Shown: positions 1 through 64,000 of the stretch, one piece after another
Numbering within the stretch: position 1 is the first letter of the stretch
How the letters are laid out: the number at the start of each line of letters is the position of its first letter
Source of the DNA: Myxococcus xanthus
GTDB lineage: Bacteria > Myxococcota > Myxococcia > Myxococcales > Myxococcaceae
Reading direction: 5' to 3'
DNA: 64,000 nt
Assembly (NCBI RefSeq): GCF_006402735.1
Contig: NZ_CP017174.1
Coordinates: 8,970,001 to 9,034,000, forward strand
Made by a program: the position numbers and the translations under genes
The notes under the pieces: generated by a model
What the model saw: the letters and a program-made list of their open reading frames with translations, nothing else
Databases searched by the model: none
Told to the model about the DNA's origin: nothing

Positions 1-408
1 GGGGCCCGGCTGTACTGCTGCGGTCCCACGGGGCTGATGAAAGCCGTGCGCGACGCGGCCACCCTGCACCGCTGGCCTTGGGAGAAGGTGCACTTCGAGT
101 CCTTCACCGCCGAGGGCACCAGCGCCGCCACGGGCCGGGAGGAGCAGGGCTTCGAGGTGACCATCCGCAGCACGGGCCAGGTGCTGCAGGTGCCCGCTGG
201 CCAGTCGGTGCTCAACGTGCTGCGCCGCAACGGGGTGCGCATCCCCAGTGACTGCGAGGCCGGGACGTGCGGCACCTGCGTCACACGGGTCTGCGCTGGC
301 CAGCCCGACCACCGCGACAGCTTCTTCCAGGCGGAGCCCGCGGGTGACCAGCGCATGCTCGTCTGCGTGTCACGCGCCCGCTCCAAGCGGCTGGTGCTGG
401 ACCTCTGA
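1..408 (+). CDS. ferredoxin-type oxidoreductase, C-terminal part (5' end outside window)
   Basis: Partial gene, open from base 1 in the same frame. The first residues contain CCGPTGLM, typical of the end of an NAD-binding ferredoxin-reductase domain. A plant-type 2Fe-2S domain follows, with the cluster loop CEAGTCGTC and a later conserved Cys in MLVCVSRA. This order (FAD/FMN, NAD, then C-terminal ferredoxin) is that of the phthalate dioxygenase reductase and vanillate demethylase reductase group, which pass electrons from NAD(P)H to an oxygenase. The partner oxygenase is not visible. The substrate cannot be inferred. Confidence 0.85.
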   Translation, partial: GARLYCCGPTGLMKAVRDAATLHRWPWEKVHFESFTAEGTSAATGREEQGFEVTIRSTGQVLQVPAGQSVLNVLRRNGVRIPSDCEAGTCGTCVTRVCAGQPDHRDSFFQAEPAGDQRMLVCVSRARSKRLVLDL

Positions 409-414
409 CACGGC

Positions 415-442
415 CGGGCCGGGAGCTATGCCGCCCGGCCCG
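415..442. terminator. GC-rich hairpin between convergent genes
   Basis: Arms CGGGCCGGG (415-423) and CCCGGCCCG (434-442) are perfectly complementary around a 10-nt loop. They lie between the converging oxidoreductase and sensor kinase genes and overlap the kinase stop codon. There is no T-run, as is common at this GC content. Confidence 0.5.
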
Positions 443-3400
443 ACGCCTCCCGGCGAGCACGCGCCACTTCGGACCGGACGAGCTGACGCAGGGCTTCCGG
501 GTCGAAGGGCTTCTCCACGCGTGGGTTGCCCACGCGCTCCAGGAACGTCCGCGCGGTGGCAGTGAAGGCGCCGCCGGTGATGAACACGATGCGTTCCGCC
601 GCTCGCGAGTCCACCTGCGCGAGCGCGTCGTACAGGTCCATCCCGGTCATCTCCGGCATCATCAGGTCGCAGAGCACCACGTCGTAACGGGCCTCTGTCC
701 CGGTCAGCTTCTCCAAGGCTCGCCGCGCGCTCACCAACACATCCACGTCGTTCTCTCGCGCGAGGGTGCGGCGGATGGCGCCACTCACCAGGGCATCGTC
801 GTCCACCACCAGCACGCGGCCTCGCGTTGCCGCCTCGGTAGGTGCTGGAGCCGGAGCGGACTGGGCGGAGAACCGTCCACCCTCGCCCACGCTGTCTGGA
901 GGCGGCCCGTCCGCGCTCGCGTGGGTGGACGACGGCGCTCCCAGGTGCGAGCCCACGGTGCCCGCATCCGGTGACCGTGACATGCCGGATGTGACGCTGG
1001 CGTCCTGCTCGGCCATCCACCCTCCGTTCTCCTGGCTTGCCGCCAGGGCGTCGGAATCCGCTGCCCGGCCGTCCGTGGACTTCGCCTGTGGCGGAGTGAC
1101 GCTCCCCCCAGCGTCTTGCGCCCGCTCCGGAGCAGAGGCCCGCGGCGTCGAGTCCAGTTCGGCACGCGGGGCTGCCTCGCCACGCAGGCGCATCGTGGTC
1201 GCGTCGCTCGCCGCCACACCGTGCTCGACAGACACGTCGGGCGTCGCTGCGATGTGTCCCGAAGACGCTGGAGTCTCGGGCGCCGCGGACGACGCCACGC
1301 CTCGCTCCGACGTCGCGGGAGTCTCCACCGAGGCCCCGTCCCCTCCAACCCGCTGCGCCTCCGCCGCGGCCCTCAGCGTCACGCGGAACACCGAGCCCCG
1401 CCCGGCCTCGCTGTCCACGGCGATGGTGCCGCCCATGGCCGTCAGGTAGGCGTGGCACAGCGACAACCCCAGCCCCGTGCCCACGCCCACCGGCTTCGTC
1501 GTGTAGAAGGGGTCGAAGATGCGGCCGAGCAACTCCGGCGAAATCCCGCTGCCCGTGTCGCGCACCTCCGCCACCACCCGCCCATCCAGGCCCCTGCGCG
1601 TGACGAGCCGCACCTCGTTCGACTCCGCCTGTCCCTCCGGCAGCGCCTGCGCCGCGTTGATGAGCAGGTTGAGGAACACCTGTGCCAGGCGCGCCTCGTT
1701 GCCCTCCACGCGCGGCACGTCGCCGTAGTCGCGCACCAGCTTCGCGCGTGGGCGCAGCTCGCCCATGGCAATCTTCACCGCCGAGTCGAGCACCGCGTGC
1801 AACTCCACCGGCCCCTGCTTCTCGTCATCCGGCCGGGAGAACATCTTCAAGTCCTGGACGATGCGCCGCACGCGGTCCGCGCCCAGCAGCGCGTCACGCA
1901 GTGCCTGATTCACATCCTTCAAGCGAGCGCCCACGTCGCGCGTCCCGTCCAGCTCCCGCGCGAGCGCGTCCGCCTCCTCGCTGGCGTGCTCCAGGTTCGA
2001 CACGATGTACGCTAGCGGGTTGTTGATTTCGTGCCCCACGCCCGCCGCGAGCTGTCCCACCGCCGCCAGCCGCCCGGTCTGCACGAGCTGCGCCTGCGCC
2101 TGCCGGAGCGTGCGCATGTTCGCCTCCAGCTCCGCGTTGGCCCGCGCCAGCGCCTGCGTGCGGTCCTTCACCCGCTCCGCCAGCCACCGCTCGCGGTCCT
2201 TCAACTGCCCCACGCGCAGCAGGTACACGCTGACGCCCAGAATCCCCACGCCCAGCACGCACAGCAGCCAGAAGCCCGTGCGCTGCCACAGCTTCGGCTC
2301 CAACACGACGTCCAGGGCCACCGGCTCGGTCCACCCGCCGTCCCGGCCCTTCGCCTGGACCTCGAAGCGGTAGCTGCCCGGCCGCAGGCCGTTGTACAGC
2401 GCCCGCCGCGCCTCCGCGTGCACCCACGTGTCGTCGTGGCCCGCCAGCCGGTAGCGGAAGGGCAGCCGCGCCGTGTCCACTGGCGTGAAGGCCGTGAAGC
2501 GAATCTCCAGCCGCGAGGCCCCGGGCTCCAGCTCCACCGGCCCCTCCACCGGCACCGGCGTGCCCTGGACGCGCACTTCTTCAATCCGCACCTCGGGCGG
2601 CTGCCGGCTCGCACGCACCCGCACCGGGTCCACCACGATGGCGCCGCGCAGGTTGGTGAACCACAGCCGCCCGTCCTGCCCCCGCCACGCCGACGGCTGC
2701 GTGTTGCCGTTGCACTCCGCGCTGCGCATGCCGTCACGCGTGTCGAAGTCCAGCGTCGTCAGTCGTGGGCGCACGCCGTCCGCCACGTCATCCAGGTCGC
2801 GCCGGGACACGCGAGACACGCCCTTGTTGCTGCTCATCCACAGCGAGCCGTCCCCGTCCGACACCAGGCTGAACACCGCGTCGTCGTACAGGCCCTGCGC
2901 GACGGTGAAGCGCGCCCAGGTGTCCTCGCGCCACCGGCCCAGCCCCGTCTCCGTGCCCACCCACACCGTACCGTCAGGGTCCGCGTGCAGCGCCAGCACC
3001 AGGTCGCCCGGCAACCCGTCCTGCTGCGTGAAGCGCTGGAAGCCCTTCTGCTCGCCGTCCCAGCGCACCAGCCCCGTGTCCGAGCCGAACCACACCCGGC
3101 CGCGCGAGTCCTCCACCATGACGATGATGGGGTTGGTGAAGCCGTGCTTCGGGCCGTACACCGTCACGCCGCCGCCATGCATCCGCGCCACGCCCGCTTG
3201 CGTGCCCAGCCACGTGTCCCCCCGCGAGTCGACCAGGATGGCCGTCACCACGTCGTGCGGCAGCCCCTGCGCGCGCGACACCCGCGTGAAGCGCTGGCCG
3301 TCATACCGGTATGCGCCAGTGAGGGTGCCCACCCACAGCGTCCCGTCAGGCGCCTCGTGCATCGCGGGGATGACGCTCTCCGGAAGCCCCTGCTCGGCGC

Positions 3401-4550
3401 CCACGTGATGGAACGTGCTGTTCTCGTACCGGAACAGGCCGCTGGTGGTCCCCAGCCACAGCGTGCCGCGGCGGTCCTCCAGCACGGCGCTGACCGTCTC
3501 GTCGGCCAGGCCCTCGGGGATGCCATATGTGGCGAAGGGACCGTCACGCAGGCGCATCAGGCCCGAATAGGTGCCCACCCAGAGGTGGCCGTCCCGGTCC
3601 TCCAGCAGCGACAGCACCGCGGACTCCGCCATCCACTCCATGCCGGGCACCGGCTCGCTGAAGCCCTTCGTGTTGTGCCGCGTCAGACCGCCACGATGCG
3701 TGCCCACCCAGAGGTTGCCGTCACCGTCGGCGTACAGCGCGTTGACGGACAGGGACGGCAGTCCTTCATCGGTCGTGAAGCGCCAGGCCACCACGCCATT
3801 CCACGAATAGAGGCCCGCTTTCGTCCCCAGCCAGAGCACGCCCGTCGCATCGCGACGCAGCGCCATCACATAGGGCCGGGACTCCGGCCCGGGGAAGGGG
3901 AACGGCGCCGGCTCCACGCGCCCATCCACCCAGCGGGCCAGCCCCTCCGGCGTGCCCACCCAGAGCGACGTGCCCTCACCGGGCGTCAGCGCCGTGATGT
4001 GGGAGGCAGGCAGGCCATCCGCCACCGTGTACTGGCGCGCCACGCCCTCGCCCAGCGGCACCTGCCAGAGGCCCGTCGTCGTCCCCACCCAGAGCACGCC
4101 ATCCGCCGCCACCAGCGTCTCCACCCGCGCGGAGTCCAGCGGCGCGGCGGCGCCCGGCGCGCGCTCGAAGTGGCCCTTGCGGTACGCCACCAGCCCCTGG
4201 CCCGTGCCCACCCACAGCGTGCCCGACGCATCCTCCGCGAGCGCCTTGATGGTGTGGTTGCGCAGCTCCGGCGCGTTGCGCTTGTCGAACACGGTGAAGC
4301 GCGCGCCGTCGAAACGGGCCAGCCCCTCCCACGTGCCCAGCCAGAGGTAGCCGTCGCGCGTCTGCACCATGGACAGCAGGCTGTTCTGCGGCAGCCCGTC
4401 GTCGCTGCGCCACATGTCCTGGCTGTACTGCGAGACACGGCGCTGGGGGTCCAGGGCCATGCCCGGCGTTGCCAGGACGAGTCCCACGACGAAGAACCAC
4501 CCGATGAACCCCCGCCCGAGAGCGCGGGCTCGCTGCCCCGGAGTGCGCAT
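426..4550 (-). CDS. hybrid histidine kinase with periplasmic Reg_prop beta-propeller and C-terminal receiver
   Basis: About 1374 residues from the ATG at 4550; an in-frame GTG at 4589 is less likely because the ATG begins directly with a signal peptide. Domain order: signal peptide; about a dozen propeller repeats of the type 'GxLWVGTxxGLxR' (residues 40-610); a Y_Y_Y domain (660-740); one membrane helix (about 760-780); coiled coil; HisKA with phospho-acceptor H in GHEINNPLAY (near 840); HATPase with NLLINAAQAL, DTGSGIS and GTGLGLSL; a Ser/Thr/Ala-rich linker of about 150 residues; and a receiver with VLVVDDD, the phospho-Asp in VVLCDLMM and the Lys in VEKPFD. It resembles the HTCS sensors that bind sugars or polymers in the periplasm. 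The ligand is unknown. No separate output regulator sits beside it. Confidence 0.92.
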   Translation of the reverse strand: MRTPGQRARALGRGFIGWFFVVGLVLATPGMALDPQRRVSQYSQDMWRSDDGLPQNSLLSMVQTRDGYLWLGTWEGLARFDGARFTVFDKRNAPELRNHTIKALAEDASGTLWVGTGQGLVAYRKGHFERAPGAAAPLDSARVETLVAADGVLWVGTTTGLWQVPLGEGVARQYTVADGLPASHITALTPGEGTSLWVGTPEGLARWVDGRVEPAPFPFPGPESRPYVMALRRDATGVLWLGTKAGLYSWNGVVAWRFTTDEGLPSLSVNALYADGDGNLWVGTHRGGLTRHNTKGFSEPVPGMEWMAESAVLSLLEDRDGHLWVGTYSGLMRLRDGPFATYGIPEGLADETVSAVLEDRRGTLWLGTTSGLFRYENSTFHHVGAEQGLPESVIPAMHEAPDGTLWVGTLTGAYRYDGQRFTRVSRAQGLPHDVVTAILVDSRGDTWLGTQAGVARMHGGGVTVYGPKHGFTNPIIVMVEDSRGRVWFGSDTGLVRWDGEQKGFQRFTQQDGLPGDLVLALHADPDGTVWVGTETGLGRWREDTWARFTVAQGLYDDAVFSLVSDGDGSLWMSSNKGVSRVSRRDLDDVADGVRPRLTTLDFDTRDGMRSAECNGNTQPSAWRGQDGRLWFTNLRGAIVVDPVRVRASRQPPEVRIEEVRVQGTPVPVEGPVELEPGASRLEIRFTAFTPVDTARLPFRYRLAGHDDTWVHAEARRALYNGLRPGSYRFEVQAKGRDGGWTEPVALDVVLEPKLWQRTGFWLLCVLGVGILGVSVYLLRVGQLKDRERWLAERVKDRTQALARANAELEANMRTLRQAQAQLVQTGRLAAVGQLAAGVGHEINNPLAYIVSNLEHASEEADALARELDGTRDVGARLKDVNQALRDALLGADRVRRIVQDLKMFSRPDDEKQGPVELHAVLDSAVKIAMGELRPRAKLVRDYGDVPRVEGNEARLAQVFLNLLINAAQALPEGQAESNEVRLVTRRGLDGRVVAEVRDTGSGISPELLGRIFDPFYTTKPVGVGTGLGLSLCHAYLTAMGGTIAVDSEAGRGSVFRVTLRAAAEAQRVGGDGASVETPATSERGVASSAAPETPASSGHIAATPDVSVEHGVAASDATTMRLRGEAAPRAELDSTPRASAPERAQDAGGSVTPPQAKSTDGRAADSDALAASQENGGWMAEQDASVTSGMSRSPDAGTVGSHLGAPSSTHASADGPPPDSVGEGGRFSAQSAPAPAPTEAATRGRVLVVDDDALVSGAIRRTLARENDVDVLVSARRALEKLTGTEARYDVVLCDLMMPEMTGMDLYDALAQVDSRAAERIVFITGGAFTATARTFLERVGNPRVEKPFDPEALRQLVRSEVARARREASGRAA

Positions 4551-4961
4551 GTCGCCCGCAGTGTCCGGCAGAAACGGCCCAGAGGCCACACGCCGCCGAA
4601 TTCACCGGAGGTGGAACGTTCAGTGAACGGTCTTGGCGGCAGCGGCGAGGGACCGGCCTCCTCCCCCTGTACAGCCCCACCGACTTCCCCCCGCCGCTGC
4701 CGCCGCGTCCGCCACCACCTGTGAAGCCGGGAACCGCACCCCCGGCTCCATCATGGCCTTGGCCATTGCGCGTCCGGCGAGGAGGCCCCGGTGGTGGCGG
4801 AGGCCTCCGACGCGTCGCGCAGTGGTGAAGATGCGAGCCACGCCCCCACCGCGCCACTGCGGGAATGCGACACCCTGGGTGTCCCCCGGTCGAACCCAGT
4901 GGAGCCATGAGGCGCACGTCCTCCTGTCCGGTCTATGCTCCGCGCGCCGAAAAGAGGGTGG
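4551..4961. other. 411-bp divergent intergenic region
   Basis: Separates the leftward sensor kinase from the rightward RDD gene, so it should carry both promoters. The only notable structure is the overlapping palindrome at 4614-4628, listed separately. No convincing small gene was seen. Confidence 0.5.
4614..4628. promoter_or_regulatory. overlapping palindromes, possible operator
   Basis: GAACGTTC (4614-4621) is a perfect palindrome and overlaps GTTCAGTGAAC (4618-4628), an inverted repeat around one central base. The site lies about 65 bp upstream of the sensor kinase ATG. Operator function is inferred only from symmetry and position. Confidence 0.25.
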
Positions 4962-5633
4962 ATGAGCAACGGGTCGTTGTTTGCGACGGACCAGGTGACC
5001 ACGCAGGCGCGGTACCAGTGGCACCTGTGGGTGGCGGATGTGCTGGACCTGGGGACGTCCGTCCTCGTGGGCTGGGGCGCGTTGCGCGCGCTGGAGCAGG
5101 ACCGGACCCCGCTATCGATGCCCCTGGCCATGGCCCTGGCGTGGCTCACCGCGTCCGCCGTGGGCGGGGTGACGGGCCGGACCTTCTGGCGACAGGTGGC
5201 CGGGGTGAAGCTGGTGCACGCGGAGCGCACGCCCGGGTTGCTCCGCGGCCTGGCCCGCGCCTTCACCACGCCGCTGGACCTGCTGCTGAACGGGGTGCTG
5301 ATGCGCCGTCCCCTGGACACGCTGCTCGGGCTCCACGCGGAGCCCGTCGTTCCCGGCGCGGGCCCCCGCCTCAAGGGCGTGGCGCTCCAGTTGCCCTGGC
5401 TGGCGGTGCTGGCGGGCGCGGTGTGGCTGCTCGTCACCCCCACCAAGGCGGAGATGCTCCAGTACCTGGGCCGCACGCTGACGGGCTGGCACTGCTGCCA
5501 CGGCACGCGCGAGGTGACGTGGCAGTGCCGCACGTCCCTGGACCGCGCGGTGCGCAATGCCCGGAGTGGGGACGCCGAGGTGAAGACGCTCGTCGCCGAC
5601 TGCCCCGTCGCCGGCGCGCGGCTGGGGCCATGA
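4962..5633 (+). CDS. RDD family membrane protein
   Basis: 223 residues from the ATG at 4962, preceded by a purine-rich AGAGGGTGG. The central part has the RDD pattern: helices near residues 27-45 and 60-80, then GRTFWRQVAGVKLV with the conserved Arg and basic segment, and a helix pair around PLDLLLNGVLMRRPLDTLLG. A further helix near 145-160 is followed by a C-terminal tail with four Cys, including HCCHG, probably outside the cytoplasm. RDD proteins are small integral membrane proteins, a few of them linked to ion transport. No specific function can be given. The gene is monocistronic and convergent with the kinase gene that follows. Confidence 0.75.
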   Translation: MSNGSLFATDQVTTQARYQWHLWVADVLDLGTSVLVGWGALRALEQDRTPLSMPLAMALAWLTASAVGGVTGRTFWRQVAGVKLVHAERTPGLLRGLARAFTTPLDLLLNGVLMRRPLDTLLGLHAEPVVPGAGPRLKGVALQLPWLAVLAGAVWLLVTPTKAEMLQYLGRTLTGWHCCHGTREVTWQCRTSLDRAVRNARSGDAEVKTLVADCPVAGARLGP

Positions 5634-5664
5634 GCCTTCCGCGCCCGTCACGACGCGGAGCGCC

Positions 5665-7974
5665 TCAGCGAACCTTCACCCGCAGCTCGCCTTCCTTGCA
5701 GATGACACCCAGGTAGCCGGAGCCCACGTCGAAGTTCGGGTTGTGGCGAAAACGGCTGGCCGTCTTCCGGTCCCCGGCCTTCACGACGCCCAGCCACGCC
5801 GCTTTGCGGATGTCCTTCACCACGTAGCAGTCAGACCAGTCGATGGACTCGTTGTTCTGGACCTCCACACCCGGGTCCAGGAAGCCGCCCACCCCGCCCT
5901 GCACGCTCACGTGCCCGCGCAGCGTGCGCTTCGCGGGGGCCGCGGCCACGACGGCCTCCACCTCGCCCTTGTCGGGCTCGGCGACCTGCGCCTGGGACTC
6001 CTCGGTCGCCGACGCGCCGGCGGGGGCGTCATCCCGTCCAGGCGCCGCCACGAAGAGGTCCACCGAAGCCGCCAGGGCACGGTCATCCAGTTCGATGAAC
6101 GCCCGCGTGGGCCGCATCGCGACGCCGCGTCCCGGCCGCACCACCCGGGCCCGCCCCAGCACCTCGCGCTTGCCGTTCTTCAACGGCCCCAGCACGTCCA
6201 TCTCCGCGCCCGGGAGGAAGCCCCGCCCGATGATGCCCCGGTCGACATAGTTGCGCCCGTTCGCGCTCTGAATCGGGAGCACCTTCGCCGGCGTGGCATA
6301 GACGACGGCGGGCTCGACGGGGACCGCCGGCTTCTTCGCGGGCGTCTTCACCGACGCGGGGCGCGGCGCCCGAGCCCGCTCGGGCTCCGCCTTGTCGTTC
6401 TCGGCGGCACCCGGCCCGCCCGCGGCAACCACCGCCGCACCGGCGTCAGCGCCCGTGCCCGCGTCGGACAAGGGCGCGGCTTCCGCGGTCGCCCCCTGCC
6501 GCGCGGCGGCGCCGGGCGCCTCCACCCCCTTGTCCGAGGCCAGGGGCGGCGCGACCTGCCCTGAAGCGCCGGCCACGGGCCCGGTGGCCACCGGCGCCAC
6601 ACCCGACGACTGGACGAAGAGCGCGGTGACGGCGGAGGTGGCAATCACCAGCAACACGGCAATGGCGGCATAGAGCCCCACCGGCCGCTTCCGGGACGCC
6701 CGTTCCTCCAGCGCCACCGCGGACACGACGGTGGGCGCGACGAAGGACTGGGACGCGGCGGGCTCGCCACCCGAAGCCACCACGACGCTGGAGGACGAGC
6801 CGGAAGGCGGCCGCACCGAGGTGGTCCCGGTGCCCAGGTCATCGCCGTCCGCATAGATGGCGCCGGGACGGGCCACGCCTCCCGAGCCGAACCCGGGCTG
6901 CGCCGCCGGGCCGCGCATCAGCGTGGGCTCGAAGCCCGCGGCCTGCTGCGGCCCGGTGCCATAACCCGGCGCGGGGGTGCGGCGGTGGTTGGAGGACGAA
7001 GACACCTTGGAGATGAGCTTGCGCTGGGCGTCGAACGCCTCCGGGCACAGCCCGCGCACGAAGTACCCCACCTCCTCGGCGCCCATCGAGGCACCCGAGC
7101 GCACCAACTCCGTGTTGAGCGCGCGCGCCAGCTCGTCCGAACGCATGTAGCGGTCATCCGGACGGGCCGTCAGCGCGCGGCGCACGACGGCGTCCAGCGC
7201 GGCGTCCACGTCCGGCCGCAGCTCGCTCAGCGACGGCACCACCGGCTGCGACATGGCCGCCATCATCTCGCCCACCGTCCCGTGGGGGATGAGCGAGCGG
7301 CCGGCCAGCATCTCCCACACCACGACGCCACATGAATAGATGTCGCTGCGGTGGTCCAGGGGCTCGGCGCGCACCTGCTCGGGGGACATGTACCCCAGCT
7401 TCCCCATCACCGTGGAAGGCAGCGTGTACTTGCTGCGCGCCGCGGACTTGGCGAGGCCGAAGTCGATGACCTTCACCTCGCCCTCGTAGGACACCATGAC
7501 GTTGTGCGGGGACACGTCGCGGTGGACGATGCCCAGCGGCGAGCCGTCCGGCCCTGTCTTGCGGTGCGCGTAGCCCAGGCCCTCCGCGATGCGCTGACCC
7601 AGGAACAACGCCACCGGCACCGGCACCGCCACGCCCTGCGAGCGTGCCTGCTCCAACAGGTAGGCCAGATCCACGCCGGCCACATACTCCAACGCCATGA
7701 AGTACGTGCCGTCCGCCTCACCCATGTCGTAGACCTGGGCAATGGACGAGTGCACCAGGTGCACCAGCACCTTGGCCTCGTGGTGGAACCGGTCCAGGAA
7801 CTGACGGTCCTTCAGCAGCGCCGGCAGAATCGTCTTCACGATGCACGGCTTCTCGAAGCCGGCCGCGCCGCTGATTTTCGCCAGGTACACCTCCCCCATG
7901 CCCCCCTGGCCCAGGGGGTGGACGAGCTCATAGCGCCCAAGGAAGCGGGAGGACTCTGTAGGGACGGTACTCAT
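5665..7974 (-). CDS. membrane-anchored Hanks-type Ser/Thr protein kinase
   Basis: 769 residues. The N-terminal kinase domain (about 14-280) has the glycine loop GQGGMGEVY, the ATP-binding Lys in CIVKTILP, catalytic loop HRDVSPHN (the myxobacterial variant of HRDLKPxN), DFGLAK and YMSPEQV. All residues needed for catalysis are present. A proline/alanine-rich juxtamembrane region leads to one helix near 435-458, then an Ala-rich linker. The extracytoplasmic C-terminal part holds a sensor-like region (about 560-640) with RNYVDRGIIGRGF. The topology is that of a receptor kinase reading the envelope. It converges with the RDD gene and diverges from the protease gene at 8.3 kb. Confidence 0.92.
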   Translation of the reverse strand: MSTVPTESSRFLGRYELVHPLGQGGMGEVYLAKISGAAGFEKPCIVKTILPALLKDRQFLDRFHHEAKVLVHLVHSSIAQVYDMGEADGTYFMALEYVAGVDLAYLLEQARSQGVAVPVPVALFLGQRIAEGLGYAHRKTGPDGSPLGIVHRDVSPHNVMVSYEGEVKVIDFGLAKSAARSKYTLPSTVMGKLGYMSPEQVRAEPLDHRSDIYSCGVVVWEMLAGRSLIPHGTVGEMMAAMSQPVVPSLSELRPDVDAALDAVVRRALTARPDDRYMRSDELARALNTELVRSGASMGAEEVGYFVRGLCPEAFDAQRKLISKVSSSSNHRRTPAPGYGTGPQQAAGFEPTLMRGPAAQPGFGSGGVARPGAIYADGDDLGTGTTSVRPPSGSSSSVVVASGGEPAASQSFVAPTVVSAVALEERASRKRPVGLYAAIAVLLVIATSAVTALFVQSSGVAPVATGPVAGASGQVAPPLASDKGVEAPGAAARQGATAEAAPLSDAGTGADAGAAVVAAGGPGAAENDKAEPERARAPRPASVKTPAKKPAVPVEPAVVYATPAKVLPIQSANGRNYVDRGIIGRGFLPGAEMDVLGPLKNGKREVLGRARVVRPGRGVAMRPTRAFIELDDRALAASVDLFVAAPGRDDAPAGASATEESQAQVAEPDKGEVEAVVAAAPAKRTLRGHVSVQGGVGGFLDPGVEVQNNESIDWSDCYVVKDIRKAAWLGVVKAGDRKTASRFRHNPNFDVGSGYLGVICKEGELRVKVR

Positions 7975-8323
7975 GGCGTCTGGCGGCAGCGAAGCACCCG
8001 AAAGCGGACGGAATCAAGCAGCGGGCGACTTCCTTCCCTCAGACACCGCCAGGGCCTTGGACGGAAACTCGCCCTCCGACAGTGCGCCCGCCGCGTACCC
8101 GTCGGGCAGGGTGGGTGTTCAGGAGAGCGGCGAATGCCGGGTGCGTGCGTGAAGGCAACCCCGACTTGGGCCGCGATTCCGCCGCTCAACACATGCGGTG
8201 TGAACCGCCGCACCTCAGGCAGGGGGGCGCCCCCCAGTCCGTTGCCACGCTTTCGCGAAATGCGCTCCCTGGTGGATGCGCGCCCGGTGTCTCCGCCGGG
8301 CGCCGTTCGAGAAGGAGCGGCTC
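7975..8323. other. 349-bp divergent intergenic region
   Basis: Lies between the kinase and protease start codons. No RNA gene, repeat or convincing small gene was seen. The sequence CGAGAAGGAGCGGCTC just before 8324 holds the protease Shine-Dalgarno (AAGGAG). Confidence 0.5.
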
Positions 8324-10057
8324 ATGAAGCGGTGGGGACTCATGGGGCTGTTGGTACTCGCGGCATGTGGGCCGGACGACTCCTCGGACAAGGGAGCCCA
8401 GAGCCAGGTCTGCCCGAACATCATCGCGGGCTCCCTGTCCGAACCCGTGGAGACACGGCACGTCCAGGCCCCCCTGACGGATGACGACGGCCGGCAGCGG
8501 GTCATCATCCGTTATCGGAATCAGGGGGTGATGGCCACCGCCCGCGTGCATCAGGTGGGTGGACAGGTGACAACCACCTTCCGCTCCACGCCCGCGGTGG
8601 CGGCGCGCATGTCGCTCCAGGAACAGCGAGCGCTCCTGGCCGAAGACCCGACAGTGGAGAGCATCGAGCTGGACCAGGAGTGGCGCGCCCTGGCCCCCGC
8701 CACCGTGCCGATTCATCCCGTCCTGGCCTCGGTGGCGCGGGGCGCCACGCCACGCGAGTTCACCCCCGGGCTGCGCAAGGTCCAGGCGCACGAGGTGTGG
8801 GACGTGGACGGGGACGGACTGCCGGACCCGGACCGGCCCACTGGCGCGGGCGTGCGGCTGTGTGTCATCGACAGCGGCCTGGATTTGGAGCACCCGGAGC
8901 TGCGCGACGCGGTCGTCGCCGGCCGCGACCTGCTGGAGAACGATGACGACCCCTCCGACTTCAGCAGCGGCCACGGCTGGGGCACCGGCCACGGCACACA
9001 CGTGGCGGGCATCATCGCGGCGCGGCCAGGCCACGGCGGGCGCGGCTCACCCCAGCTGCCGGACACCGGGGTGATGGGTGTGGCACCGGGCGTGGAGTTG
9101 GTCATCGCCCGGGTGCTGGACATCCACGGCCTCACGCACATGAGCTTCGTCCTGGCGGCGGTGGAGTACTGCGCGGAGCAGGGCGCCAAGGTCATCTCCC
9201 TGTCGCTGGGCGGCGGCGTGCCCTCCAAGACGACGTTCGAGGTCTTCGAGGCGGCCCACGCGCAGGGCATCCTGGTGGTGGCCGCGTCGGGCAACAGCAA
9301 CGCCCAGCGGGTGGACTACCCCGCGTCGGACCCGCACGTGCTGGCGGTGGGCGCGGTGGACGCCCTGGACCAGCGGGCCACCTTCTCCTCCGGCGGAAGC
9401 CAGCTGGCGCTGGTGGCCCCGGGCGTGGACGTGCTGTCCACCTTCCCGCGCGGACAGGGCGCGTTCTCCACGGTGGACGTGCGGGACACCCAGCCGCTGT
9501 CGCGCTCACTGCTGTATGCCCCCATCGAGAACAAGTGGGGCAAGCTGGTGGACTGCGGGGGCGGCGCGACGCTGGACTCGTGCCAGGGCAGCACGTGCAA
9601 CGGCTTCGTCGCGTACGTGCGGCACGGCGAGGTGCCCACCGACATGGCCATGGTCAACGTGATGAAGCAGGGCGCGCGCGCCGTCATCTTCGGCAACTCG
9701 AGCTGGGAGGGCGGCGTGGACATCCTCGCCATGCCTCGGCGAGGGCAGTGGGTGCCCGCCGTCACCATCACCCAGGCGGGGGGCACCGTGCTGCACCGGA
9801 TGCTGGGAGAGCTGGCCCGCATCAGCATGAGCCCGGCGGACTACGCCTATATGTCCGGCACCTCCATGGCCACGCCCTACGTGAGCGGCGTGGCCGCGCT
9901 GCTCTTCAGCGCCCGTCCCTCCGCCACGCCGGACCAGGTCAAACACGCCCTGTTGTCCTCGGCGAAGGACCTGGGGCCTTCCGGCCATGACGAGGACTTT
10001 GGCCATGGGCTGGTGCAGGCCCGCGGCGCGCTGGAGGTCCTCACCCAACTGCCCTGA
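8324..10057 (+). CDS. subtilisin-family (S8) serine protease lipoprotein with PA domain
   Basis: 577 residues from the ATG at 8324, which follows AAGGAG. The N-terminus is a lipoprotein signal with lipobox LAAC near residue 16, so the enzyme is probably anchored in the outer membrane. The triad is complete: Asp in LCVIDSGLD (about 181), His in GHGTHVAG (about 226) and Ser in SGTSMATP (about 512). A protease-associated domain is inserted between the His and Ser segments (about 390-490), as in large plant-type subtilases and lactocepins. The region before residue 150 looks like an inhibitor-type propeptide. Likely an extracellular protease in predation or nutrient acquisition (inference). Confidence 0.93.
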   Translation: MKRWGLMGLLVLAACGPDDSSDKGAQSQVCPNIIAGSLSEPVETRHVQAPLTDDDGRQRVIIRYRNQGVMATARVHQVGGQVTTTFRSTPAVAARMSLQEQRALLAEDPTVESIELDQEWRALAPATVPIHPVLASVARGATPREFTPGLRKVQAHEVWDVDGDGLPDPDRPTGAGVRLCVIDSGLDLEHPELRDAVVAGRDLLENDDDPSDFSSGHGWGTGHGTHVAGIIAARPGHGGRGSPQLPDTGVMGVAPGVELVIARVLDIHGLTHMSFVLAAVEYCAEQGAKVISLSLGGGVPSKTTFEVFEAAHAQGILVVAASGNSNAQRVDYPASDPHVLAVGAVDALDQRATFSSGGSQLALVAPGVDVLSTFPRGQGAFSTVDVRDTQPLSRSLLYAPIENKWGKLVDCGGGATLDSCQGSTCNGFVAYVRHGEVPTDMAMVNVMKQGARAVIFGNSSWEGGVDILAMPRRGQWVPAVTITQAGGTVLHRMLGELARISMSPADYAYMSGTSMATPYVSGVAALLFSARPSATPDQVKHALLSSAKDLGPSGHDEDFGHGLVQARGALEVLTQLP

Positions 10058-10167
10058 GGGGTGGGAAGGACAGCCGCACCAGGTGCCCCACGGCCCGCGT
10101 GGGCCTGATTGCCAGGCCCTCCCGCGCGGACCACGTTGCCTTTCGGACGCGAACAAAGGAGTCCGTC

Positions 10168-10845
10168 ATGAAGGCACTCGTACGTGGCGCGTTGTGCGCG
10201 GCGGCGCTCTGGGGCGGCGCCGCGCTGGCCCAGGCGGAGGACCGCCCCATCGCGGAGCCGCGCATGCGGTCCGCGGAGACGGTGGAGTTCAGCGACAGCG
10301 GGCGGAAGCGGGCCGACACCGGCATCTATGCCCAGCTGGGCGGCGGCCTGGAGGGCTACACCGGTCAGCTCGCCCCGGAGGTCACGCCGGGCTTCTCCTA
10401 TGGCGCCGCGCTGGGCTACCGGCCGCACGCATTCTTCGCCGTCGAGCTGGGCTACAGCGGCGGCCTGAGCGACATCGACAGCCGCATGGGGCTGCTCGAC
10501 GACGGCGAGGGCGGACCGGACATCGTCCGCAACGCCGGACAGGCCGTCGTCGTGGGCAGCTTCACCGACACCCGGCTCCAGCCCTACGTCCTGACGGGCA
10601 TCGGCCTGGACCGCTACAACGTCCGCAACGACGCCCGGGGCGCCGTCCGCGGCTTCTCCGATGACACCAGCGGCTACGTGCCCGCCGGCGCGGGCCTGCG
10701 CTACCAGATGGGCAACCTCATCACCGCCGACGCCCGGGTGAACTACAACTTCCTGTTCGACCAGGACTTCGCCCCGGGCGGCCGGGCTCCCGGCGCGCTG
10801 GACGGCCGCTACTCGGCGATGCTCTCGCTGGGCGGAACCTACTGA
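10168..10845 (+). CDS. outer-membrane beta-barrel protein
   Basis: 225 residues from the ATG at 10168, preceded by AAAGGAG. A signal peptide ends near ALAQA. The rest alternates polar and hydrophobic residues with many Gly/Tyr turns (LGGGLEGYTG, ALGYRPHAFFAVELGYSG) and ends in a strand with an aromatic C-terminal residue (SLGGTY), the outer-membrane insertion signature. It fits the OmpA/OmpW-like eight-strand barrel class. No function beyond a porin or structural role can be argued. Confidence 0.75.
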   Translation: MKALVRGALCAAALWGGAALAQAEDRPIAEPRMRSAETVEFSDSGRKRADTGIYAQLGGGLEGYTGQLAPEVTPGFSYGAALGYRPHAFFAVELGYSGGLSDIDSRMGLLDDGEGGPDIVRNAGQAVVVGSFTDTRLQPYVLTGIGLDRYNVRNDARGAVRGFSDDTSGYVPAGAGLRYQMGNLITADARVNYNFLFDQDFAPGGRAPGALDGRYSAMLSLGGTY

Positions 10846-10904
10846 CGGCGGCGGCGGAAGCGTCCGGGGCCTTCTCCCCCGGGTGCCCCGCCCCTTGCAC
10901 GGCC

Positions 10905-11363
10905 TCAGTAGGGCCGGTCGACATGCATCCGCGCGGCGGCCCACGTCCCCTGGAGCCAGGCGGGGAGCTGCTGCTCCAACTTCTTCGCCTCCCCTTCGGT
11001 GATTTGGGCATGAAGCGCGGAGAACACGCCGTGGAGTACCAGCCGCACGTTCTCCGGTTCGGCGTTCAGGTGGTTGGCCACCATCAAGTAGAAGTCGTCG
11101 CGGTCCAGCTTCGCGGGCGCCTCGCCGCGGTGCCTGTGACAACCGCGCAACAGCTCGCGCACGTCCGGCGAGAGCTGCTCGCGCAGGTGCTCCACCCACG
11201 AACCGGACAGGCGCTCCGACAACGCACAGAACACCGCCTCGGCGGCCTTGTCCGCCTCGTAATCCGGAATCTGGGAGGATATTGCGTCCAGAAACGATTT
11301 GCGGTCCGTCCCCACGCCCAGTCCCGTCCACGAAGGCGTGCGCTCCTGCTTTTGTATCGACAT
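10905..11363 (-). CDS. DUF2267 domain protein
   Basis: 152 residues. Two helical halves match the DUF2267 pattern: AAEAVFCALSERLSGSW followed by LREQLSPDVRELL, then a second cycle near VRLVLHGVFSALHAQIT and QLPAWLQGTW. Proteins of this family are small and cytoplasmic and have no established activity. The gene converges with the beta-barrel gene and stands alone on its strand. Confidence 0.75.
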   Translation of the reverse strand: MSIQKQERTPSWTGLGVGTDRKSFLDAISSQIPDYEADKAAEAVFCALSERLSGSWVEHLREQLSPDVRELLRGCHRHRGEAPAKLDRDDFYLMVANHLNAEPENVRLVLHGVFSALHAQITEGEAKKLEQQLPAWLQGTWAAARMHVDRPY

Positions 11364-11787
11364 GGTGTCGTCTCCTCTCCCTGCCCTTCACCGTGGGGGT
11401 GCGCGGGAGCGCTGACAGCAGACCGCGCGGCGGAGGCAGGGCCGGCCGTCACGTGGGAAGATCCTCCGCGCGCCAAGACCAGACATGCCCGGATTCGGGA
11501 TTTACGTGTCCGTCATTGGGACCGAGGTGGCAGCCAAACGCGTCAAGCGTTTGTGTTTGATTCGACCGATGATTCCATCTGATGGAGCGCCACGCGGCGT
11601 GCTTCGCCGGAAACACATGGCGTTCAAAACTGCCCGGAACTCCTGGGGAACTGTTCAAATCCCGGCCCCGCGAAGAATGCGAGGGGTGGCTGGAATGAAT
11701 TCCCATCGCAATTGTCTTGGTCGCGCATCGTAGACCGCTTGCACGGCGACCTTGCCGCCATCTCAACCATCAAGAATTGAGGATTTC
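11364..11787. other. 424-bp intergenic region, less GC-rich
   Basis: Divergent region between the DUF2267 gene and a lipoprotein gene. Codon bias is absent, and the right half (about 11500-11780) is visibly richer in A/T than its surroundings. It probably holds the lipoprotein promoter; TGAGGA just before 11788 is the ribosome site. A small RNA is possible but nothing specific supports one. Confidence 0.4.
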
Positions 11788-12198
11788 ATGTATCGCATTG
11801 CCGTAGCCGCCCTGGTCCTTGCCGCGTCCGGTTGCGCCACCACGGGCGGTGGCGGTGGCCGTGAGGGCAACGCCACCATCGCCGGCGTCATCCGCCTGCC
11901 GGAGAGCGGGCTGCGTGCCGATGACGCTTGCGGGCAGCTCCAGGTCATCGTGGCCTCGCCGGACGCGCCCACCAACGGGCTGGGCCGGGCGATGGTGAAG
12001 CCGAGCCGCGGCAACCGCTGCTCCTTCACGGTGTCGGGCGTCCCCAGCAACACCGACCTCCAGGTCGGGCTCGCGGCGGGCGGCGGCCTGAAGTGCGAGA
12101 CGGGCGCCACGCCGACCATCACCCCGGAGCCTTCCACGGTGAAGGTGAACGATTACGGCACCGCCACGCGCGACTTCGCCCTGAGCTGCGGCGCCTGA
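11788..12198 (+). CDS. small predicted lipoprotein
   Basis: 136 residues from the ATG at 11788, with TGAGGA upstream. Signal peptide with lipobox ASGC, then a Gly-rich tether. The mature part (about 30-136) is beta-rich with Cys at three or four positions and resembles a single Ig-like or carboxypeptidase-regulatory-like fold (SFTVSGVPSNTDLQVGL). Family unrecognised. Followed by a strong hairpin. Confidence 0.7.
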   Translation: MYRIAVAALVLAASGCATTGGGGGREGNATIAGVIRLPESGLRADDACGQLQVIVASPDAPTNGLGRAMVKPSRGNRCSFTVSGVPSNTDLQVGLAAGGGLKCETGATPTITPEPSTVKVNDYGTATRDFALSCGA

Positions 12199-12215
12199 GG
12201 TCCTGAAGCACGCCT

Positions 12216-12265
12216 GTGACGCCGCCCGTCCAGCCCTCCCCATGGGGCAGGCTTGGCGGCGTCAC
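12216..12265 (+). terminator. long hairpin after lipoprotein gene
   Basis: Perfect 11-bp arms GTGACGCCGCC (12216-12226) and GGCGGCGTCAC (12255-12265). The loop can pair further through AGCC..CCCC and GGGG..GGCT. It starts 18 nt after the lipoprotein stop codon. Confidence 0.6.
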
Positions 12266-12371
12266 GCCATCAGCACGAACTCGTCCGGCGGGCAAGGGGC
12301 CCTTGTGGATTGATTCGCGTCGAAGGGGACGCGAAGCTTCCCGGGTCCTTCGCAGAAAGACGAGTTGGGTG

Positions 12372-13535
12372 ATGAATCCGTACCGCTTGCGCGCCGTGAC
12401 GCTCGCCCTGGCCCTGGGCGGGTCGGGCATGGCGTGTGAATCCGAAGAGCCGTTCCCCAACCTCGACGAGTTGGACCAGCTCCGCAGCCTGCACAGCCTG
12501 GGGCGGCAGCCGCCGAAGGACAGCACCAACCGGATGGACGGGCTCGCTCGCGCCGAGGCGCTGGGCGACGTGCTGTTCCACGACAGCGGCCTGTCACGCT
12601 GCGGCACGGTGTCCTGCGCGAGCTGCCATGGCGGCGAGGGCCTGACGGTGCCCACCGCCAAGGCGAAGGGCTGCGACGGGCACCTGTCCGAGCGCAATCC
12701 CCCCACCCTGCTGAACGTGGCCTACAACCGCTGGTTCATGTGGGACGGACGGGCGGACCGGCTCTGGAGCCAGGCCATCCTGCCGCTGCTCAACCCGGTG
12801 GAGATGAACACGGACGCGCAGGTGGTGCGCGCCCGGCTCACCGCGGTGGAGTCGTACACCACGGAGTACCAGGCCCTCTTCGGCAAGGCGCCCGCGGACG
12901 AGACGGACCCGGCGCTGCTGGCCAACGTGGGCAAGGTGATGGCGGCCTACCAGCGGACGCTGGTGCGCATCGACGCGCCCTTCGACGCGGACGTGCGGCG
13001 CTTCATCACGGCGGCGGAGGCCGGCCAGGCGGATGCGGACCCGGCGTACCTGGGGCTGAAGACGTTCCTGCGCAAGGGCCAGTGCATCGTCTGCCACAAG
13101 GGGCCGGCGCTCACCGACGACCTGTTCCACAACATCGGCGTGCAGGACAGCAGCCCGGGCGCGGGAGGGCAGTGGAGCGTGCTGACGCCGCTGCTGGACT
13201 GGGAGTTCAACGCCGCCAGCCGCTACAGCGACGCGCCCACCGGCACCATCGCGGCGCGGCTCCAGACGCTGCGCACCCAGGCGGACCGGGTGACGCTGGA
13301 GGGCGCGTTCCGCACGCCGTCGCTGCGCAACGTGGCCCTGACGGCGCCGTACATGCACACCGGCGCCCAGGCCACGCTGGAGGAGGTCATCGACTTCTAC
13401 AACGAGGGCGGCGATGCGGCCGGCAGCTTCGTGGGTCAGAAGACGGTGACCATCGTGCCGCTGGAGCTGACGAACGAGGAGAAGCGCGCGCTGGTGACGC
13501 TGCTCCAGTCCATGACGGGCACATCGCACCACTGA
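12372..13535 (+). CDS. di-haem cytochrome c peroxidase / MauG-like protein
   Basis: 387 residues from the ATG at 12372. Signal peptide ending in SGMAC, probably a lipoprotein. Two c-type haem sites are visible: CASCH in the N-terminal half (about residue 80) and CIVCH (about 240). MWDGRADRLWSQA and APYMHTGAQATLEEVIDFYNEGG are family motifs of bacterial di-haem peroxidases (CCP/MauG). The protein should act in the periplasm, reducing peroxide or oxidising a protein partner. Length is normal. It probably has its own promoter, behind the hairpin at 12216. Confidence 0.92.
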   Translation: MNPYRLRAVTLALALGGSGMACESEEPFPNLDELDQLRSLHSLGRQPPKDSTNRMDGLARAEALGDVLFHDSGLSRCGTVSCASCHGGEGLTVPTAKAKGCDGHLSERNPPTLLNVAYNRWFMWDGRADRLWSQAILPLLNPVEMNTDAQVVRARLTAVESYTTEYQALFGKAPADETDPALLANVGKVMAAYQRTLVRIDAPFDADVRRFITAAEAGQADADPAYLGLKTFLRKGQCIVCHKGPALTDDLFHNIGVQDSSPGAGGQWSVLTPLLDWEFNAASRYSDAPTGTIAARLQTLRTQADRVTLEGAFRTPSLRNVALTAPYMHTGAQATLEEVIDFYNEGGDAAGSFVGQKTVTIVPLELTNEEKRALVTLLQSMTGTSHH

Positions 13536-13595
13536 CGGTGACGCGGGGCCCCGGCACCTTTTCACACGGGAAATGTCCCAGTTGTCCCGGCCCCC

Positions 13596-14126
13596 GTGTC
13601 CAAGGTGGCGAAGATGCCGCCAGGGTTGAGCGCCAGGGAGCTCCAGGACCTGTACGACCGGTATGCCCCTGGCATGTACCGGAGGGCCTTCGCCTTGCTT
13701 CAGCGGGAGGCAGACGCCTGGGACGCGGTGCAGGAGTCCTGCATCCGCGTCCTCCAATCCGCCGCCGCATTCCGGCGGGAGGCCCGGCCGATGACGTTCA
13801 TCTACCGGGTGACGACCAACGTCTGCCTCAACATGCTCCGCACCCGGGCCCTGCGGGATGTCGCCCTGGAGGATGCCGGAAGCGAAGGCGCTGTGGACGC
13901 GCTCGCCGCCACCGAGTGCCGCGACTTCCTGATGAAGCTGGCGCGCGAGTTGGACGAGCGGGCCCTCACGGTGGCGACGCTGCACTACCTGGACGGGATG
14001 TCCCAGGAGGAGATTGCCCAGGCCCTGGGGCTCTCGCGGAAGACCATCGTCCGCGACGTCCAGCGCATTGGCGCCCTGGCCCGCGCGTTGGGCGAGCCCG
14101 AGGGGATTCGAAGAGGTGCTGGATGA
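13596..14126 (+). CDS. ECF-type RNA polymerase sigma factor
   Basis: 176 residues from GTG 13596; an ATG at 13614 is an alternative. Region 2 is seen in LYDRYAPGMYRRAFALLQ..AWDAVQES and FIYRVTTNVCLN, and region 4 in LTVATLHYLDGMSQEEIAQALGLSRKTIVRDVQR, a clear helix-turn-helix. No extra domains. The stop overlaps the start of the next gene (ATGA, 14123-14126), coupling it to a membrane anti-sigma factor, so its activity should be set by that partner. Confidence 0.92.
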   Translation: MSKVAKMPPGLSARELQDLYDRYAPGMYRRAFALLQREADAWDAVQESCIRVLQSAAAFRREARPMTFIYRVTTNVCLNMLRTRALRDVALEDAGSEGAVDALAATECRDFLMKLARELDERALTVATLHYLDGMSQEEIAQALGLSRKTIVRDVQRIGALARALGEPEGIRRGAG

Positions 14127-14887
14127 GTGAACACCTGTCGGACCTCGTCTTGGACGAGGTGGTCGCGGGCGGCGCACAGCCGCCACACCTGACGCACTGC
14201 GCCACCTGCCGTGCGCGGCTGGAGCAACTGCGGACGCACGCGGAGGAGGTTCGGACCCGGGCGCACTTCTCCCGCGTCCGGGCCCACGTCCTGTCCGAGG
14301 CGGCGGCCCTCCCTCAGGAGCGCGCCACGCCGTGGTTCGCCCGGTGGATGCTCGTCCCCATCCTGGCCACGCTGGCGACGGTGGTGGTCGTCCGAGGCTC
14401 GATGACGGAGGTCCCCGAGACCACTCCCGCCGGCCCCGAGACGCCGCCTCCCCTCCTGGGCATGCGGGTGAAGGGACCTCCCCACGTAGAGCTGCTCCGG
14501 CTGAAGGACGGCGCGGTGAATCCCCTGCTCCAGGAGGGCGACGAGGTGGCGCTCCGACTCAGGAGCGGAGGCCAGCGCTATGCGCTGGTCGTCGTCATGG
14601 ACGGCGGGAAACAGGTGGAGGCACTCTGGCCACAAGCGGGCCTGCAGAGCGGCGAGTTGGCCACCGCTCAGCCCGCCCCGTTGTTCCAGGTCACCCAGGG
14701 GGATTTCGTGGTGCACGCGCTGTATTCGGAGACACCGCTGCGGCTCGACACGGTTCGGGACTGGTTGAGCACGCTGCGTCCGGAGTGCCGCGCCGCGCCG
14801 ATGTCCGCGGCCTGTCTGTCACTCACCAGCACCCCGCCGGGCGTGGCGCATGCGGCCGTGTCGCTCCAGGTAGAGGCCCGTCCATGA
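14123..14887 (+). CDS. transmembrane anti-sigma factor with ZAS motif and DUF4384-like domain
   Basis: 254 residues. An N-terminal zinc anti-sigma motif Hx3CxxC is visible as HLTHCATC (about residues 23-30). A single helix near 75-90 (VPILATLATVVVV) follows. The outer part (about 115-225) resembles DUF4384: a beta domain with EGDEVALRLRSGGQRYALVVVMD and LWPQAGLQSGELA. It is coupled to the sigma factor upstream by an ATGA overlap and to the caspase gene downstream by another (14884-14887). The arrangement implies that the sigma factor is held at the membrane and that the periplasmic domain, possibly with the caspase, controls its release. The ZAS motif is seen; the mechanism is inferred. Confidence 0.8.
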   Translation: MSEHLSDLVLDEVVAGGAQPPHLTHCATCRARLEQLRTHAEEVRTRAHFSRVRAHVLSEAAALPQERATPWFARWMLVPILATLATVVVVRGSMTEVPETTPAGPETPPPLLGMRVKGPPHVELLRLKDGAVNPLLQEGDEVALRLRSGGQRYALVVVMDGGKQVEALWPQAGLQSGELATAQPAPLFQVTQGDFVVHALYSETPLRLDTVRDWLSTLRPECRAAPMSAACLSLTSTPPGVAHAAVSLQVEARP

Positions 14888-16416
14888 CGCTCGCACTGCT
14901 CCTGGCGGCGGTGGTGGCGGCGCAACCCACGGCGGCGGACGCGGATGGAAATCCGCGCCGGTTCGCCCTGGCGGTGGGCAACAACCGGGGCTCCAGCGCG
15001 GACGCGGTGCTGCGTTACGCGGAGCGCGACGCGCGCACGGTGATGGACGTGTTGTACGAGGTGGGCGGCGTGCGGCGGGACGACGCAGTGCTCGTCCTGG
15101 GCCATGACGCGGACACGGTGCGCCAGGCGGTGGCCCGCTTCGAGCGCCACCTCCAAACACAGGCACGGAAGGGCGACCAGCTCTTCGTCTACGTCTCCAG
15201 CCACGCGGACGCGGGCGAGCTGCACCTGTCCGGCACGAACCTGCCCCTGCACGAGCTGGTGCGCTTCATCGAGCGCGCGCCCGTGAGCGTCGCGCTCCTC
15301 GTGGTGGACTCGTGTCAGTCCGGTGAGGCGGTGCGACTCAAGGGGCTGAAGCCCATCCCCGGCGTCCTGGTCAGCGTGGAGCGGCCGGAGCTGGCGGGAC
15401 GGGTCATCATCACCGCCTCCGCCGCGGATGAAGCCGCGCAGGAGTCGGACGCGCTCGGAGGCTCCGTCTTCACGCACCACCTGGTCGCGGCGCTGCGAGG
15501 AGCAGCGGACGTCTCCGGGGATGGTCGCGTCACGCTCGCGGAGGCCTATACCTACTCCTACGCGCGGACGGTGGAGTCCTCGCTGATGTCCCGCGCGGGC
15601 GCGCAGCACCCCAGCTTCCACTTCGACCTCCAGGGAAAGGGAGACCTGGTCCTCTCCTCCCCCGCCCTGGCCACGTCGCTGTTGACGCTCGCCATCGACG
15701 AGCCCGGAGACTGGACCGTGTTCACGCTGGCGGGAGAGCCCTTCCTGGGCAACCTGCGCAAGGGCGCGGGCGCGGCCACGCTCGCACTCCCGGCGGGTGG
15801 CTACATCGTCACCACCCGCGGCGAACACTCCGCGATGACGGCGCGCGTGCAGGTGCCCGACGCCGGGCGCGCCCAGCTCACACGGGCCCAGCTCCGCCCT
15901 CAGCAGTTGGAGGTGAACGCGCTCAAGGGCGAGGCGTCTCCGGCGTGGCGGGTGCATGTGGGGCCCAGCATCGGCAAGCCGCTCGTCCCATCCTTCGGCG
16001 CCATGGTGGGTGGCACCGCCGCGATCCACTACCAATGGACCGCGCCCTGGGCGAACCTGCTGACCGCTGGGGTGGACGTGCGGCATGGGCGGCACCCTTC
16101 CGGCAACCTCCGGCAGAACGACCACACGCTGCGGCTGGGCGTGGGACATGACGCACGCGTCTGGCGGAACCTGCGGCTTCACGGCGCGGTGGAGGTCGGC
16201 GCCACCCTGTCCCAGCAGTGGCAGCCCAGCAATGGGGAGAAGGCGCTCGCCCTGCAGCCCACCGTGGGCGCAGTGGGAGGTGCGTGGCTCCCTGTGTACG
16301 GAGCCTTCGGGATGTCGCTGCTCGTGAACGCGGGACACACCTGGGTGCGTGAGGAGGCGGGCACCGCGTCCGCGCTGTCGCTTGGGGGCAGTCTCGGAAT
16401 CGGCTTCATGCGCTGA
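14884..16416 (+). CDS. exported caspase-family (C14) protease with C-terminal beta domain
   Basis: 510 residues starting within the preceding stop (ATGA). Signal peptide MTLALLLAAVVAAQ. The caspase-like fold spans about 25-240: AVGNNRG start, catalytic His in YVSSHADAG (about 107) and catalytic Cys in VVDSCQSG (about 144). DVSGDGRVTLAEA is an EF-hand-like loop common in this family. Residues 260-340 look like a PEGA-type beta segment (LALPAGGYIVTTRG). The last 170 residues alternate like an outer-membrane barrel and end SLGIGFMR. Third gene of the sigma/anti-sigma operon. An exported caspase-like protein beside an anti-sigma factor suggests regulated proteolysis or envelope stress signalling; the target is unknown. 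Confidence 0.85.
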   Translation: MTLALLLAAVVAAQPTAADADGNPRRFALAVGNNRGSSADAVLRYAERDARTVMDVLYEVGGVRRDDAVLVLGHDADTVRQAVARFERHLQTQARKGDQLFVYVSSHADAGELHLSGTNLPLHELVRFIERAPVSVALLVVDSCQSGEAVRLKGLKPIPGVLVSVERPELAGRVIITASAADEAAQESDALGGSVFTHHLVAALRGAADVSGDGRVTLAEAYTYSYARTVESSLMSRAGAQHPSFHFDLQGKGDLVLSSPALATSLLTLAIDEPGDWTVFTLAGEPFLGNLRKGAGAATLALPAGGYIVTTRGEHSAMTARVQVPDAGRAQLTRAQLRPQQLEVNALKGEASPAWRVHVGPSIGKPLVPSFGAMVGGTAAIHYQWTAPWANLLTAGVDVRHGRHPSGNLRQNDHTLRLGVGHDARVWRNLRLHGAVEVGATLSQQWQPSNGEKALALQPTVGAVGGAWLPVYGAFGMSLLVNAGHTWVREEAGTASALSLGGSLGIGFMR

Positions 16417-16480
16417 GTCCCAACTCAGAGGCTTCGCGTGTCCAAGGCATGACTCGCGAAAATCCTCCGAGAGGTTTCTC

Positions 16481-18289
16481 ATGCCCCCCCGCAGCACTCG
16501 CGTCCGCTGGGCGATCCCGTTGCTCTACCTGGCCCTGGGAACCGCCGCTTGTGACACCCTGAAGTCAGAGCCCAAACCTGGCCAGCCTCCGCCCATTGGC
16601 GAAGAGGAACCGCCTCCCGAGCTGCGCGTCACGGTGCGGACCGAAGGGCCCGAATTCTGCCGGGAAGGACAGTGGACGCTCTCCGTCACCGTGGAAGGCG
16701 GCACGCCAGAGCGCGTGGAGCTCCTCACGAACGAGCAGGCGCCCATGACACTGGAGGCGCCGTACCGGCACGTCATCGACTGCGCCACGCACGCCGAGGG
16801 CCGCGTCTCGTTCCTGGCGAGAGCCGTGGGCGAGGAACAGAACTTCGAGGCGGAAGAGGCTTCCGTGGTGGTGGACCGCACGGCGCCCACCATCGTCTCC
16901 CGTCGCCCGCTCCTCAGCCACCCGTCGGTGAGCGCTCCACTGGCGTTCGTCTTCTCGGAGCCGCTGCTCCCAGGCTCGATTCAAGCCTCGCCCACCCAAC
17001 TGCGCGACCAGGACGGATTCTCCGTCGCCCATCAAGCGGTCCTCAGTGAGGACGGAACGGTCCTTGAGTTGGTGCCGTCGTCGCCGCTCCGCCCGCCCGT
17101 CACGCTCCATGCGGAGCTGCTCCAGCGGACACTGACCGACCGGGCTGGAAACCTGCTCGAACCCAACCTGACAGTCTACACCCGCACCCACAGCGCCACC
17201 TACTGGCCGTTCAGCCGCGTCACCGAGCATGAGGGCCCGCTCAACACCTACTATCCCGTGTCCCTCGCACTCGGAGGTGTCTTTCCCAGGACGATGCCCG
17301 TCGTCGGATTTGCCAATCTTTACTCACCGGAATCGGACGAGCCATCCGTCGCGCGGTGGGATGGCCATACATGGCAGCAACTCCCTCCGCTCCGAGCGGC
17401 GACTGAACGGACTCGGCCCGCCCAGAATCTTCAGGTTGCCGCGCACGGCGAATCCATCGTCGCGACCTGGCTCGAGCGGGATGAAGAAACCGGGTTCGAC
17501 CATATCCATGTGGTGCGCTACGTCGGGACGGACTGGGAACGCGTGGGGATGCCCCACGCCGTTGAATCCGACTCCACCCAGGTCAAGATGACGTTGGGCG
17601 AGTTTGGAAGGCCCGTCCTCGCAGTGGAGCGGCTCATCGACTTTCTCGAGACCGAGTTGCGCGTCATCCGTTGGACAGGCACGGAGTGGTTGGCCTTGGG
17701 GGACGCGCTCGGCGAGAACCCGGAGCGATTCAGCTCTTCGCAGCACGCAGCCATCGTCGCTGACTCGAAGGTGGTCGTGAGCTGGGTAGAGCGATCCGTC
17801 AGCGGCGACACCCTCAACCTCCACGTCCGCGTCTTTGAGGACGGAAGCTGGTCTCCCGTGGGCGAGCCCCTCCCCATCACGGAAGGCACACTCGTGGAGC
17901 GAGTCGAGCTCGCGCTTCGAGACTACGACCGCGTCGTCATCGCCTGGAGCGAGCGTCACACCAATGCAAACGTCAGCACCCTCCGGCTCACGTCCGCGGC
18001 CCTGGACTCCTGGCGAGCCGAGTGGGCCCCTATCGACCAAGTCGAGGTCTTGAGCAGAGTCAGCACCCATGACTCGCTCAGGCTGGTCGTCGATCGCGAC
18101 AACGAGCCCTGGTTGGCCTGGAGCGAGCACACGCCGGCTTCTGACACCAAGAGCTACTACCGCAAGCGCCGCGCCACCGGCTGGGAGCCCAAGCAAATCA
18201 TTTCAGGAGAGACGTTGTCAGGGTTCCTGCTTGATGGGAACGCATTCCCCTGGGCCTTGTCGGGCGGCGCCGTGGTTCGCCCACAGTAA
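16481..18289 (+). CDS. large lipoprotein with Ig-like and propeller-like regions
   Basis: 602 residues from the ATG at 16481. Lipobox TAAC near residue 24, then a Pro/Glu tether. Residues 45-130 resemble an Ig-like (Big) domain ending in VVVDRTAPTIV. Residues 130-220 resemble an SbsA/Big_5-type Ig domain (PLAFVFSEPLLPGSI). The remaining 370 residues repeat Trp-containing blades (WDGHTWQQLPP, RWTGTEWLALGD, FEDGSWSPVGEPL), as in fungal-lectin-like or sialidase-like propellers. It lies 64 bp after the caspase gene and may be cotranscribed. Function unknown; surface binding is plausible. Confidence 0.75.
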   Translation: MPPRSTRVRWAIPLLYLALGTAACDTLKSEPKPGQPPPIGEEEPPPELRVTVRTEGPEFCREGQWTLSVTVEGGTPERVELLTNEQAPMTLEAPYRHVIDCATHAEGRVSFLARAVGEEQNFEAEEASVVVDRTAPTIVSRRPLLSHPSVSAPLAFVFSEPLLPGSIQASPTQLRDQDGFSVAHQAVLSEDGTVLELVPSSPLRPPVTLHAELLQRTLTDRAGNLLEPNLTVYTRTHSATYWPFSRVTEHEGPLNTYYPVSLALGGVFPRTMPVVGFANLYSPESDEPSVARWDGHTWQQLPPLRAATERTRPAQNLQVAAHGESIVATWLERDEETGFDHIHVVRYVGTDWERVGMPHAVESDSTQVKMTLGEFGRPVLAVERLIDFLETELRVIRWTGTEWLALGDALGENPERFSSSQHAAIVADSKVVVSWVERSVSGDTLNLHVRVFEDGSWSPVGEPLPITEGTLVERVELALRDYDRVVIAWSERHTNANVSTLRLTSAALDSWRAEWAPIDQVEVLSRVSTHDSLRLVVDRDNEPWLAWSEHTPASDTKSYYRKRRATGWEPKQIISGETLSGFLLDGNAFPWALSGGAVVRPQ

Positions 18290-18292
18290 GAC

Positions 18293-18323
18293 GGCGAGCG
18301 GCGCCACCCTGGTGCCGCTCGCC
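18293..18323. terminator. bidirectional hairpin between convergent genes
   Basis: GGCGAGCGGC (18293-18302) pairs perfectly with GCCGCTCGCC (18314-18323), and the inner GCCA/TGGT extends the stem to about 14 bp around a CCC loop. It lies four bases after the stop of the 16.5 kb lipoprotein gene and before the end of the converging peptidase gene. Confidence 0.75.
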
Positions 18324-18343
18324 ATGCCTCACGCGCCCCGTGC

Positions 18344-19750
18344 TCAGCGCACCAGATGGAAGTCCGTCTGGCGCTTCCAGCCCCAGTGAACGCGGCCCTC
18401 GGCGTCGATGGTGATGTCCTCTTCCTGCGCCGAGCGCACCCGCTGACCGTTCCACTCCGGCACCGCGGACGTGGCCTGCAGCTCGATGGAGTACCACTGG
18501 TTCGCAATCACCTTGTGGTCTCCATTGCCGGGCACGCCCTCCTGGCGGTCCCACAGGCCCACCATGGGGCCGGCGCCGTGGCCGTGCAGGCCAATGGGAT
18601 GCGAGTACACGGTGCCGTCGATGCCCTCGGCGCGCATCCGCTCGAGGGAGGCGCGGAGGATGTCGTTGCCCGTGCGGCCGGGACGCAGCTCCTCGAAGAC
18701 GATGTCCTGCAGCCGGTTGGACGTCTTCAGCGCGGCCTTCAGCCCTGCGGGGACGTCCTTCTCGCCCTCGCGCAGCACATAGCCCATGTGCTGGGTGTCC
18801 GTATTGAGGCCCAGCGCGGTGACGCCGTAGTCACAGTGCAGCACGTCGCCACGCTGGATGATGGGGTCGTCGCCCAGTTCCTGCTCCGTGACGCCCTGCC
18901 GCTGGATGTCCACCGAGGGCTGGAACCACGTCTCCAGGCCCAGGTCCGCCAGGCGCTGGCGCATCCACCACTCCACGTCACGGGTGGTGGTGACGCCCGG
19001 GGTGATGACCTGGTTGGAGAAGGCCGTCTCGATGATGTTCCACGCGAGTTTCGTCTGCTCCTCGTAGAAGCGGGCCTCATCCGCGCTGCGCCAGGCGATG
19101 AGGTCCACCGCCAGCCCGTCCACGGAGGTGAAGCGCTTCACCCAGTCGGGGCCGAGCGCCTCCGCCATGCCCTCGTATTCGCCATGGGTGAGGCCGTCCG
19201 CGAAGGCGAAGGTGCGCGACACGTTGAGGGCAATACGCTTCGGCTGGCGCTCCTCCACCACCTGCTTGAGCACCTGCCACTGCTCGGGGCCCCACAGCTC
19301 CGCCTCCCGATTCACACCGCCGCCGTCCACCTGCCGCTGCGCGCGGCGGGGCGTGTAGATGCCTCCCTGCGAGCCACCTCCCAGCGCGAGCCGCTCCACG
19401 CCCTGCTCCGGACCTCGGTCGAAGAAGACGTAGATGGTCCGGCGGCGCGCGGCGAACGTCGTTGGCGAGACGAGCGCCTTGAAGACAGGGTCCTCGTTGT
19501 ACTCGCGCATGGGGATGACCCACATGTCCACGCCGTGCTGGCGCATGAGCTGAGGCAGCGCCTTCTCCACGCGCTCGGCCAGCCATGCCTGCTGGCGCTT
19601 CGCCTGCTCACGCAGGGTGCCAAAGGGACGCTCGGGTGCCGGGGACTTCGCCTCGGCGGTGGTGGCGTCCGGTGCCTGTGCCTTCGGAGAGACGGTGGCG
19701 CAGGAAGTGGAGAGCAGCAACGGGGCAAGCAACAGGGTCCGAGTGCGCAT
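18344..19750 (-). CDS. M24-family metallopeptidase (Xaa-Pro aminopeptidase-like) lipoprotein
   Basis: 468 residues from the ATG at 19750, which begins directly with a lipoprotein signal (lipobox STSC); six more residues would precede it from an upstream alternative start. The pita-bread fold is in the C-terminal half, with metal ligands readable in HCDYGV, NTDTQH, YSHPIGLHGHG, SIELQA and AQEEDI. The N-terminal half is a creatinase-like domain (MWVIPMREYNEDPVF). It should remove N-terminal residues preceding proline, outside the cytoplasm. All five ligands are present. It converges with the lipoprotein gene at 16.5 kb. Confidence 0.9.
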   Translation of the reverse strand: MRTRTLLLAPLLLSTSCATVSPKAQAPDATTAEAKSPAPERPFGTLREQAKRQQAWLAERVEKALPQLMRQHGVDMWVIPMREYNEDPVFKALVSPTTFAARRRTIYVFFDRGPEQGVERLALGGGSQGGIYTPRRAQRQVDGGGVNREAELWGPEQWQVLKQVVEERQPKRIALNVSRTFAFADGLTHGEYEGMAEALGPDWVKRFTSVDGLAVDLIAWRSADEARFYEEQTKLAWNIIETAFSNQVITPGVTTTRDVEWWMRQRLADLGLETWFQPSVDIQRQGVTEQELGDDPIIQRGDVLHCDYGVTALGLNTDTQHMGYVLREGEKDVPAGLKAALKTSNRLQDIVFEELRPGRTGNDILRASLERMRAEGIDGTVYSHPIGLHGHGAGPMVGLWDRQEGVPGNGDHKVIANQWYSIELQATSAVPEWNGQRVRSAQEEDITIDAEGRVHWGWKRQTDFHLVR

Positions 19751-19871
19751 GGCCGCGCAGTCTGTCACGCACCGGCACGCGGCGCGCGCGGAGTCCGCAC
19801 GCCGTCAGCGGCTCACGCCCCGAGAGGCCCGCGACTCCGGAACGCAGGGAGCAGCCGTGAAATCGCCGGAG

Positions 19872-20246
19872 TCAGGGCACGCCCGCACAGGCCGCGCCAT
19901 CCACGCCGCACACAGCGAGCAGACGGGCTTCGTCGATGGATTGCAGGCAACCGCTCGCGGTGACCGCGTCGAGTTCATCGATGCGCACGCGCATGCACTG
20001 CACGCAGCCCGCCTTCGCACCACTTTCGGTTCGCGACAGGTCCGGCTCCACCGCCGCGTAGGCCGCGATGCGGTCAGCCTCACACTGCTCGCGTGACACC
20101 GTCAGGGTTCCGCACTGTTCCTCATACGCGCACGCGGATGCCGCCACGCGCTCCGACCAGCCAGCGTAGGAGCGCTGCGGCGCCTCCGAGCCACCACACG
20201 CCACGAGCCACACGCACACCACCAGCGACGCCTTCCACGGGTTCAT
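19872..20246 (-). CDS. small Cys-rich lipoprotein
   Basis: 124 residues with lipobox LVAC near residue 17. Eight further cysteines follow, several in CxxC-like spacing (AGCVQC) or evenly spread, suggesting four disulphides in a small helical domain. Similar small Cys-rich lipoproteins are common in Myxococcus genomes and have no known role. The gene lies 121 bp upstream of the M24 peptidase gene on the same strand and may share its transcript. Confidence 0.65.
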   Translation of the reverse strand: MNPWKASLVVCVWLVACGGSEAPQRSYAGWSERVAASACAYEEQCGTLTVSREQCEADRIAAYAAVEPDLSRTESGAKAGCVQCMRVRIDELDAVTASGCLQSIDEARLLAVCGVDGAACAGVP

Positions 20247-20368
20247 GCCCCCATCTCACCCGGCGCTAGCGCTGGAGTCACCCTCAACGCCTGCCTGCCC
20301 GTCCGCCCCCCAGCGACCTCGAGCCTCGCCGCGCTCGCCCACACACAGCGAGGCCCGCGAGACGCGCG

Positions 20369-21559
20369 TCACTCGACCTGCCCGGCCACGGAGAGTTCCA
20401 TCACGGCCTCGGCGCCTCCCATCTCTCGCGCAGCACACGGCACCACGCCACAAGCATCAGGGACATAGCGCTCGCTCTCGGACAGCATGCCCGCCGCCTC
20501 GTTGCCACCGCCCATCACCAGCACCGCGCCATCTCCCAGCGCCAGGGCGCCCAGCTTCTCGCGCGGCTCGTCCAACGCGGGCGCGGAAGACCACGTCTCC
20601 GTCTTCAAATCGAAGCGCTCCACCGACGCGAGCGCCCCCGTCGTGTAGTGCTCGCCGCCCATCATCAGCACCGCGCCATCCGGCAGCACCACCGTCGCAT
20701 GATGCTCACGAGGCACCTTGGGCGCGCCCACCAGCGTCCACACACCCGTCTCCGGCGAATACACCTCCGCCGTGGCCGCCGCGCGGGCCGTGGTTCCACC
20801 CACCACCAACACGCGCCCATCCGGAAGCAACGTCACCGAGTGCGCCAACCGGTGCGTGCCCGCCGCCCCACCGGTGAGTCCCGCCTTCTCCCAGAGTCCC
20901 GTCACCGGGTCATACAGCTCCGCCTGCAGGCCACTCACGAACAGGGCCTTGCCGTTGGCCAGCACCACCGCCGTCTGGGCCCCACCCCGTGAGAAGCCCG
21001 GAGGCGACGCGGCGCTCCACATCCCCGTCGCAGGATCGAACAACTCCGCCGAACGCAGCGGTCGCTGGTCCACATCCGTCCCACCCGCCACCAACACGCG
21101 CCCATCCGCCAGCAGCACCGCGGCCGGGTCATTGCGCGCCACGCCCATGGGGCGCACCTCCGTCCACGTCCCGGTGTCCGGCGCATACACCTCCGCGTCC
21201 GCAAGCGCGCCCATCGCCAAGCCGTTGGAGCCGCCCATCACCAGCACTCGGCCGTCCGTCAGCCGCACCGCGGCGTGGTTGCGTCGGCGCGTGTGCATGG
21301 CCCCCGTCTCACGCCAGCGGCCCGTCTCCGGCTCGAACACCTCGCAGCTGCCCAGCGTTCGGCTCCCGTCATGCCCGCCCGAGGCCAACACACGCCCGCT
21401 CTCCATCACCACGAAGGGCAGGAGCTTGCGGGGTGTGGACAAGAACAGGCCCTGCTCCGCCGCCCCGTTCCCCCCGTCCTCCGCGCGCGGACCCGCGCTG
21501 CAAGCGAACGAGACAGCGAAGAGAATGACCGTGACACATGATGCCGAAAACCGTTGCAT
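20369..21559 (-). CDS. Kelch-repeat beta-propeller lipoprotein
   Basis: 396 residues from the ATG at 21559; the frame is open further upstream, but this ATG starts a lipoprotein signal (lipobox SFAC). Six or seven Kelch blades are visible through repeats of the form 'LPDGRVLVxGG...AEVYxPxTGxW' from about residue 50 to 370. The fold is a propeller, usually a binding module. It ends with a short Cys-containing tail (DACGVVPCA). No catalytic residues of galactose oxidase were seen. Function unknown. Confidence 0.85.
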   Translation of the reverse strand: MQRFSASCVTVILFAVSFACSAGPRAEDGGNGAAEQGLFLSTPRKLLPFVVMESGRVLASGGHDGSRTLGSCEVFEPETGRWRETGAMHTRRRNHAAVRLTDGRVLVMGGSNGLAMGALADAEVYAPDTGTWTEVRPMGVARNDPAAVLLADGRVLVAGGTDVDQRPLRSAELFDPATGMWSAASPPGFSRGGAQTAVVLANGKALFVSGLQAELYDPVTGLWEKAGLTGGAAGTHRLAHSVTLLPDGRVLVVGGTTARAAATAEVYSPETGVWTLVGAPKVPREHHATVVLPDGAVLMMGGEHYTTGALASVERFDLKTETWSSAPALDEPREKLGALALGDGAVLVMGGGNEAAGMLSESERYVPDACGVVPCAAREMGGAEAVMELSVAGQVE

Positions 21560-21738
21560 GACCCCACCTGGAATGCCCGTCGAAGCAGTCATGTCTAGAC
21601 TGACCGTCTGACATTCCAGGGCGGCCCAACCTGAGTGATTCCCGACGCTTACCCGGGCCCCCAGGGCCTGTCCGGCGACCTGTCCAGAGCGGGCCGGAGC
21701 GAGCGTGCAACGCCTTGCGTCACTCATTTTCTCGCGGC

Positions 21739-22044
21739 TCAAGACTCCACGTCGACATTCACGGGCTCGCGTTCCAGTCCGTTGGAATGGCGAGGTGGGA
21801 GCGCGCCGCCGTCGTCATCCACCTCCAGCGTGAGGAGCGGATGGTCCGCATTGACGAGGTAGACGTCGTGGCCGCGGATGAAGTCCACGTCGGAGAACTC
21901 CACCAGGTAGTCGCGCCGGGGAATGGGCACCAGCCCCTGCTCCAGTTCGAAGTGTGTGTCCCCGATGCCCGCCACGCGCCCGATGACATGGCCTGTCGCC
22001 GTCCGCACGGTCATGCCTTCGTGTACGTCGTCTGTCCGAATCAT
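21739..22044 (-). CDS. small DUF2171/PRC-barrel-like protein
   Basis: 101 residues from the ATG at 22044. AGGAGG lies a few bases upstream and decides this start over longer in-frame options. The N-terminal half matches the DUF2171/PRC-barrel pattern: MTVRTATGHVIGRVAGIGD, then IPRRDYLVEFSDVDFIRGHDVYLV. Such proteins are small, cytoplasmic and of unknown function. It diverges from the 65-residue gene at 22318. Confidence 0.65.
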   Translation of the reverse strand: MIRTDDVHEGMTVRTATGHVIGRVAGIGDTHFELEQGLVPIPRRDYLVEFSDVDFIRGHDVYLVNADHPLLTLEVDDDGGALPPRHSNGLEREPVNVDVES

Positions 22045-22317
22045 TCCGGCCTCCTCGCGCTCGGGTGCCCGGCCCGTCCGGGACTCCCAGACAACAGTGC
22101 GAGCGGGCATGACGGGACGCACCTGCAACGGTGCACGCGGAGGAGCGCTCGCGACGACGGCCCGCCGCTCCACCACCGCGCGAACGCGGGGACCGCCGGT
22201 CTTCATGTCCTGCCAGGAGAACGCGAGGCGCCAGGCCGCCAGCCCTGGCGTACTCCGGGCAGGCGTCGAGGCCACATGGACATGTGCGTGCCTAACGTTC
22301 CAGGCAGGAGGTGCACC

Positions 22318-22515
22318 ATGTTGCTGGAACTGTCCGCCGTGGAGGCGCGCGAGATGAAGCAGGCGCTGGACACAGCGCTGCTCGCGCTCTTGGAAGAGAT
22401 GGCCCATGCGGACCCGCGCGCCCATCGCGACCTGCTGCGCGAGCGATATGAGCGGCTGGACCAACTCAACCGCCGGCTCGATATGAGCCTGGAGGGAGAA
22501 CAGGTCTACGCCTGA
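22318..22515 (+). CDS. small helical protein of unknown function
   Basis: 65 residues with a good ribosome site (CAGGAGG, 6 nt before ATG). It is almost entirely helical and charged: EAREMKQALDTALLALLEE then RDLLRERYERLDQLNRRL. Third-position GC is high, supporting a real gene. It converges with the ABC ATPase gene. No family recognised. Confidence 0.6.
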   Translation: MLLELSAVEAREMKQALDTALLALLEEMAHADPRAHRDLLRERYERLDQLNRRLDMSLEGEQVYA

Positions 22516-22521
22516 GGCCCG

Positions 22522-23535
22522 CTACAGGGCCCGGCCCGACTTCGCATCGAAGCGCCGCGGCTTCGCCGCGTCATACCGCAGCCACACCGGAGCGCCCGTG
22601 GGCACACGGAAGTCCCCGGCGGCGCGCGCCACCATGCGCTCCCCGGCCACGTCCACCGTCACCCAGCTCTCCGCGCCCATGAGTTCCACCAGGTACACGC
22701 GGCCCTCCAGCGCGTCCGGTGGCGGCGTGCCCTGCCCCACCTCCAGGTGCTCGGGGCGCAGCCCCAACACCACGTCCGCGTCCGGCAGCCCCAACGTCCG
22801 GGGCCTCACCAGGTTGATGCGCGGCGCGCCGAAGAAGCCCGCCACGAACAGGTTCGCCGGCGCGTCGTACAGCTCGCGCGGCGGGGCCACCTGCAGCACC
22901 TCGCCCTGGTTCATCACCACCACGCGGTCCGACAGCGTCATCGCCTCCGCCTGGTCATGGGTGACGTAGACGAAGGTGGCCTTGAGCTGCTCGTGCAGCT
23001 TCTTGATTTCCCCCCGCATCTGCGTGCGCAACGCCGCGTCCAGGTTGGACAGCGGCTCGTCGAAGAGGAACACCTTGGGGCGGCGGACCAGGGCGCGCCC
23101 CAATGCCACGCGCTGCCGCTGGCCTCCCGACAGCTCCTTCGGCCTGCGCGACAGCAGGCCCTCCAGCCCCAGCAGCGAAGCCACCTCGCGCACGCGCGCG
23201 TCGATGTCCTCCTTCGCCATCCCCGCCACCTTCAGCGGGAAGGCGAGGTTCCGCGCCACGTCCAGGTGCGGGTAGAGCGCGTAGCTCTGGAACACCATGG
23301 CGATGTCCCGCTCCCGCGGTGACATGTCATTCACCACCGCGCCGTCGATGCGCAGCGTGCCGCCCGACATCTCCTCCAGCCCGGCGATGAGGTTCAGGGT
23401 CGTGGACTTGCCGCAGCCCGACGGGCCCACCAGCGAGATGAACTCGCCGTCCGCGATGTCCAGGCTCACGCCCTTCACCGCGACCACGCCGCCCCGGTAC
23501 ACCTTGCGCACGTCCTCCAGGGACACCGTCGCCAA
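22522..23535 (-). CDS. ABC transporter ATP-binding subunit, MalK/UgpC type
   Basis: 337 residues from TTG 23535, preceded by GGGAGG; longer in-frame starts would add an Arg-rich stretch unlike the family. Walker A GPSGCGKST, Q-loop FQSYALYP, signature LSGGQRQR, Walker B VFLFDEP, D-loop SNLDA and H-loop THDQ are all intact. The C-terminal 100 residues form the TOBE/MalK regulatory domain (VVLGLRPEHLEV). Such subunits energise sugar or glycerol-phosphate importers and often serve several systems. No permease or binding protein is nearby, so it is an orphan subunit. Confidence 0.93.
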   Translation of the reverse strand: MATVSLEDVRKVYRGGVVAVKGVSLDIADGEFISLVGPSGCGKSTTLNLIAGLEEMSGGTLRIDGAVVNDMSPRERDIAMVFQSYALYPHLDVARNLAFPLKVAGMAKEDIDARVREVASLLGLEGLLSRRPKELSGGQRQRVALGRALVRRPKVFLFDEPLSNLDAALRTQMRGEIKKLHEQLKATFVYVTHDQAEAMTLSDRVVVMNQGEVLQVAPPRELYDAPANLFVAGFFGAPRINLVRPRTLGLPDADVVLGLRPEHLEVGQGTPPPDALEGRVYLVELMGAESWVTVDVAGERMVARAAGDFRVPTGAPVWLRYDAAKPRRFDAKSGRAL

Positions 23536-23776
23536 ACGCCTTGCCTCCCGGGCGCCCGGCCTCTGGACGCCCCATGTGTCATTCCGTCTCACCCACGGGG
23601 CCTCGAAGCATCGCGCCCCCCGCTCCCAGGGCAAGCCCCGTGGCGAGAGGCAGCCCCGCCTCTGACCGCCATTCCACACCGGGATGGAAGCCGGGCGGCC
23701 GGGCGCCCCTTCCCCACGCCAGGCAGCCGCTTCTTGGAGGCGGAAGGCGGCGGACGCGCACTATGTTCGCGCGGCC

Positions 23777-24574
23777 ATGAGTCCCTCGAGCCCACCGTCC
23801 TCCCGCAAGCTGGCCATCGAAGTGCGGGACCTCCACAAGTCCTTCGGAGACCAGCACGCGCTGCGTGGGGTGAATCTGGAAGTGCCAGAGGGCACCACCT
23901 GTGTGCTGATGGGCGTGTCTGGGTCGGGCAAGACAGTGCTGATGAAGCACATCATGGGCCTCTTGCGGCCGGACCGGGGCACCGTCCAGGTGGATGGCGA
24001 GGACATCGCGCGGATGAACGAGGCCGCGCTGGACCAGATGCGCCGCAAGCAGGGCATCCTCTTCCAGGCGAACGCCCTCTTCGACTCGCTCACCGTGTTC
24101 GACAACGTGGCCTTCCCCCTGCGTGAGCGCACCCGCATGCCCGAGGCGGAAATCGCCGAGACGGTGAACAAGACGCTGGAGCGCGTGGGCCTGTCGCATG
24201 CGACGCAGCGCTTCCCCGGCGAGCTGTCCGGCGGCATGCAGAAGCGCGTGGGCTTCGCGCGCGCCACCATCCTCCAGCCGAAGATTCTCCTCTACGACGA
24301 CCCCACCGCCGGACTGGATCCGCTCACCACCGCGGCGGTGAATGAAATCATCACCAGCGGCAAGCAGCAGCTCGGCGCCACCTCGCTGGTGATTACGCCG
24401 GACGTGGCCTCCGCCTTCGGCATGGCGGACCACCTGGCCCTGATGCACGAAGGCCGCATCGTGGAGTACGGCCCGCCAGACGCATTTCGCGAATCGCAGC
24501 ACCCCGCGGTGAAAGCCTTCCTCCGCAACTGGCTCCAGCGTCGCGCGCAGAGCCGTCGCGCGGCCCAGGCCTGA
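23777..24574 (+). CDS. MlaF-like ABC ATPase with altered catalytic residues
   Basis: 265 residues from the ATG at 23777. Overall similarity is to the MlaF/Ttg2A lipid-transport ATPases: Walker A GVSGSGKTVLMKHI, Q-loop LFQANALFDSLTVFDNVAFPL and signature LSGGMQKRVGFARA. Two catalytic positions differ. Walker B reads ILLYDDP, so the catalytic Glu is Asp. The H-loop reads VITPDVASAF, with Pro where the switch His is expected. The codons (GAC GAC; CCG) are clear. It may hydrolyse ATP poorly or act structurally. No MlaE or MlaD gene is adjacent. It diverges from the sugar-type ATPase across 241 bp. Confidence 0.85.
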   Translation: MSPSSPPSSRKLAIEVRDLHKSFGDQHALRGVNLEVPEGTTCVLMGVSGSGKTVLMKHIMGLLRPDRGTVQVDGEDIARMNEAALDQMRRKQGILFQANALFDSLTVFDNVAFPLRERTRMPEAEIAETVNKTLERVGLSHATQRFPGELSGGMQKRVGFARATILQPKILLYDDPTAGLDPLTTAAVNEIITSGKQQLGATSLVITPDVASAFGMADHLALMHEGRIVEYGPPDAFRESQHPAVKAFLRNWLQRRAQSRRAAQA

Positions 24575-24644
24575 GACGACACACGTTCGGAACGCGCGTT
24601 GCACACAATCCGGTCCGCCGCGCGAGTGCGGCCCGACGACCACG

Positions 24645-25418
24645 ATGAGTCTCCCATCTCCTTCGCCCCACGCGGCAGCACGAACACGGCGCGGCCGGCT
24701 GGCCACCCTCGCCGTGCTCATGTCGTGCAGCACGCCCACGCCGCCAGCGCCTCCACGCGTGGTGCTCTGGGCCTGGGAGCGGCCGGAGGACCTCCGCTTC
24801 CTCGCGACGACGGAGCGCCCGGTCAGCGTGGCCTTCCTGCTGGCCACGCTCGCGCTCACGGAGACGGAGGTGCGCGAACACCCGCGCAGGCAGCCGCTCC
24901 ACGTTCCGCCCGGGACACCCTTGAGGGCCACGGTGCGGATGGAAGCCCAGCCGGGCGCGTCGCTCGCGAAGTACCCGCCCGAAAGACTGCACGCGCTGGC
25001 GGACCGGCTCGCCACGCTGGCGCGCCTTCCGGAGCTGACGGCGCTCCAGATTGACTTCGATGCCCGCGCGTCCGAATACGACGCCTACGTCGCGCTGCTC
25101 CAGGCGCTCCGTCAGAAGCTGCCCCCATCGATGGCGCTGTCCATCACCGGCCTCGCCTCATGGTGCACGCCCGGAAGCTGGCTGACGCACGCGCCCGTGG
25201 ACGAGGTGGTGCCCCAGCTCTTCCGTATGGGCCCGGAGGCCCCCACGTGGCGGGCACGCTTCGCGCGCGGCCTTCCCGCCCCATGCCGGGGCAGCGTGGG
25301 GCTGGCGCTCGATGAGTGGCAGCCCGTGCCCCCTGGCGTCTCCACCCTCTACGTCTTCAACCCCCGGCCCTGGACGCCCGAGGCGTTCGCGCGCGCGGTG
25401 GCGGAGCTCCATCCATGA
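24645..25418 (+). CDS. DUF3142 lipoprotein
   Basis: 257 residues from the ATG at 24645. Probable lipoprotein signal with LMSC near residue 28. The domain has DUF3142 landmarks: QIDFDARASEYDAY, SITGLASWCTPGSWL and VPQLFRMG. The fold is probably a TIM barrel related to glycoside hydrolases, with the DFDAR segment at the barrel mouth. Substrate unknown. Its stop overlaps the start of the next gene (ATGA at 25415-25418), so the two proteins are translationally coupled. Confidence 0.8.
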   Translation: MSLPSPSPHAAARTRRGRLATLAVLMSCSTPTPPAPPRVVLWAWERPEDLRFLATTERPVSVAFLLATLALTETEVREHPRRQPLHVPPGTPLRATVRMEAQPGASLAKYPPERLHALADRLATLARLPELTALQIDFDARASEYDAYVALLQALRQKLPPSMALSITGLASWCTPGSWLTHAPVDEVVPQLFRMGPEAPTWRARFARGLPAPCRGSVGLALDEWQPVPPGVSTLYVFNPRPWTPEAFARAVAELHP

Positions 25419-27649
25419 AGAAGCTACTCATCACCGTCACCAGCGGCCTTGCGTTCCTGCTCACCCCCACCGAAGCGCGGGCGTGTGCCTACGATTCCGC
25501 CGGGCCCGTGTTCGTCACCAGCAGCCATCCCGACTGGCCTCTCTCCACCTTCGCGGCCGGGCGGCTGGGCGTGGTGCACGGCTCGATGCGCACCGCCTAC
25601 CTCGCGTTCGCCTACCGGACGATGATGGGCATTCCCACCACGCCCGAGGAGCAACAGCCCCTGGTGACGCGCTGGGAGCTCATGCACCAGGCGTTGCCGG
25701 AGCACCTCTCCCTGACACCTGGATTCCAGCGCTGGCTGGCGGTACGGAAGCAGGTGGCGCCTCAGCTCCCGGAAGCCTCGCCCGAGCATTCCCGGCAGGT
25801 GAAATACGCACAGGTCCCCCGCATCCAGGGTGACGCGTTCCAGCGCGCCGCGAACACCGCCACCGACCTGGCCCAGGCGTGGAAGAAGCACCCCCCGCTG
25901 GTGGAGGAGTGGGTGCGCAACCAGGACACCGTCTTCGGCCCGTGCGCCATCCTGCCGGAGCCCGACCCGCGGCTGGATGAAGGCGTGAGCGCGCAGCACC
26001 AGGCCCGCCGGAGGGACGAGCGCGCCTACCAAGAGGCGGCCTCCCGCTTCTACTGCGACGACTATCCCGGCGCCCTGTCCTCGTTCCAGAAGCTCGCTGC
26101 GTCGAAGGAATCGCCCTACCGGGCGCTCGCCGCCTACCTCGTGGCGCGCACCCACGTCCGGCAGGCGCTGATGGAGAAGACGGGTGAGTATCACTTCGAG
26201 TCGCGGGAAGACGCCGTCTTCCTCTCGCGGCTGAGCGAGGCGGACCGGGTGCTCGATGGCGTGCTCGCCTCCCAGGAGCTGCGGAGCGTCCATGCGCCCG
26301 CGCGCGGCTTGCGGAGCCTGGTGCGCTACCGGCTGCGACCCAAGACCTGGCACTGCGAGCTGCTGTCGCACGTGCTCGAACCCGGGACGGGAACCGCCCT
26401 CGCCGCGGAGCTGGGCGACCTCGACCTGATGTCGCGGGAAGCGAGCACCTGCGAGGGCCTCCCCGCGCCCGCCGAGGCGCTCCAGGCGTGGCTCCACGCC
26501 ATGAAGGACACGCCCTACAGCGCGGCGCCCGATGCGGAGCGCCGCGCGCAATACGACGGAGCCCTGGCCCGCTGGAAGAAGACGGCGCACATGCCGTGGC
26601 TCGTCGCCGCGCTGCGCAAGGCGACGCCGGACGCTCCGGGCGTGCCGGAGCTGCTCGCCGCCTCCGCGAAGGTCGCGCCCACGTCTCCCGCCGGCCTGAC
26701 GGTGGCGTACCATGCCGCGCGGCTCTTGCATGGCCGAGGCGAGGTGGAGGCGGCGCGGGCGCGGCTCGCGACGGTGCCCGCCGAGCTGACCCGGGACCTT
26801 CCCTCCACGGACAACCTGCTGCGCGAGGAGCGGCTCGCGGTGGCCAGAGACCTGGACGAGGCCATGCGGGAAGCCGTCAACATCATCGCCGACTATGAAA
26901 TGAGCAGCAGCTACTCCGAGCCCTACACCACGCCGCTGGCCGAACGGCCCCGGCTCTTCAGCCCGCGCGCAGTGGCCATGCTGGAGCCCCGGCTGACAGC
27001 GAAGCGCATGGGTGAGCTGGCTGCGGGGGACACCCTGCCTCCGCCCCTCCGGCGCCAGCTCATGTGGACCGCCTTCGCGCGCGCCACCGTCGCGGGTGAC
27101 GACGCGACGATTCAGGTCGTGGCGAAGCGCCTGGCGGAGACGGAGCCCAAGGCCAAGGCGGAGCTGCTGGCGCTCGCCGGGAAGCCCACGCCCGAGGAGC
27201 GTCAATTCGAGGCCCAGCTGCTCCTCATGGGACTGCCCGCCGTCTCCGCGCGGCTCCACTCGGGCGAGGACCGGCTGGCGAACACGCATCCGAACCTCAG
27301 CCTCACCATGGACATGTCCTACCAGCGCAATTGGTGGTGCGGCCCGAAGCCGGACGCGAGCGTGCCCACCGTGCACTTCGAGGACACGCCCGACGCACCG
27401 GACGCGGCGCGGGAGTGGAAGGCCCTCCAGGACGCGGGCAACTCGGTGCCCTACTTCGCCCGCGTCGCCATGGCCTGGGCCCAGGCCCACCCGGATGACC
27501 CGCGCTCGCCCATCGCCCTGTTCCGCGCGGTCCGCGCCAGCAAGCGCGGCTGCGGACAGGCCACGCGCGAGGCACGGGATGCATTCCGATATCTCCACAA
27601 GCACTACGGCAAGACGAGCTGGGCGAAGCGCACGCCCTACGTGTACTGA
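25415..27649 (+). CDS. large exported helical-repeat protein, partner of DUF3142
   Basis: 744 residues beginning MKKLLIT inside the stop of the DUF3142 gene. Signal peptide to about residue 23 (TEARA), then CAYDSAGPVFV. The body is mostly helical with TPR-like spacing (ALSSFQKLAASKESPYRALAAYLVARTHVRQALM, about 210-250). Trp-rich and Cys-containing segments occur near both ends. No catalytic motif recognised. Coupling to DUF3142 suggests a joint function in the envelope. Confidence 0.75.
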   Translation: MKKLLITVTSGLAFLLTPTEARACAYDSAGPVFVTSSHPDWPLSTFAAGRLGVVHGSMRTAYLAFAYRTMMGIPTTPEEQQPLVTRWELMHQALPEHLSLTPGFQRWLAVRKQVAPQLPEASPEHSRQVKYAQVPRIQGDAFQRAANTATDLAQAWKKHPPLVEEWVRNQDTVFGPCAILPEPDPRLDEGVSAQHQARRRDERAYQEAASRFYCDDYPGALSSFQKLAASKESPYRALAAYLVARTHVRQALMEKTGEYHFESREDAVFLSRLSEADRVLDGVLASQELRSVHAPARGLRSLVRYRLRPKTWHCELLSHVLEPGTGTALAAELGDLDLMSREASTCEGLPAPAEALQAWLHAMKDTPYSAAPDAERRAQYDGALARWKKTAHMPWLVAALRKATPDAPGVPELLAASAKVAPTSPAGLTVAYHAARLLHGRGEVEAARARLATVPAELTRDLPSTDNLLREERLAVARDLDEAMREAVNIIADYEMSSSYSEPYTTPLAERPRLFSPRAVAMLEPRLTAKRMGELAAGDTLPPPLRRQLMWTAFARATVAGDDATIQVVAKRLAETEPKAKAELLALAGKPTPEERQFEAQLLLMGLPAVSARLHSGEDRLANTHPNLSLTMDMSYQRNWWCGPKPDASVPTVHFEDTPDAPDAAREWKALQDAGNSVPYFARVAMAWAQAHPDDPRSPIALFRAVRASKRGCGQATREARDAFRYLHKHYGKTSWAKRTPYVY

Positions 27650-27804
27650 CGGCCCGCCTACAGCACGCGCCGGGTGGCCTGGCGGATGCGTTCGGGATGT
27701 GGGGGGACTGTCCGGACCATCTTCTCAGTCACTGAGCTGTTGTGCGTTTACGTTCGAATGACGCGCGTGGTGTAGCCTCCCGGACAACGGGAGTACGCGT
27801 GTCC

Positions 27805-27996
27805 ATGCAAACACAAGGCAGCAAGGTTCTTCGTACGGTGACGGTGCTCCTCGCGGTCCTCCTGCTGGGTTTCGTGGTGGCGACGGCGGCTGGAACCTTC
27901 TTCGGTGGGACCAAGATCCGCCCGCTGTTCGGCATGCCGGAGGGCGGCCCGCCGGCCCTCGATGACGGTGACGCGGCGCCCCCGGCCACGCCGTGA
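27805..27996 (+). CDS. small single-helix membrane protein
   Basis: 63 residues from the ATG at 27805; the GTG at 27799, five bases after GGGAG, is an equally good start and adds two residues. One hydrophobic helix (VLLAVLLLGFVVATAAGTFF) is followed by a short acidic, Pro-rich tail. Its TGA shares one base with the ATG of the hydroxylase gene (TGATG), so the pair is coupled. Confidence 0.6.
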   Translation: MQTQGSKVLRTVTVLLAVLLLGFVVATAAGTFFGGTKIRPLFGMPEGGPPALDDGDAAPPATP

Positions 27997-28793
27997 TGAG
28001 CCTGGAGGTCCTAGGCGGGGGGGCCGCGATTTCCTTCGGGGTGCTCGCGTGTGTCTTCTGGCCCTTGGAGAAGGCCTGGGCCGCGCGACCGGGCCAGCCC
28101 CTGCTGCGGCCCGCGTTCCGCACCGACCTCGCCTACTTCGTCGCGCAGTACCTGGTGCTCGCGCCACTGGCGCTGCTCGTGCTGAGCCGCGTGAAGGCGC
28201 TCTGCCATGTGGACGTCCTGACCGGGTTCCAGGCCGCCGTGGCACGCCAGCCCTGGTGGCTTCAGGCACTTGAAGCGGTGGTGCTCTGCGACCTGCTCGT
28301 CTACGGCTTCCACCGCCTGTCCCACCAGGTGGGCTTCCTCTGGCGCTTCCACGCCGTCCACCACTCCGCCGAGCACCTCGACTGGCTCGCCGCGCACCGC
28401 GAGCACCCCGTGGACGGACTGCTCACGCAGTTGGTGGTGAACCTTCCCGCGTTGATGATGGGCTTTCCGCTCGAGACGCTGGCGATGCTCATCGCCTTCC
28501 GCGGGATGTGGGCCATCTTCATCCACTCCAACGTCCGGCTGCCGCTGGGGCCGTTGGGCTTCCTCTTCGGCGCGCCGGAGCTGCACCACTGGCACCACGC
28601 GCGCGAACGGCACACGCGGCACAACTTCGGCAACCTCGCGCCGTGGACGGACTGGCTCTTCGGCACCTACCACCGGCCCACTGGGCCCGAGCAGTATCCG
28701 CTCGGGCTCGTGGAGCCGTTTCCCCGGCGCTTCTGGGCCCAGCTCTTCTCGCCCGTGGCGCGGGCGACTGACAGCAGGAATACGCAACGCTGA
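27996..28793 (+). CDS. sterol desaturase / fatty acid hydroxylase family membrane enzyme
   Basis: 265 residues from the ATG at 27996 (GTG 27993 is possible). Four or more helices. The di-iron histidine clusters are complete: HRLSH (about 107), HAVHH (about 121) and HHWHH (about 197), with a further His in TRHNFGN. The family hydroxylates or desaturates sterols, fatty acids or carotenoids at the membrane using O2. Substrate unknown. It is preceded by the small membrane protein and converges with a hydrolase gene. Confidence 0.9.
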   Translation: MSLEVLGGGAAISFGVLACVFWPLEKAWAARPGQPLLRPAFRTDLAYFVAQYLVLAPLALLVLSRVKALCHVDVLTGFQAAVARQPWWLQALEAVVLCDLLVYGFHRLSHQVGFLWRFHAVHHSAEHLDWLAAHREHPVDGLLTQLVVNLPALMMGFPLETLAMLIAFRGMWAIFIHSNVRLPLGPLGFLFGAPELHHWHHARERHTRHNFGNLAPWTDWLFGTYHRPTGPEQYPLGLVEPFPRRFWAQLFSPVARATDSRNTQR

Positions 28794-28812
28794 GCAGGAA
28801 TTTCGTTCCCGC

Positions 28813-28828
28813 TGACGGCAATCCGTCA
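28813..28828. terminator. short hairpin between convergent genes
   Basis: TGACGG (28813-28818) and CCGTCA (28823-28828) pair around CAAT. It lies 19 nt after the hydroxylase stop and overlaps the stop of the converging hydrolase gene. A weak structure by length. Confidence 0.35.
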
Positions 28829-29653
28829 CCCCGCCCTGGAGGTCCGCGTCTCTGATTGCGCGTCCAGGAACGTCCCCAAGGTGGCATTGACGAGCGCGGG
28901 CTCCTCCACGGTGGAGGAGTGCCCTCCGCGCGGCAGTGTCACCAGGCGTGAGCCGGGGATGAGCCGGTGCAAGCGCTGCGCCTTGGCGGGGACAGTGGCC
29001 GTGTCCTCGGCGCCGACGACGACGAGCGTGGGCACGCGGATGTGTGGGATTTCGTGGGCCACGCCGCGCCGTTCGATGACGCCGTTGACGGCGCGCCAGA
29101 TGTCGCGGCGGTTCTCCATGAGGCGCGTGCGCCAGCGGCTGCGCTCCTCGGCCCGATTGGGGTCCGTCATGAAGCTGCGGCCGAACATGATGCGCATCAC
29201 CGGGTCCGCCACCGGGCGCAGGCCCGCCAGGCGCGCGGTGAGGTTGAGCAGCGTGTAGCGCGGCACGTTGTGAAGGGGCTCCGGGTCGGCGGACGTCTCC
29301 ATCAGCACCAGCGAGCGCAGCAGGTCCGGCCGCCGCGCGGCGATGCGCATGCCGACGAAGCCGCCCATGGACAGGCCCACGAAGTGACAGGGCCCCACGC
29401 CCAGCCGCTCGATGAGTGCCACCGCGTCCAGGTACACCGTCTCCATGTCGATGACGCGCGCCGGAGGCACGGCGCTCTGGCCCTGGCCCCGGTGGTCATA
29501 GGCGATGCAGCGGTAACGTCCGCTCAGCGCTTCCACCTGCGGATCGAAGAGGCGGCAACTCCACAGCAGGCCGTGGCTGAAGACGACGGGCACGCCCGTG
29601 CCACCCGAGTCCTCGTAGTACAGCTCCGTTCTGTTGACGGTCAGCATCGGCAT
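28826..29653 (-). CDS. alpha/beta hydrolase
   Basis: 275 residues from the ATG at 29653. GGAGGG lies eight bases upstream, whereas the GTG at 29662 sits too close to it. The fold is readable as FSHGLLWS (oxyanion region), nucleophile elbow GLSMGG (Ser about 97), acid in VVGAEDTATV and His in RGGHSSTVE. It resembles the 3-oxoadipate enol-lactonase and haloperoxidase-like groups, but the substrate cannot be fixed. No signal peptide, so cytoplasmic. Monocistronic. Confidence 0.88.
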   Translation of the reverse strand: MPMLTVNRTELYYEDSGGTGVPVVFSHGLLWSCRLFDPQVEALSGRYRCIAYDHRGQGQSAVPPARVIDMETVYLDAVALIERLGVGPCHFVGLSMGGFVGMRIAARRPDLLRSLVLMETSADPEPLHNVPRYTLLNLTARLAGLRPVADPVMRIMFGRSFMTDPNRAEERSRWRTRLMENRRDIWRAVNGVIERRGVAHEIPHIRVPTLVVVGAEDTATVPAKAQRLHRLIPGSRLVTLPRGGHSSTVEEPALVNATLGTFLDAQSETRTSRAG

Positions 29654-29770
29654 GCGCGGCACCCTCCCCGGCTGGCGAGGATAGGCGAGCGACTCGCACG
29701 AACGGGTACGCCCCTTCGCGGAGCCGTTGGCCGGATGACGTCCCGCTGCCCTCGGGGCCCACGCGACTGG

Positions 29771-31012
29771 CTACCAGAGACCCTTGGCTTGAAGCAGCTC
29801 GCCCACGCGGCGGGGCTCGGCGCGCCAGGCGGTGAAGAAGTCCCCGGCGGCGTCGGGGGACAGGTTCTCCCAGATGAGGCGGCCGGTGTCCTCCTCGCGG
29901 CGGCAGCGCACGAAGGTGGAGCGCACCTGCTCGGGCGAGTCGAAGGTGAGGCTGTCGAGCAGCTCTGGGCTTTGGCTGGTGAGCAGGGCCTGCCGGGGTT
30001 CGAGCTGTTCGAGGATGGCGCGGACCTGCCGGGGGTGGAAGGCGTGCGCGACCTCGTCCGCGATGACGACGGCGCGGGCGTGGGCCAGGTAGTGGAGGAA
30101 GGCCACCAGGCGCTTCTGACCGTAGCCGAGCTGACGGGCGGAGAGGCGCTGGCCGGCGGCGGTGACGAAGCAGAGGTCCAGGTTGCCCAGGGACAGCGTT
30201 TCGTATTTGCCCTGGGGTTGGGTCTCCAGCGGGGACAGGAGCGCCTCCGCGGACGCGAAGCCGAGGAGCCGGGCGGCGTCACGGAGGAAGGGGACGTTCT
30301 CCGAGGACAGCACATAACGGGCGGCGCCCCACTGCGCGGCGGCGACCTTGCGCAGGCCGTCGAGCAGGTCCTCCGAGGCCACGCCCGTGCCCGTGGCGAG
30401 CACGCCCTCCGCGCGACGGGAGAGCCGCAGCTCGGCGCGCCAGAGCTGGTCGAAGTGGGCGAGCCCCTCGTCGAAGCGGCGGAGGTCGGCCTGCGCGGAG
30501 ACTTCCCGCGCCATGGCCAGCATCGGCTCGACGGCGGCGGTGCCCTCGCCCGTCTTCTCCACCCAGGCGATGCCGCCCGTCATCAGGACGAGCCAGAGCC
30601 GGCCCCCGACTTCGGGAGCGATGCGCTCATGCACGACGTCGGTGGTGTCGTCCTCACGGGAGACGCGGAGCTGCTGGCCCTCGCGGTGGATGACCAGCGG
30701 CCAGGCCATGTCGCGCGGGGCCACGGTGATGTCCATGGAAAGGCCGCTCGTGCCTTCCGCACCCGAGGGCACGTTGCGCACGCGCACGGTGATGCGGCCG
30801 GTATCCGCGGCCAGTGCATATTCGAGGTCGAACGCCTCATGTCGCAGCGGCGTGAAGTCCGAGCTGACGACGGCGGCGGCGAGGTCCAGCAGCATGGACT
30901 TCCCGGTGCCGTTCTCCCCGAGCAGCACGTTGAGGGACGGGCTGAAGAGCAACCGCGTCCCGGACTTCACCGTGCGGAACTGGTGAACCTGGAGCCACTG
31001 GAGCTTGAGCAT
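29771..31012 (-). CDS. AAA/ABC-type ATPase of the OLD/RecF-like class
   Basis: 413 residues from the ATG at 31012. The N-terminus is typical of this class (LQVHQFRTVKSG then LNVLLGENGTGKSMLLDL, Walker A near residue 37). The C-terminal half carries a signature-like LGYGQKRL, Walker B VVIADEVAHAFHP and TSQSPELLD. No TOPRIM or other nuclease domain follows, so it is the ATPase part alone. Such proteins occur in DNA repair and in defence modules, usually with a partner. The adjacent genes do not look like one, so the role is open. Confidence 0.8.
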   Translation of the reverse strand: MLKLQWLQVHQFRTVKSGTRLLFSPSLNVLLGENGTGKSMLLDLAAAVVSSDFTPLRHEAFDLEYALAADTGRITVRVRNVPSGAEGTSGLSMDITVAPRDMAWPLVIHREGQQLRVSREDDTTDVVHERIAPEVGGRLWLVLMTGGIAWVEKTGEGTAAVEPMLAMAREVSAQADLRRFDEGLAHFDQLWRAELRLSRRAEGVLATGTGVASEDLLDGLRKVAAAQWGAARYVLSSENVPFLRDAARLLGFASAEALLSPLETQPQGKYETLSLGNLDLCFVTAAGQRLSARQLGYGQKRLVAFLHYLAHARAVVIADEVAHAFHPRQVRAILEQLEPRQALLTSQSPELLDSLTFDSPEQVRSTFVRCRREEDTGRLIWENLSPDAAGDFFTAWRAEPRRVGELLQAKGLW

Positions 31013-31189
31013 CAGCCTGGAGACTGGCGCCCGGGGCGCTTCAGCGTCAACTCGCGCCGCACGGCGGCACGTCCTCCTGGGAGCCCCAGATGTGCCGGCG
31101 CTCGTCCACCCACGCGAACACCTTTCTGGAAAAGGCCGAGTGACTGAGTCCGCTCCGACCCCGGAATGTCCACACCGAAAAAGCCACAA

Positions 31190-31250
31190 TTTCCAACAAG
31201 GTCATATAAAAACGATAAAGCTGAAATCACAGACCCAGTCCATCACGAAC
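31190..31250 (+). promoter_or_regulatory. AT-rich probable promoter of the repeat lipoprotein gene
   Basis: A 60-bp stretch, unusually AT-rich for this window, contains CATATAAAAACGATAAAG (31203-31220), which offers -10-like hexamers. It lies 35-95 bp before the ATG at 31285. No clear -35 element. Confidence 0.35.
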
Positions 31251-31284
31251 TGACACCGCGCTACTGGAGCGCCGAAGAAAGCAC

Positions 31285-34200
31285 ATGAAAGAAGTCGACC
31301 TGCAAATCCCTCACGAAACACATGTTTCAACACATCCGCCCGCGAGAGTGCGCGCCCTGGCACAAACAAGTGTCGCGGCCTCTCCCCGTAGGCAATGGGC
31401 GCGGGGCTGGCTGGCCGCCCTGGGGCTGTTCGCCGCGTGCGCTGTCGAACCAGCCACATCAGACGAGGCCGTGAGCCAGAGTTGGGCGGCGATAGAGGTG
31501 CCACGAGGGTTGGATTTCGGCGGGGCCTTTGGCTACTTCAACAACGGTGTGCTGTCGCCGAATCCGGCGACCGGCGCCGCCTCCTGCCCGGAGGGCTACA
31601 CCCAGACACAGACCTATGGGAAGACAGGGCTGGACTGGCCGGTATACATCTGCCACCGACCCTCCGAGGAGGGGCGCGCCTCCCTCTACGACTTCGGCGG
31701 CATGTGGGGGCACGTCAACAGGAACCAGGTCCTCAACCCCATCACCCAAGCGGCCCGGTGTCCGGCTGGCTATACAGAGCAGAAGTTGCTCGGCACGAAC
31801 CAGCAGGATTACGGGCTGCATCTGTGTTACCGGCCGCATGTCCCGGGAGTGCCCTCGGAGTACCGCTTCGGCGGCGCACATGGGCACATTGAATCCGCGG
31901 CCACGAAGAACCCCGCGACCGGTGCGGCGTCATGCCCGAATGGCTTTGAGCAGACGCAGGTGCTCGGCACCCACAACGTCGACTACCCACTCTATTTCTG
32001 CATGGCCCGAGCGTCCCATTGGGACTTCGGCGGCTTCATCGGCACGCGCAACGGCGGTGAGCCTGTCCTGAACCCCGCGACGGACGCGGCGACCTGTCCG
32101 GACGGCTATACGCGGACGCAAGTGCTGGGCACGGGCGCCGTCGACCAACCGCTCCACCTCTGCGCCCGCCCCAATTGGGATGGCACCGAACCGGCGCTCG
32201 ACTTCGGCGGACTGTGGGGCTTCGTCAACGACACCGCCGTGAACAATCCGTATACGAATGCGCAAACCTGTCCGGCAGGGTTCACGGCCCAGAAGGTCCT
32301 CGGGACGACGGGGCAAGATCACGACCTCCACGTCTGCTACCGGCCCCATGTCCCCGGAACGGGCCCGACGCTCCCGTTTGGTGGCCTCTGGGGTCACGTC
32401 GAGGGCACCCAGGTGCCGAACCCCGTGACGGCCGCCGCGTCGTGTCCCAAGGGATTCACTCCGAAGCAGGTGCTTGGCACGTCCGGTGTCGACGCGGCAC
32501 TGTACCTCTGCGAGCCGCATTCTGATGCCTTGGAGTTCGGCGGAGCCTTCGGCTACTTCAACAACGGTGTGCTGTCGCCGAATCCGGCGACCGGCGCCGC
32601 CTCCTGCCCGTTCGGGTATACCCAGACGCAGGTCCTTGGGACCTGGGGGACCGACTGGGATGTCCACATCTGTCAGCGGCCCGCACGCGAGGGGAGCACT
32701 CCCCTCTATGACTTCGGCGGCATGTGGGGGCACGTCAACAGGAGCCAGGTCGTCAACCCCATCACCCACGCGGCCCGGTGCCCGGCTGGCTATACAGAGC
32801 AGCAGTTGCTCGGCACGAACCAGCGGGATTACGGACTGTATCTGTGTTACCGGCCGCATGTCCCGGGGCGGATTCCCGAGAATCGCTTCGGCGGCATGCA
32901 TGGACATGTCGAGCGGCTCCCCGTGGCCAACCCCGCGACGGGCACGACGGCATGTCCGCCTGGCGCGGTAGAGGCGCAGGTACTGGGGACCCATGGCATG
33001 GACTATTCGCTGCACTACTGCATGACGCGCGCGCCGAAATGGGACTTCGGTGGAGTCTTTGGCTATCTCAATGGTGGCAGCCCTGTATCAAACCCAGCGA
33101 CGGGCGCCCCGTCCTGCCCGGGCGGATATGTCCAGACACAGGTGCTGGGCTCCAGCACCATGGACGCCCCGCTCTTCCTCTGCTCCCGGCCGAACTGGGA
33201 CAACGCTGAGCCCGCGCTCGACTTCGGCGGCATGTGGGGCATCGTCAACGCCGCCTGGGTGAACAACCCATACACGAATGGGCAGTCCTGCCCGGCGGGC
33301 TTCGCCGCGCTGAGAATACTCGGGACAGCGAGACAGGACTCGGACCTCCATGTGTGCTACCGGCACCACGCGCCCGGGACAGTGCCTCCGTATCCATTTG
33401 GCGGCATGTGGGGCTACGTCAACGACGCTCCGGTGTCGAACCCCACGACGAGCACCGCCTCATGCCCCACGGGCTTCATCCCAAGGCAGATACTAGGGAC
33501 CGCGCACATCGACCACCCAGTGTACTTCTGCGAACTGCCGGCCAAGAGCCTGGACTTCGGCGGAGCCTTTGGCTTCGTCCACAACGGCACGCTCTCACCG
33601 AACCCGGCGACCGGCGCCGCCTCCTGCCCGGAGGGCTATACTAAAACACAAGCGTATGGCACCCATGGGCGCGACTGGAGCGTACACTTCTGTCATAGGC
33701 CGTCCCTGGAGGGAGAGGCTCCGCTCTACGACTTTGGTGGCATGTGGGGCTATGTCAACAACACCCTGGTGAGGAACCCAATCACAAGCGGCGCCAACTG
33801 CCCGGCTGGATATACCGACCAACTCCTGCTCGGCACGAGTCGCCTCGATCATGAGCTGCACGTCTGTTACCGGCAACATGTCGCGAACTCACCGGCGGCC
33901 GCCCGTTTTGGTGGCATGTATGGATATGTCGAGCAAGCCCCTGTCCCGAACCCCGCGACAGTCACCACGGAGTGCCCGAGCGGATTCGAGCAGACGCAGG
34001 TGCTCGGCACCCACAACATCGACTACCCGCTCTACTTCTGCATGGCCCGGGCGCCCCATTGGGACTTCGGTGGCTTCATCGGCACGCGCAACGGCGGTGA
34101 ACCTGTTCCGAACCCCGTGACGAACGCGGCGACCTGCCCGGACGGCTATACGCGAACGCAGGTGCTGGGCACGAGCGCGGTCGATCAGCCGCTCTACCTC

Positions 34201-35445
34201 TGCACGCGTCCCAACTGGGGGGATGCCGACCCGGCGCTCGACTTCGGCGGAATGTGGGGCTACGCCGACGGCGTCGCGGTGAACAACCCCTATACGAATG
34301 CGCAGACGTGTCCGGCGGGGTTCATCGCCCAGAAGGTGCTCGGGACCACCGGGCAGGACTACGACCTCCACGCATGCTACCGGCCCCACGTTCCCGGGCA
34401 GGCCTCTCCGTATGCGTTCGCGGGCCTGTGGGGCCATGTCGAAGGAGCCCAGACACCGAACCCCACGACAGGCGCCACGTCGTGCCCTCGTGGGTTTGCC
34501 CCAACGCGGGTGCTGGGCACCCAGGGCACCGACTATCCGTTGTACTTCTGCGAGCTACTCCAAACGAAGTTCGCGCCCCGGCTGCGCTTTGATGGGTCCG
34601 CGCGCGGCTACCCCATGTCGGCCCAGGACTTCTATGACGCGGCGGTCGTGAACCCGCAGCAGGGCATCATCCAGAACACGGACGCCACGACACTGGGGAC
34701 GGGGACGATTCCCACGTACTACCAGCTCATTGAGTGCGGCCAGCAGGTGCGCATCAAATACTGGTGGTTCTACGGCTACCAGAGCACCTGCGACGACTTC
34801 GGTAATGGTGCCCACCACGGCGACTGGGAAGATGTCACGGTGACATTGAGTGAGGACAAGACGACCATCGCCGCCGTCACCTTTTCGATGCACGGTAAGT
34901 CCTATACGCGGCTCGCCAGCCGTGGAGGCTTCCAGGTGGAGAACGGCACGCATCCCGTTGTCTACGTAGGGAAGAACTCTCATGCCGCCCACTACAAGCA
35001 AGGTGGGAGCGGCGTGACGGACAACTGCCTGCCTTGGGAGGAGTACCGCAACAACTCGACAGGCACGCACCTGGATAGCTGGCTGAACCTGGTGAGCCTC
35101 GACACAGGAGCCGAGCCCTGGATAATGGCCGACCGCATCAACAACTTCGCGTGGGGGTACAATGGAGTGAATACCCACCCGACTCGCTCCGGCCCCAGTT
35201 GCCGGATGAATGCCGCCAATTGGTCCGCCAATGTACCGACCTGGTGGCACAGCCAGTGCAAAGCGGGCGACCGCGACGACGGGACGACTTGCCACTCCGC
35301 GTGTCGCTCCGGGTATACAGACATGGGGCTGACGTGTACGAATTGGAGCATCACCTCGCTCCACACGTATGGGCAAAACATCTATCGGTATGACTACACA
35401 CTGCCGACGTCGGACCGCGGACTCTTGATTGGAGATCCGCGCTGA
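31285..35445 (+). CDS. large repeat lipoprotein with C-terminal Vps62-like domain
   Basis: 1386 residues. The N-terminal 50 residues are long for a signal, but the stretch WLAALGLFAAC gives a lipobox near residue 51. Residues 76-1092 consist of 18 units of 52-60 residues built on 'DFGGmwG..n...NPaT.a.sCP.Gyt..qvLGT...D.pLy.C.rP'. Each unit carries two Cys and one LGT. They fall into three six-unit blocks. The last 290 residues resemble the Vps62/DUF946 family: CGQQVRIKYWWFYGYQ, GAHHGDWEDVTVTL, FSMHGKSYTR and NSHAAHY. Lone transcript after an AT-rich promoter. Surface exposure is likely. Adhesin or toxin-like roles are guesses. Confidence 0.85.
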   Translation: MKEVDLQIPHETHVSTHPPARVRALAQTSVAASPRRQWARGWLAALGLFAACAVEPATSDEAVSQSWAAIEVPRGLDFGGAFGYFNNGVLSPNPATGAASCPEGYTQTQTYGKTGLDWPVYICHRPSEEGRASLYDFGGMWGHVNRNQVLNPITQAARCPAGYTEQKLLGTNQQDYGLHLCYRPHVPGVPSEYRFGGAHGHIESAATKNPATGAASCPNGFEQTQVLGTHNVDYPLYFCMARASHWDFGGFIGTRNGGEPVLNPATDAATCPDGYTRTQVLGTGAVDQPLHLCARPNWDGTEPALDFGGLWGFVNDTAVNNPYTNAQTCPAGFTAQKVLGTTGQDHDLHVCYRPHVPGTGPTLPFGGLWGHVEGTQVPNPVTAAASCPKGFTPKQVLGTSGVDAALYLCEPHSDALEFGGAFGYFNNGVLSPNPATGAASCPFGYTQTQVLGTWGTDWDVHICQRPAREGSTPLYDFGGMWGHVNRSQVVNPITHAARCPAGYTEQQLLGTNQRDYGLYLCYRPHVPGRIPENRFGGMHGHVERLPVANPATGTTACPPGAVEAQVLGTHGMDYSLHYCMTRAPKWDFGGVFGYLNGGSPVSNPATGAPSCPGGYVQTQVLGSSTMDAPLFLCSRPNWDNAEPALDFGGMWGIVNAAWVNNPYTNGQSCPAGFAALRILGTARQDSDLHVCYRHHAPGTVPPYPFGGMWGYVNDAPVSNPTTSTASCPTGFIPRQILGTAHIDHPVYFCELPAKSLDFGGAFGFVHNGTLSPNPATGAASCPEGYTKTQAYGTHGRDWSVHFCHRPSLEGEAPLYDFGGMWGYVNNTLVRNPITSGANCPAGYTDQLLLGTSRLDHELHVCYRQHVANSPAAARFGGMYGYVEQAPVPNPATVTTECPSGFEQTQVLGTHNIDYPLYFCMARAPHWDFGGFIGTRNGGEPVPNPVTNAATCPDGYTRTQVLGTSAVDQPLYLCTRPNWGDADPALDFGGMWGYADGVAVNNPYTNAQTCPAGFIAQKVLGTTGQDYDLHACYRPHVPGQASPYAFAGLWGHVEGAQTPNPTTGATSCPRGFAPTRVLGTQGTDYPLYFCELLQTKFAPRLRFDGSARGYPMSAQDFYDAAVVNPQQGIIQNTDATTLGTGTIPTYYQLIECGQQVRIKYWWFYGYQSTCDDFGNGAHHGDWEDVTVTLSEDKTTIAAVTFSMHGKSYTRLASRGGFQVENGTHPVVYVGKNSHAAHYKQGGSGVTDNCLPWEEYRNNSTGTHLDSWLNLVSLDTGAEPWIMADRINNFAWGYNGVNTHPTRSGPSCRMNAANWSANVPTWWHSQCKAGDRDDGTTCHSACRSGYTDMGLTCTNWSITSLHTYGQNIYRYDYTLPTSDRGLLIGDPR
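31510..34560 (+). repeat. 18 coding repeats arranged as three six-unit blocks
   Basis: Block starts are at about 31510, 32530 and 33547, each about 1.02 kb. Position within the block is conserved: unit 1 is LDFGGAFGYF or LDFGGAFGFV, unit 2 YDFGGMWG, unit 3 a variant with RFGG, unit 4 WDFGG with an NGG or NGGEP loop, unit 5 LDFGG ending NNPYTN, and unit 6 with PFGG or AFAG. The blocks therefore arose by duplication of a whole six-unit cassette. DNA identity is very high in places: the 45 bases after 'ggctacttc' near 31536 and 32556 match. Confidence 0.85.
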
Positions 35446-36075
35446 TGCTGCCGTGGGCGGCCCCTTCAACACCGAGGCGCGGCCCGCAGACCGTTGACCA
35501 GGACTTCAACGGCAACTGACGCCGCCTCACTGGCGTCCAGACCAGCGGGTCGCGGTCCGCAATCCATCTTCTCATGGCTGTCCATCCTCCCAGAGGCAGC
35601 CATGAGAAGATGCTTCATCCAGACACGACGGCCCAGACGGAGTCGTCGCCGAGCAGGAAGGCGGCGCGAAGCGCCCTCTGGCGGCCTCCTGGATGCACTC
35701 GGCCACCGGAGTGACTTCTTCGGTGGGTACAACAATGAGCACCACCATGGCGGCCGGGCGCCCCGGGCCGAGGTGCTCGTCGAGTCCTACGCCGCGCCCC
35801 CTGAGCGATTCCTTCGCGGCGTCCCCATGTCGAAGGCCCCGCCAACCGTCATCTGGATGAACGCCCCCCGCGCGACGCGCCTCCTCGCAGGGGCTGCGCA
35901 GTGCTCTTTCGGGCTCGCTGTCTCACTCGCGCTGACAGGTTCCGCGGTCGCCCATGCCTGTCCGCCGTCCATCACTGGCGGACAGTGACATCCAAGAATC
36001 TGTCCACCAGACGCAGGGCAGCCCCGCCGGCCGTGGTGGATGGGCAACGCGCTTCCTACCTGTGCGCGCGCTCCC
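35446..36075. other. 630-bp gene-poor gap with possible decayed coding sequence
   Basis: No open frame here has convincing codon bias from start to stop. On the minus strand, pieces such as VLIVVPTEEVTPVAECIQEA (about 35690-35760) and LRAAFLLGDDSVWAVVSG (about 35615-35670) sit in different frames, which would fit a frameshifted remnant. Family not recognised. The left half carries the stacked hairpins listed separately. The right part holds the promoter of the efflux cluster. Confidence 0.35.
35491..35612. repeat. three stacked inverted repeats, the last with 16-bp perfect arms
   Basis: CCGTTGA/TCAACGG (35491-35497, 35506-35512), GACGCC/GGCGTC (35518-35523, 35532-35537) and CATCTTCTCATGGCTG/CAGCCATGAGAAGATG (35565-35580, 35597-35612; 16-nt loop). 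The first two could terminate the repeat-lipoprotein transcript. The third is longer and less GC-rich than the terminators nearby and may be the scar of a mobile element or a structured RNA. Confidence 0.6.
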
Positions 36076-37557
36076 ATGAATGCCCTGCTGCTCGCAGCCC
36101 TGCTGTCCCACGCCTCCAGCCTCCTGCTGGCCCAGGCGGGCCCCGGCACCGACGCGGGCGTGGAGCCACCCGCGACCCGCGCTCCCGTCCTCTCCCCGGA
36201 GACACCCGAGCCGCCGCGGTTCCCGGTGTCCGACCCGCTGCTGGAGCCCATTCCCCCGGCCGAGATGCAGGTGGCGACCTGGGACGAGGCGCTGCACCTG
36301 CTGCGTCAACGCTCCACCAGCCTGTACACCGCGCTGGCCCAGGTGGAGTCCGCGGCGGGCGTGCAGCGAATCGCCCTGGCCGCATTGCTGCCCACGCTCA
36401 CCGGCACTGTCTCCGTCCAGTACAACGTGCTCAATCCCAACGCGACGCCGCTCCTGGGTGGTGGCGGCGGTGGCGGCGGCGGCGTGGGAGGCGGTATCGG
36501 CGGGGGCATTGGCGGCGACGTCGGAGGCGCCCAGTCACCGGGCCTCACCCGCCCGCCTTTCCTGGGACTGCTGAACGCCACCCAGCCCCTGTTCAACCTC
36601 CCGTCCATCATCGCGCTGGGCACCGCGCGCGAGGCCCGGCGCACCGCCAACCTGTCGCTGGCGGAGACGCGGCGCCAGCTCACCAGCGCGCTGGCCCAGT
36701 CACTGGTGCTCGTCGCCGCGCAGGAGCGGATGGCCGAGGTCAACCGCGTCAACCTGCGCACCGCCCTGGAGCGGCTGGCCCTCACGGAGCGCCGCTTCGA
36801 GCTGGGCGCGGGCACGCGGCTGGACGTGGTGCGCGTGCAGCAGGACACGGAGACGGCGCGCAACCTCGTCGTCCTGGGGGACGAGACCCTGCGCAAGGCC
36901 CGTGAGACGCTGGGACTGGTGCTGGGCATTCCTCAAGGCGTGGGCCTGGTCCGGGGCGTCCAGTTGGAGACCCTGCTCCAGCACTCGCGGCGGGACTGTC
37001 AGCAACTGGAGTCGCTCGACCGGCGCGCGGACATCGCGGTGGCGCGCTCGCGGCGCACGCTGGCCGAGCGGCAGGTGTCGGAAGTGAAGGCGCGTTATGC
37101 CCCGACGCTCGCGCTGACCAGCACCACCCTGGCCCTCACCGTGGAAGAGGGCTTCGTGACGGTGCCGGTGTGGAACATCGGCGCCAGCCTGGTGCTGCCC
37201 TTCTGGGATGGCGGCGCGCGTGAGGGCCAACTGTGGCAGACGCGCGCGGGCGTGGAGGTGGCGAAGCAGGGGCTGGTGGAGCTGGAGCGCACGGCCTCGG
37301 TGGAGGTGCTGCAGGCACGGCGCGCCGTACAGGTGGCGGACGCGGCCGCGCGCATCGCGGGCCGGGGACGCGCCCTGGCCGAGGAGAACGACCGGCTCAC
37401 CCGGCGCAGCTTCGAGGTGGGAACGGGAACCAGCCTGGAGCTCATCCAGACAGCGTCGGACCTCCGCCAGGCGGAGTTGCTGCTGGTGGTGCGCGAGTTC
37501 GAGCTGGAGCAGGCGCGGGTCGCGGCGTTCCTCACGGAGGCGGCATGCGATTGGTGA
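36076..37557 (+). CDS. TolC-family outer-membrane efflux protein
   Basis: 493 residues from the ATG at 36076. Signal peptide to about LLLAQA. Two TolC halves are visible: helices such as WDEALHLLRQRSTSLYTALAQVESAAG, and the conserved RFELGAGTRLDVVRVQQD and SFEVGTGTSLELIQTASDLRQAELLL. Unusual is a Gly run between about residues 130 and 155, with nine consecutive Gly and then GG[VID] units, in the region of a barrel loop. First gene of the efflux operon; its end overlaps the adaptor gene by 13 nt. Confidence 0.9.
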   Translation: MNALLLAALLSHASSLLLAQAGPGTDAGVEPPATRAPVLSPETPEPPRFPVSDPLLEPIPPAEMQVATWDEALHLLRQRSTSLYTALAQVESAAGVQRIALAALLPTLTGTVSVQYNVLNPNATPLLGGGGGGGGGVGGGIGGGIGGDVGGAQSPGLTRPPFLGLLNATQPLFNLPSIIALGTAREARRTANLSLAETRRQLTSALAQSLVLVAAQERMAEVNRVNLRTALERLALTERRFELGAGTRLDVVRVQQDTETARNLVVLGDETLRKARETLGLVLGIPQGVGLVRGVQLETLLQHSRRDCQQLESLDRRADIAVARSRRTLAERQVSEVKARYAPTLALTSTTLALTVEEGFVTVPVWNIGASLVLPFWDGGAREGQLWQTRAGVEVAKQGLVELERTASVEVLQARRAVQVADAAARIAGRGRALAEENDRLTRRSFEVGTGTSLELIQTASDLRQAELLLVVREFELEQARVAAFLTEAACDW

Positions 37558-38702
37558 GGACGTGGAGCACGGGGCTCGCCGTACTGCTCCTCGCGGGCTG
37601 CCGCTCGCAGGGCGACTCGGGGCCGCAGGGGGGCCAAGCGGCCACGAACCAGCCCATGCCGGTGGAGGTGGAGCGCCTGGTCCCCGCCGAGGTGCGCGAG
37701 TCCAACGAGTACCTGGGCGCGCTCATCTCCCGCAGCAGCATCACCGTCTATCCGCAGGTCGCCGGCTACGTGAAGGCGATTCCGCTCGAGCCGGGAGCAC
37801 GCGTCGAACAGGGGGAAGTGCTGCTCGTGGTGGACCCCCGGCGAGAAAGCGCGGGCCTGCGCGCCACCCAGGCGCAGCAAGCCGCCGCCATGGCGCAGCG
37901 AGAGTACGCCCAACAGACGCGCAAGCGCAGTGAGCAACTGCTGAAGGAGGGACTCCAGAGCCGCCAGGACTATGACCAGGCGGTGGCGCAGGCACTGCAA
38001 GCCGAGGCCAGCGCGCGCGCCATCGAAGCCCAGGTGCAGGCCCAGGAGGTCCAGCTCGGCTTCTACGAAGTGAGCGCGCCCTTCGCCGGCATCGTGGGCG
38101 ACTACCCGGTGAACGTGGGCGACTTCGTGACGCAGCAGACGGCCCTCACCACACTGGACCAGAGCAACACGCTGGAGCTGTCCGTCCAGATTCCCGTCGA
38201 GCGGGCAGGCACCGTCCGGGTGGGCACCACGCCAGTGGAGGTGTTGGACCCAGAGGGCCGGCTCGTGGTGTCGGCACCGGTGTTCTTCGTGGCGCCCACG
38301 CCCAACGCCACCACGCAGTTGGTGGAGATACGCGGTGTCTTCGAGAACACCGTGGGCCTGCGCGCCGGACAGTTCGTGCGCGCCCGGGTCGTCTATGCCA
38401 CGCGGGAGGCTCTGCGCGTCCCGACCTCCGCCGTCACCCGCATCAGCAGCCAGTCCTTCGTCTTCGTGGTGCAGGACTCGGACGCGGGCACCGTGGCGCA
38501 GCGGGCGCCGGTGAGCCTGGGCCTCGTCTCCGGCAATGACTACGAGGTGACGGGCGGACTGGACGCGGGCACGCCCGTGGTGCTCAGCGGCATCCAGATG
38601 CTCCGCGATGGCCAGCCCATCCAACCCAAGGCCCCCTCGCGCAAGCCACCTCAGGGCGTGGGCGGCAGCGGGACCGACGGCGGCACCCCGCCGGCACAGT
38701 GA
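37545..38702 (+). CDS. RND efflux periplasmic adaptor (membrane fusion lipoprotein)
   Basis: 385 residues from the ATG at 37545, inside the end of the TolC gene. Lipobox LAGC near residue 19. The HlyD/AcrA layout is present: lipoyl-like half YPQVAGYVKAIPLEPGARVEQGEVLLVVD, alpha-hairpin (RESAGLRATQAQQAAAM to ASARAIEAQ), second lipoyl half with YEVSAPFAGIVGDYPVNVGDFV, beta-barrel and membrane-proximal domain (VLSGIQMLRDGQPI). It bridges the RND pump and TolC. Nine bases separate it from the pump gene. Confidence 0.92.
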   Translation: MRLVRTWSTGLAVLLLAGCRSQGDSGPQGGQAATNQPMPVEVERLVPAEVRESNEYLGALISRSSITVYPQVAGYVKAIPLEPGARVEQGEVLLVVDPRRESAGLRATQAQQAAAMAQREYAQQTRKRSEQLLKEGLQSRQDYDQAVAQALQAEASARAIEAQVQAQEVQLGFYEVSAPFAGIVGDYPVNVGDFVTQQTALTTLDQSNTLELSVQIPVERAGTVRVGTTPVEVLDPEGRLVVSAPVFFVAPTPNATTQLVEIRGVFENTVGLRAGQFVRARVVYATREALRVPTSAVTRISSQSFVFVVQDSDAGTVAQRAPVSLGLVSGNDYEVTGGLDAGTPVVLSGIQMLRDGQPIQPKAPSRKPPQGVGGSGTDGGTPPAQ

Positions 38703-38711
38703 GGGGCCGCC

Positions 38712-41700
38712 ATGTTCACCGACTTCTTCATCCGCCGTCCCGTCTTCGCCAGTGTGGTGTCCATCATCATCACCCTGGTGGGGGCCATCTCCATCCCCAA
38801 CCTCCCCGTCGAGCAGTACCCGGACCTGTCCCTGCCCGTGGTGCAGGTGACGGCGACGTACATCGGCGCCTCCGCGGAGACAGTGGAGAGCGCCGTCACC
38901 ACCGTGCTGGAGCGGCAGCTCAACGGCGTGGAGGGCATGCGTTACATCGCCTCCACCAGCAGCAACACGGGCGTGAGCACCATCACCGTCACCTTCGACC
39001 CGGGACGGGACTTGGACATCGCCGCGGTGGACGTCCAGAACCGCGTGGCCACCGCGTCCGCGCAGCTCCCGGCCGCCGTCAACGCGCTGGGCGTCACCAT
39101 CACCAAGGCCCAGACGCAGCTGCTCATCGCCTTCGGCCTGTTCGACGAGGAGAACCGTTACGAGACGGGCTTCCTCAGCAACTACGCGGACGTCTTCATC
39201 CGGGACGCGCTGCTGCGCGTGACGGGCGTGGGCGACGTGCGGATTTTCGGTGAGCGGCGCTTCGCCATGCGGCTGTGGCTGGACCCCACGGAGCTGGCCC
39301 GGCGCGGGCTCGCCGCCACGGACGTGGTGAACGCCCTGCGCGCGCAGAACGTTCAAATCGGCGCCGGACAGGTGGGCCAGCCGCCCGCGCCGCCGGGACA
39401 GACGTATCAGTTCACGGTGCGCGTGCTGGGGCAGCTCACGTCGGCGGAGGAGTTCGGCAACATCGTGGTGCAGCAGGGGCCGGACGGCTCGCTGGTGCGG
39501 CTGAAGGACGTGGGCAGCGCGGAGCTGGGCGCGGAGAACTACGGGCAGCTTCTGCGCTTCAACGGCCGCGAAGCCGTGGGCCTGGGCATCTTTCAGCTCC
39601 CCGGCTCCAACGCGCTGGACGTGCGCGACGGCGTCGTCGCCGAGCTGGAGCGGCTCAAGGGAAACTTCCCACCAGGAATGCGCTATCAGCGCGCCTTCGA
39701 CACCACGGCGGCGGTGCAGGCCTCCATCGAGGAGGTGCTGGTGACGCTGGGCGAGGCCATCTTCCTGGTGGTGCTGGTCATCTTCATCTTCCTGCACGGC
39801 TGGCGCAGCGTGCTGGTGGTGGCCACCACGCTGCCCGTGTCGCTGGTGGGCACCTTCCTCTTCGTCAACGCGTTCGGCTTCTCCATCAACACGCTGACGC
39901 TCTTCGGCCTCACGCTGGCCACGGGGCTGGTGGTGGATGACGCCATCATCGTCATCGAGAACGTCGAGCGCACCATGGAGCAGGACAACGTGGGCCCTCG
40001 CGAGGCCACCCACCGGGGCATGAAGCAGGTGGCCGGCGCGCTGGTGGCCATTGCCCTGGTGCTGTCCGCGGTGTTCGTGCCGGTGTCCTTCTTCCCCGGC
40101 ACCACCGGCATCATCTACCGGCAGTTCGCCCTCACCCTGGCCTTCTCCATCAGCCTGTCCGCGCTGGTGGCGCTCACCCTGTCCCCCGCGCTGTGCGCCA
40201 TCCTGCTGCGGCCCCACGAAGGCCAGAAGTGGAAGGTCTTCCGCATGTTCGACCGGGGGCTCGACGCGTTCCGAGACGCCTACGGCCGGATGTTGGCGAA
40301 GCTCATCGGACCGCTGCGCTGGCCGGTGGTCATCGCCTTCGTCGTGTGTCTGGCCGGCACCATCCTGGTGTACCGCCTCACGCCCACGGGCTTCATCCCA
40401 GGCGAGGACCAGGGCTACCTCATCATCGCCGTGCAGGGGCCGGAGGGCACGTCGCTGGACTACACGCGCAATGTGCTGCTCCAGGCGGAAGACGTGCTGC
40501 GCCAGCAGCCGGAGGTCGCGGGCATCTTCACCGTGGGCGGCTTCTCGCTGCTGGGCACGGGCGTCAACTACGGCACCCTCTTCGTCAACCTGCACCTATG
40601 GGATGAGCGCAAACGGCCGGACCAGAGCGTGGCGGGACTGGTGGAGCGCCTGAGACGTCCGCTGAGGGCCATTGGCGGCGCGCGCGTGTTGCCCTTCGAG
40701 CCCCCCGCCATCCGCGGCGTGGGCAGCGTGGGCGGCTTTGAGTTCGTGCTGGAGGACCAGCAAGGTGGCCGAACGCTCGCTCAGCTCGCGCAGACGACGG
40801 ACATGCTGGTGGGCGCGGCCAGCCAGGACCCGGGCCTGCGCGGCGTCTTCTCCTCATACACAGCGAACACGCCCCTCCTGGACGTGCAGGTGGACCGGGA
40901 GAAGGCCCTGGCGATGGGCGTCCCGCTGGATGGCGTCTTCTCTACGCTGCAAGTCTATCTGGGCAGCCAGTACGTGAATGACTTCACCTTCGCCAGCCGC
41001 GTGTACCGCGTGTACGTGCAGGCCGCCGTTCCGTTCCGCAACGAGCCACGCGACATCGACGCGCTCTACGTCCGCTCCGCGAAGGGAGAGATGGTGCCGC
41101 TGGAGTCGCTGGTGCAGGTGCGGCCCATCACCAGCGCGCAGAACATCCAGCACTACAACCTGTACCGCTCGGCGACCATCAACGGGCAGGCCGCGCCGGG
41201 CTCCAGCTCCGGGCAGGCCCTGGACGCGATGGATGCGGTGGCGCGCAAGACGTTGCCCGTGGGCTACACCTTCGAATGGACGGGCCTGTCTCAGGAGCAG
41301 CAGGAGGCGGGCCGCAGCGTGCTGCTCATCTTCGGGCTGGGCGTCGTCTTCGTCTACCTGGTGCTGTCCGCGCAGTATGAGAGCTTCGCCCTGCCCCTGG
41401 TCATCCTCCTGGGCGTCCCCGTGGCCATGCTGGGCGCGCTGGGGCTGCAGAATTTGCGCGGCCTCCAGAACGACGTGTTCTGCCAGGTCGGGCTCGTCAT
41501 GCTGGTGGGTCTGGCCAGCAAGAACGCCATCCTCATCGTCGAGTTCGCCGAGCAGCTCCGCCACGAAGGTCGGAGCGTCGTGGACGCCGCCATTCACTCC
41601 GCCCAGACGCGCCTGCGGCCCATCCTGATGACGTCCTTCGCGTTCCTCATGGGCGTGGTGCCGCTGATGCTGGCCTCGGGGGCGGGGGCCTCCGCGCGCA

Positions 41701-41873
41701 AGTCCCTGGGCACCACCGTGTTCGGCGGCATGCTGCTGTCCACCTTCGTGAACCTCATCTTCATCCCCGTGCTGTACGTGGTGCTGGAGACCGCCAGGCT
41801 CCGCGTCCGCCGGCATGGCGATGTCAACACGCCACCGCCCTCCGTCCGCCCACCGGAGCCCCACACACCCTGA
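38712..41873 (+). CDS. RND multidrug/lipophile efflux permease, HAE1 family
   Basis: 1053 residues, full length for AcrB/MexF-like pumps. It starts MFTDFFIRRPVFASVVSII, the usual first helix. The TM4 proton-relay Asp pair is in GLVVDDAIIVIEN (about 415), and FFPGTTGIIYRQF and LASKNAILIVEFAEQL are family motifs. Two large periplasmic loops follow TM1 and TM7. It should expel amphipathic compounds by proton exchange through the adaptor and TolC. The next gene, a lipid-related patatin, follows after 69 bp on the same strand. Confidence 0.95.
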   Translation: MFTDFFIRRPVFASVVSIIITLVGAISIPNLPVEQYPDLSLPVVQVTATYIGASAETVESAVTTVLERQLNGVEGMRYIASTSSNTGVSTITVTFDPGRDLDIAAVDVQNRVATASAQLPAAVNALGVTITKAQTQLLIAFGLFDEENRYETGFLSNYADVFIRDALLRVTGVGDVRIFGERRFAMRLWLDPTELARRGLAATDVVNALRAQNVQIGAGQVGQPPAPPGQTYQFTVRVLGQLTSAEEFGNIVVQQGPDGSLVRLKDVGSAELGAENYGQLLRFNGREAVGLGIFQLPGSNALDVRDGVVAELERLKGNFPPGMRYQRAFDTTAAVQASIEEVLVTLGEAIFLVVLVIFIFLHGWRSVLVVATTLPVSLVGTFLFVNAFGFSINTLTLFGLTLATGLVVDDAIIVIENVERTMEQDNVGPREATHRGMKQVAGALVAIALVLSAVFVPVSFFPGTTGIIYRQFALTLAFSISLSALVALTLSPALCAILLRPHEGQKWKVFRMFDRGLDAFRDAYGRMLAKLIGPLRWPVVIAFVVCLAGTILVYRLTPTGFIPGEDQGYLIIAVQGPEGTSLDYTRNVLLQAEDVLRQQPEVAGIFTVGGFSLLGTGVNYGTLFVNLHLWDERKRPDQSVAGLVERLRRPLRAIGGARVLPFEPPAIRGVGSVGGFEFVLEDQQGGRTLAQLAQTTDMLVGAASQDPGLRGVFSSYTANTPLLDVQVDREKALAMGVPLDGVFSTLQVYLGSQYVNDFTFASRVYRVYVQAAVPFRNEPRDIDALYVRSAKGEMVPLESLVQVRPITSAQNIQHYNLYRSATINGQAAPGSSSGQALDAMDAVARKTLPVGYTFEWTGLSQEQQEAGRSVLLIFGLGVVFVYLVLSAQYESFALPLVILLGVPVAMLGALGLQNLRGLQNDVFCQVGLVMLVGLASKNAILIVEFAEQLRHEGRSVVDAAIHSAQTRLRPILMTSFAFLMGVVPLMLASGAGASARKSLGTTVFGGMLLSTFVNLIFIPVLYVVLETARLRVRRHGDVNTPPPSVRPPEPHTP

Positions 41874-41942
41874 GTGCTGACCAGGAGCCTGAGGGGCCCC
41901 TGGATGCCCCGCCGGAGGGGCTTCGTTATCCTGCGGGGTGCC

Positions 41943-43805
41943 ATGTCTCACTTCCCGTCACGCGACGACCGGCGGCGCCAGCGGCTGTATGCGCTCAAGC
42001 GTGCGCCCGGGCTCCGTCACCATGGCAACACCGCGCTGCTCCAACTGCTGGGCAAGGGCCAGGACGTGTCCTGGGCTCGCGGCCAGGTGCTGTGCCGGGA
42101 AGGCGAGCCCCCCGAGGGCTTCTCCCTCCTCCTGGAGGGCGAGTTGGAGGTCATGCGCGGTGACGCGCTCCTGATGACGCTCCAGCCCGGTACGCCCCTG
42201 GGACTGGAGGCGCTGTCGAGCGGCAGCAACGCCTTCACCATCCGCGCGACGACGGACTCCGAGGGCCTCTTCTTTCCGAAGGACGCTGTCGCGAGCCTGC
42301 TGCACGCGCCCACCGGCGTGCAGGAGCGGCCCCGTCCGCCAGCGGAGGTCATCGCCTTCGAGAGCAACGTGCGCGGCGCGCCCCTGGCCTCCCTCATCGA
42401 GCTGGTGGCGAAGGTCATCCACCGCGACTTCGGCGACCGCGTGCTGCTGCTCCGGAGCGCACCGGGCGGGCATGACGCGCCCGTCACGAAGGGGGCGGAT
42501 GGCGTCCTGCGCGCCACGCTGCCTCCAGCTGAAGCTGGCGGTCCCGGCCTGCTGACCCCATCGGTGCTCCAGCGGCTCACGGCCGAGCACGGCCTCCACT
42601 ACGTCCTGCTCGACGGCTGCGGCGTGGCGGACGTCGGGATGACAGGCAAGACGGCGCGGCTGGTGACGACGCTGGACGCGCGGCAGACGTCGGCTCCTCG
42701 CGTGCTTCCCACCGTGGTGGTGGACCCCCGCCGTGCGTCACGCGAATCAGCGCTGAGTGGCCAGTCCCTGCATCCCCAGTGGCTGCCGCCCTGCCCCTTG
42801 CGGTTGAGCCTGGACAGGATGGCGCGGGTGCTCGTGGATGACCGACCGCTGGACACCACGATGCTGAGCCCCGCCGAGCAGGACGCCCTCTCCCGCTGGG
42901 CCCGAGCCCTCACCCACCGGCGCGTGGGCCTGGCGCTCAGTGGCGGTGGCGTGTGGGGCTTCTACCACGTCCACATCCTGCGCTGGCTGGTGAGCCAGGG
43001 CGTGCCCATCGACATCGTCAGCGGCGCCAGCATGGGCTCGCTGGTGGGCGCGTACTTCTGTGGCAGCGCGCTGGATGGGCACGACGGACTGGAAGGACTG
43101 CGACGGCTGGAGGAGCGGGCCATGAGCCGGCAACTCACCCTGGCCGCCACGGCCGCCATCGTGACCACGTATTCGCTGGAGCGCTTCGTGGAGCAGGACC
43201 TGGGCCGGCTCTGCCTGGAGGAGCTGGCCATCCGCTTCCTGCCTGTCACGACGGACCTGACCAGCGGAGACTGCGTGGCGCTGGAGCAGGGGCCGGTGGC
43301 CCTGGGGGTGCGCGCCAGCGGCTCGGCGCCGGGTATCTGGGGCCCCACGGTGGTGCCTCCCGCGCGGTACGTGGACGGGGCCTTCACCAGCATGGTTCCC
43401 GCGCACGTGCTGTTGAATGCGGGCGCGGACGTCATCTTCTCCAGCAACATCTTCCCCTTCGGCGTCCGGCATGCGTCCCCTCAGCGGCGGTCCGGCCTGG
43501 GGCGCTTCCTGGCGGGACTCAATCCGGTGGCCCGCGCGCTGGACCTGGCGGCCAGTGGCGTGCTGCTATTGCACCGCAGTGGTGACGTGGAGAGCCTGCT
43601 CGCGGACGTCCGCTACGACATCCAATCCGCGGAGGCACCGCTGCTGACCGCCATGGAGTTCACCAAGGCCCGGGACATCCTCGGACGGGCGGCGGCGGAT
43701 GCGTCGCTCGCGAAGCGGCTGGAGGAGATGAAGCAGCACTGGCTCCAGGTCAAGGCCCGGGGTGCCCGTGCCCACGCGCATCCAGGAGGACAGCAAGCCG
43801 CATGA
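41943..43805 (+). CDS. patatin-like phospholipase with N-terminal cyclic-nucleotide-binding domain
   Basis: 620 residues from the ATG at 41943. Residues about 30-115 form a cNMP-binding-type beta roll (QVLCREGEPPEGFSLLLEGELEV, TPLGLEAL), but the phosphate-binding Arg cassette is not obvious. A middle region of about 200 residues resembles the linker of NTE/YchK-type enzymes. The patatin domain (about 320-560) has oxyanion loop LALSGGGVWGFYH, nucleophile GASMGS and catalytic Asp in VDGAF. It should hydrolyse phospholipids or lysophospholipids. Its stop overlaps the KAS III-like start by ATGA, tying it to lipid metabolism. Confidence 0.9.
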   Translation: MSHFPSRDDRRRQRLYALKRAPGLRHHGNTALLQLLGKGQDVSWARGQVLCREGEPPEGFSLLLEGELEVMRGDALLMTLQPGTPLGLEALSSGSNAFTIRATTDSEGLFFPKDAVASLLHAPTGVQERPRPPAEVIAFESNVRGAPLASLIELVAKVIHRDFGDRVLLLRSAPGGHDAPVTKGADGVLRATLPPAEAGGPGLLTPSVLQRLTAEHGLHYVLLDGCGVADVGMTGKTARLVTTLDARQTSAPRVLPTVVVDPRRASRESALSGQSLHPQWLPPCPLRLSLDRMARVLVDDRPLDTTMLSPAEQDALSRWARALTHRRVGLALSGGGVWGFYHVHILRWLVSQGVPIDIVSGASMGSLVGAYFCGSALDGHDGLEGLRRLEERAMSRQLTLAATAAIVTTYSLERFVEQDLGRLCLEELAIRFLPVTTDLTSGDCVALEQGPVALGVRASGSAPGIWGPTVVPPARYVDGAFTSMVPAHVLLNAGADVIFSSNIFPFGVRHASPQRRSGLGRFLAGLNPVARALDLAASGVLLLHRSGDVESLLADVRYDIQSAEAPLLTAMEFTKARDILGRAAADASLAKRLEEMKQHWLQVKARGARAHAHPGGQQAA

Positions 43806-44770
43806 TTCCCGTTCGCATCCTGGGCACCGCCAGTGTCCTTCCCGGCCCCGCAGTGACGACCGCGGAGCTGTGCGCGCGCGTGGGACGTGACGCCGCGGAG
43901 GTGGAACGGAAGACAGGCATCCTCACCCGCCACTTCGCGCCACCAGGGACGAAGGCCGCGGACGTGGCGGCACAGGCGCTGCGGGGCGCGCTGGACGCGG
44001 CGGGGCTGGAGGCCCGGGCCCTGCGCCGAATCCTCTGCGTCACCTCCATGGGCGGCGACGTCACCACGCCCGCCACCGCCAACCGCGTGGCCGCGGCGCT
44101 GGGCCTGTCGGGAAGCTGCGACGCGATGGACCTGAGCAACGCCTGCATGGGCTTCCTGAGCGCCTTCGACCTGGCGGCCCGCTCGGTGGCCACGGGGCTG
44201 GGGCCGGTGGGCATCGTGTCGGTGGAACTGCTGTCGCGCACCACCACGCCCGAGGAGCCCCGCCCCTACCTGGTGCTGGGCGACGCCGCCGCCGCCGCCG
44301 TGATGGGCACGGGCCGTTCGGGAGAAGGCGTCCTGGGCGTGGCCCTGGGCAATGACGGCACGCTGCCCACGGACGTGGTGCTGGAGAACCCGACGGCCAC
44401 CGGCAAGCTGGAGCGGATGCGCTTCCTGACGCCCAGCCAGGAGATGACCCGCGTCGCGCTGGGCGCGCTGGTACGGGCGGCGCGCGCGGCGTTGGACGAG
44501 GCGGGCGTGGCCCTTCGCGACGTCGAGTGGGTGCTCACGCACCAGCCGAATGGCAGCATGCTGGAGGCCATCCTCCAGGCGCTGGAGGTGTCACCGGAAC
44601 GCAGCGTGCGCGTGGTGGACACGGTGGGCAGCGTGGGCTCGGCCTCGCTGGGCACCAGTCTGGACCGGCTGCTGCGCACGCGTCCGGTGAAGCCAGGGCA
44701 CCGCATCCTCCTGGTGGGCGTGGGCGCGGGCGTGGCCCACGGCGCGGTGCTGTACCAGGTGGGCGGATGA
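43802..44770 (+). CDS. 3-oxoacyl-ACP synthase III-like protein
   Basis: 322 residues. Thiolase fold of the FabH group: catalytic Cys in LSNACMGF (about 116), His in LTHQPNGSM (about 244) and C-terminal GVGAGVAHGAVLYQ. The third catalytic residue, Asn in the usual GNTSAAS, is replaced: this protein reads VGSVGSAS. With Cys and His but not Asn, it may transfer acyl groups without normal decarboxylative condensation. ATGA overlaps with both neighbours show tight coupling. Not next to acpP, fabD or fabG, so unlikely to be the housekeeping FabH. Confidence 0.88.
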   Translation: MIPVRILGTASVLPGPAVTTAELCARVGRDAAEVERKTGILTRHFAPPGTKAADVAAQALRGALDAAGLEARALRRILCVTSMGGDVTTPATANRVAAALGLSGSCDAMDLSNACMGFLSAFDLAARSVATGLGPVGIVSVELLSRTTTPEEPRPYLVLGDAAAAAVMGTGRSGEGVLGVALGNDGTLPTDVVLENPTATGKLERMRFLTPSQEMTRVALGALVRAARAALDEAGVALRDVEWVLTHQPNGSMLEAILQALEVSPERSVRVVDTVGSVGSASLGTSLDRLLRTRPVKPGHRILLVGVGAGVAHGAVLYQVGG

Positions 44771-45537
44771 AACAGGCGGGCGGTTGGCCCCTGACGGCAT
44801 GGCTGACCACGTTCCGGCTGCTGCGCCGGTATCACCGCTACGAGGTGGTGAACCTGGAGCCGCTGCTCCGTCCCGGCGCGAAGCTCATCGTCGGTTACCA
44901 CGGGCGGCCCCTGGCCGTGGACCTGTGCATGCTGACGGTGACGCTCCACGAACGCCTGGGCTATCTGCCGCACGGCGTGGCGCACGGCGCGTTCAATTCA
45001 ATTCCGGGCATGCGCACGGTGGCGGACGGGCTGGGCTTCGTCACGGGGGATGACCCGCGGCTGGCGGAGGCGGTGGCGCGCGGCGAGCACGTGTTGTTGC
45101 AGCCAGGAGGCACGCGCGAGGGCTGCCGTGACTTCCGCCACCGCTACCGCGTCGACTGGGGCGAGCGCATGGGCTACCTGCGCCTGGCGGTGCGCTACCG
45201 GCTGCCGATTGTCCCCGTGGGCGGCAGCGGCATGGACGACGCGTACGTGGGCCTCAACGACGGGTACGCGCTCGGCCAACGGATGGGGATGCCCGCGCGG
45301 CTGCCGCTGTGGCTGGGCGTGGGCGCCACGGGCCTGTGGCCCTTGTCGCTTCCCTTCCCCGTGAAGATGACGCAGTGGGTGGGCGAGCCGCTGACGCGCC
45401 ACCTGGAGCCAAACTTCGACGCGGGCAACCGGGACGCGATGCGAGCGGTGCATCAGGAAGTGGCGGACGCGGTGCAGGGGCTGCTCGACAGGGCTCGCGA
45501 CGTGGACAAGGGCAGCACACGGAAGGCGGTGCAATGA
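44767..45537 (+). CDS. lysophospholipid/glycerol acyltransferase-like protein
   Basis: 256 residues. PlsC/DGAT2-like: the catalytic His-Asp is in GYHGRPLAVDL, where His and Asp are six residues apart instead of four (canonical HX4D). LLQPGGTREGCRDF corresponds to the phosphate-binding block 3, and RYRLPIVPVGGSGMDD to block 4. A short amphipathic N-terminus could bind membrane. It should esterify an acyl chain to a lipid or alcohol. Placed between the KAS III-like and SDR genes, both joined by ATGA overlaps. Confidence 0.82.
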   Translation: MKQAGGWPLTAWLTTFRLLRRYHRYEVVNLEPLLRPGAKLIVGYHGRPLAVDLCMLTVTLHERLGYLPHGVAHGAFNSIPGMRTVADGLGFVTGDDPRLAEAVARGEHVLLQPGGTREGCRDFRHRYRVDWGERMGYLRLAVRYRLPIVPVGGSGMDDAYVGLNDGYALGQRMGMPARLPLWLGVGATGLWPLSLPFPVKMTQWVGEPLTRHLEPNFDAGNRDAMRAVHQEVADAVQGLLDRARDVDKGSTRKAVQ

Positions 45538-46361
45538 GGGAAGGTGAGGGTTCCGAGGCGCGACAGTGGGCGCTCATCCTGGGAGCTTCGTCTGGCACGG
45601 GCGCGGCCATCGCGGAGGCGGTGACTCGGAAGCCCGGGTTGAATGTCTTCGGTGTCCACCGGGGCCGGTACGCGGAAGGTGCCGTGCAGTTGGAGCAGCG
45701 GGTGCGGGACGCCGGTGGACTCGGTGTGATGTGGCAGGCGGACGCGTCGTCTCCAGAGGCTGCTGAGGCAGGCGTGGCGGCGCTGCGGGAAGTCGCCGGG
45801 CCCCGGAGCGTGAAGCTCTTCGTGCATTCGATTGCGGGGGCATCGGTGGGGCGATTCCTGTCCGAGGGCGAGGACCGGCTGCACGCGCGGCGCATCCGCC
45901 GGACCTTCGACACGATGGCGCACTCGTTTGTCTTCTGGGCGCAGGCCCTGGTGAATGAAGACATGTTGGCGCCGGAGGCCCGGCTTCTCGGTCTACAAAA
46001 CCCGCTGGATGAAACGCACCTGGGGAACACAGGACTCATCAGCGCGTCGAAGGCGGCGCTGGAGATGTACGTGCGCTACCTCGCCATGGAGCTGGGCCCG
46101 CGAGGACACCGCGTCAACCTGCTGAAGTTCGGCACGGTGATGACGCCCGCGCTGAAGCACGTGTACTCGCCCGGGGCCCTGGCGCGCCTGGAGGCGGCCC
46201 ACGCGAGGATGAATCCCGCGGGACGCATGGGCACCGTGGAGGACGTGGCCCGCTTCGTCACGGTGCTCGCCGGCGAGGAGGCGGGCTGGTTCAACGGCGC
46301 CACCATCGACTTCACCGGTGGGATGACGCTGCGGCTGTTGGACCTGGTGCTGAATCCGTGA
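45534..46361 (+). CDS. enoyl-ACP-reductase-like SDR lacking the usual Tyr
   Basis: 275 residues. Rossmann start ALILGASSGTGAAIAEA; SDR core with VHSIAGAS. The segment around ISASKAALEMYVRYLAMELGPRG, then PALKH and NPAGRM, resembles FabL-type enoyl reductases. The catalytic Lys is kept (SASK), but neither YxxxK nor YxxxxxxK is present: Ile and Thr stand at those places. Activity may be altered. It closes the seven-gene efflux and lipid cluster and is followed by a terminator hairpin. Confidence 0.82.
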   Translation: MREGEGSEARQWALILGASSGTGAAIAEAVTRKPGLNVFGVHRGRYAEGAVQLEQRVRDAGGLGVMWQADASSPEAAEAGVAALREVAGPRSVKLFVHSIAGASVGRFLSEGEDRLHARRIRRTFDTMAHSFVFWAQALVNEDMLAPEARLLGLQNPLDETHLGNTGLISASKAALEMYVRYLAMELGPRGHRVNLLKFGTVMTPALKHVYSPGALARLEAAHARMNPAGRMGTVEDVARFVTVLAGEEAGWFNGATIDFTGGMTLRLLDLVLNP

Positions 46362-46365
46362 GGTC

Positions 46366-46395
46366 AGCCCTGTCCGATGGCCGAGAGACAGGGCT
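46366..46395. terminator. hairpin closing the efflux/lipid cluster
   Basis: AGCCCTGTC (46366-46374) and GACAGGGCT (46387-46395) pair perfectly around a 12-nt loop, four bases after the SDR stop and ahead of the converging methyltransferase gene. Confidence 0.65.
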
Positions 46396-46431
46396 CGGCA
46401 TCTCCCCCAAGACAGACATGCACGTCGGCCG

Positions 46432-47300
46432 TCAGGCCCGTGCGTCTTGCTCCGGCATCCGGAACGACAGACAGTAATAAAACGGCGCCACCTGCTCCTC
46501 GGTGACGTCGAACGCTCCCGGAGGCAGCAGCTCCCGGGGGCAGCGTGGCTCCCACGAGTAGAACGTCATCGCGCGGAACGCGGCGCGCTGGAACAGCGAG
46601 GGCCGGAAGGCCGGGTCCATCTGCTCGTCCACGACCACCAGCGGCGTGCTCGGCTTCGCCACGCGCGCCATCTCCGCCAAAGCCCGCTCGGGTGCCCGGT
46701 AGCCGCCAATGCCGCCCACGTGAAACACCCGGTCGAACGACGCATCCGGGAACGGCAGCGCGTGCGCATCCGCCATCATCAGCCGCACGCCCGCATAACC
46801 TCCAGACCGCAGCCGCCGCTTGCAGTGCTTGAGCATGCCCCCGCTCAGGTCCACGCCCCACACGTCCACGTCGAGCCCCGGCGGCAAGCCATCACGCAGG
46901 AGCGGCAGGTTCGCCCCCGAGCCCACGCCCACCTCCAGCACCCGCACCGGGCTGCCGTCCTCGTGCGGCGTCAGCGCGCCGAGCTCCACACGGCGCATGT
47001 ACCCCGCGCGCATCCGCGCTTCCGAAACGGATTGAAACAGCGGCGTCAGCAGCGTCGTCAGCGGGTCATGCAGCACCGGGAGCCCATCGTAGATGACGCG
47101 CATCAGCCGGTCCGTACCGCGCACCGCGTCCTCGCGATACAGCCGCGCCATGCCCCGCGCCACGCTCCACGCCTCGCCGCATCCACCGCAGCGCAGCCAC
47201 CCGTCGCGGATGCAGCCATCCGCCTCGAGCCCGTGGAACACCAGCGCCCCACCACAGGCCGGGCACGACAGCAACGCCACGTCCCGGACACTCACACCGT

Positions 47301-47304
<4 letters not shown>
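46432..47304 (-). CDS. class I SAM-dependent methyltransferase with N-terminal zinc-ribbon-like motif
   Basis: 290 residues. The N-terminus has two Cys pairs (CPACGGAL near 14 and CGGCGEAW near 39), like a Trm112-type zinc ribbon. The methyltransferase domain follows: motif I VLEVGVGSGANLPL (about 121), acidic VWGVDLS, ADAHALPFPDASFDRVF and a post-motif region. It resembles the UbiE/Methyltransf_11 group. Its ATG overlaps the stop of the large kinase gene (47301-47304), so it is translated from the same message. Substrate unknown; a small molecule or lipid is likely for this group. Confidence 0.88.
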
Positions 47305-50840
<3,536 letters not shown>

Positions 50841-50943
50841 CAGAGGGGGGCCGCCCGCCCCCGATGATAACGGGAACCCCTGGTGGCGGTAGGACTGATT
50901 CCAGACGCACCGTAATCCCCGGCTCACCGGGCAAATAAGGCGA

Positions 50944-50974
50944 GCCTGGGCGGCAGGTCAGCCACTACCCAGGC
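50944..50974 (-). terminator. hairpin downstream of exoD-like gene
   Basis: GCCTGGG (50944-50950) pairs with CCCAGGC (50968-50974) over a 17-nt loop. It lies just beyond the stop of the ExoD gene, upstream of the kinase gene on the same strand, suggesting separate transcripts. Confidence 0.45.
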
Positions 50975-50980
50975 GCGGGC

Positions 50981-51649
50981 TCAGCCCCCGCCGAAGACAC
51001 TGGCCAGGCTGCGCCCCCCCTGCACGGCGCCGTAGATGATGACGATGAAGTAGGTGAGCGACCCCACCGTCATCCCATGCCCCATGAGGATGAAGTAGCC
51101 GTCGCGCTGCAGGATGCCGATGGCGAAGAAGAGCGCGGCCAGCGCGGGCAACGTGTTGCTGAAGGGAATCAGGCCGAACGGCATCATCAGCAGCACGCCC
51201 GCGAAGAAGAGCATGAAGCCGTTGAAGCGGTTCGTGCTGGAGCCGTGCGTGAGCGCCAGCAGCCGCGGCTTGCTCATCTTGTCCACGTACTTGGTGAAGA
51301 CGTCCGCGCCCTTGTCCAACGCCGGGGCCAGGTTGGTGCGCAGCAGCGGCTTGTCCAGCAGCTTCCGGGGCAGCCAGGGCGTCCGGTTGAACGTCACGCC
51401 CACGCCGATGAGGACGATGAGCAGGCCGAACACCGTGGACACGCCCGGAATCGACACGGGCAGCAGGAAGGGGAAGGTCAGGATGCAGCAGAAGAGCAGC
51501 AGGCCTTGCTCACCACACGCCTGCATCAGCTCCCGCACCGTCAGGGATTCGGGCAACCGCGCGGACAGCGCGCGGAGGGTGGCGGAGAGCTGGGCCTGGG
51601 TGTCCGAGAAACCCGTGGACGAAGAGGGGGTGGGCGAAGGCGTCGACAT
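50981..51649 (-). CDS. ExoD family membrane protein
   Basis: 222 residues. A Ser/Pro/Thr-rich N-terminus precedes the ExoD domain: LTVRELMQACGEQGLLLFCCILTFPFLLPVSIPGVSTVFG is the hallmark, followed by RTPWLPRKLLD and helices around FNGFMLFFAGVLLMMPFGLIPFSNTLPALAALFFAIGILQRDG. Four membrane helices. ExoD was named from exopolysaccharide mutants of Sinorhizobium; its biochemistry is unclear. The DUF2378 gene lies 36 bp upstream on the same strand. Confidence 0.88.
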   Translation of the reverse strand: MSTPSPTPSSSTGFSDTQAQLSATLRALSARLPESLTVRELMQACGEQGLLLFCCILTFPFLLPVSIPGVSTVFGLLIVLIGVGVTFNRTPWLPRKLLDKPLLRTNLAPALDKGADVFTKYVDKMSKPRLLALTHGSSTNRFNGFMLFFAGVLLMMPFGLIPFSNTLPALAALFFAIGILQRDGYFILMGHGMTVGSLTYFIVIIYGAVQGGRSLASVFGGG

Positions 51650-51685
51650 TTCAGGCCGTCACTACCACGCCCTCCCCGTCAATGC

Positions 51686-52228
51686 TCAGCTCCAAGCGAT
51701 GTCGTACACCGCTTCCTCGCCCTCCCTCCGGACAATCTGGACCGAGGGGTGTTTGGCCCCGCTGGCCTCCAGCCCCGCCAGGAAGAGCCCCACGTAGAAG
51801 CCCGCCACCACCACGGGCCGGCAGGTCAGCTCATACCGGGTGGGCCCCAGCTGCTCCATGTGCGTCTCCAGATAGTTGGTGCCCGTGCGCAGGTTGCGCG
51901 TCATCCGCGCCAGCATGCGCTGCGGCCCCAGGAGCCGCACGGTGCCTAGCAGCGCGTTGCCGATGAGCGTGGAGCTGAAGCCCTCCACGAAGCGCCGCCC
52001 CACCACCGCGGCGGCCTCGTCCAACGGCGCCTCCGGTGCCAGCGTGGCCGCCGCGACCTTCAGCGCGGCCACCCAGATTTTCAAGGGATAGGCCAGGGCC
52101 AGTGAGCCCCGGGCGTCGAGGCCCACCTCGCGCAGCCGGCCTACACACGCGTCATCCAGGTCATCGCCCAGGGCGCGAAGCAGTCCCTGGAAGCTCTGCT
52201 GGAATACAAGGGGTTCGGGATTTTCCAA
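51686..52228 (-). CDS. DUF2378 family protein
   Basis: 180 residues from TTG 52228; no in-frame ATG lies nearby and the family begins with this PLVFQQSFQGLLRAL pattern. Landmarks of the Myxococcales-restricted DUF2378 family are LVEGF-like RRFVEGFSSTLIG, RMLARMTRNLRTGTNY and CRPVVVAGFYVGLFLAGLEASG. Members are paralogous in Myxococcus and have no known function. Possibly cotranscribed with ExoD. Confidence 0.78.
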   Translation of the reverse strand: MENPEPLVFQQSFQGLLRALGDDLDDACVGRLREVGLDARGSLALAYPLKIWVAALKVAAATLAPEAPLDEAAAVVGRRFVEGFSSTLIGNALLGTVRLLGPQRMLARMTRNLRTGTNYLETHMEQLGPTRYELTCRPVVVAGFYVGLFLAGLEASGAKHPSVQIVRREGEEAVYDIAWS

Positions 52229-52450
52229 GGCGCGGCAATGTATCGCCTGGATGACAGCGCCTCAACCCGGTGGGTGACTGTCTATCGATGGTTATTCAAC
52301 ACCCGGCTTGGGGCGCGGCGTGTGCCTCATTCGACACGGAGCGCCACGCCGCGCTGGGCTCTCGCGACGCAGTGTGATGAAGAGCCGACGGCCCGCGTCA
52401 TCCCGTAGGCTTGCTCGACACGCCGCCCGTCTTCGCTGGAGTCCGCCATC

Positions 52451-53107
52451 ATGAACACGCCCCCTCGTCACCTCTTCGTCGCTGGCGCCACGGGTGCCAC
52501 GGGCCGCACGCTGATGCGACAGGCGCTGTCGCGCGGCGCGCCGCCGGTCCTCGCGCACGTCCGGCCGAAGAGTGCGGACAGCGATTTGGTACGCCCGTGG
52601 CCCCACAAGGCCGTGGTGGAGCTGTCCGACGGTGAGACGCTGGTGGAGATGATGCGCGGCTGCACCACGGTGCTCCAGTTGATTGGCACCATGCGCAAGC
52701 GCTTCGGGTCGGGCGACACCTACGAGACGAGCGACATTGGCACCACGAGGCAGCTCGTGGAGGCGGCGAAGCGCGCGGGTGTGGACCACCTGGTGCTGCT
52801 CAGCTCCGTGGGCGCGGGCCGGCCGGTGGGCGCGTACCTCAAGGCCAAGGCGGAGGCGGAGCGGCTGGTGCGCGACAGCGGCATCCCGTGGACCGTGGTG
52901 CGCCCGCCCGCCTTCGAGGGCGAGTACCACCACATCAACCCCGTGCTGCGAGCCCTCACCCGCCTGCCGCCATTGCGGAACATGCGGCCCATCCACCTGG
53001 AGCAGCTCGCCGCCGTGCTGCTGCGTGTCTCCGAGCAGCGCGCGCCGCTGAACCAGGTACTGGAGGGCGACACGCTCTGGGCCGAAGTCGCTGCCGCGGG
53101 CGCCTGA
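52451..53107 (+). CDS. NAD(P)-binding atypical SDR (NmrA-like)
   Basis: 218 residues. Nucleotide-binding GATGATGRTLM near the N-terminus, then TRQLVEAAKRAGVDHLVLLSSVGA, YLKAKAEAERLVRDSGIPWTVVRPP (the YxxxK-like position is present as YLKAK) and PIHLEQLAAVLL. It belongs to the atypical SDRs that resemble NmrA or HSCARG and are often redox sensors or reductases. No operon partner. Confidence 0.86.
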   Translation: MNTPPRHLFVAGATGATGRTLMRQALSRGAPPVLAHVRPKSADSDLVRPWPHKAVVELSDGETLVEMMRGCTTVLQLIGTMRKRFGSGDTYETSDIGTTRQLVEAAKRAGVDHLVLLSSVGAGRPVGAYLKAKAEAERLVRDSGIPWTVVRPPAFEGEYHHINPVLRALTRLPPLRNMRPIHLEQLAAVLLRVSEQRAPLNQVLEGDTLWAEVAAAGA

Positions 53108-53143
53108 GCCGTCCTCCGGCGCAGGGCCTGTGGAGTACGTGTT

Positions 53144-53383
53144 TCAGCGCAGCGAGTCCCAGTGGCACATGGGGTTGGAGCCGCCGGTGAGCACGCGCCA
53201 GCCATGCATGATGACCCACAGTTGCCGGTACTGGGAGGGGTCCTGGTTGGACCACCAGAACGGTGACGCGTTGGGGCGCTTGTTCAGCTCGTGGAACGGG
53301 CGGTACAGCACCTGCGTCAACGACCGACTCAGGCAAAGCAGGAACAGCCAAACATTTGCATCCGGCGTCATTTCTCGATGCAA
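53144..53383 (-). CDS. small protein of unknown function
   Basis: 79 residues. GC at third codon positions is high after the first dozen codons, which supports coding. The sequence is Trp-rich near its end (PFWWSNQDPSQYRQLWVIMHGWRVL) and has no signal peptide. It is not recognised. It lies tail-to-tail with the NAD(P)-binding gene and head-to-head with the immunity remnant at 53443, in a small variable island. It might be the end of a degraded larger gene. Confidence 0.45.
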   Translation of the reverse strand: MHREMTPDANVWLFLLCLSRSLTQVLYRPFHELNKRPNASPFWWSNQDPSQYRQLWVIMHGWRVLTGGSNPMCHWDSLR

Positions 53384-53442
53384 ACGTTGATTGCTGAGGG
53401 CAGCGCGGCGAAAGGAGTACCACCAGGATCAACTGCGGACGA

Positions 53443-53664
53443 ATGACCCGCTACTACTTGCTGGAAGAGGACAGCGCCGCGACGGCCCGCCACACCGGGG
53501 ACTTCAACGCGACACACCGGTGGAAGCTGCCAGGACTCCTGGCCTGCCCTGGCTGTGGCGCAACGTGGGCGAGCGTCGGCCACTACTACCCCGCTGACTG
53601 GAGGGCATTCGCTTCCGCGAACTTCCGTTGCGATGAGCATGGAGTCCAGCGGGAAGGCCCTTGA
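53443..53664 (+). pseudogene. truncated SitI-like double-CXXCG immunity protein
   Basis: 73 residues. MTRYYLLEEDSAATARHTGDF followed by HRWKLPGLLACPGCGATWASVG matches, from memory, the start of the double-CXXCG (SitI6-type) immunity proteins of Myxococcus, which protect against SitA lipoprotein toxins delivered by TraA/B outer-membrane exchange. Family members are about 220-250 residues with two CXXCG motifs. Here only the first is present and the frame ends after residue 73. No SitA-like toxin gene is adjacent. Most likely a decayed remnant; a short functional product is possible. Confidence 0.6.
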
Positions 53665-53793
53665 AGCGAGCTCCGGCGACCGGCTGGCACAATGCCTTGC
53701 TCCTCGCTCCCCGCACCGGCAAGGTCATGCGCCGAGCCCGGGCGCCGTGCCGGGTGCGCCAGTCCCCCTTCACGGCCAGGAGGACACTCGGTG

Positions 53794-55014
53794 ATGGTGA
53801 AGGCCGTGTCACACAAGTGGGAGTTCAAGGCGCGCTTTCGCCGTCACGCCTTTGGCTGGAAGTCGCAGCCGGCCATCACCCGAATCAAGCAGGCGGTGAC
53901 GGAAATCAAGCAGGCCGCCAAGAAGTCCCCCGTGCTCGCGGCGGAAGGCGCGGTCCTCTTCATCGAGCGCGTGTCCCCCGCGCTGGCGCACGTCGATGGC
54001 TCATCGGGTGCCATTGGCGCGGCCGTCAACCATGCCATCGACGCGCTCGTGCCCCTCATCGCGAGCGCGCCCGTGGATGCGGTGACCCGCGACGCGTGGC
54101 TGGAGCGGCTCTGGGAGGCCTACCAGGCCGACGACATCCCCTACATCGAATCGCTCGGCAACCACTGGGGCGCGCTGTGCGCGGCGCCAGACGTCGCCTC
54201 GGCCTGGGCCGACAACCTCATCGGCACGGTGCGGCTGTCCTGGTCGCCTTCGCCCGACCTGCGCGGCTTCTTCAAGGGCACCACGAATTGTCTGAGCGCG
54301 CTCGTCGCCGCCGGGCGCTACGACGAGGTGCTCGCGCTGCTGGAGCTGGCGCCGTACAAGATGTGGCATGACCGCCAGTACGGAGTGAAGGCGCTCGCGG
54401 CGCAGGGCCGGACGGAGGAGGCCCTCCGCTACGCCGAGGCGGAGCGCGGGCTGAACGACGCCCCCTTCGCCGTGGCGCGCGCTTGCGAGGCCCTGCTGCT
54501 CGCCGCGGGGCGCGCCGAAGAGGCGTACCAGCGCTATGGCCTCCTCGCGAACCAAGGAGGCACCTACCTGGCGACCTTTCGCGCCGTCGCCAAAAAGTAT
54601 CCTCACAAGGCCGCGGGCGAGGTGCTCGCGGACCTCGTGAGCAGCACACCGGGGGACGAGGGCAAGTGGTTCGCGGCCGCCAAGGACGCGGGCCTCTACG
54701 ACGAGGCGCTCGGCCTCGCGCGCCAGACGCCTTGCGACCCGAAGACGCTGACGCGCGCGGCCCACGCCTTCGCGAAGACGCAGCCCACCTTCGCCCTGGA
54801 AGCGGGCCTGCTCGCGCTCCATTGGCTCGTGCAGGGCTATGGCTACGAGGTCACGCGTCTCGATGTGTACGACGCGTACCAGGCGACGCTCGCGGCGGCG
54901 GAGCGGCTGGGCGACACCGCTGGCGCGAGTGCCCGCATCCGGGCACTGCTCGCGGCGGGAGGACCGGGGCAGGACTTCGTGGCGAAGGCGCTCGCCAGGG
55001 AGCTGGCTTCGTAG
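53794..55014 (+). CDS. large protein of unknown function, first of a pair
   Basis: 406 residues from the ATG at 53794; GTG 53791, seven bases after AGGAGG, is an equally good start. The N-terminus is basic (SHKWEFKARFRRHAFGWKSQ). The middle and C-terminal parts are helical with TPR-like periodicity (EEALRYAEAERGLNDAPFAVARACEALLLAAGRAEEAYQRYG). No signal peptide, membrane helix or catalytic motif. Family not recognised. The next gene follows after 14 bp on the same strand, indicating an operon of two. Confidence 0.75.
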   Translation: MVKAVSHKWEFKARFRRHAFGWKSQPAITRIKQAVTEIKQAAKKSPVLAAEGAVLFIERVSPALAHVDGSSGAIGAAVNHAIDALVPLIASAPVDAVTRDAWLERLWEAYQADDIPYIESLGNHWGALCAAPDVASAWADNLIGTVRLSWSPSPDLRGFFKGTTNCLSALVAAGRYDEVLALLELAPYKMWHDRQYGVKALAAQGRTEEALRYAEAERGLNDAPFAVARACEALLLAAGRAEEAYQRYGLLANQGGTYLATFRAVAKKYPHKAAGEVLADLVSSTPGDEGKWFAAAKDAGLYDEALGLARQTPCDPKTLTRAAHAFAKTQPTFALEAGLLALHWLVQGYGYEVTRLDVYDAYQATLAAAERLGDTAGASARIRALLAAGGPGQDFVAKALARELAS

Positions 55015-55028
55015 AGGCCCTGGACACC

Positions 55029-56642
55029 ATGCAACGACGCCCCCGATACCGAGGACGTGCCGTGCGCGGGGAGCGCGCCTCGACGCTCGTGGAGGCCCTG
55101 GCCGCGCTCTCCACGGAGGAGCTGCGGACCTTCGTGAGCGATGCGCTCGACCGACTCGATGAGGGGCCCCGCGCGGACCTCGAAGACCTGCTGCTCCAGC
55201 GTGCTGCCCGGAGCGCCTCTGGATGGAAGCCAGCGGCGCCACCTTCAACCTTCGTCGAGGAGGCCACGGCGTTCGTGGCCGCCGCGCGCCGCGCTGGAAA
55301 GGCGGAGCCCTCCGCCGCCGACCATCACCTCCGGCAAGCGCTCACGGCCTCACTCGCGGGTGACTACCACGCTGCCCGCGTGGTGTTCGCGGCGCTGCTC
55401 GAACCCATTCGCAACGGAGACATTTATCTCGGGCAGGATGAGCTGGCCGATGAGGTGCTCTCCGCGAATCTCCACGAATGCAATCGTCAGTTCGTGACCG
55501 CCGTGTACGTGACGACTCCGCTCGCTGAACGTGCCGACGCGGTGCTTCAGGCGCTCGACGCGGCCCAAGGGCTCTCCTTCGTGGATGACCCACTCGACGA
55601 AGTCGCGGCCTCGCTGGGCGGAAACCCTCCGGAGCTCGCCGACTTTCTTCCCCTCTGGATCGCGCGCCTCGAGCGCGACGCCAGACCTGGCAGGGAATGG
55701 GAGTCCCCTCGCGAGCGCTGGCTGCGCGCGGCGGTTGTCCGGCGAGAGGGGCCCTCGGGCCTGGCGCGTCTGGCCCGGGCGACGCGACAGCCCTCGATGG
55801 CACACGCCTGGTGCGACGCGCTCGTCGCCGCTGGCGACTGGGCACAGGCGCTGCGCGCCTTCGAGGAATGCGCCGCGCTCGTCCGAGACAGCGCATCCCG
55901 TGGCGACTTCCTGGATGGAGCCGCGCTGTGCGCGCAGCGGCTCGGCACGACGGACCTCATCGACAAGCTGGAGGCGGCCTGGCTCGGCGCACCGTCGCTC
56001 CCGCGGCTCTTGCGCTGGCTGGTCTCCGGTGCCGCCTCGGCGGCGACCATTCGCGACCTAGCGGCGAGGGCGCTCGGGAAGCCGACGACGAAAGTACCCA
56101 GCCTCATCGGACTGCTCCACCTGCTCACCGGTGAACTGAACGACGCCGCGAGGCTTCTCTCTGAGGCGCCAGGGCTGGGCTGGTCACAGGACGAGCATCC
56201 CGGTCACGTGCTCTTTCCCGCGTTCGCCTGGTTGCTCGGAGACGCGCGTCCCGGCTCGGCCCATGAAGCGCTGTCGTCGGTGCTACCTGTCCCCACGCCG
56301 TCCCCCCCAGAGCTCCCCACCCCGACGCTGCGCGACCTGCTTCAGCGCGCAGGGGTCATGAGCGGATGCTCGGAAGCGGACCGCCGGACGCTGCTCGAGG
56401 CGATGAAGGCCGCCGCCACGCGAAGGACCGAAGACATCCTCCGTGAGAAGCGGCACGGTCATTATCGCCAGGCGGCGATACTCGTGGCGTGCTGCGTGGA
56501 ACTCGAGGCCGACCCCGTGACGACAGCCGCGCTGCCCGCGTGGGCCGAAGCCCTGCGCACGCGCACCTCACGGTTTCCGGCATTCCAGAGAGAACTGAAC
56601 GAAGGGTTCGGCAAGGCCCTACGGCTACCGTCCACGAACTGA
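55029..56642 (+). CDS. large protein of unknown function, second of a pair
   Basis: 537 residues from the ATG at 55029. The basic N-terminus is followed by LVEALAALSTEELRTFVSDALDRLDEGPRADLEDLLLQRA, a helical start, then helical segments with repeats of about 35-40 residues (ARATRQPSMAHAWCDALVAAGDWAQALRAFEECAAL). No catalytic motif or membrane segment. Like its neighbour it looks like a cytoplasmic helical-repeat scaffold. The pair lies between the immunity remnant and the old end of the CRISPR array. A defence role is possible but only by position. Confidence 0.72.
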   Translation: MQRRPRYRGRAVRGERASTLVEALAALSTEELRTFVSDALDRLDEGPRADLEDLLLQRAARSASGWKPAAPPSTFVEEATAFVAAARRAGKAEPSAADHHLRQALTASLAGDYHAARVVFAALLEPIRNGDIYLGQDELADEVLSANLHECNRQFVTAVYVTTPLAERADAVLQALDAAQGLSFVDDPLDEVAASLGGNPPELADFLPLWIARLERDARPGREWESPRERWLRAAVVRREGPSGLARLARATRQPSMAHAWCDALVAAGDWAQALRAFEECAALVRDSASRGDFLDGAALCAQRLGTTDLIDKLEAAWLGAPSLPRLLRWLVSGAASAATIRDLAARALGKPTTKVPSLIGLLHLLTGELNDAARLLSEAPGLGWSQDEHPGHVLFPAFAWLLGDARPGSAHEALSSVLPVPTPSPPELPTPTLRDLLQRAGVMSGCSEADRRTLLEAMKAAATRRTEDILREKRHGHYRQAAILVACCVELEADPVTTAALPAWAEALRTRTSRFPAFQRELNEGFGKALRLPSTN

Positions 56643-56812
56643 AGCATTGAAGGGGGCCACCTGGGGTCAGGGCCGCTGCTAACGGCGTCCACAAGGCGAC
56701 AAGCGGGGGCGCGGGCAATAGGCGTCCGGTCAACGACTCTTTCAGACGCTGGGATGTGCCCAGGGCGCCCCCATCACGACCACTTCACAGAGTCCCTGAC
56801 GTTCTCGCAAAA

Positions 56813-59800
56813 TTACTCAACGCCTTTCGGCATCACGGCGAGCGGGACCGCGCATCATCGGCGACGCCAAGGTGGACGGACTGTGCTCAACGCCTTTCGG
56901 CATCACGGCGAGCGGGACATGCGCGCCGTCGCCGCCTTGCCCAACTCCTCCATCTCGGGTGCTCAACGCCTTTCGGCATCACGGTGAGCGGGACCTCATC
57001 GCGCCACCATCAACGCCACGACAGGGTAGTGCTCAACGCCTTTCGGCATCACGGCGAGCGGAACCAGCACCACCGTGGCCTCGAAGAAGCCCTTGGTGAA
57101 GTGCTCAACGCCTTTCGGCATCACGGCGAGCGGGACCTCTGCCAGCGCCTGGAGCAGGCGAACAGCGGCAAGTGCTCAAAGCCTTTCGGCATCACGGCGA
57201 GCGGGACGTAGCAGTCCTCCCAGTTGGTGACGAGCTTGTCATAGTGCTCAACGCCTTTCGGCATCACGGTGAGCGGGACTGAAGAAGGGCCAGCGCATCA
57301 CCGAACATCAGGCCGATGTGTGCTCAACGCCTTTCGGCATCACGGCGAGCGGGACGATGACCCAGGCTGCTCTCGCAGACATCGCCCGTGGTGTGTGCTC
57401 AACGCCATTCGGCATCACGGCGAGCGGGACGTCGGTGTGCTGGCGCTGTATCACGGCGGCACCCTGAACTTGTGCTCAACGCCTTTCGGCATCACGGCGA
57501 GCGGGACGATGGACTCCACGAGTCCGGCCGGCGCGTTGAAGGGGTGCTCAACGCCTTTCGGCATCACGGCGAGCGGGACGGGGCCATGTTGGCGCCACTG
57601 CGGCTGCAGCAGGGGTGCTCAACGCCTTTCGGCATCACGGCGAGCGGGACGGGCACTGGCTTGACGCGCTCGCGCTGGAGGTCCGGTGCTCAACGCCTTT
57701 CGGCATCACGGCGAGCGGGACAACGCGGAACCATCAGAATGCCGCAGGTGCCTGAGAAGTGCTCAACGCCTTTCGGCATCACGGCGAGTGGGACTGACCT
57801 CCAAGTGGTGTGCGGAAGCGTATGAACGGTGCTCAACGCCTTTCGGCATCACGGCGAGCGGGACAGATGCACTCAAGCCACATGAAGCGGCGTATGACTT
57901 GTGCTCAACGCCTTTCGGCATCACGGCGAGCGGGACAGATGCACTCAAGCCACATGAAGCGGCGTATGACTTGTGCTCAACGCCTTTCGGCATCACGGCG
58001 AGCGGGACCCAAGAGGTGACGCTGCGCCAGGGGCTCCTGGGGTGCTCAACGCCTTTCGGCATCACGGCGAGCGGGACGCGCGGCGTCGGCGTCGGCAAGT
58101 TCGCCGTCGAGCAGATGTGCTCAACGCCTTTCGGCATCACGGCGAGCGGGACGTGGCCTCCGGTGTCCCCTGATTCTCTTCGGCGTGCTCAACGCCTTTC
58201 GGCATCACGGCGAGCGGGACCCATCATCCGCAACAGCATTTCCCAAAGGAGCGAGCAGTGCTCAACGCCTTTCGGCATCACGGCGAGCGGGACCCCCTGG
58301 ATGCCCGCCCCGAGGTACGGCAGGAAGTGCTCAACGCCTTTCGGCATCACGGCGAGCGGGACCCGCAAGGTGCCCCAGCGCCTGCGCAAGCTGCTCGTCA
58401 AGTGCTCAACGCCTTTCGGCATCACGGCGAGCGGGACCCCGAGCTGTACCTGCGGGACCGCGAAGGGGCCACGTGCTCAACGCCTTTCGGCATCACGGCG
58501 AGCGGGACAGGTGGTGCAGGGCGACCAACGCGGCTGGAAGTGGGTGTGCTCAACGCCTTTCGGCATCACGGCGAGCGGGACGGAAAGCTGCTGCCCACTA
58601 CCCCGATGCTCAACTGTGCTCAACGCCTTTCGGCATCACGGCGAGCGGGACCTTGAAGATGTTCAGGATGGGCACGTCAACGAGGAGTGCTCAACGCCTT
58701 TCGGCATCACGGCGAGCGGGACAGGCGGATTCACTCGCCGCTGGACGCGCGCAGACAGTGCTCAACGCCTTTCGGCATCACGGCGAGCGGGACACGTCAC
58801 GCACTGACACACTTCCGAATGCGGGTGCTCGTGCTCAACGCCTTTCGGCATCACGGCGAGCGGGACGGCCCGCGCCTTTCATCGAGAAGGCCATGGCTGG
58901 GAGTGCTCAACGCCTTTCGGCATCACGGCGAGCGGGACACGTCCTGCATGCCGTCCTGAAGCACTGGGGCGCCGTGCTCAACGCCTTTCGGCATCACGGC
59001 GAGCGGGACAGGGCGCGGCGTTGCTGTCGTACCGCGCGCTCGTGTGCTCAACGCCTTTCGGCATCACGGCGAGCGGGACTCTCGCCCGTCTTCCCCTCGG
59101 CCAGGGACTCCAGGTGCTCAACGCCTTTCGGCATCACGGCGAGCGGGACCCCCTACGCGCTCTTGATGGAGGCGCTGGACATCAAGTGCTCAACGCCTTT
59201 CGGCATCACGGCGAGCGGGACGAAGCACATCCGCCGCGCCGCCGAAGAGGTTCGAGACGTGCTCAACGCCTTTCGGCATCACGGCGAGCGGGACGATGCT
59301 CCCTGCGCTACGTGAGCGCCGGCCCCGAGGTGCTCAACGCCTTTCGGCATCACGGCGAGCGGGACCTTGACCCGGAGGGTGTTGAATTCGGAGTGCTAGA
59401 GTGCTCAACGCCTTTCGGCATCACGGCGAGCGGGACCTGGTGGCTCAGGTGCGGGCTGAGGTGGCTGGGAGTGCTCAACGCCTTTCGGCATCACGGCGAG
59501 CGGGACTCCTGTGCGTTGCGTTGCTGTTCAGCTAGTCGCGGGGTGCTCAACGCCTTTCGGCATCACGGCGAGCGGGACAACCTCCCGGAGGTTGCGTCCG
59601 CCCGCGAGCGCATGTGCTCAACGCCTTTCGGCATCACGGCGAGCGGGACGCCTGGACGCGCGCGGTGTCATACATCCACCGTGTGCTCAACGCCTTTCGG
59701 CATCACGGCGAGCGGGACGGTCGTAGACTTGGCCGATTGAACAGTCCTGTCCCGTGCTCAACGCCTTTCGGCATCACGGCGAGCGGGACCTGGCACCTCT

Positions 59801-59861
59801 GCCGCTGCGCGGTGGACCTGCGAAAGTGCTCAACGCCTTTCGGCATCACGGCGAGCGGGAC
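56813..59861 (-). CRISPR. CRISPR array: 43 repeats of 36 bp, 42 spacers of 32-41 nt
   Basis: Plus-strand repeat begins GTGCTCAACGCCTTTCGGC and ends ATCACGGCGAGCGGGAC; the repeat RNA is probably the complement, beginning GTCCCGCTCGCC. Repeats start every 69-77 bp from 56813 to 59826. Variants are confined to the left end: first repeat (TTA for GTG at its start), third and seventh (GTGAG), fourth (GGAAC), sixth (CAAAG), ninth (GCCATT) and fourteenth (GAGTGGG). Repeats 15-43 are identical by eye. The old, trailer end is therefore at 56.8 kb and the leader at 59.9 kb, next to cas2. Spacers 15 and 16 are identical. Confidence 0.98.
57865..57972. repeat. tandem duplication of one spacer-repeat unit
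   Basis: Spacers 57865-57900 and 57937-57972 are the same 36 bases, beginning AGATGCACTCAAGCC and ending GCGTATGACTT, on either side of a consensus repeat. Confidence 0.97.
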
Positions 59862-60111
59862 AGCCCGCCTGAATTTCCCAGCAATTCCGGCACCTTACAA
59901 GCCCCCTTTCAAGCATCTCCCCCTCCTTCCCCCAGGTTGGCTGTCCCAGGCCCTACCCAGAATCGCCAACTCCATGAAACCACTCGGCTTTTCATCGATC
60001 ATGCACCTATTCACCTGTCAAAGAGCCCCAACCCCATGAAACCACAAAGAAATCCGCCGTTTTCGCCGTCGCGGGCCTCCGCCACGGCGAGGTGCTTGAT
60101 TGTCGCCTACT
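59862..60111 (-). promoter_or_regulatory. CRISPR leader
   Basis: A 250-bp non-coding stretch lies between the least degenerate end of the array and the cas2 stop, richer in A/T than the flanks. On the minus strand it runs from cas2 into the first repeat, the expected place for the array promoter and for spacer insertion signals. It contains a near-perfect 18-bp direct repeat (listed separately). No open frame with coding bias. Confidence 0.75.
59966..60045. repeat. 18-bp direct repeat in the leader, 62 bp apart
   Basis: CCAACTCCATGAAACCAC (59966-59983) and CCAACCCCATGAAACCAC (60028-60045) differ at one base. The 62-bp spacing is close to six helical turns, so the two copies face the same side of the DNA. 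Confidence 0.85.
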
Positions 60112-60405
60112 TCACAGCACCTTGAACGGTGCGGGCTCCTCCGGCCAGTCCTCCTTCGCGTTGATGGTGCGCACGCGCTCCACGCACCCGCCGCACAGCC
60201 CAATCACCAACAACGTATCCACGGCATCCATCCGCCGCGACAACTCCCAGCGCAGCTTCTCCCGGTCCCGGTCCGTCAGCGAGCAGCGGAACACGGAGAG
60301 CTGCAACCACTCCCCATAGCCCTTGAGCAGGGCATGCACCTTCCGCCACCGCCGCGGGTCACGGATGTCATAGGTAATCAAATACCAACGCCTCGGCTCG
60401 GCCAT
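60112..60405 (-). CDS. cas2: Cas2
   Basis: 97 residues, normal length. The ferredoxin-like start [25 protein letters not shown] holds the conserved Asp (YD), followed by [13 protein letters not shown]. Cas2 forms the adaptation complex with Cas1 that integrates new spacers at the leader. The gene begins three bases after the Cas4-Cas1 stop, with AGGTGA as ribosome site inside the end of that gene. It is the last gene before the leader. Confidence 0.97.
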
Positions 60406-60408
60406 GGC

Positions 60409-62070
60409 TCACCTCAAGCGGAACGTCGCGAACAGTCCCGGCTTGCCGGTCCACTCCTTCTCCAGCAGCCGCACCTCCAGCTCCACCAGCCGCGCGTAGC
60501 TGAGCGAGTACCCCAGCACGTTGTGCTTCCACGTCTCCCGCTTGCGCCGCTCGTACAGCTCGATGGCCTTCGCCCGCCCCGCCTTCCTGAGCCAGACATG
60601 CTCGGACGTCACCTCGAAGTCCGCGTCCGCGTCCCACGCCCGCCGGTTCACCGAGGCCACCAGCGGCATGTCCGCCAGCGGCACCCGGAACAGCTCCATC
60701 ACATCCAGCCCCAGCGGCCCCGCCGTGCCCCGGGGCTGGTGGTAGAAGCCAAACGCCACGTCCAGCCCCACCGCCCGGATGGCCGCCTCCACCTCCCGGT
60801 GGACCAGTCCATACAGGAAGCCGAGCACCGCGTTGAACCGGTCCCTCGGAGGCCGCCGGTTGCGCCCGTCGAAGCGCAGCCGCGCGTCCACGTCCTCGCC
60901 TTGAAGGTACGGCAGCGCTCCGAAGTACCGCGCCGCGCCCGTGCCCTCCAGCCCCAGGAGCACCTCCAGCGATGGCGCCTCCGCGCATTTCGGCAGCAGC
61001 GCCCGGAGGTCCCGCACCGCCGAGGCCAGCACCTGACGCGACTCCGAATCACCACGCGAGGCGCGAAGCAGGAAGCGGAGCTGCCCCTCCAGCTTCGCCG
61101 CCACCAGGCGGCGGGCCAGCCCCAGGCACACGTCCTGCTGCCGGAGCGCCTCGAACTGCCGCAGCCGCCGGTGGACGTTGCCTCCCCCTCCGCCCAATCC
61201 CCCCAGATAGCGCCCCCCGGACGTGAACCAGTGCACGCCGATGTCGTTCTCCACGCAGTACGCCAGCGCCTGCGCGCTCACCTGCACCGCCCCATGCGCG
61301 ATGAGCGCCGACACCATGCGCCCTGGCTGCCTCGACGGCGCGCCCTCCCCTTCCGGTGGCGTCACCACCAACTCCTCCGCCGCGCGCCCCACCCGCGTCC
61401 CAGGCGTCGCGACGTGCAGCACCTGCCGCACGTCATCCTCCGGGAAGAGCCGGGGCCGCTCCTCCCCCGCCACCTGCCGCTCCTCCTCCGGCAGGCACAC
61501 GGGCGCCAGCGAGCACTTCGCGCACTTGCGCTCCTCCTGTGTCACGGGCGGCCGCTCCCGCGACGCGCGCAGCAGCCGGGCCCGCGCCACGGCCGCCGCC
61601 ACGGCGCCCCGCAGCGCCGTGTCCAACGGGAAACGCACCGTCGTGTCCGTCTGGTGGTAGCGGACCCGGCACTCCACGGGCGCCCCCGGGAAGCGCTCCT
61701 CCACCAGGAGCGCGTAGGCCCCCGCCTGGAGCCGGTCGCTCGGCCACGCCTCCGGCGCGTCCTGTCCAGGCGCGTGGCGTCCGCGCTTGTGCTCGTAGAC
61801 GACCAGCGTCCCCTCCCGCGTCCTCACCGCGTCCACCCGGCCGTGCAGCCCCAGGGCCTCGCTCGCCAGCTCCAGCTCGACGCGCTCGCCCTCCTCCTGG
61901 AGCTGGACGTGCAACCGCCGTCCCGCGAACACGGCGGCGTCCGCCACGCGCAACTCCTCCACTTCCTCCAGGTAGAAGAGCCGCTCGCAGTACGCCAGCG
62001 CGTGCAGCGCGTGCGTGCGGATGGACGGCTCGCCGACGACAGGCTTCGAACTCGTGGATGATGCGTTCAT
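60409..62070 (-). CDS. cas4-cas1: Cas4-Cas1 fusion protein
   Basis: 553 residues from the ATG at 62070; a TTG at 62115, directly after the cas5 stop, would add 15 residues. The N-terminal Cas4 part (about 15-205) has a Cys in ALAYCERLFYLEE, nuclease residues in GRVDAV and VVYEHKRG, and the cluster Cys set CAKCSLAPVC. The Cas1 part (about 225-553) has LIAHGAVQVSAQALAYC and the metal-binding residues in LEGTGAARYF, FYHQPRG and GLDVMELFR. Both domains look active. The fusion lets one protein trim prespacers to the right PAM end and integrate them. This fusion is typical of MYXAN (dev) and type I-G systems. Confidence 0.96.
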   Translation of the reverse strand: MNASSTSSKPVVGEPSIRTHALHALAYCERLFYLEEVEELRVADAAVFAGRRLHVQLQEEGERVELELASEALGLHGRVDAVRTREGTLVVYEHKRGRHAPGQDAPEAWPSDRLQAGAYALLVEERFPGAPVECRVRYHQTDTTVRFPLDTALRGAVAAAVARARLLRASRERPPVTQEERKCAKCSLAPVCLPEEERQVAGEERPRLFPEDDVRQVLHVATPGTRVGRAAEELVVTPPEGEGAPSRQPGRMVSALIAHGAVQVSAQALAYCVENDIGVHWFTSGGRYLGGLGGGGGNVHRRLRQFEALRQQDVCLGLARRLVAAKLEGQLRFLLRASRGDSESRQVLASAVRDLRALLPKCAEAPSLEVLLGLEGTGAARYFGALPYLQGEDVDARLRFDGRNRRPPRDRFNAVLGFLYGLVHREVEAAIRAVGLDVAFGFYHQPRGTAGPLGLDVMELFRVPLADMPLVASVNRRAWDADADFEVTSEHVWLRKAGRAKAIELYERRKRETWKHNVLGYSLSYARLVELEVRLLEKEWTGKPGLFATFRLR

Positions 62071-62115
62071 GCCTTGGGGCCCCCCGCCCCGGTACCGCGT
62101 GACAACGACAGACAA

Positions 62116-62760
62116 CTATCCAGCGCCCTCCGCGAGCGGGATGCGCGGAAGCCGTTGGACCTCGGGCACGCCCGAGACGTCTTCGAGCAACCCCACCTCA
62201 TAGCGAGTGCCACGAGTGCCCACGTGGTCCACCCAGACCGGCAGGGTGAGGGCGCCGGTGGACGCGGTCAGGAAGGCCCGACAGCCCGCGGGCGGCCGCC
62301 CCTCCGGGAGCAGACGCGCGTCATTGATGAGGTGCGTGGACTCCCCGAGCGACCACGCCCCAGCCCGCGTCACGGAGCCGGGCTCACGCATCGCCCGGAC
62401 GACGCGGTCCTCCAGCGATTCACCCGAGTCCGGCTCCTCCCGGCTGTCGCACCAGACCACCAGCCGCGCGTCGATGACGAGCTGTTGCTGGTCCGGCGCG
62501 GCGTTCTCGTCATTCCCCTTCGCGACCTTCAGGTTCTTCGACCGCCAGAAGGTGCGAAGCACCGTGCTGATGACAGGTGCGTTCAACAACCCCGCCGTCA
62601 CGCGGCAGCCCCGGTGCCGCTCCCGGTCCTGCTCACCGACGAGCGATAGCAACGCGCCGTAGCACGTCGCGGGCGGCGGCAGGACCTCGGTCTCCACCAG
62701 CTCGCGCGCCCGGCCCTTGCGCCAGCACGCCACGGGCACGGACAGTTCGAGCGCGATCAC
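62116..62760 (-). CDS. cas5: Cas5, DevS/Cmx5-like
   Basis: 214 residues from GTG 62760, which overlaps the cas7 stop (GTGA, 62757-62760). The frame is open further upstream, but that part is antisense-like and overlaps cas7. The Cas5 N-terminus is clear: ALELSVPVACWRKGRARELVETEVLPPPATCYGALLSLVGE, followed by RVTAGLLNAPVISTVLRTFWR. It resembles DevS of M. xanthus (type I-MYXAN Cas5). It should cap the 5' end of crRNA in Cascade. Ends directly before the Cas4-Cas1 gene. Confidence 0.92.
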   Translation of the reverse strand: MIALELSVPVACWRKGRARELVETEVLPPPATCYGALLSLVGEQDRERHRGCRVTAGLLNAPVISTVLRTFWRSKNLKVAKGNDENAAPDQQQLVIDARLVVWCDSREEPDSGESLEDRVVRAMREPGSVTRAGAWSLGESTHLINDARLLPEGRPPAGCRAFLTASTGALTLPVWVDHVGTRGTRYEVGLLEDVSGVPEVQRLPRIPLAEGAG

Positions 62761-63665
62761 TTCTTCCTCACCTCCAGCCGCTTGCACGCCGCGCGGCAGG
62801 CGGCGACCACGCCCGCGTGGAGCTCCGCGCCCGAGAGCACCTCGCGCTCCTCCGCGCCCAGCTCCTCCACCACCTGCCCGCCCAACACCAACTCCTTCGC
62901 GGGGACGTCGCCGCTCTTCACCTTGCGCAGCAGCGCGGCGAGCTCCACGCCCCCCGCGCGGGAGGACGGCTCGAAGGCATACAGGATGCGCGGCGCGGCC
63001 TCCTGTGTGAGCCGGAAGACGACCGACTCCGGACTGAAGTCGAAGAGGAAGCGGCCGTGGTTGCCCGCGACGGGCCCCAGCGCGCAGAGCTGGTTCAGCG
63101 CCGTCACGGCCCGGGCCGGAACTCGCAGCGCCTCCGGCGTCAGCGCCACGCCGTACTGGTAGCGCGTCGCGTGCATCTCCGTCCCGTAGGGCACGGGGTT
63201 GCTGCCCTTCTTCTGCGCGGAGGGCGTGGCCCCGGGGCTCGCGGCGTTGAAGGTGACGTCCCCGGACCACGGCGTGAGGCTCACCGCCCGGGACACCTCC
63301 AGCACCGCGCGACGGACCTTGGCCGTGCCCTTCTCCTTCTCCTGCTTCGCCCCCTCCGCGGACATGAAGCCCAGCAGGTCATCATCGATATAGGTCTTCT
63401 CCTTCGACTTCCCCGACCAGGCGCTGAAGGCGGCGTCCTTCCACTCGTTGGCGCGTGACGCATCGTCATAGGTGCGGTTGCACGGCTCCTGCTCATTCAA
63501 GCGCCGCCGCAAGGCGAAGCGGATGGACTCGGCCGAGACGGTGGTGTGGACCTGTCCGTTCCACACCAGCTTCTGGAGGCTGGTGATGTTTCCCTCGGTG
63601 AGGCCCCGGTTGTTGGCGGCGGTTCCCAGCGGCGTGACGAAGGCGGCGAAGACGTGAAGGCTCAT
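62757..63665 (-). CDS. cas7: Cas7, DevR-like Cascade backbone
   Basis: 302 residues from the ATG at 63665, with CCGGAG seven bases upstream. The sequence has the DevR/Cst2 hallmarks: HVFAAFVTPLGTAANNRGLTEGN near the N-terminus, SAESIRFALRRRLNE, and the later ATRYQYGVALTPEAL and NHGRFLFDF. Cas7 subunits polymerise along the crRNA. In M. xanthus the orthologue devR is needed for sporulation and also represses the dev operon (established for M. xanthus; inferred here). Coupled to cas5 by overlap. Confidence 0.95.
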   Translation of the reverse strand: MSLHVFAAFVTPLGTAANNRGLTEGNITSLQKLVWNGQVHTTVSAESIRFALRRRLNEQEPCNRTYDDASRANEWKDAAFSAWSGKSKEKTYIDDDLLGFMSAEGAKQEKEKGTAKVRRAVLEVSRAVSLTPWSGDVTFNAASPGATPSAQKKGSNPVPYGTEMHATRYQYGVALTPEALRVPARAVTALNQLCALGPVAGNHGRFLFDFSPESVVFRLTQEAAPRILYAFEPSSRAGGVELAALLRKVKSGDVPAKELVLGGQVVEELGAEEREVLSGAELHAGVVAACRAACKRLEVRKK

Positions 63666-63696
63666 GAATGGACTCCGGGAAAGTGTGTGGAGCTGC

Positions 63697-64000
63697 TCAA
63701 GACTGCGCGGACGCGCCAGCGGCCTCGTCCGCGTCCTCAAGTTCCGCGGCCTCGCCCCCCTTGCCCTGGTAGCTCGCCAGCGCCACCAACGCGAGGTCGC
63801 GGGCCGCGCGCCACCGCTCGGGCCCCAGCAGCGGGAGGATGTCCCTCCAATGCTCCTGGAGCTCACGGTTGGTGCCCGCACGGCTCCACAGGTCCGCGAG
63901 CGCCGCGCGCACCTGCTCCGGCGTCTTGGCCCCCGCGAAGCTCAGCCGCAAACGCTCACGCTCACCCTTGAGCCGATTGGAGCGCGTGGCCGGGGCGCTC
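63697..64000 (-). CDS. cas8: Cas8-type large subunit (DevT/Csx13-like), C-terminal fragment
   Basis: The last 100 residues of a gene that continues beyond the window. Visible are RSNRLKGERERLRL, TPEQVRAALADLWSRAGTNRELQEHW and WRAARDLALVALASYQGKG, a helical tail as in the MYXAN Cas8a1/Csx13 proteins (DevT in M. xanthus). The identification relies mainly on position: it directly precedes cas7 (31 bp gap) in the order cas8-cas7-cas5-cas4/cas1-cas2. Large subunits recognise the PAM and start the R-loop. Confidence 0.72.
   Translation of the reverse strand, partial: SAPATRSNRLKGERERLRLSFAGAKTPEQVRAALADLWSRAGTNRELQEHWRDILPLLGPERWRAARDLALVALASYQGKGGEAAELEDADEAAGASAQS

Follow-up and report, generated by a model that had tools for sequence, protein, structure and literature searches.

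Association of metacaspases with sigma factors has been known in bacteria since a survey of 2012. In Myxococcus xanthus DK 1622, four out of five metacaspases are encoded in operons with sigma factors, and a metacaspase/sigma-70 association is also reported there for Anaeromyxobacter, Haliangium, Sorangium, Ralstonia and Fibrobacter (PMC3501461). The locus described here, a sigma/anti-sigma/caspase trio in a window of 64,000 nucleotides of the M. xanthus contig NZ_CP017174.1, has the same genomic association. The trio is real and conserved, and the association itself is not new. However, the portions of the survey used here suggest a role in cell death, and they do not treat the anti-sigma factor, cut sites, barrel or promoters. 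Another similar example is the ECF54 group, in which proteases with caspase-like domains are encoded beside ECF genes. The ECF54 neighbours are CHAT proteins, subtilases and carboxypeptidases, and unlike the trio, ECF54 is described in the pages cited as acting without an anti-sigma factor (PMC8999054).

Three systems with a defined sigma inhibitor can also be compared. The Sigma-E/RseA/DegS/RseP pathway, as outlined in part of PMC8103513, shares with the trio a membrane anti-sigma factor, a cut of its outer part near the membrane (here proposed), and an ECF sigma factor that transcribes its own operon. It differs in that the site-1 protease would here be a fusion of a C14 caspase and an outer-membrane barrel from the same operon, and in that the regulon of the trio looks local. 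In FecI-FecR-FecA and FoxI-FoxR-FoxA, a sigma factor and an inner-membrane anti-sigma factor are likewise combined with an outer-membrane barrel that has an N-terminal periplasmic domain, and in Fox this signalling domain is proteolytically cleaved (PMC11637429, in part). In contrast, the periplasmic domain of the trio is a caspase, its barrel is predicted to be eight-stranded and not a TonB-dependent receptor, and the outer domain of its anti-sigma factor is DUF4384-like. FecR, STN and TonB-receptor families are absent among the listed Pfam matches of the trio proteins, 33 anti-sigma factors and 20 caspases. The last system is Craspase (Cas7-11/Csx29, Csx30 and CASP-sigma), in which a caspase-fold peptidase cleaves an ECF sigma inhibitor, as is proposed here. 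Craspase is a cytoplasmic TPR-CHAT protease triggered by CRISPR RNA (PMC10028731, in part), whereas the present protein is a caspase of PF00656, predicted to be exported and to carry an outer-membrane barrel. Its Pfam matches comprise PF00656 and no CHAT or TPR family, by which a type III-E Craspase is recognized.

In searches of open-access papers, we recognized no description of a caspase that cuts a membrane anti-sigma factor or is fused to an outer-membrane barrel, and no paper on the shared basic-Gly motif or the local regulon of the trio. The preliminary description of this DNA had held that a caspase-gated sigma pathway would be new. This stands for the envelope-spanning form, but not for the operon, known from 2012 (PMC3501461), or for relief of sigma inhibition by a caspase fold (PMC10028731).

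Organization and conservation of the trio

The genes and their main elements lie at the following positions of the window.

13574..13600, + strand: predicted ECF promoter of the sigma operon, TGTCCCA-N14-CGTGTC (conserved blocks in orthologues)
13614..14126, + strand: ECF sigma factor gene (Pfam sigma regions 2 and 4; in-frame ATG)
14123..14887, + strand: ZAS anti-sigma gene with zinc-binding N-terminus, one TM helix and DUF4384-like outer domain (motif, model, relatives)
14186..14209, + strand: ZAS motif HxxxCxxC, anti-sigma residues 22-29 (conservation in relatives)
14884..16416, + strand: exported C14 caspase with C-terminal outer-membrane barrel, export and barrel predicted (PF00656, model, PDB folds)
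15202..15204, + strand: catalytic His107 (kept in 34/34 relatives)
15313..15315, + strand: catalytic Cys144 (kept in 34/34 relatives)
15943..16410, + strand: predicted eight-stranded outer-membrane barrel, residues 354-509 (DSSP of the model, Foldseek)

The first protein matches Pfam Sigma70_r2 (1.9e-13) and r4_2 (4e-8), both above cut-off, and TIGR02937 (1.5e-21), in agreement with the ECF identity first given to it. Its start, on the other hand, had been placed at GTG 13596 and has to be moved. GTG 13596 belongs to CGTGTC (13595-13600), the conserved -10 box of the promoter that serves the operon itself, and comparison of upstream regions showed that the in-frame ATG at 13614 is kept in 11 close orthologues. 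In more distant relatives, similar boxes precede an ATG placed further downstream. Since the conserved blocks enclose GTG 13596 and the promoter pattern recurs, ATG 13614 is probably the start of a 170-aa protein, and 13574-13600 is likely to be the promoter.

The anti-sigma factor is 254 aa long. Among relatives, H22 of its motif is kept in 34/34, and C26 and C29 in 33/34 each. Together with the overlapping sigma gene, this supports the earlier ZAS assignment, from which inhibition of the sigma factor is predicted. In the model, a long helix at residues ~70-92 is taken as the TM segment, residues 92-114 have low confidence, and a beta domain follows. A PDB fold search with this model gave no match under E 0.02. 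The outer domain had been called DUF4384-like. Matches to DUF4384 (PF14326; best 9e-7) are seen in 11 of the 33 aligned relatives, and the window protein itself matches no model of this family.

The caspase is a protein of 510 aa. The caspase fold with intact His and Cys that had been read from the sequence is confirmed by the match to PF00656 (1.2e-8) and by the dyad in 34/34 relatives, so that proteolytic activity is predicted. The catalytic Cys, located by motif search, is C in all sequences of three caspase types (118, 54 and 39). The AlphaFold2 model (mean pLDDT 80) has the caspase fold at residues 25-248 and a beta-sandwich at 266-340. Low confidence is confined to residues 11-22, 146-170, directly past the catalytic Cys, and 343-350, directly before the barrel. 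Foldseek placed caspases, a metacaspase and legumain among the best PDB folds for the caspase part, and it also returned OmpA (1.1e-6), Ail (1.2e-6), OmpX (6e-6) and NspA, in a range of about 1e-6 to 1e-5. Judged from the aligned lengths, the latter matches would cover the last part of the protein. The tail, formerly described as barrel-like, is thus predicted to be an OmpA/OmpX-like outer-membrane barrel with eight membrane strands, in a single model built on 33 sequences. A PDB sequence search with the caspase profile gave matches to metacaspases that cover only the N-terminal part.

Both gene junctions are 4-nt ATGA overlaps, as expected of the coupled three-gene operon reported before. In relatives, the sigma/anti-sigma overlap is found in 32/33 loci and the anti-sigma/caspase overlap in 26/34. 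At the level of the order, 81 of 145 genomes have the anti-sigma factor, and at the level of the phylum, a profile from 33 anti-sigma relatives finds matches in 159 of 195. The complete trio was found at all 30 loci selected by the anti-sigma factor (L010-L039). Sigma and anti-sigma genes are present at each of 20 more distant loci, and in 17 of them the caspase lies directly downstream; L122 and L132 have no caspase nearby, and L126 has one only elsewhere on the other strand. From the opposite direction, 80 caspase-selected GTDB loci, six of which end early upstream, have the anti-sigma factor upstream in 75 cases, the sigma factor in 67 and both in 66. Thus, conservation of the trio in Myxococcota, on which the original proposal had been made to depend, extends across the phylum. 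There are also caspases of further types, B and C. Sigma and anti-sigma factors are both present at 27/30 type-B loci, and in 26/40 of a mixed B/C set picked for diversity. By eye, type-B caspases such as L071 seemingly end in TM helices instead of a barrel. The genome of the window (9.32 Mb, single contig) has nine caspase places, two of which are halves of one gene. Profile searches found sigma factor, anti-sigma factor and caspase together at five caspase loci, anti-sigma factor and caspase at a sixth, and sigma factor and caspase at a seventh. A haem-peroxidase-like gene 5' of the operon (to 13535) is a neighbour only in the closest relatives and was not taken as a member of the system.

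Predicted promoter copies and the adjacent lipoprotein gene

The TGTCCC and CGTGTC blocks are identical in 11/11 close orthologues with fixed spacing, while the flanking DNA has diverged. With GT-rich variants allowed, the pattern occurs 5' of the sigma gene in 24/33 loci, against 0.005 expected per shuffled set. From this promoter, autoregulation by the sigma factor is predicted. A second copy stands at the other end of the trio.

16416..16442, + strand: second promoter copy, AGTCCCA-N14-CGTGTC, spanning the caspase stop (pattern match)
16481..18289, + strand: predicted target gene, a 602-aa lipoprotein with an Ig-like domain (lipobox TAAC; Big_5 5e-6)

In 599 kb around 33 trios, 50 promoter matches were found, and one with a reversed-pattern control. 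They lie before the sigma gene (25), within 200 nt past the caspase (16), further downstream on the same strand (4) or elsewhere (5). The stricter pattern KKTCCCA-N14-CGTGTC has four matches in the whole genome of the window (control, 0), namely the window operon, the promoter of a second trio, the start of the gene after the caspase of that second trio, and a terminator-like hairpin past a lon-like gene. The hairpin match, a relaxed one at 4.84 Mb, looks like an intrinsic terminator by eye and was taken as chance. A similar pattern was also applied to ten related genomes and has 40 matches there, 25 of them placed at trio loci by coordinates, against 3 for controls. From these patterns, the regulon looks local. 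The lipobox rule holds for 16 of the 17 downstream products examined. The target lipoprotein was also considered as a caspase substrate, and this is not favoured because neither KG nor RG occurs in the window copy.

Basic-Gly sites and the proposed signalling route

Metacaspases cut after K or R, and K/R in the p20-p10 linker serves processing or self-inhibition, according to the part of PMC9622860 used here. Three basic-Gly sites of the trio come into question as cut sites, and all of them are within or at the edge of low-confidence linkers in the models.

14471..14476, + strand: K117|G118 of the anti-sigma factor, just outside the inner membrane, proposed cleavage site (conserved K/R column)
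15340..15345, + strand: K153-G154 in the caspase loop (Cys+9), proposed autoprocessing site (conservation, model)
15925..15930, + strand: K348-G349 in the linker that precedes the barrel, proposed site of self-release (conservation, low-confidence linker 343-350)

For comparison of the first two sites, 257 neighbouring caspase/anti-sigma pairs were reduced to 213 unique pairs, of which 211 could be scored, two having no letter at the column. Caspases for which no anti-sigma factor was detected (22) and fragments (two) were not counted as pairs. The anti-sigma site was scored by alignment column in place of the rule "first [KR]G after the TM", which is wrong for type-A proteins with VRG or VPRG at the TM end. 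K or R stands at Cys+9 of the caspase in 211/211 pairs, and likewise at the anti-sigma column in 211/211, where the following residue is G in 203, S in 7 and A in 1. This column is the only one of the outer part with at least 95% K/R. No conserved [KR]G column was found in the sigma factor. A further basic-Gly pair, R205-G206, is conserved in 33 type-A caspases at a predicted helix end, and basic-Gly pairs are accordingly not all cut sites.

The identity of the two residues agrees in 206/211 pairs (caspase/anti-sigma K/K 125, R/R 81, R/K 4, K/R 1), and five disagree. Where type-B members have K instead of R in the caspase, the anti-sigma factor also has K (8/8). In a tree of 96 representatives, with the loop columns left out, two changes fall on the caspase residue and four on the anti-sigma residue. 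The deep K/R change, at the split between types, coincides in both proteins in this tree. The second caspase change falls inside a clade of eight (support 0.998), in which the anti-sigma factors had already changed. Because only two evolutionary switches underlie the agreement, K/R covariation alone is weak and suggestive only. The stronger fact is the invariant basic residue in a flexible and otherwise variable stretch of the anti-sigma factor. As a control, we inspected zinc-finger membrane proteins from the genome of the window. Of 13 such proteins, one belongs to the family, and among the other 12, [KR][GS] past the TM was found in 5. The bare motif is common, and its fixed position is not accounted for by this crude control. 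Taken together, the sequences point to the anti-sigma factor as a substrate of the caspase.

Anti-sigma factors without an adjacent caspase (L111, L122, L132) retain the KG motif; the motif could therefore be structural, or it could be served by a caspase encoded elsewhere. A structural or contact role would fit a caspase/barrel protein that acts as a non-proteolytic transducer by binding the DUF4384-like domain in the manner of FecA and FecR. The trio of sigma factor, anti-sigma factor and barrel protein has the same gene order as fecI-fecR-fecA, with the outer-membrane barrel in third place. In addition, the Fox transducer domain shields its anti-sigma factor from proteolysis and is itself cleaved, as stated in part of PMC11637429. 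However, the His/Cys dyad is invariant and the same motif recurs twice within the caspase, in loop and anchor linker, so we regard non-proteolytic transduction as unlikely.

We lean, by a modest degree of confidence, towards the caspase as the site-1 protease of the anti-sigma factor in an envelope signalling switch. In the resting state, the anti-sigma factor would keep the sigma factor at the inner membrane, and the exported caspase would be tethered to the outer membrane via its C-terminal barrel. On a signal, the caspase would be processed behind Lys/Arg of its loop (K153|G) and would release itself from the barrel by a cut in the linker (K348|G). Once free in the periplasm, it would cleave the anti-sigma factor at K117|G, in the short segment that follows the TM helix on the outer side, and ordinary intramembrane and cytoplasmic proteases would remove the leftover stub. 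Self-release would bring a protease of the outer membrane within range of its inner-membrane target, and there is a precedent in FoxA, whose signalling domain is cleaved (PMC11637429, in part). The released sigma factor would then use two copies of one promoter, for which there is sequence evidence, to transcribe the operon that encodes it and the neighbouring surface lipoprotein gene. Of the caspase-gated pathway proposed in the preliminary description, the conserved trio and the sequence evidence for the anti-sigma factor as substrate hold up, while cleavage is what we infer. If it is true, a large group of caspases would be proteases of signalling pathways, with substrate and cut site defined and a regulon that is short and readable, and the function of bacterial caspases, which are abundant in myxobacteria, have mostly unknown targets and are usually discussed as agents of cell death, would be open to transcriptional-reporter tests. 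For sigma-factor signalling, both the kind of site-1 protease and the envelope-spanning layout would be new.

Cotranscription would also raise the caspase whenever the sigma factor is active. The caspase may then be an output with other proteins as its targets, for instance during developmental lysis, with the anti-sigma factor cut by ordinary site-1 proteases, and the cell-death role proposed in the 2012 survey of these operons (PMC3501461, in part) is in line with this. Such an output leaves unexplained the sole invariant basic position of the anti-sigma outer part and the loop agreement in 206/211 pairs, and the gene predicted as target next to the trio encodes a surface lipoprotein; we consider such an output rather improbable, if worth keeping in mind. 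Feedback from the last gene of an operon is common, and the sequence evidence yields cut sites, not direction. The caspase might accordingly silence the pathway by degrading or maturing the outer domain so that the anti-sigma factor is held on, in which case removal of the caspase would activate the sigma factor. A membrane-near cut of the outer part normally begins anti-sigma destruction, as in RseA/DegS (PMC8103513, in part), and we give silencing very little credence.

The site-1 reading of the caspase can be extended tentatively, and with more doubt than belief, to a relay in which one basic-then-Gly motif is cut in turn in caspase loop, barrel linker and anti-sigma factor, so that a self-releasing outer-membrane caspase carries the signal across the envelope. 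If the relay is true, versions of the caspase with a barrel, a lipoprotein or a TM anchor, as distinguished by eye, would report different envelope routes. The pre-barrel linker site, ~200 residues past the Cys, is K/R in 206/206 caspases with a letter at the column and is the same residue as at Cys+9 in 192/206. It is also K in five of the seven type-B members with caspase K that have a letter there. Where a caspase with R is paired with an anti-sigma factor with K (four pairs), the linker is like the anti-sigma factor in L324 and L337 and like the caspase loop in L307 and L350.

Neighbourhood and promoter copies

In the window, a gene judged by eye to encode a subtilisin-like exported protease lies a few kb upstream of the sigma/anti-sigma/caspase trio:
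8276-10057, subtilisin-like exported protease gene

At two related loci, L054 and L044, the first lipoprotein gene is followed in tandem by a second of the same family, which is preceded by a third copy of the predicted ECF promoter:
L054:13428-13453, third promoter copy
L044:13349-13374, third promoter copy

Related loci and a possible split trio in the window's genome

Further relatives lie on the single contig of this genome (G000:C1):
L068:8721-11005 (about 6173.2-6175.5 kb), interrupted paralogous caspase gene
L069:8613-10175 (about 6254.6-6256.2 kb), further sigma-linked caspase gene
L111 (278918-279577), sigma/anti-sigma pair
L067 (983306-984337), caspase gene

The L068 caspase gene, preceded by its own sigma/anti-sigma pair, is split into two halves by an insertion coding, as judged by eye, for IS66-type transposase proteins. 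The L069 caspase combines a barrel-like tail with a lipoprotein-like signal (LLACLAAC), and this signal is a candidate alternative anchor. No caspase gene occurs within 1.5 kb on either side of the L111 pair, and no sigma gene in the neighbourhood of the L067 caspase. The proteins of both loci are similar to those of a third, L066, and the two may represent one trio, now separated.

Type-B loci and a record label

At L165, L166 and L168, type-B caspase genes are directly preceded by genes of anti-sigma-like proteins that lack the HxxxCxxC motif. Two caspase loci (L245 and L246) come from records titled Comamonas sp. KCTC 72670; because the loci look myxobacterial, this record is probably mislabelled or contaminated.

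Follow-up and report, generated by a model that had tools for sequence, protein, structure and literature searches.

A predicted HAE1 efflux pump beside a conserved lipid-acting operon in Myxococcus xanthus: probably two separable units

The seven genes described here are, on balance, probably two adjacent and separable units, namely an ordinary HAE1 efflux pump and an ancestral operon of four lipid-acting proteins that would have its own promoter. They lie in the window, which is the 64,000-nucleotide stretch of DNA analysed here (bases 8,970,001–9,034,000 of the 9.3-Mb single-contig genome of M. xanthus). The original prediction had read them as a single module that makes and exports a lipid. 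What stands of it is a lipid-acting operon that is stably paired with a pump in one lineage. A single unit is not demonstrated, since both parts also occur unlinked, and the partnership is lineage-specific at most. Because the pump and the lipid operon have separate histories, their neighbourhood alone is no proof that the pump exports the product.

Gene layout and phylogenetic distribution

All seven ORFs are intact and span positions 36076–46361 of the window (Table 1). Their content, strand and order were confirmed as predicted by the ORFs and by Pfam profile matches. The TolC and adaptor genes overlap by 13 nt, an overlap kept in most of the loci in which the pump is linked. The last four genes are joined by the three predicted ATGA overlaps, which are exact in the sequence at 43802 (patatin/KAS), 44767 (KAS/acyltransferase) and 45534 (acyltransferase/SDR). 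The cluster had also been described as closed by a hairpin. The 9-bp stem is present, but a terminator at 46366–46395 was rejected, as there is no T-run and the folding is no better than that of shuffled sequences (z 0.45). The convergent methyltransferase gene that follows is also found beside the SDR gene in pump-less loci (L053, L075, L076, L077, L080 and L081) and in L057. This adjacency is broken in several loci, and the methyltransferase is a possible functional partner of the operon.

Table 1. Features of the pump and lipid operon, with positions in the window
Feature	Position	Strand	Basis
TolC/OEP outer-membrane efflux protein	36076–37557	+	Pfam OEP 1e-35
RND periplasmic adaptor, lipoprotein	37545–38702	+	HlyD; RND_mfp 3.6e-66, above curated cut-off; LLAGC lipobox
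HAE1-type RND permease (AcrB/MexB class)	38712–41873	+	ACR_tran E=0
Promoter-like element in pump–patatin gap	41904–41932	+	Conserved across linked loci
NTE-like patatin with one degenerate cNMP domain	41943–43805	+	Patatin 2.4e-26; cNMP_binding 3.4e-12
KAS III-fold enzyme	43802–44770	+	ACP_syn_III_C 2e-22
PlsC/PatA-fold acyltransferase	44767–45537	+	Predicted fold; below Pfam cut-off
FabI/FabL-lineage SDR	45534–46361	+	adh_short_C2 1.3e-31
9-bp inverted repeat	46366–46374 with 46387–46395	.	Between convergent SDR and methyltransferase genes
SAM methyltransferase, convergent	46432–47304	-	Methyltransf_11 4e-17

We surveyed 195 Myxococcota genomes with acyltransferase orthologs (at least 54% identity) as the marker and mapped their neighbourhoods with all seven proteins. 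Orthologs were present in 58 genomes. They occur throughout g1, the source genus of the window, which takes in named Myxococcus and Pyxidicoccus (27/27), as well as in g5 (2/2) and Corallococcus (g6; 16/16), and in seven genomes of g8, three of g3 and one each of g7 and g9. One further ortholog lies outside the class, in genome G016. Every one of the 45 genomes from g1, g5 and g6 has the pump directly upstream of the patatin gene, an arrangement missing from the 13 remaining genomes that carry the core operon. All seven genes are found in identical order in 29 genomes. A further 16, all Corallococcus, retain six of the seven in order, with the SDR gene displaced by 2.6–7.3 kb and separated by inserted genes, and with the pump, patatin, KAS and acyltransferase genes still contiguous. 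This shared gene order is far beyond chance. Thus the search for the same order across Myxococcota, proposed in the original prediction, recovered it in one lineage, together with relatives that lack the linked pump, which had been named beforehand as evidence against a make-and-export unit.

The KAS, acyltransferase and SDR proteins share roughly 60–99% identity across several genera and 39–56% with those of one more distant genome. In g8 and g9, a patatin of 26–35% identity precedes the KAS gene, and the ATGA overlaps are retained in the pump-less loci L054 and L082. In g3, g7 and the distant genome G016, the KAS, acyltransferase and SDR genes have no adjacent patatin gene, and L078 also lacks the KAS gene. 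Patatin is the more divergent protein within the linked lineage as well, with 48–50% identity between Myxococcus and Corallococcus, compared with 75–82% for KAS. The presence of patatin before KAS in g8 and g9, where no pump is linked, indicates that the four-gene unit predates the arrival of the pump and that patatin evolves fast. We considered whether the patatin of the pump-less loci could be an unrelated replacement. A reverse search matched only the window patatin in the window genome (35%), and a fast-evolving ortholog is more likely. Judging from these comparisons, the patatin–KAS–acyltransferase–SDR set is the older, ancestral Myxococcaceae operon.

A scan of GTDB with strict DNA patterns returned near relatives only. 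As predicted, the lipid operon does not appear to be a described pathway, in that no description of it was found by locus-tag and keyword searches of the open-licence literature. The KAS gene was also considered as MXAN_7353, which belongs to a DigR-regulated operon (PMC3509222), but a KAS III-like gene at G000:9145846 fits this number better by position.

Pump history and the pump–patatin gap

The permease scores above the cut-offs of both NF000282 (1278.6 bits; cut-off 1250) and TIGR00915 (1257.6; cut-off 940). With TolC, adaptor and permease all present and the permease above the HAE1 cut-off, the complete set expected of an HAE1 pump is found. Among solved structures, the permease is closest to multidrug pumps, MexB and AcrB among them. 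The DD, K and R residues of the proton relay are intact in LVVDDAIIV, ASKNAIL and LRPILMTS, as read from the translation rather than from a position-by-position alignment. By these features, the pump is assigned to the HAE1 multidrug type and not to the HpnN/MMPL lipid exporters.

In 17 genomes of g3, g7, g8 and g9, an ortholog of the pump stands by itself at another chromosomal site; 11 of these genomes carry the core without a linked pump and six lack the core (G063, G064, G065, G091, G093 and G094). These orthologs share 73–79% identity with the window pump, compared with 64% for the genome's own paralogue. This count comes from 18 lone-pump loci, 17 with an ortholog; the remaining pump, in L116 (66%), falls with the paralogue in the tree. 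Each of the 18 loci has an adaptor–RND operon, in most cases with a TolC gene that can be recognised, and none has a patatin, KAS, acyltransferase or SDR gene beside the pump. In a maximum-likelihood tree of the RND permease, all 45 linked pumps group together in a single clade (SH-aLRT 98) with the unlinked ones outside it, and the linked or unlinked state requires one change, against 15.8 in shuffles. The most parsimonious reading of this clade is that the pump and the lipid operon were joined once, in the ancestor of g1, g5 and g6. The pump itself would be older than its present address.

The 69-bp gap between the permease and patatin genes contains ATGCCC (41904–41909), followed after 17 nt by TATCCT (41927–41932) and, 10 nt further, by the patatin ATG at 41943. 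In all 45 linked loci, a hexamer of the form TAWYHT (TAnnnT) ends 10–11 nt before the patatin ATG; 40 distinct sequences were counted by pattern and the remaining five loci by eye. The spacing between element and ATG is constant, though the flanks vary between genera and the gap reaches more than 330 nt (L091). At the same offset, TAnnnT is found in only 1 of 500 other ATG-start genes of these loci. A partly conserved stretch lies 17 nt 5′ of the hexamer, in which an A–T pair (−21, −20) scores 1.2 and 1.5 bits. The search expression fixed part of the pattern, so that the conservation figures within the eight-base element are not independent, whereas the fixed spacing is. The exact string of the element is unique in the genome, and in that form it is not a common genome-wide motif. 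An inverted repeat surrounds the element in Pyxidicoccus-type loci and is absent in the window.

A scan with consensus promoters detected none in the gap. A terminator-like match at 41906–41921 was rejected as weak (7 in the region, against 3.1 with sd 2.0 in shuffles), and other genera do not share its stem. The gap had been singled out in the original prediction as the place to look for a promoter. The conserved element found there makes it probable that the four lipid genes have a transcription start of their own; the sequence points to a promoter whose leader would be very short or perhaps missing.

An alternative is that the pump was recruited in Myxococcus, Corallococcus and one further genus to export the lipid, as a lineage-specific make-and-export module. 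The same-strand adjacency of pump and patatin is consistent with this, being kept in all 45 genomes of one clade despite growth of the gap and rearrangement on both sides. It is also steadier than the adjacency of acyltransferase and SDR, which is broken in Corallococcus, or that of SDR and methyltransferase, which points to a possible functional connection within this lineage. An exporter that defines such a module should however be kept wherever the biosynthetic genes occur, and outside the linked clade it is linked in 0/13 core-bearing genomes, while six genomes have the pump without the core. A defining export role is made less likely by the HAE1 multidrug class and by the fact that each unit also occurs on its own, and a single module by the separate promoter-like element; we regard this alternative as rather unlikely.

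Active-site residues of the lipid-acting proteins

The KAS and SDR proteins had been called KAS III-like and FabL-like. The folds are right, but neither protein has the full set of catalytic residues that characterises those chemistries. In an alignment to E. coli FabH (1hn9), KAS Cys115, His247 and Ser277 correspond to Cys112, His244 and Asn274. None of the three varies among 55 orthologs, the most distant with 39% identity, so that the Asn of the FabH Cys-His-Asn triad is Ser in 55/55. KAS also falls short of the curated FabH cut-off (161.6 vs 292.1 bits). As a control, the KAS III paralogue L127 of the same genome was aligned and its Cys-His-Asn triad was recovered, so misalignment does not account for Ser277. 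FabH relies on Asn274 and His244 to stabilise the enolate that arises from malonyl (PMC10054515). With this Asn replaced by Ser, KAS probably transfers acyl groups without malonyl decarboxylation.

The SDR model has a classical SDR fold (pLDDT 84), with FabL 3oid as a match (TMt 0.85), and the SDR does not reach the FabL family cut-off. Its residues Asn156, Thr166, Ile169 and Lys173 were placed by alignment to FabL. The fold and the GASSGTG motif of classical SDRs are present, but Ile169 occupies the Tyr position of their Y-x3-K motif; likewise, Thr166 is found at the Tyr position of the FabL/FabI Y-x6-K motif, with Lys173 kept. The FabI Tyr146 and Tyr156 positions are Asn156 and Thr166 of the SDR. 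None of 52 SDR orthologs has Tyr at the catalytic positions, and Lys173 is invariant.

Conventional fatty-acid priming and elongation, in which a KAS III would use malonyl-ACP, the SDR would reduce the product and the acyltransferase would load glycerol phosphate, agrees with these proteins at the level of family similarity to FabH, FabL and PlsC. It is at odds with the Ser at the Asn274 position, with the loss of both the FabI/FabL and the classical SDR tyrosines, with the FabH and FabL cut-offs that are not reached, with the Cys-His-Asn triad kept by L127 in the same genome, and with an operon that has no dehydratase or ACP, and is therefore very improbable. As these active-site changes are fixed across the lineage, it would be misleading to annotate the proteins as "FabH" or "enoyl reductase".

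The patatin has the Ser-Asp dyad (Ser376 and Asp491, in the numbering of one gene call) and glycine-rich oxyanion loop of patatin-like phospholipases; the dyad is invariant in 52 orthologs, which also conserve the GGG of the loop. In an alignment by eye to CRP, its cNMP domain lacks the phosphate-binding Glu and Arg, with hydrophobic or variable residues adjacent to Gly100 and at position 109. Regulation by cAMP is thus unlikely.

The acyltransferase scores just below its Pfam cut-off (20.0 vs 23 bits). Its AlphaFold2 model (pLDDT 82, pTM 0.83) matched PlsC 5kym (5.4e-6), GPAT1 (6.5e-6) and PatA (8.8e-6) best in Foldseek, with probability 1.00, and has the predicted LPLAT fold. The motifs YHGRPxAxD and PGGTREG are present. 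The conserved H45 and D52 have six residues between them (H-x6-D), in place of the H-x4-D of LPLATs.

Catalytic motifs are intact in the patatin and acyltransferase, whereas KAS and SDR have lost hallmark residues. This would fit a phospholipid-repair or stress operon, in which KAS and SDR serve as a non-catalytic scaffold or sensor for a deacylation–reacylation cycle run by the other two, and ATGA coupling suggests a fixed stoichiometry. The invariance of Cys115, His247 and Lys173 suggests instead that some catalysis is retained, and we consider such an operon unlikely.

Possible functions and comparison with known systems

In the favoured reading of two separable units, the lipid operon would be translationally coupled by its ATGA overlaps and transcribed from a promoter of its own within the 69-bp gap, perhaps with some read-through from the pump genes. 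At the inner membrane, the NTE-like patatin could free a lysolipid or an acyl chain. The KAS-fold enzyme would take the acyl group on Cys115 and hand it on, and a lipid acceptor would then be esterified with it by the PlsC-fold enzyme. The SDR-fold protein would bind NAD(P) and either carry out non-classical chemistry or act as a partner subunit. The net effect would be that an acyl (membrane) lipid is remodelled or synthesised, and the pump may export this product in the linked lineage. A more specific proposal, which we hold to be quite improbable, is that the Cys-His-Ser KAS and the Tyr-less SDR, fed by the phospholipase, build a Myxococcaceae-specific lipid that the adjacent RND pump exports in Myxococcus and Corallococcus. 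The core operon matches no curated pathway enzyme, yet it is conserved across lipid-rich predatory bacteria. Genomes with core and pump, core alone and pump alone provide a natural experiment on whether a stable neighbourhood reflects product export.

Aryl-polyene and xanthomonadin clusters likewise combine a ketosynthase, an acyltransferase, a reductase and an exporter. The locus described here differs from them in having no ACP, dehydratase, KAS II-type synthases or MMPL exporter. The pump resembles AcrAB-TolC and MexAB-OprM in its three parts, its HAE1-level permease and its nearest structures, and differs in adjoining a lipid operon in one lineage. The patatin has a neuropathy target esterase-like layout of cNMP domain, middle segment and patatin dyad, and differs from that enzyme in its one cNMP domain, which lacks the cAMP-contact residues, and in GGGVWG in place of GGGARG. 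The acyltransferase shares the fold and the H...D and GGTRE motifs of PlsC and PatA, but has H-x6-D spacing and a sub-cut-off Pfam score; by motif, it is presumably closer to PGGxRE-type DGAT2/TMEM68 enzymes. The SDR has the fold, GASSGTG cofactor motif, FVHSIAG stretch and Lys173 in common with FabI and FabL, but has other residues in place of both FabI tyrosines and of the tyrosine of Y-x3-K. ChlB3 is a known KAS III-fold acyltransferase with another triad, Cys-His-Asp, as in CerJ (PMC9573744). PqsBC was considered as a precedent for an enzyme of this kind lacking the Asn, but was set aside because the open-licence literature gave no confirmation. KAS shares the KAS III fold, the nucleophilic Cys and the conserved His with FabH, ChlB3 and CerJ, but its third residue is Ser, which makes its triad neither the Cys-His-Asn of FabH nor the Cys-His-Asp of ChlB3 and CerJ.

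Rearranged loci in Corallococcus

The interval that separates the acyltransferase (AT) and short-chain dehydrogenase/reductase (SDR) genes in most Corallococcus loci contains an inserted gene of ~755 aa, which has zero Pfam matches and is surrounded by DUF2378-like genes. A TATGAT motif is found 9 nt 5′ of the ATG of the displaced SDR gene in four of these loci, as if, judging from the sequence, the gene had acquired its own short-leader promoter. The genome of Corallococcus sicarius (G083) harbours an additional AT-SDR pair from which the ketoacyl synthase (KAS) gene is absent. This second pair closes a series of genes on one strand that includes members of the EthD, Nif11, alpha/beta hydrolase and GMC oxidoreductase families and is possibly a biosynthetic cluster.

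Coordinates of features in the window, elsewhere in its genome and in related loci
Feature	Location
Additional AT-SDR pair, C. sicarius	L079:3147-14540
Inserted ~755-aa gene (equivalents in other loci)	L041:12468-14735
Displaced SDR gene with TATGAT on its 5′ side	L041:15924
Displaced SDR gene with TATGAT on its 5′ side	L042:16850
Displaced SDR gene with TATGAT on its 5′ side	L044:17962
Displaced SDR gene with TATGAT on its 5′ side	L046:18395
Carboxymuconolactone-decarboxylase/AhpD-like gene	L057:10679-11143
Carboxymuconolactone-decarboxylase/AhpD-like gene	L078:11365-11919
Sigma-54 activator gene	L082:8317-10071
Top FabH-profile match	G000:C1:257825-258805
CRISPR array	window 56813-59861

Upstream elements and neighbouring genes

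Upstream of the patatin ATG in the Pyxidicoccus-type loci (L034, L035, L038 and L088-L090), the promoter-like hexamer is surrounded by a 7-9 bp inverted repeat, which is partly preserved by paired changes. A divergent sigma-54 activator gene is found upstream of the operon in two genera (g8 and g9), and operon regulation may therefore differ there; it was identified in L082, and similar-sized genes occupy its place in L054, L056, L075, L080 and L083. Two distant loci without an adjoining pump share a carboxymuconolactone-decarboxylase/AhpD-like gene next to the core. Record BNCN01000005.1, entitled Comamonas sp. KCTC 72670, carries the pump-operon locus (L037) with 74-93% identity and the gene order of Myxococcus, and is probably a mislabelled Myxococcus genome.

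CRISPR array and FabH-like paralogues

The long gene-free stretch of reduced G+C content near the end of the window is explained by a CRISPR array of 43 repeats with a period of ~71 bases (Rfam CRISPR-DR23). Elsewhere in the same genome, the top match to the FabH profile (L125) likewise lacks the canonical His and Asn, with TQLN and GYTG at those sites. Among the close FabH-like paralogues of this genome, the Cys-His-Asn triad of canonical FabH is retained by L127 only.
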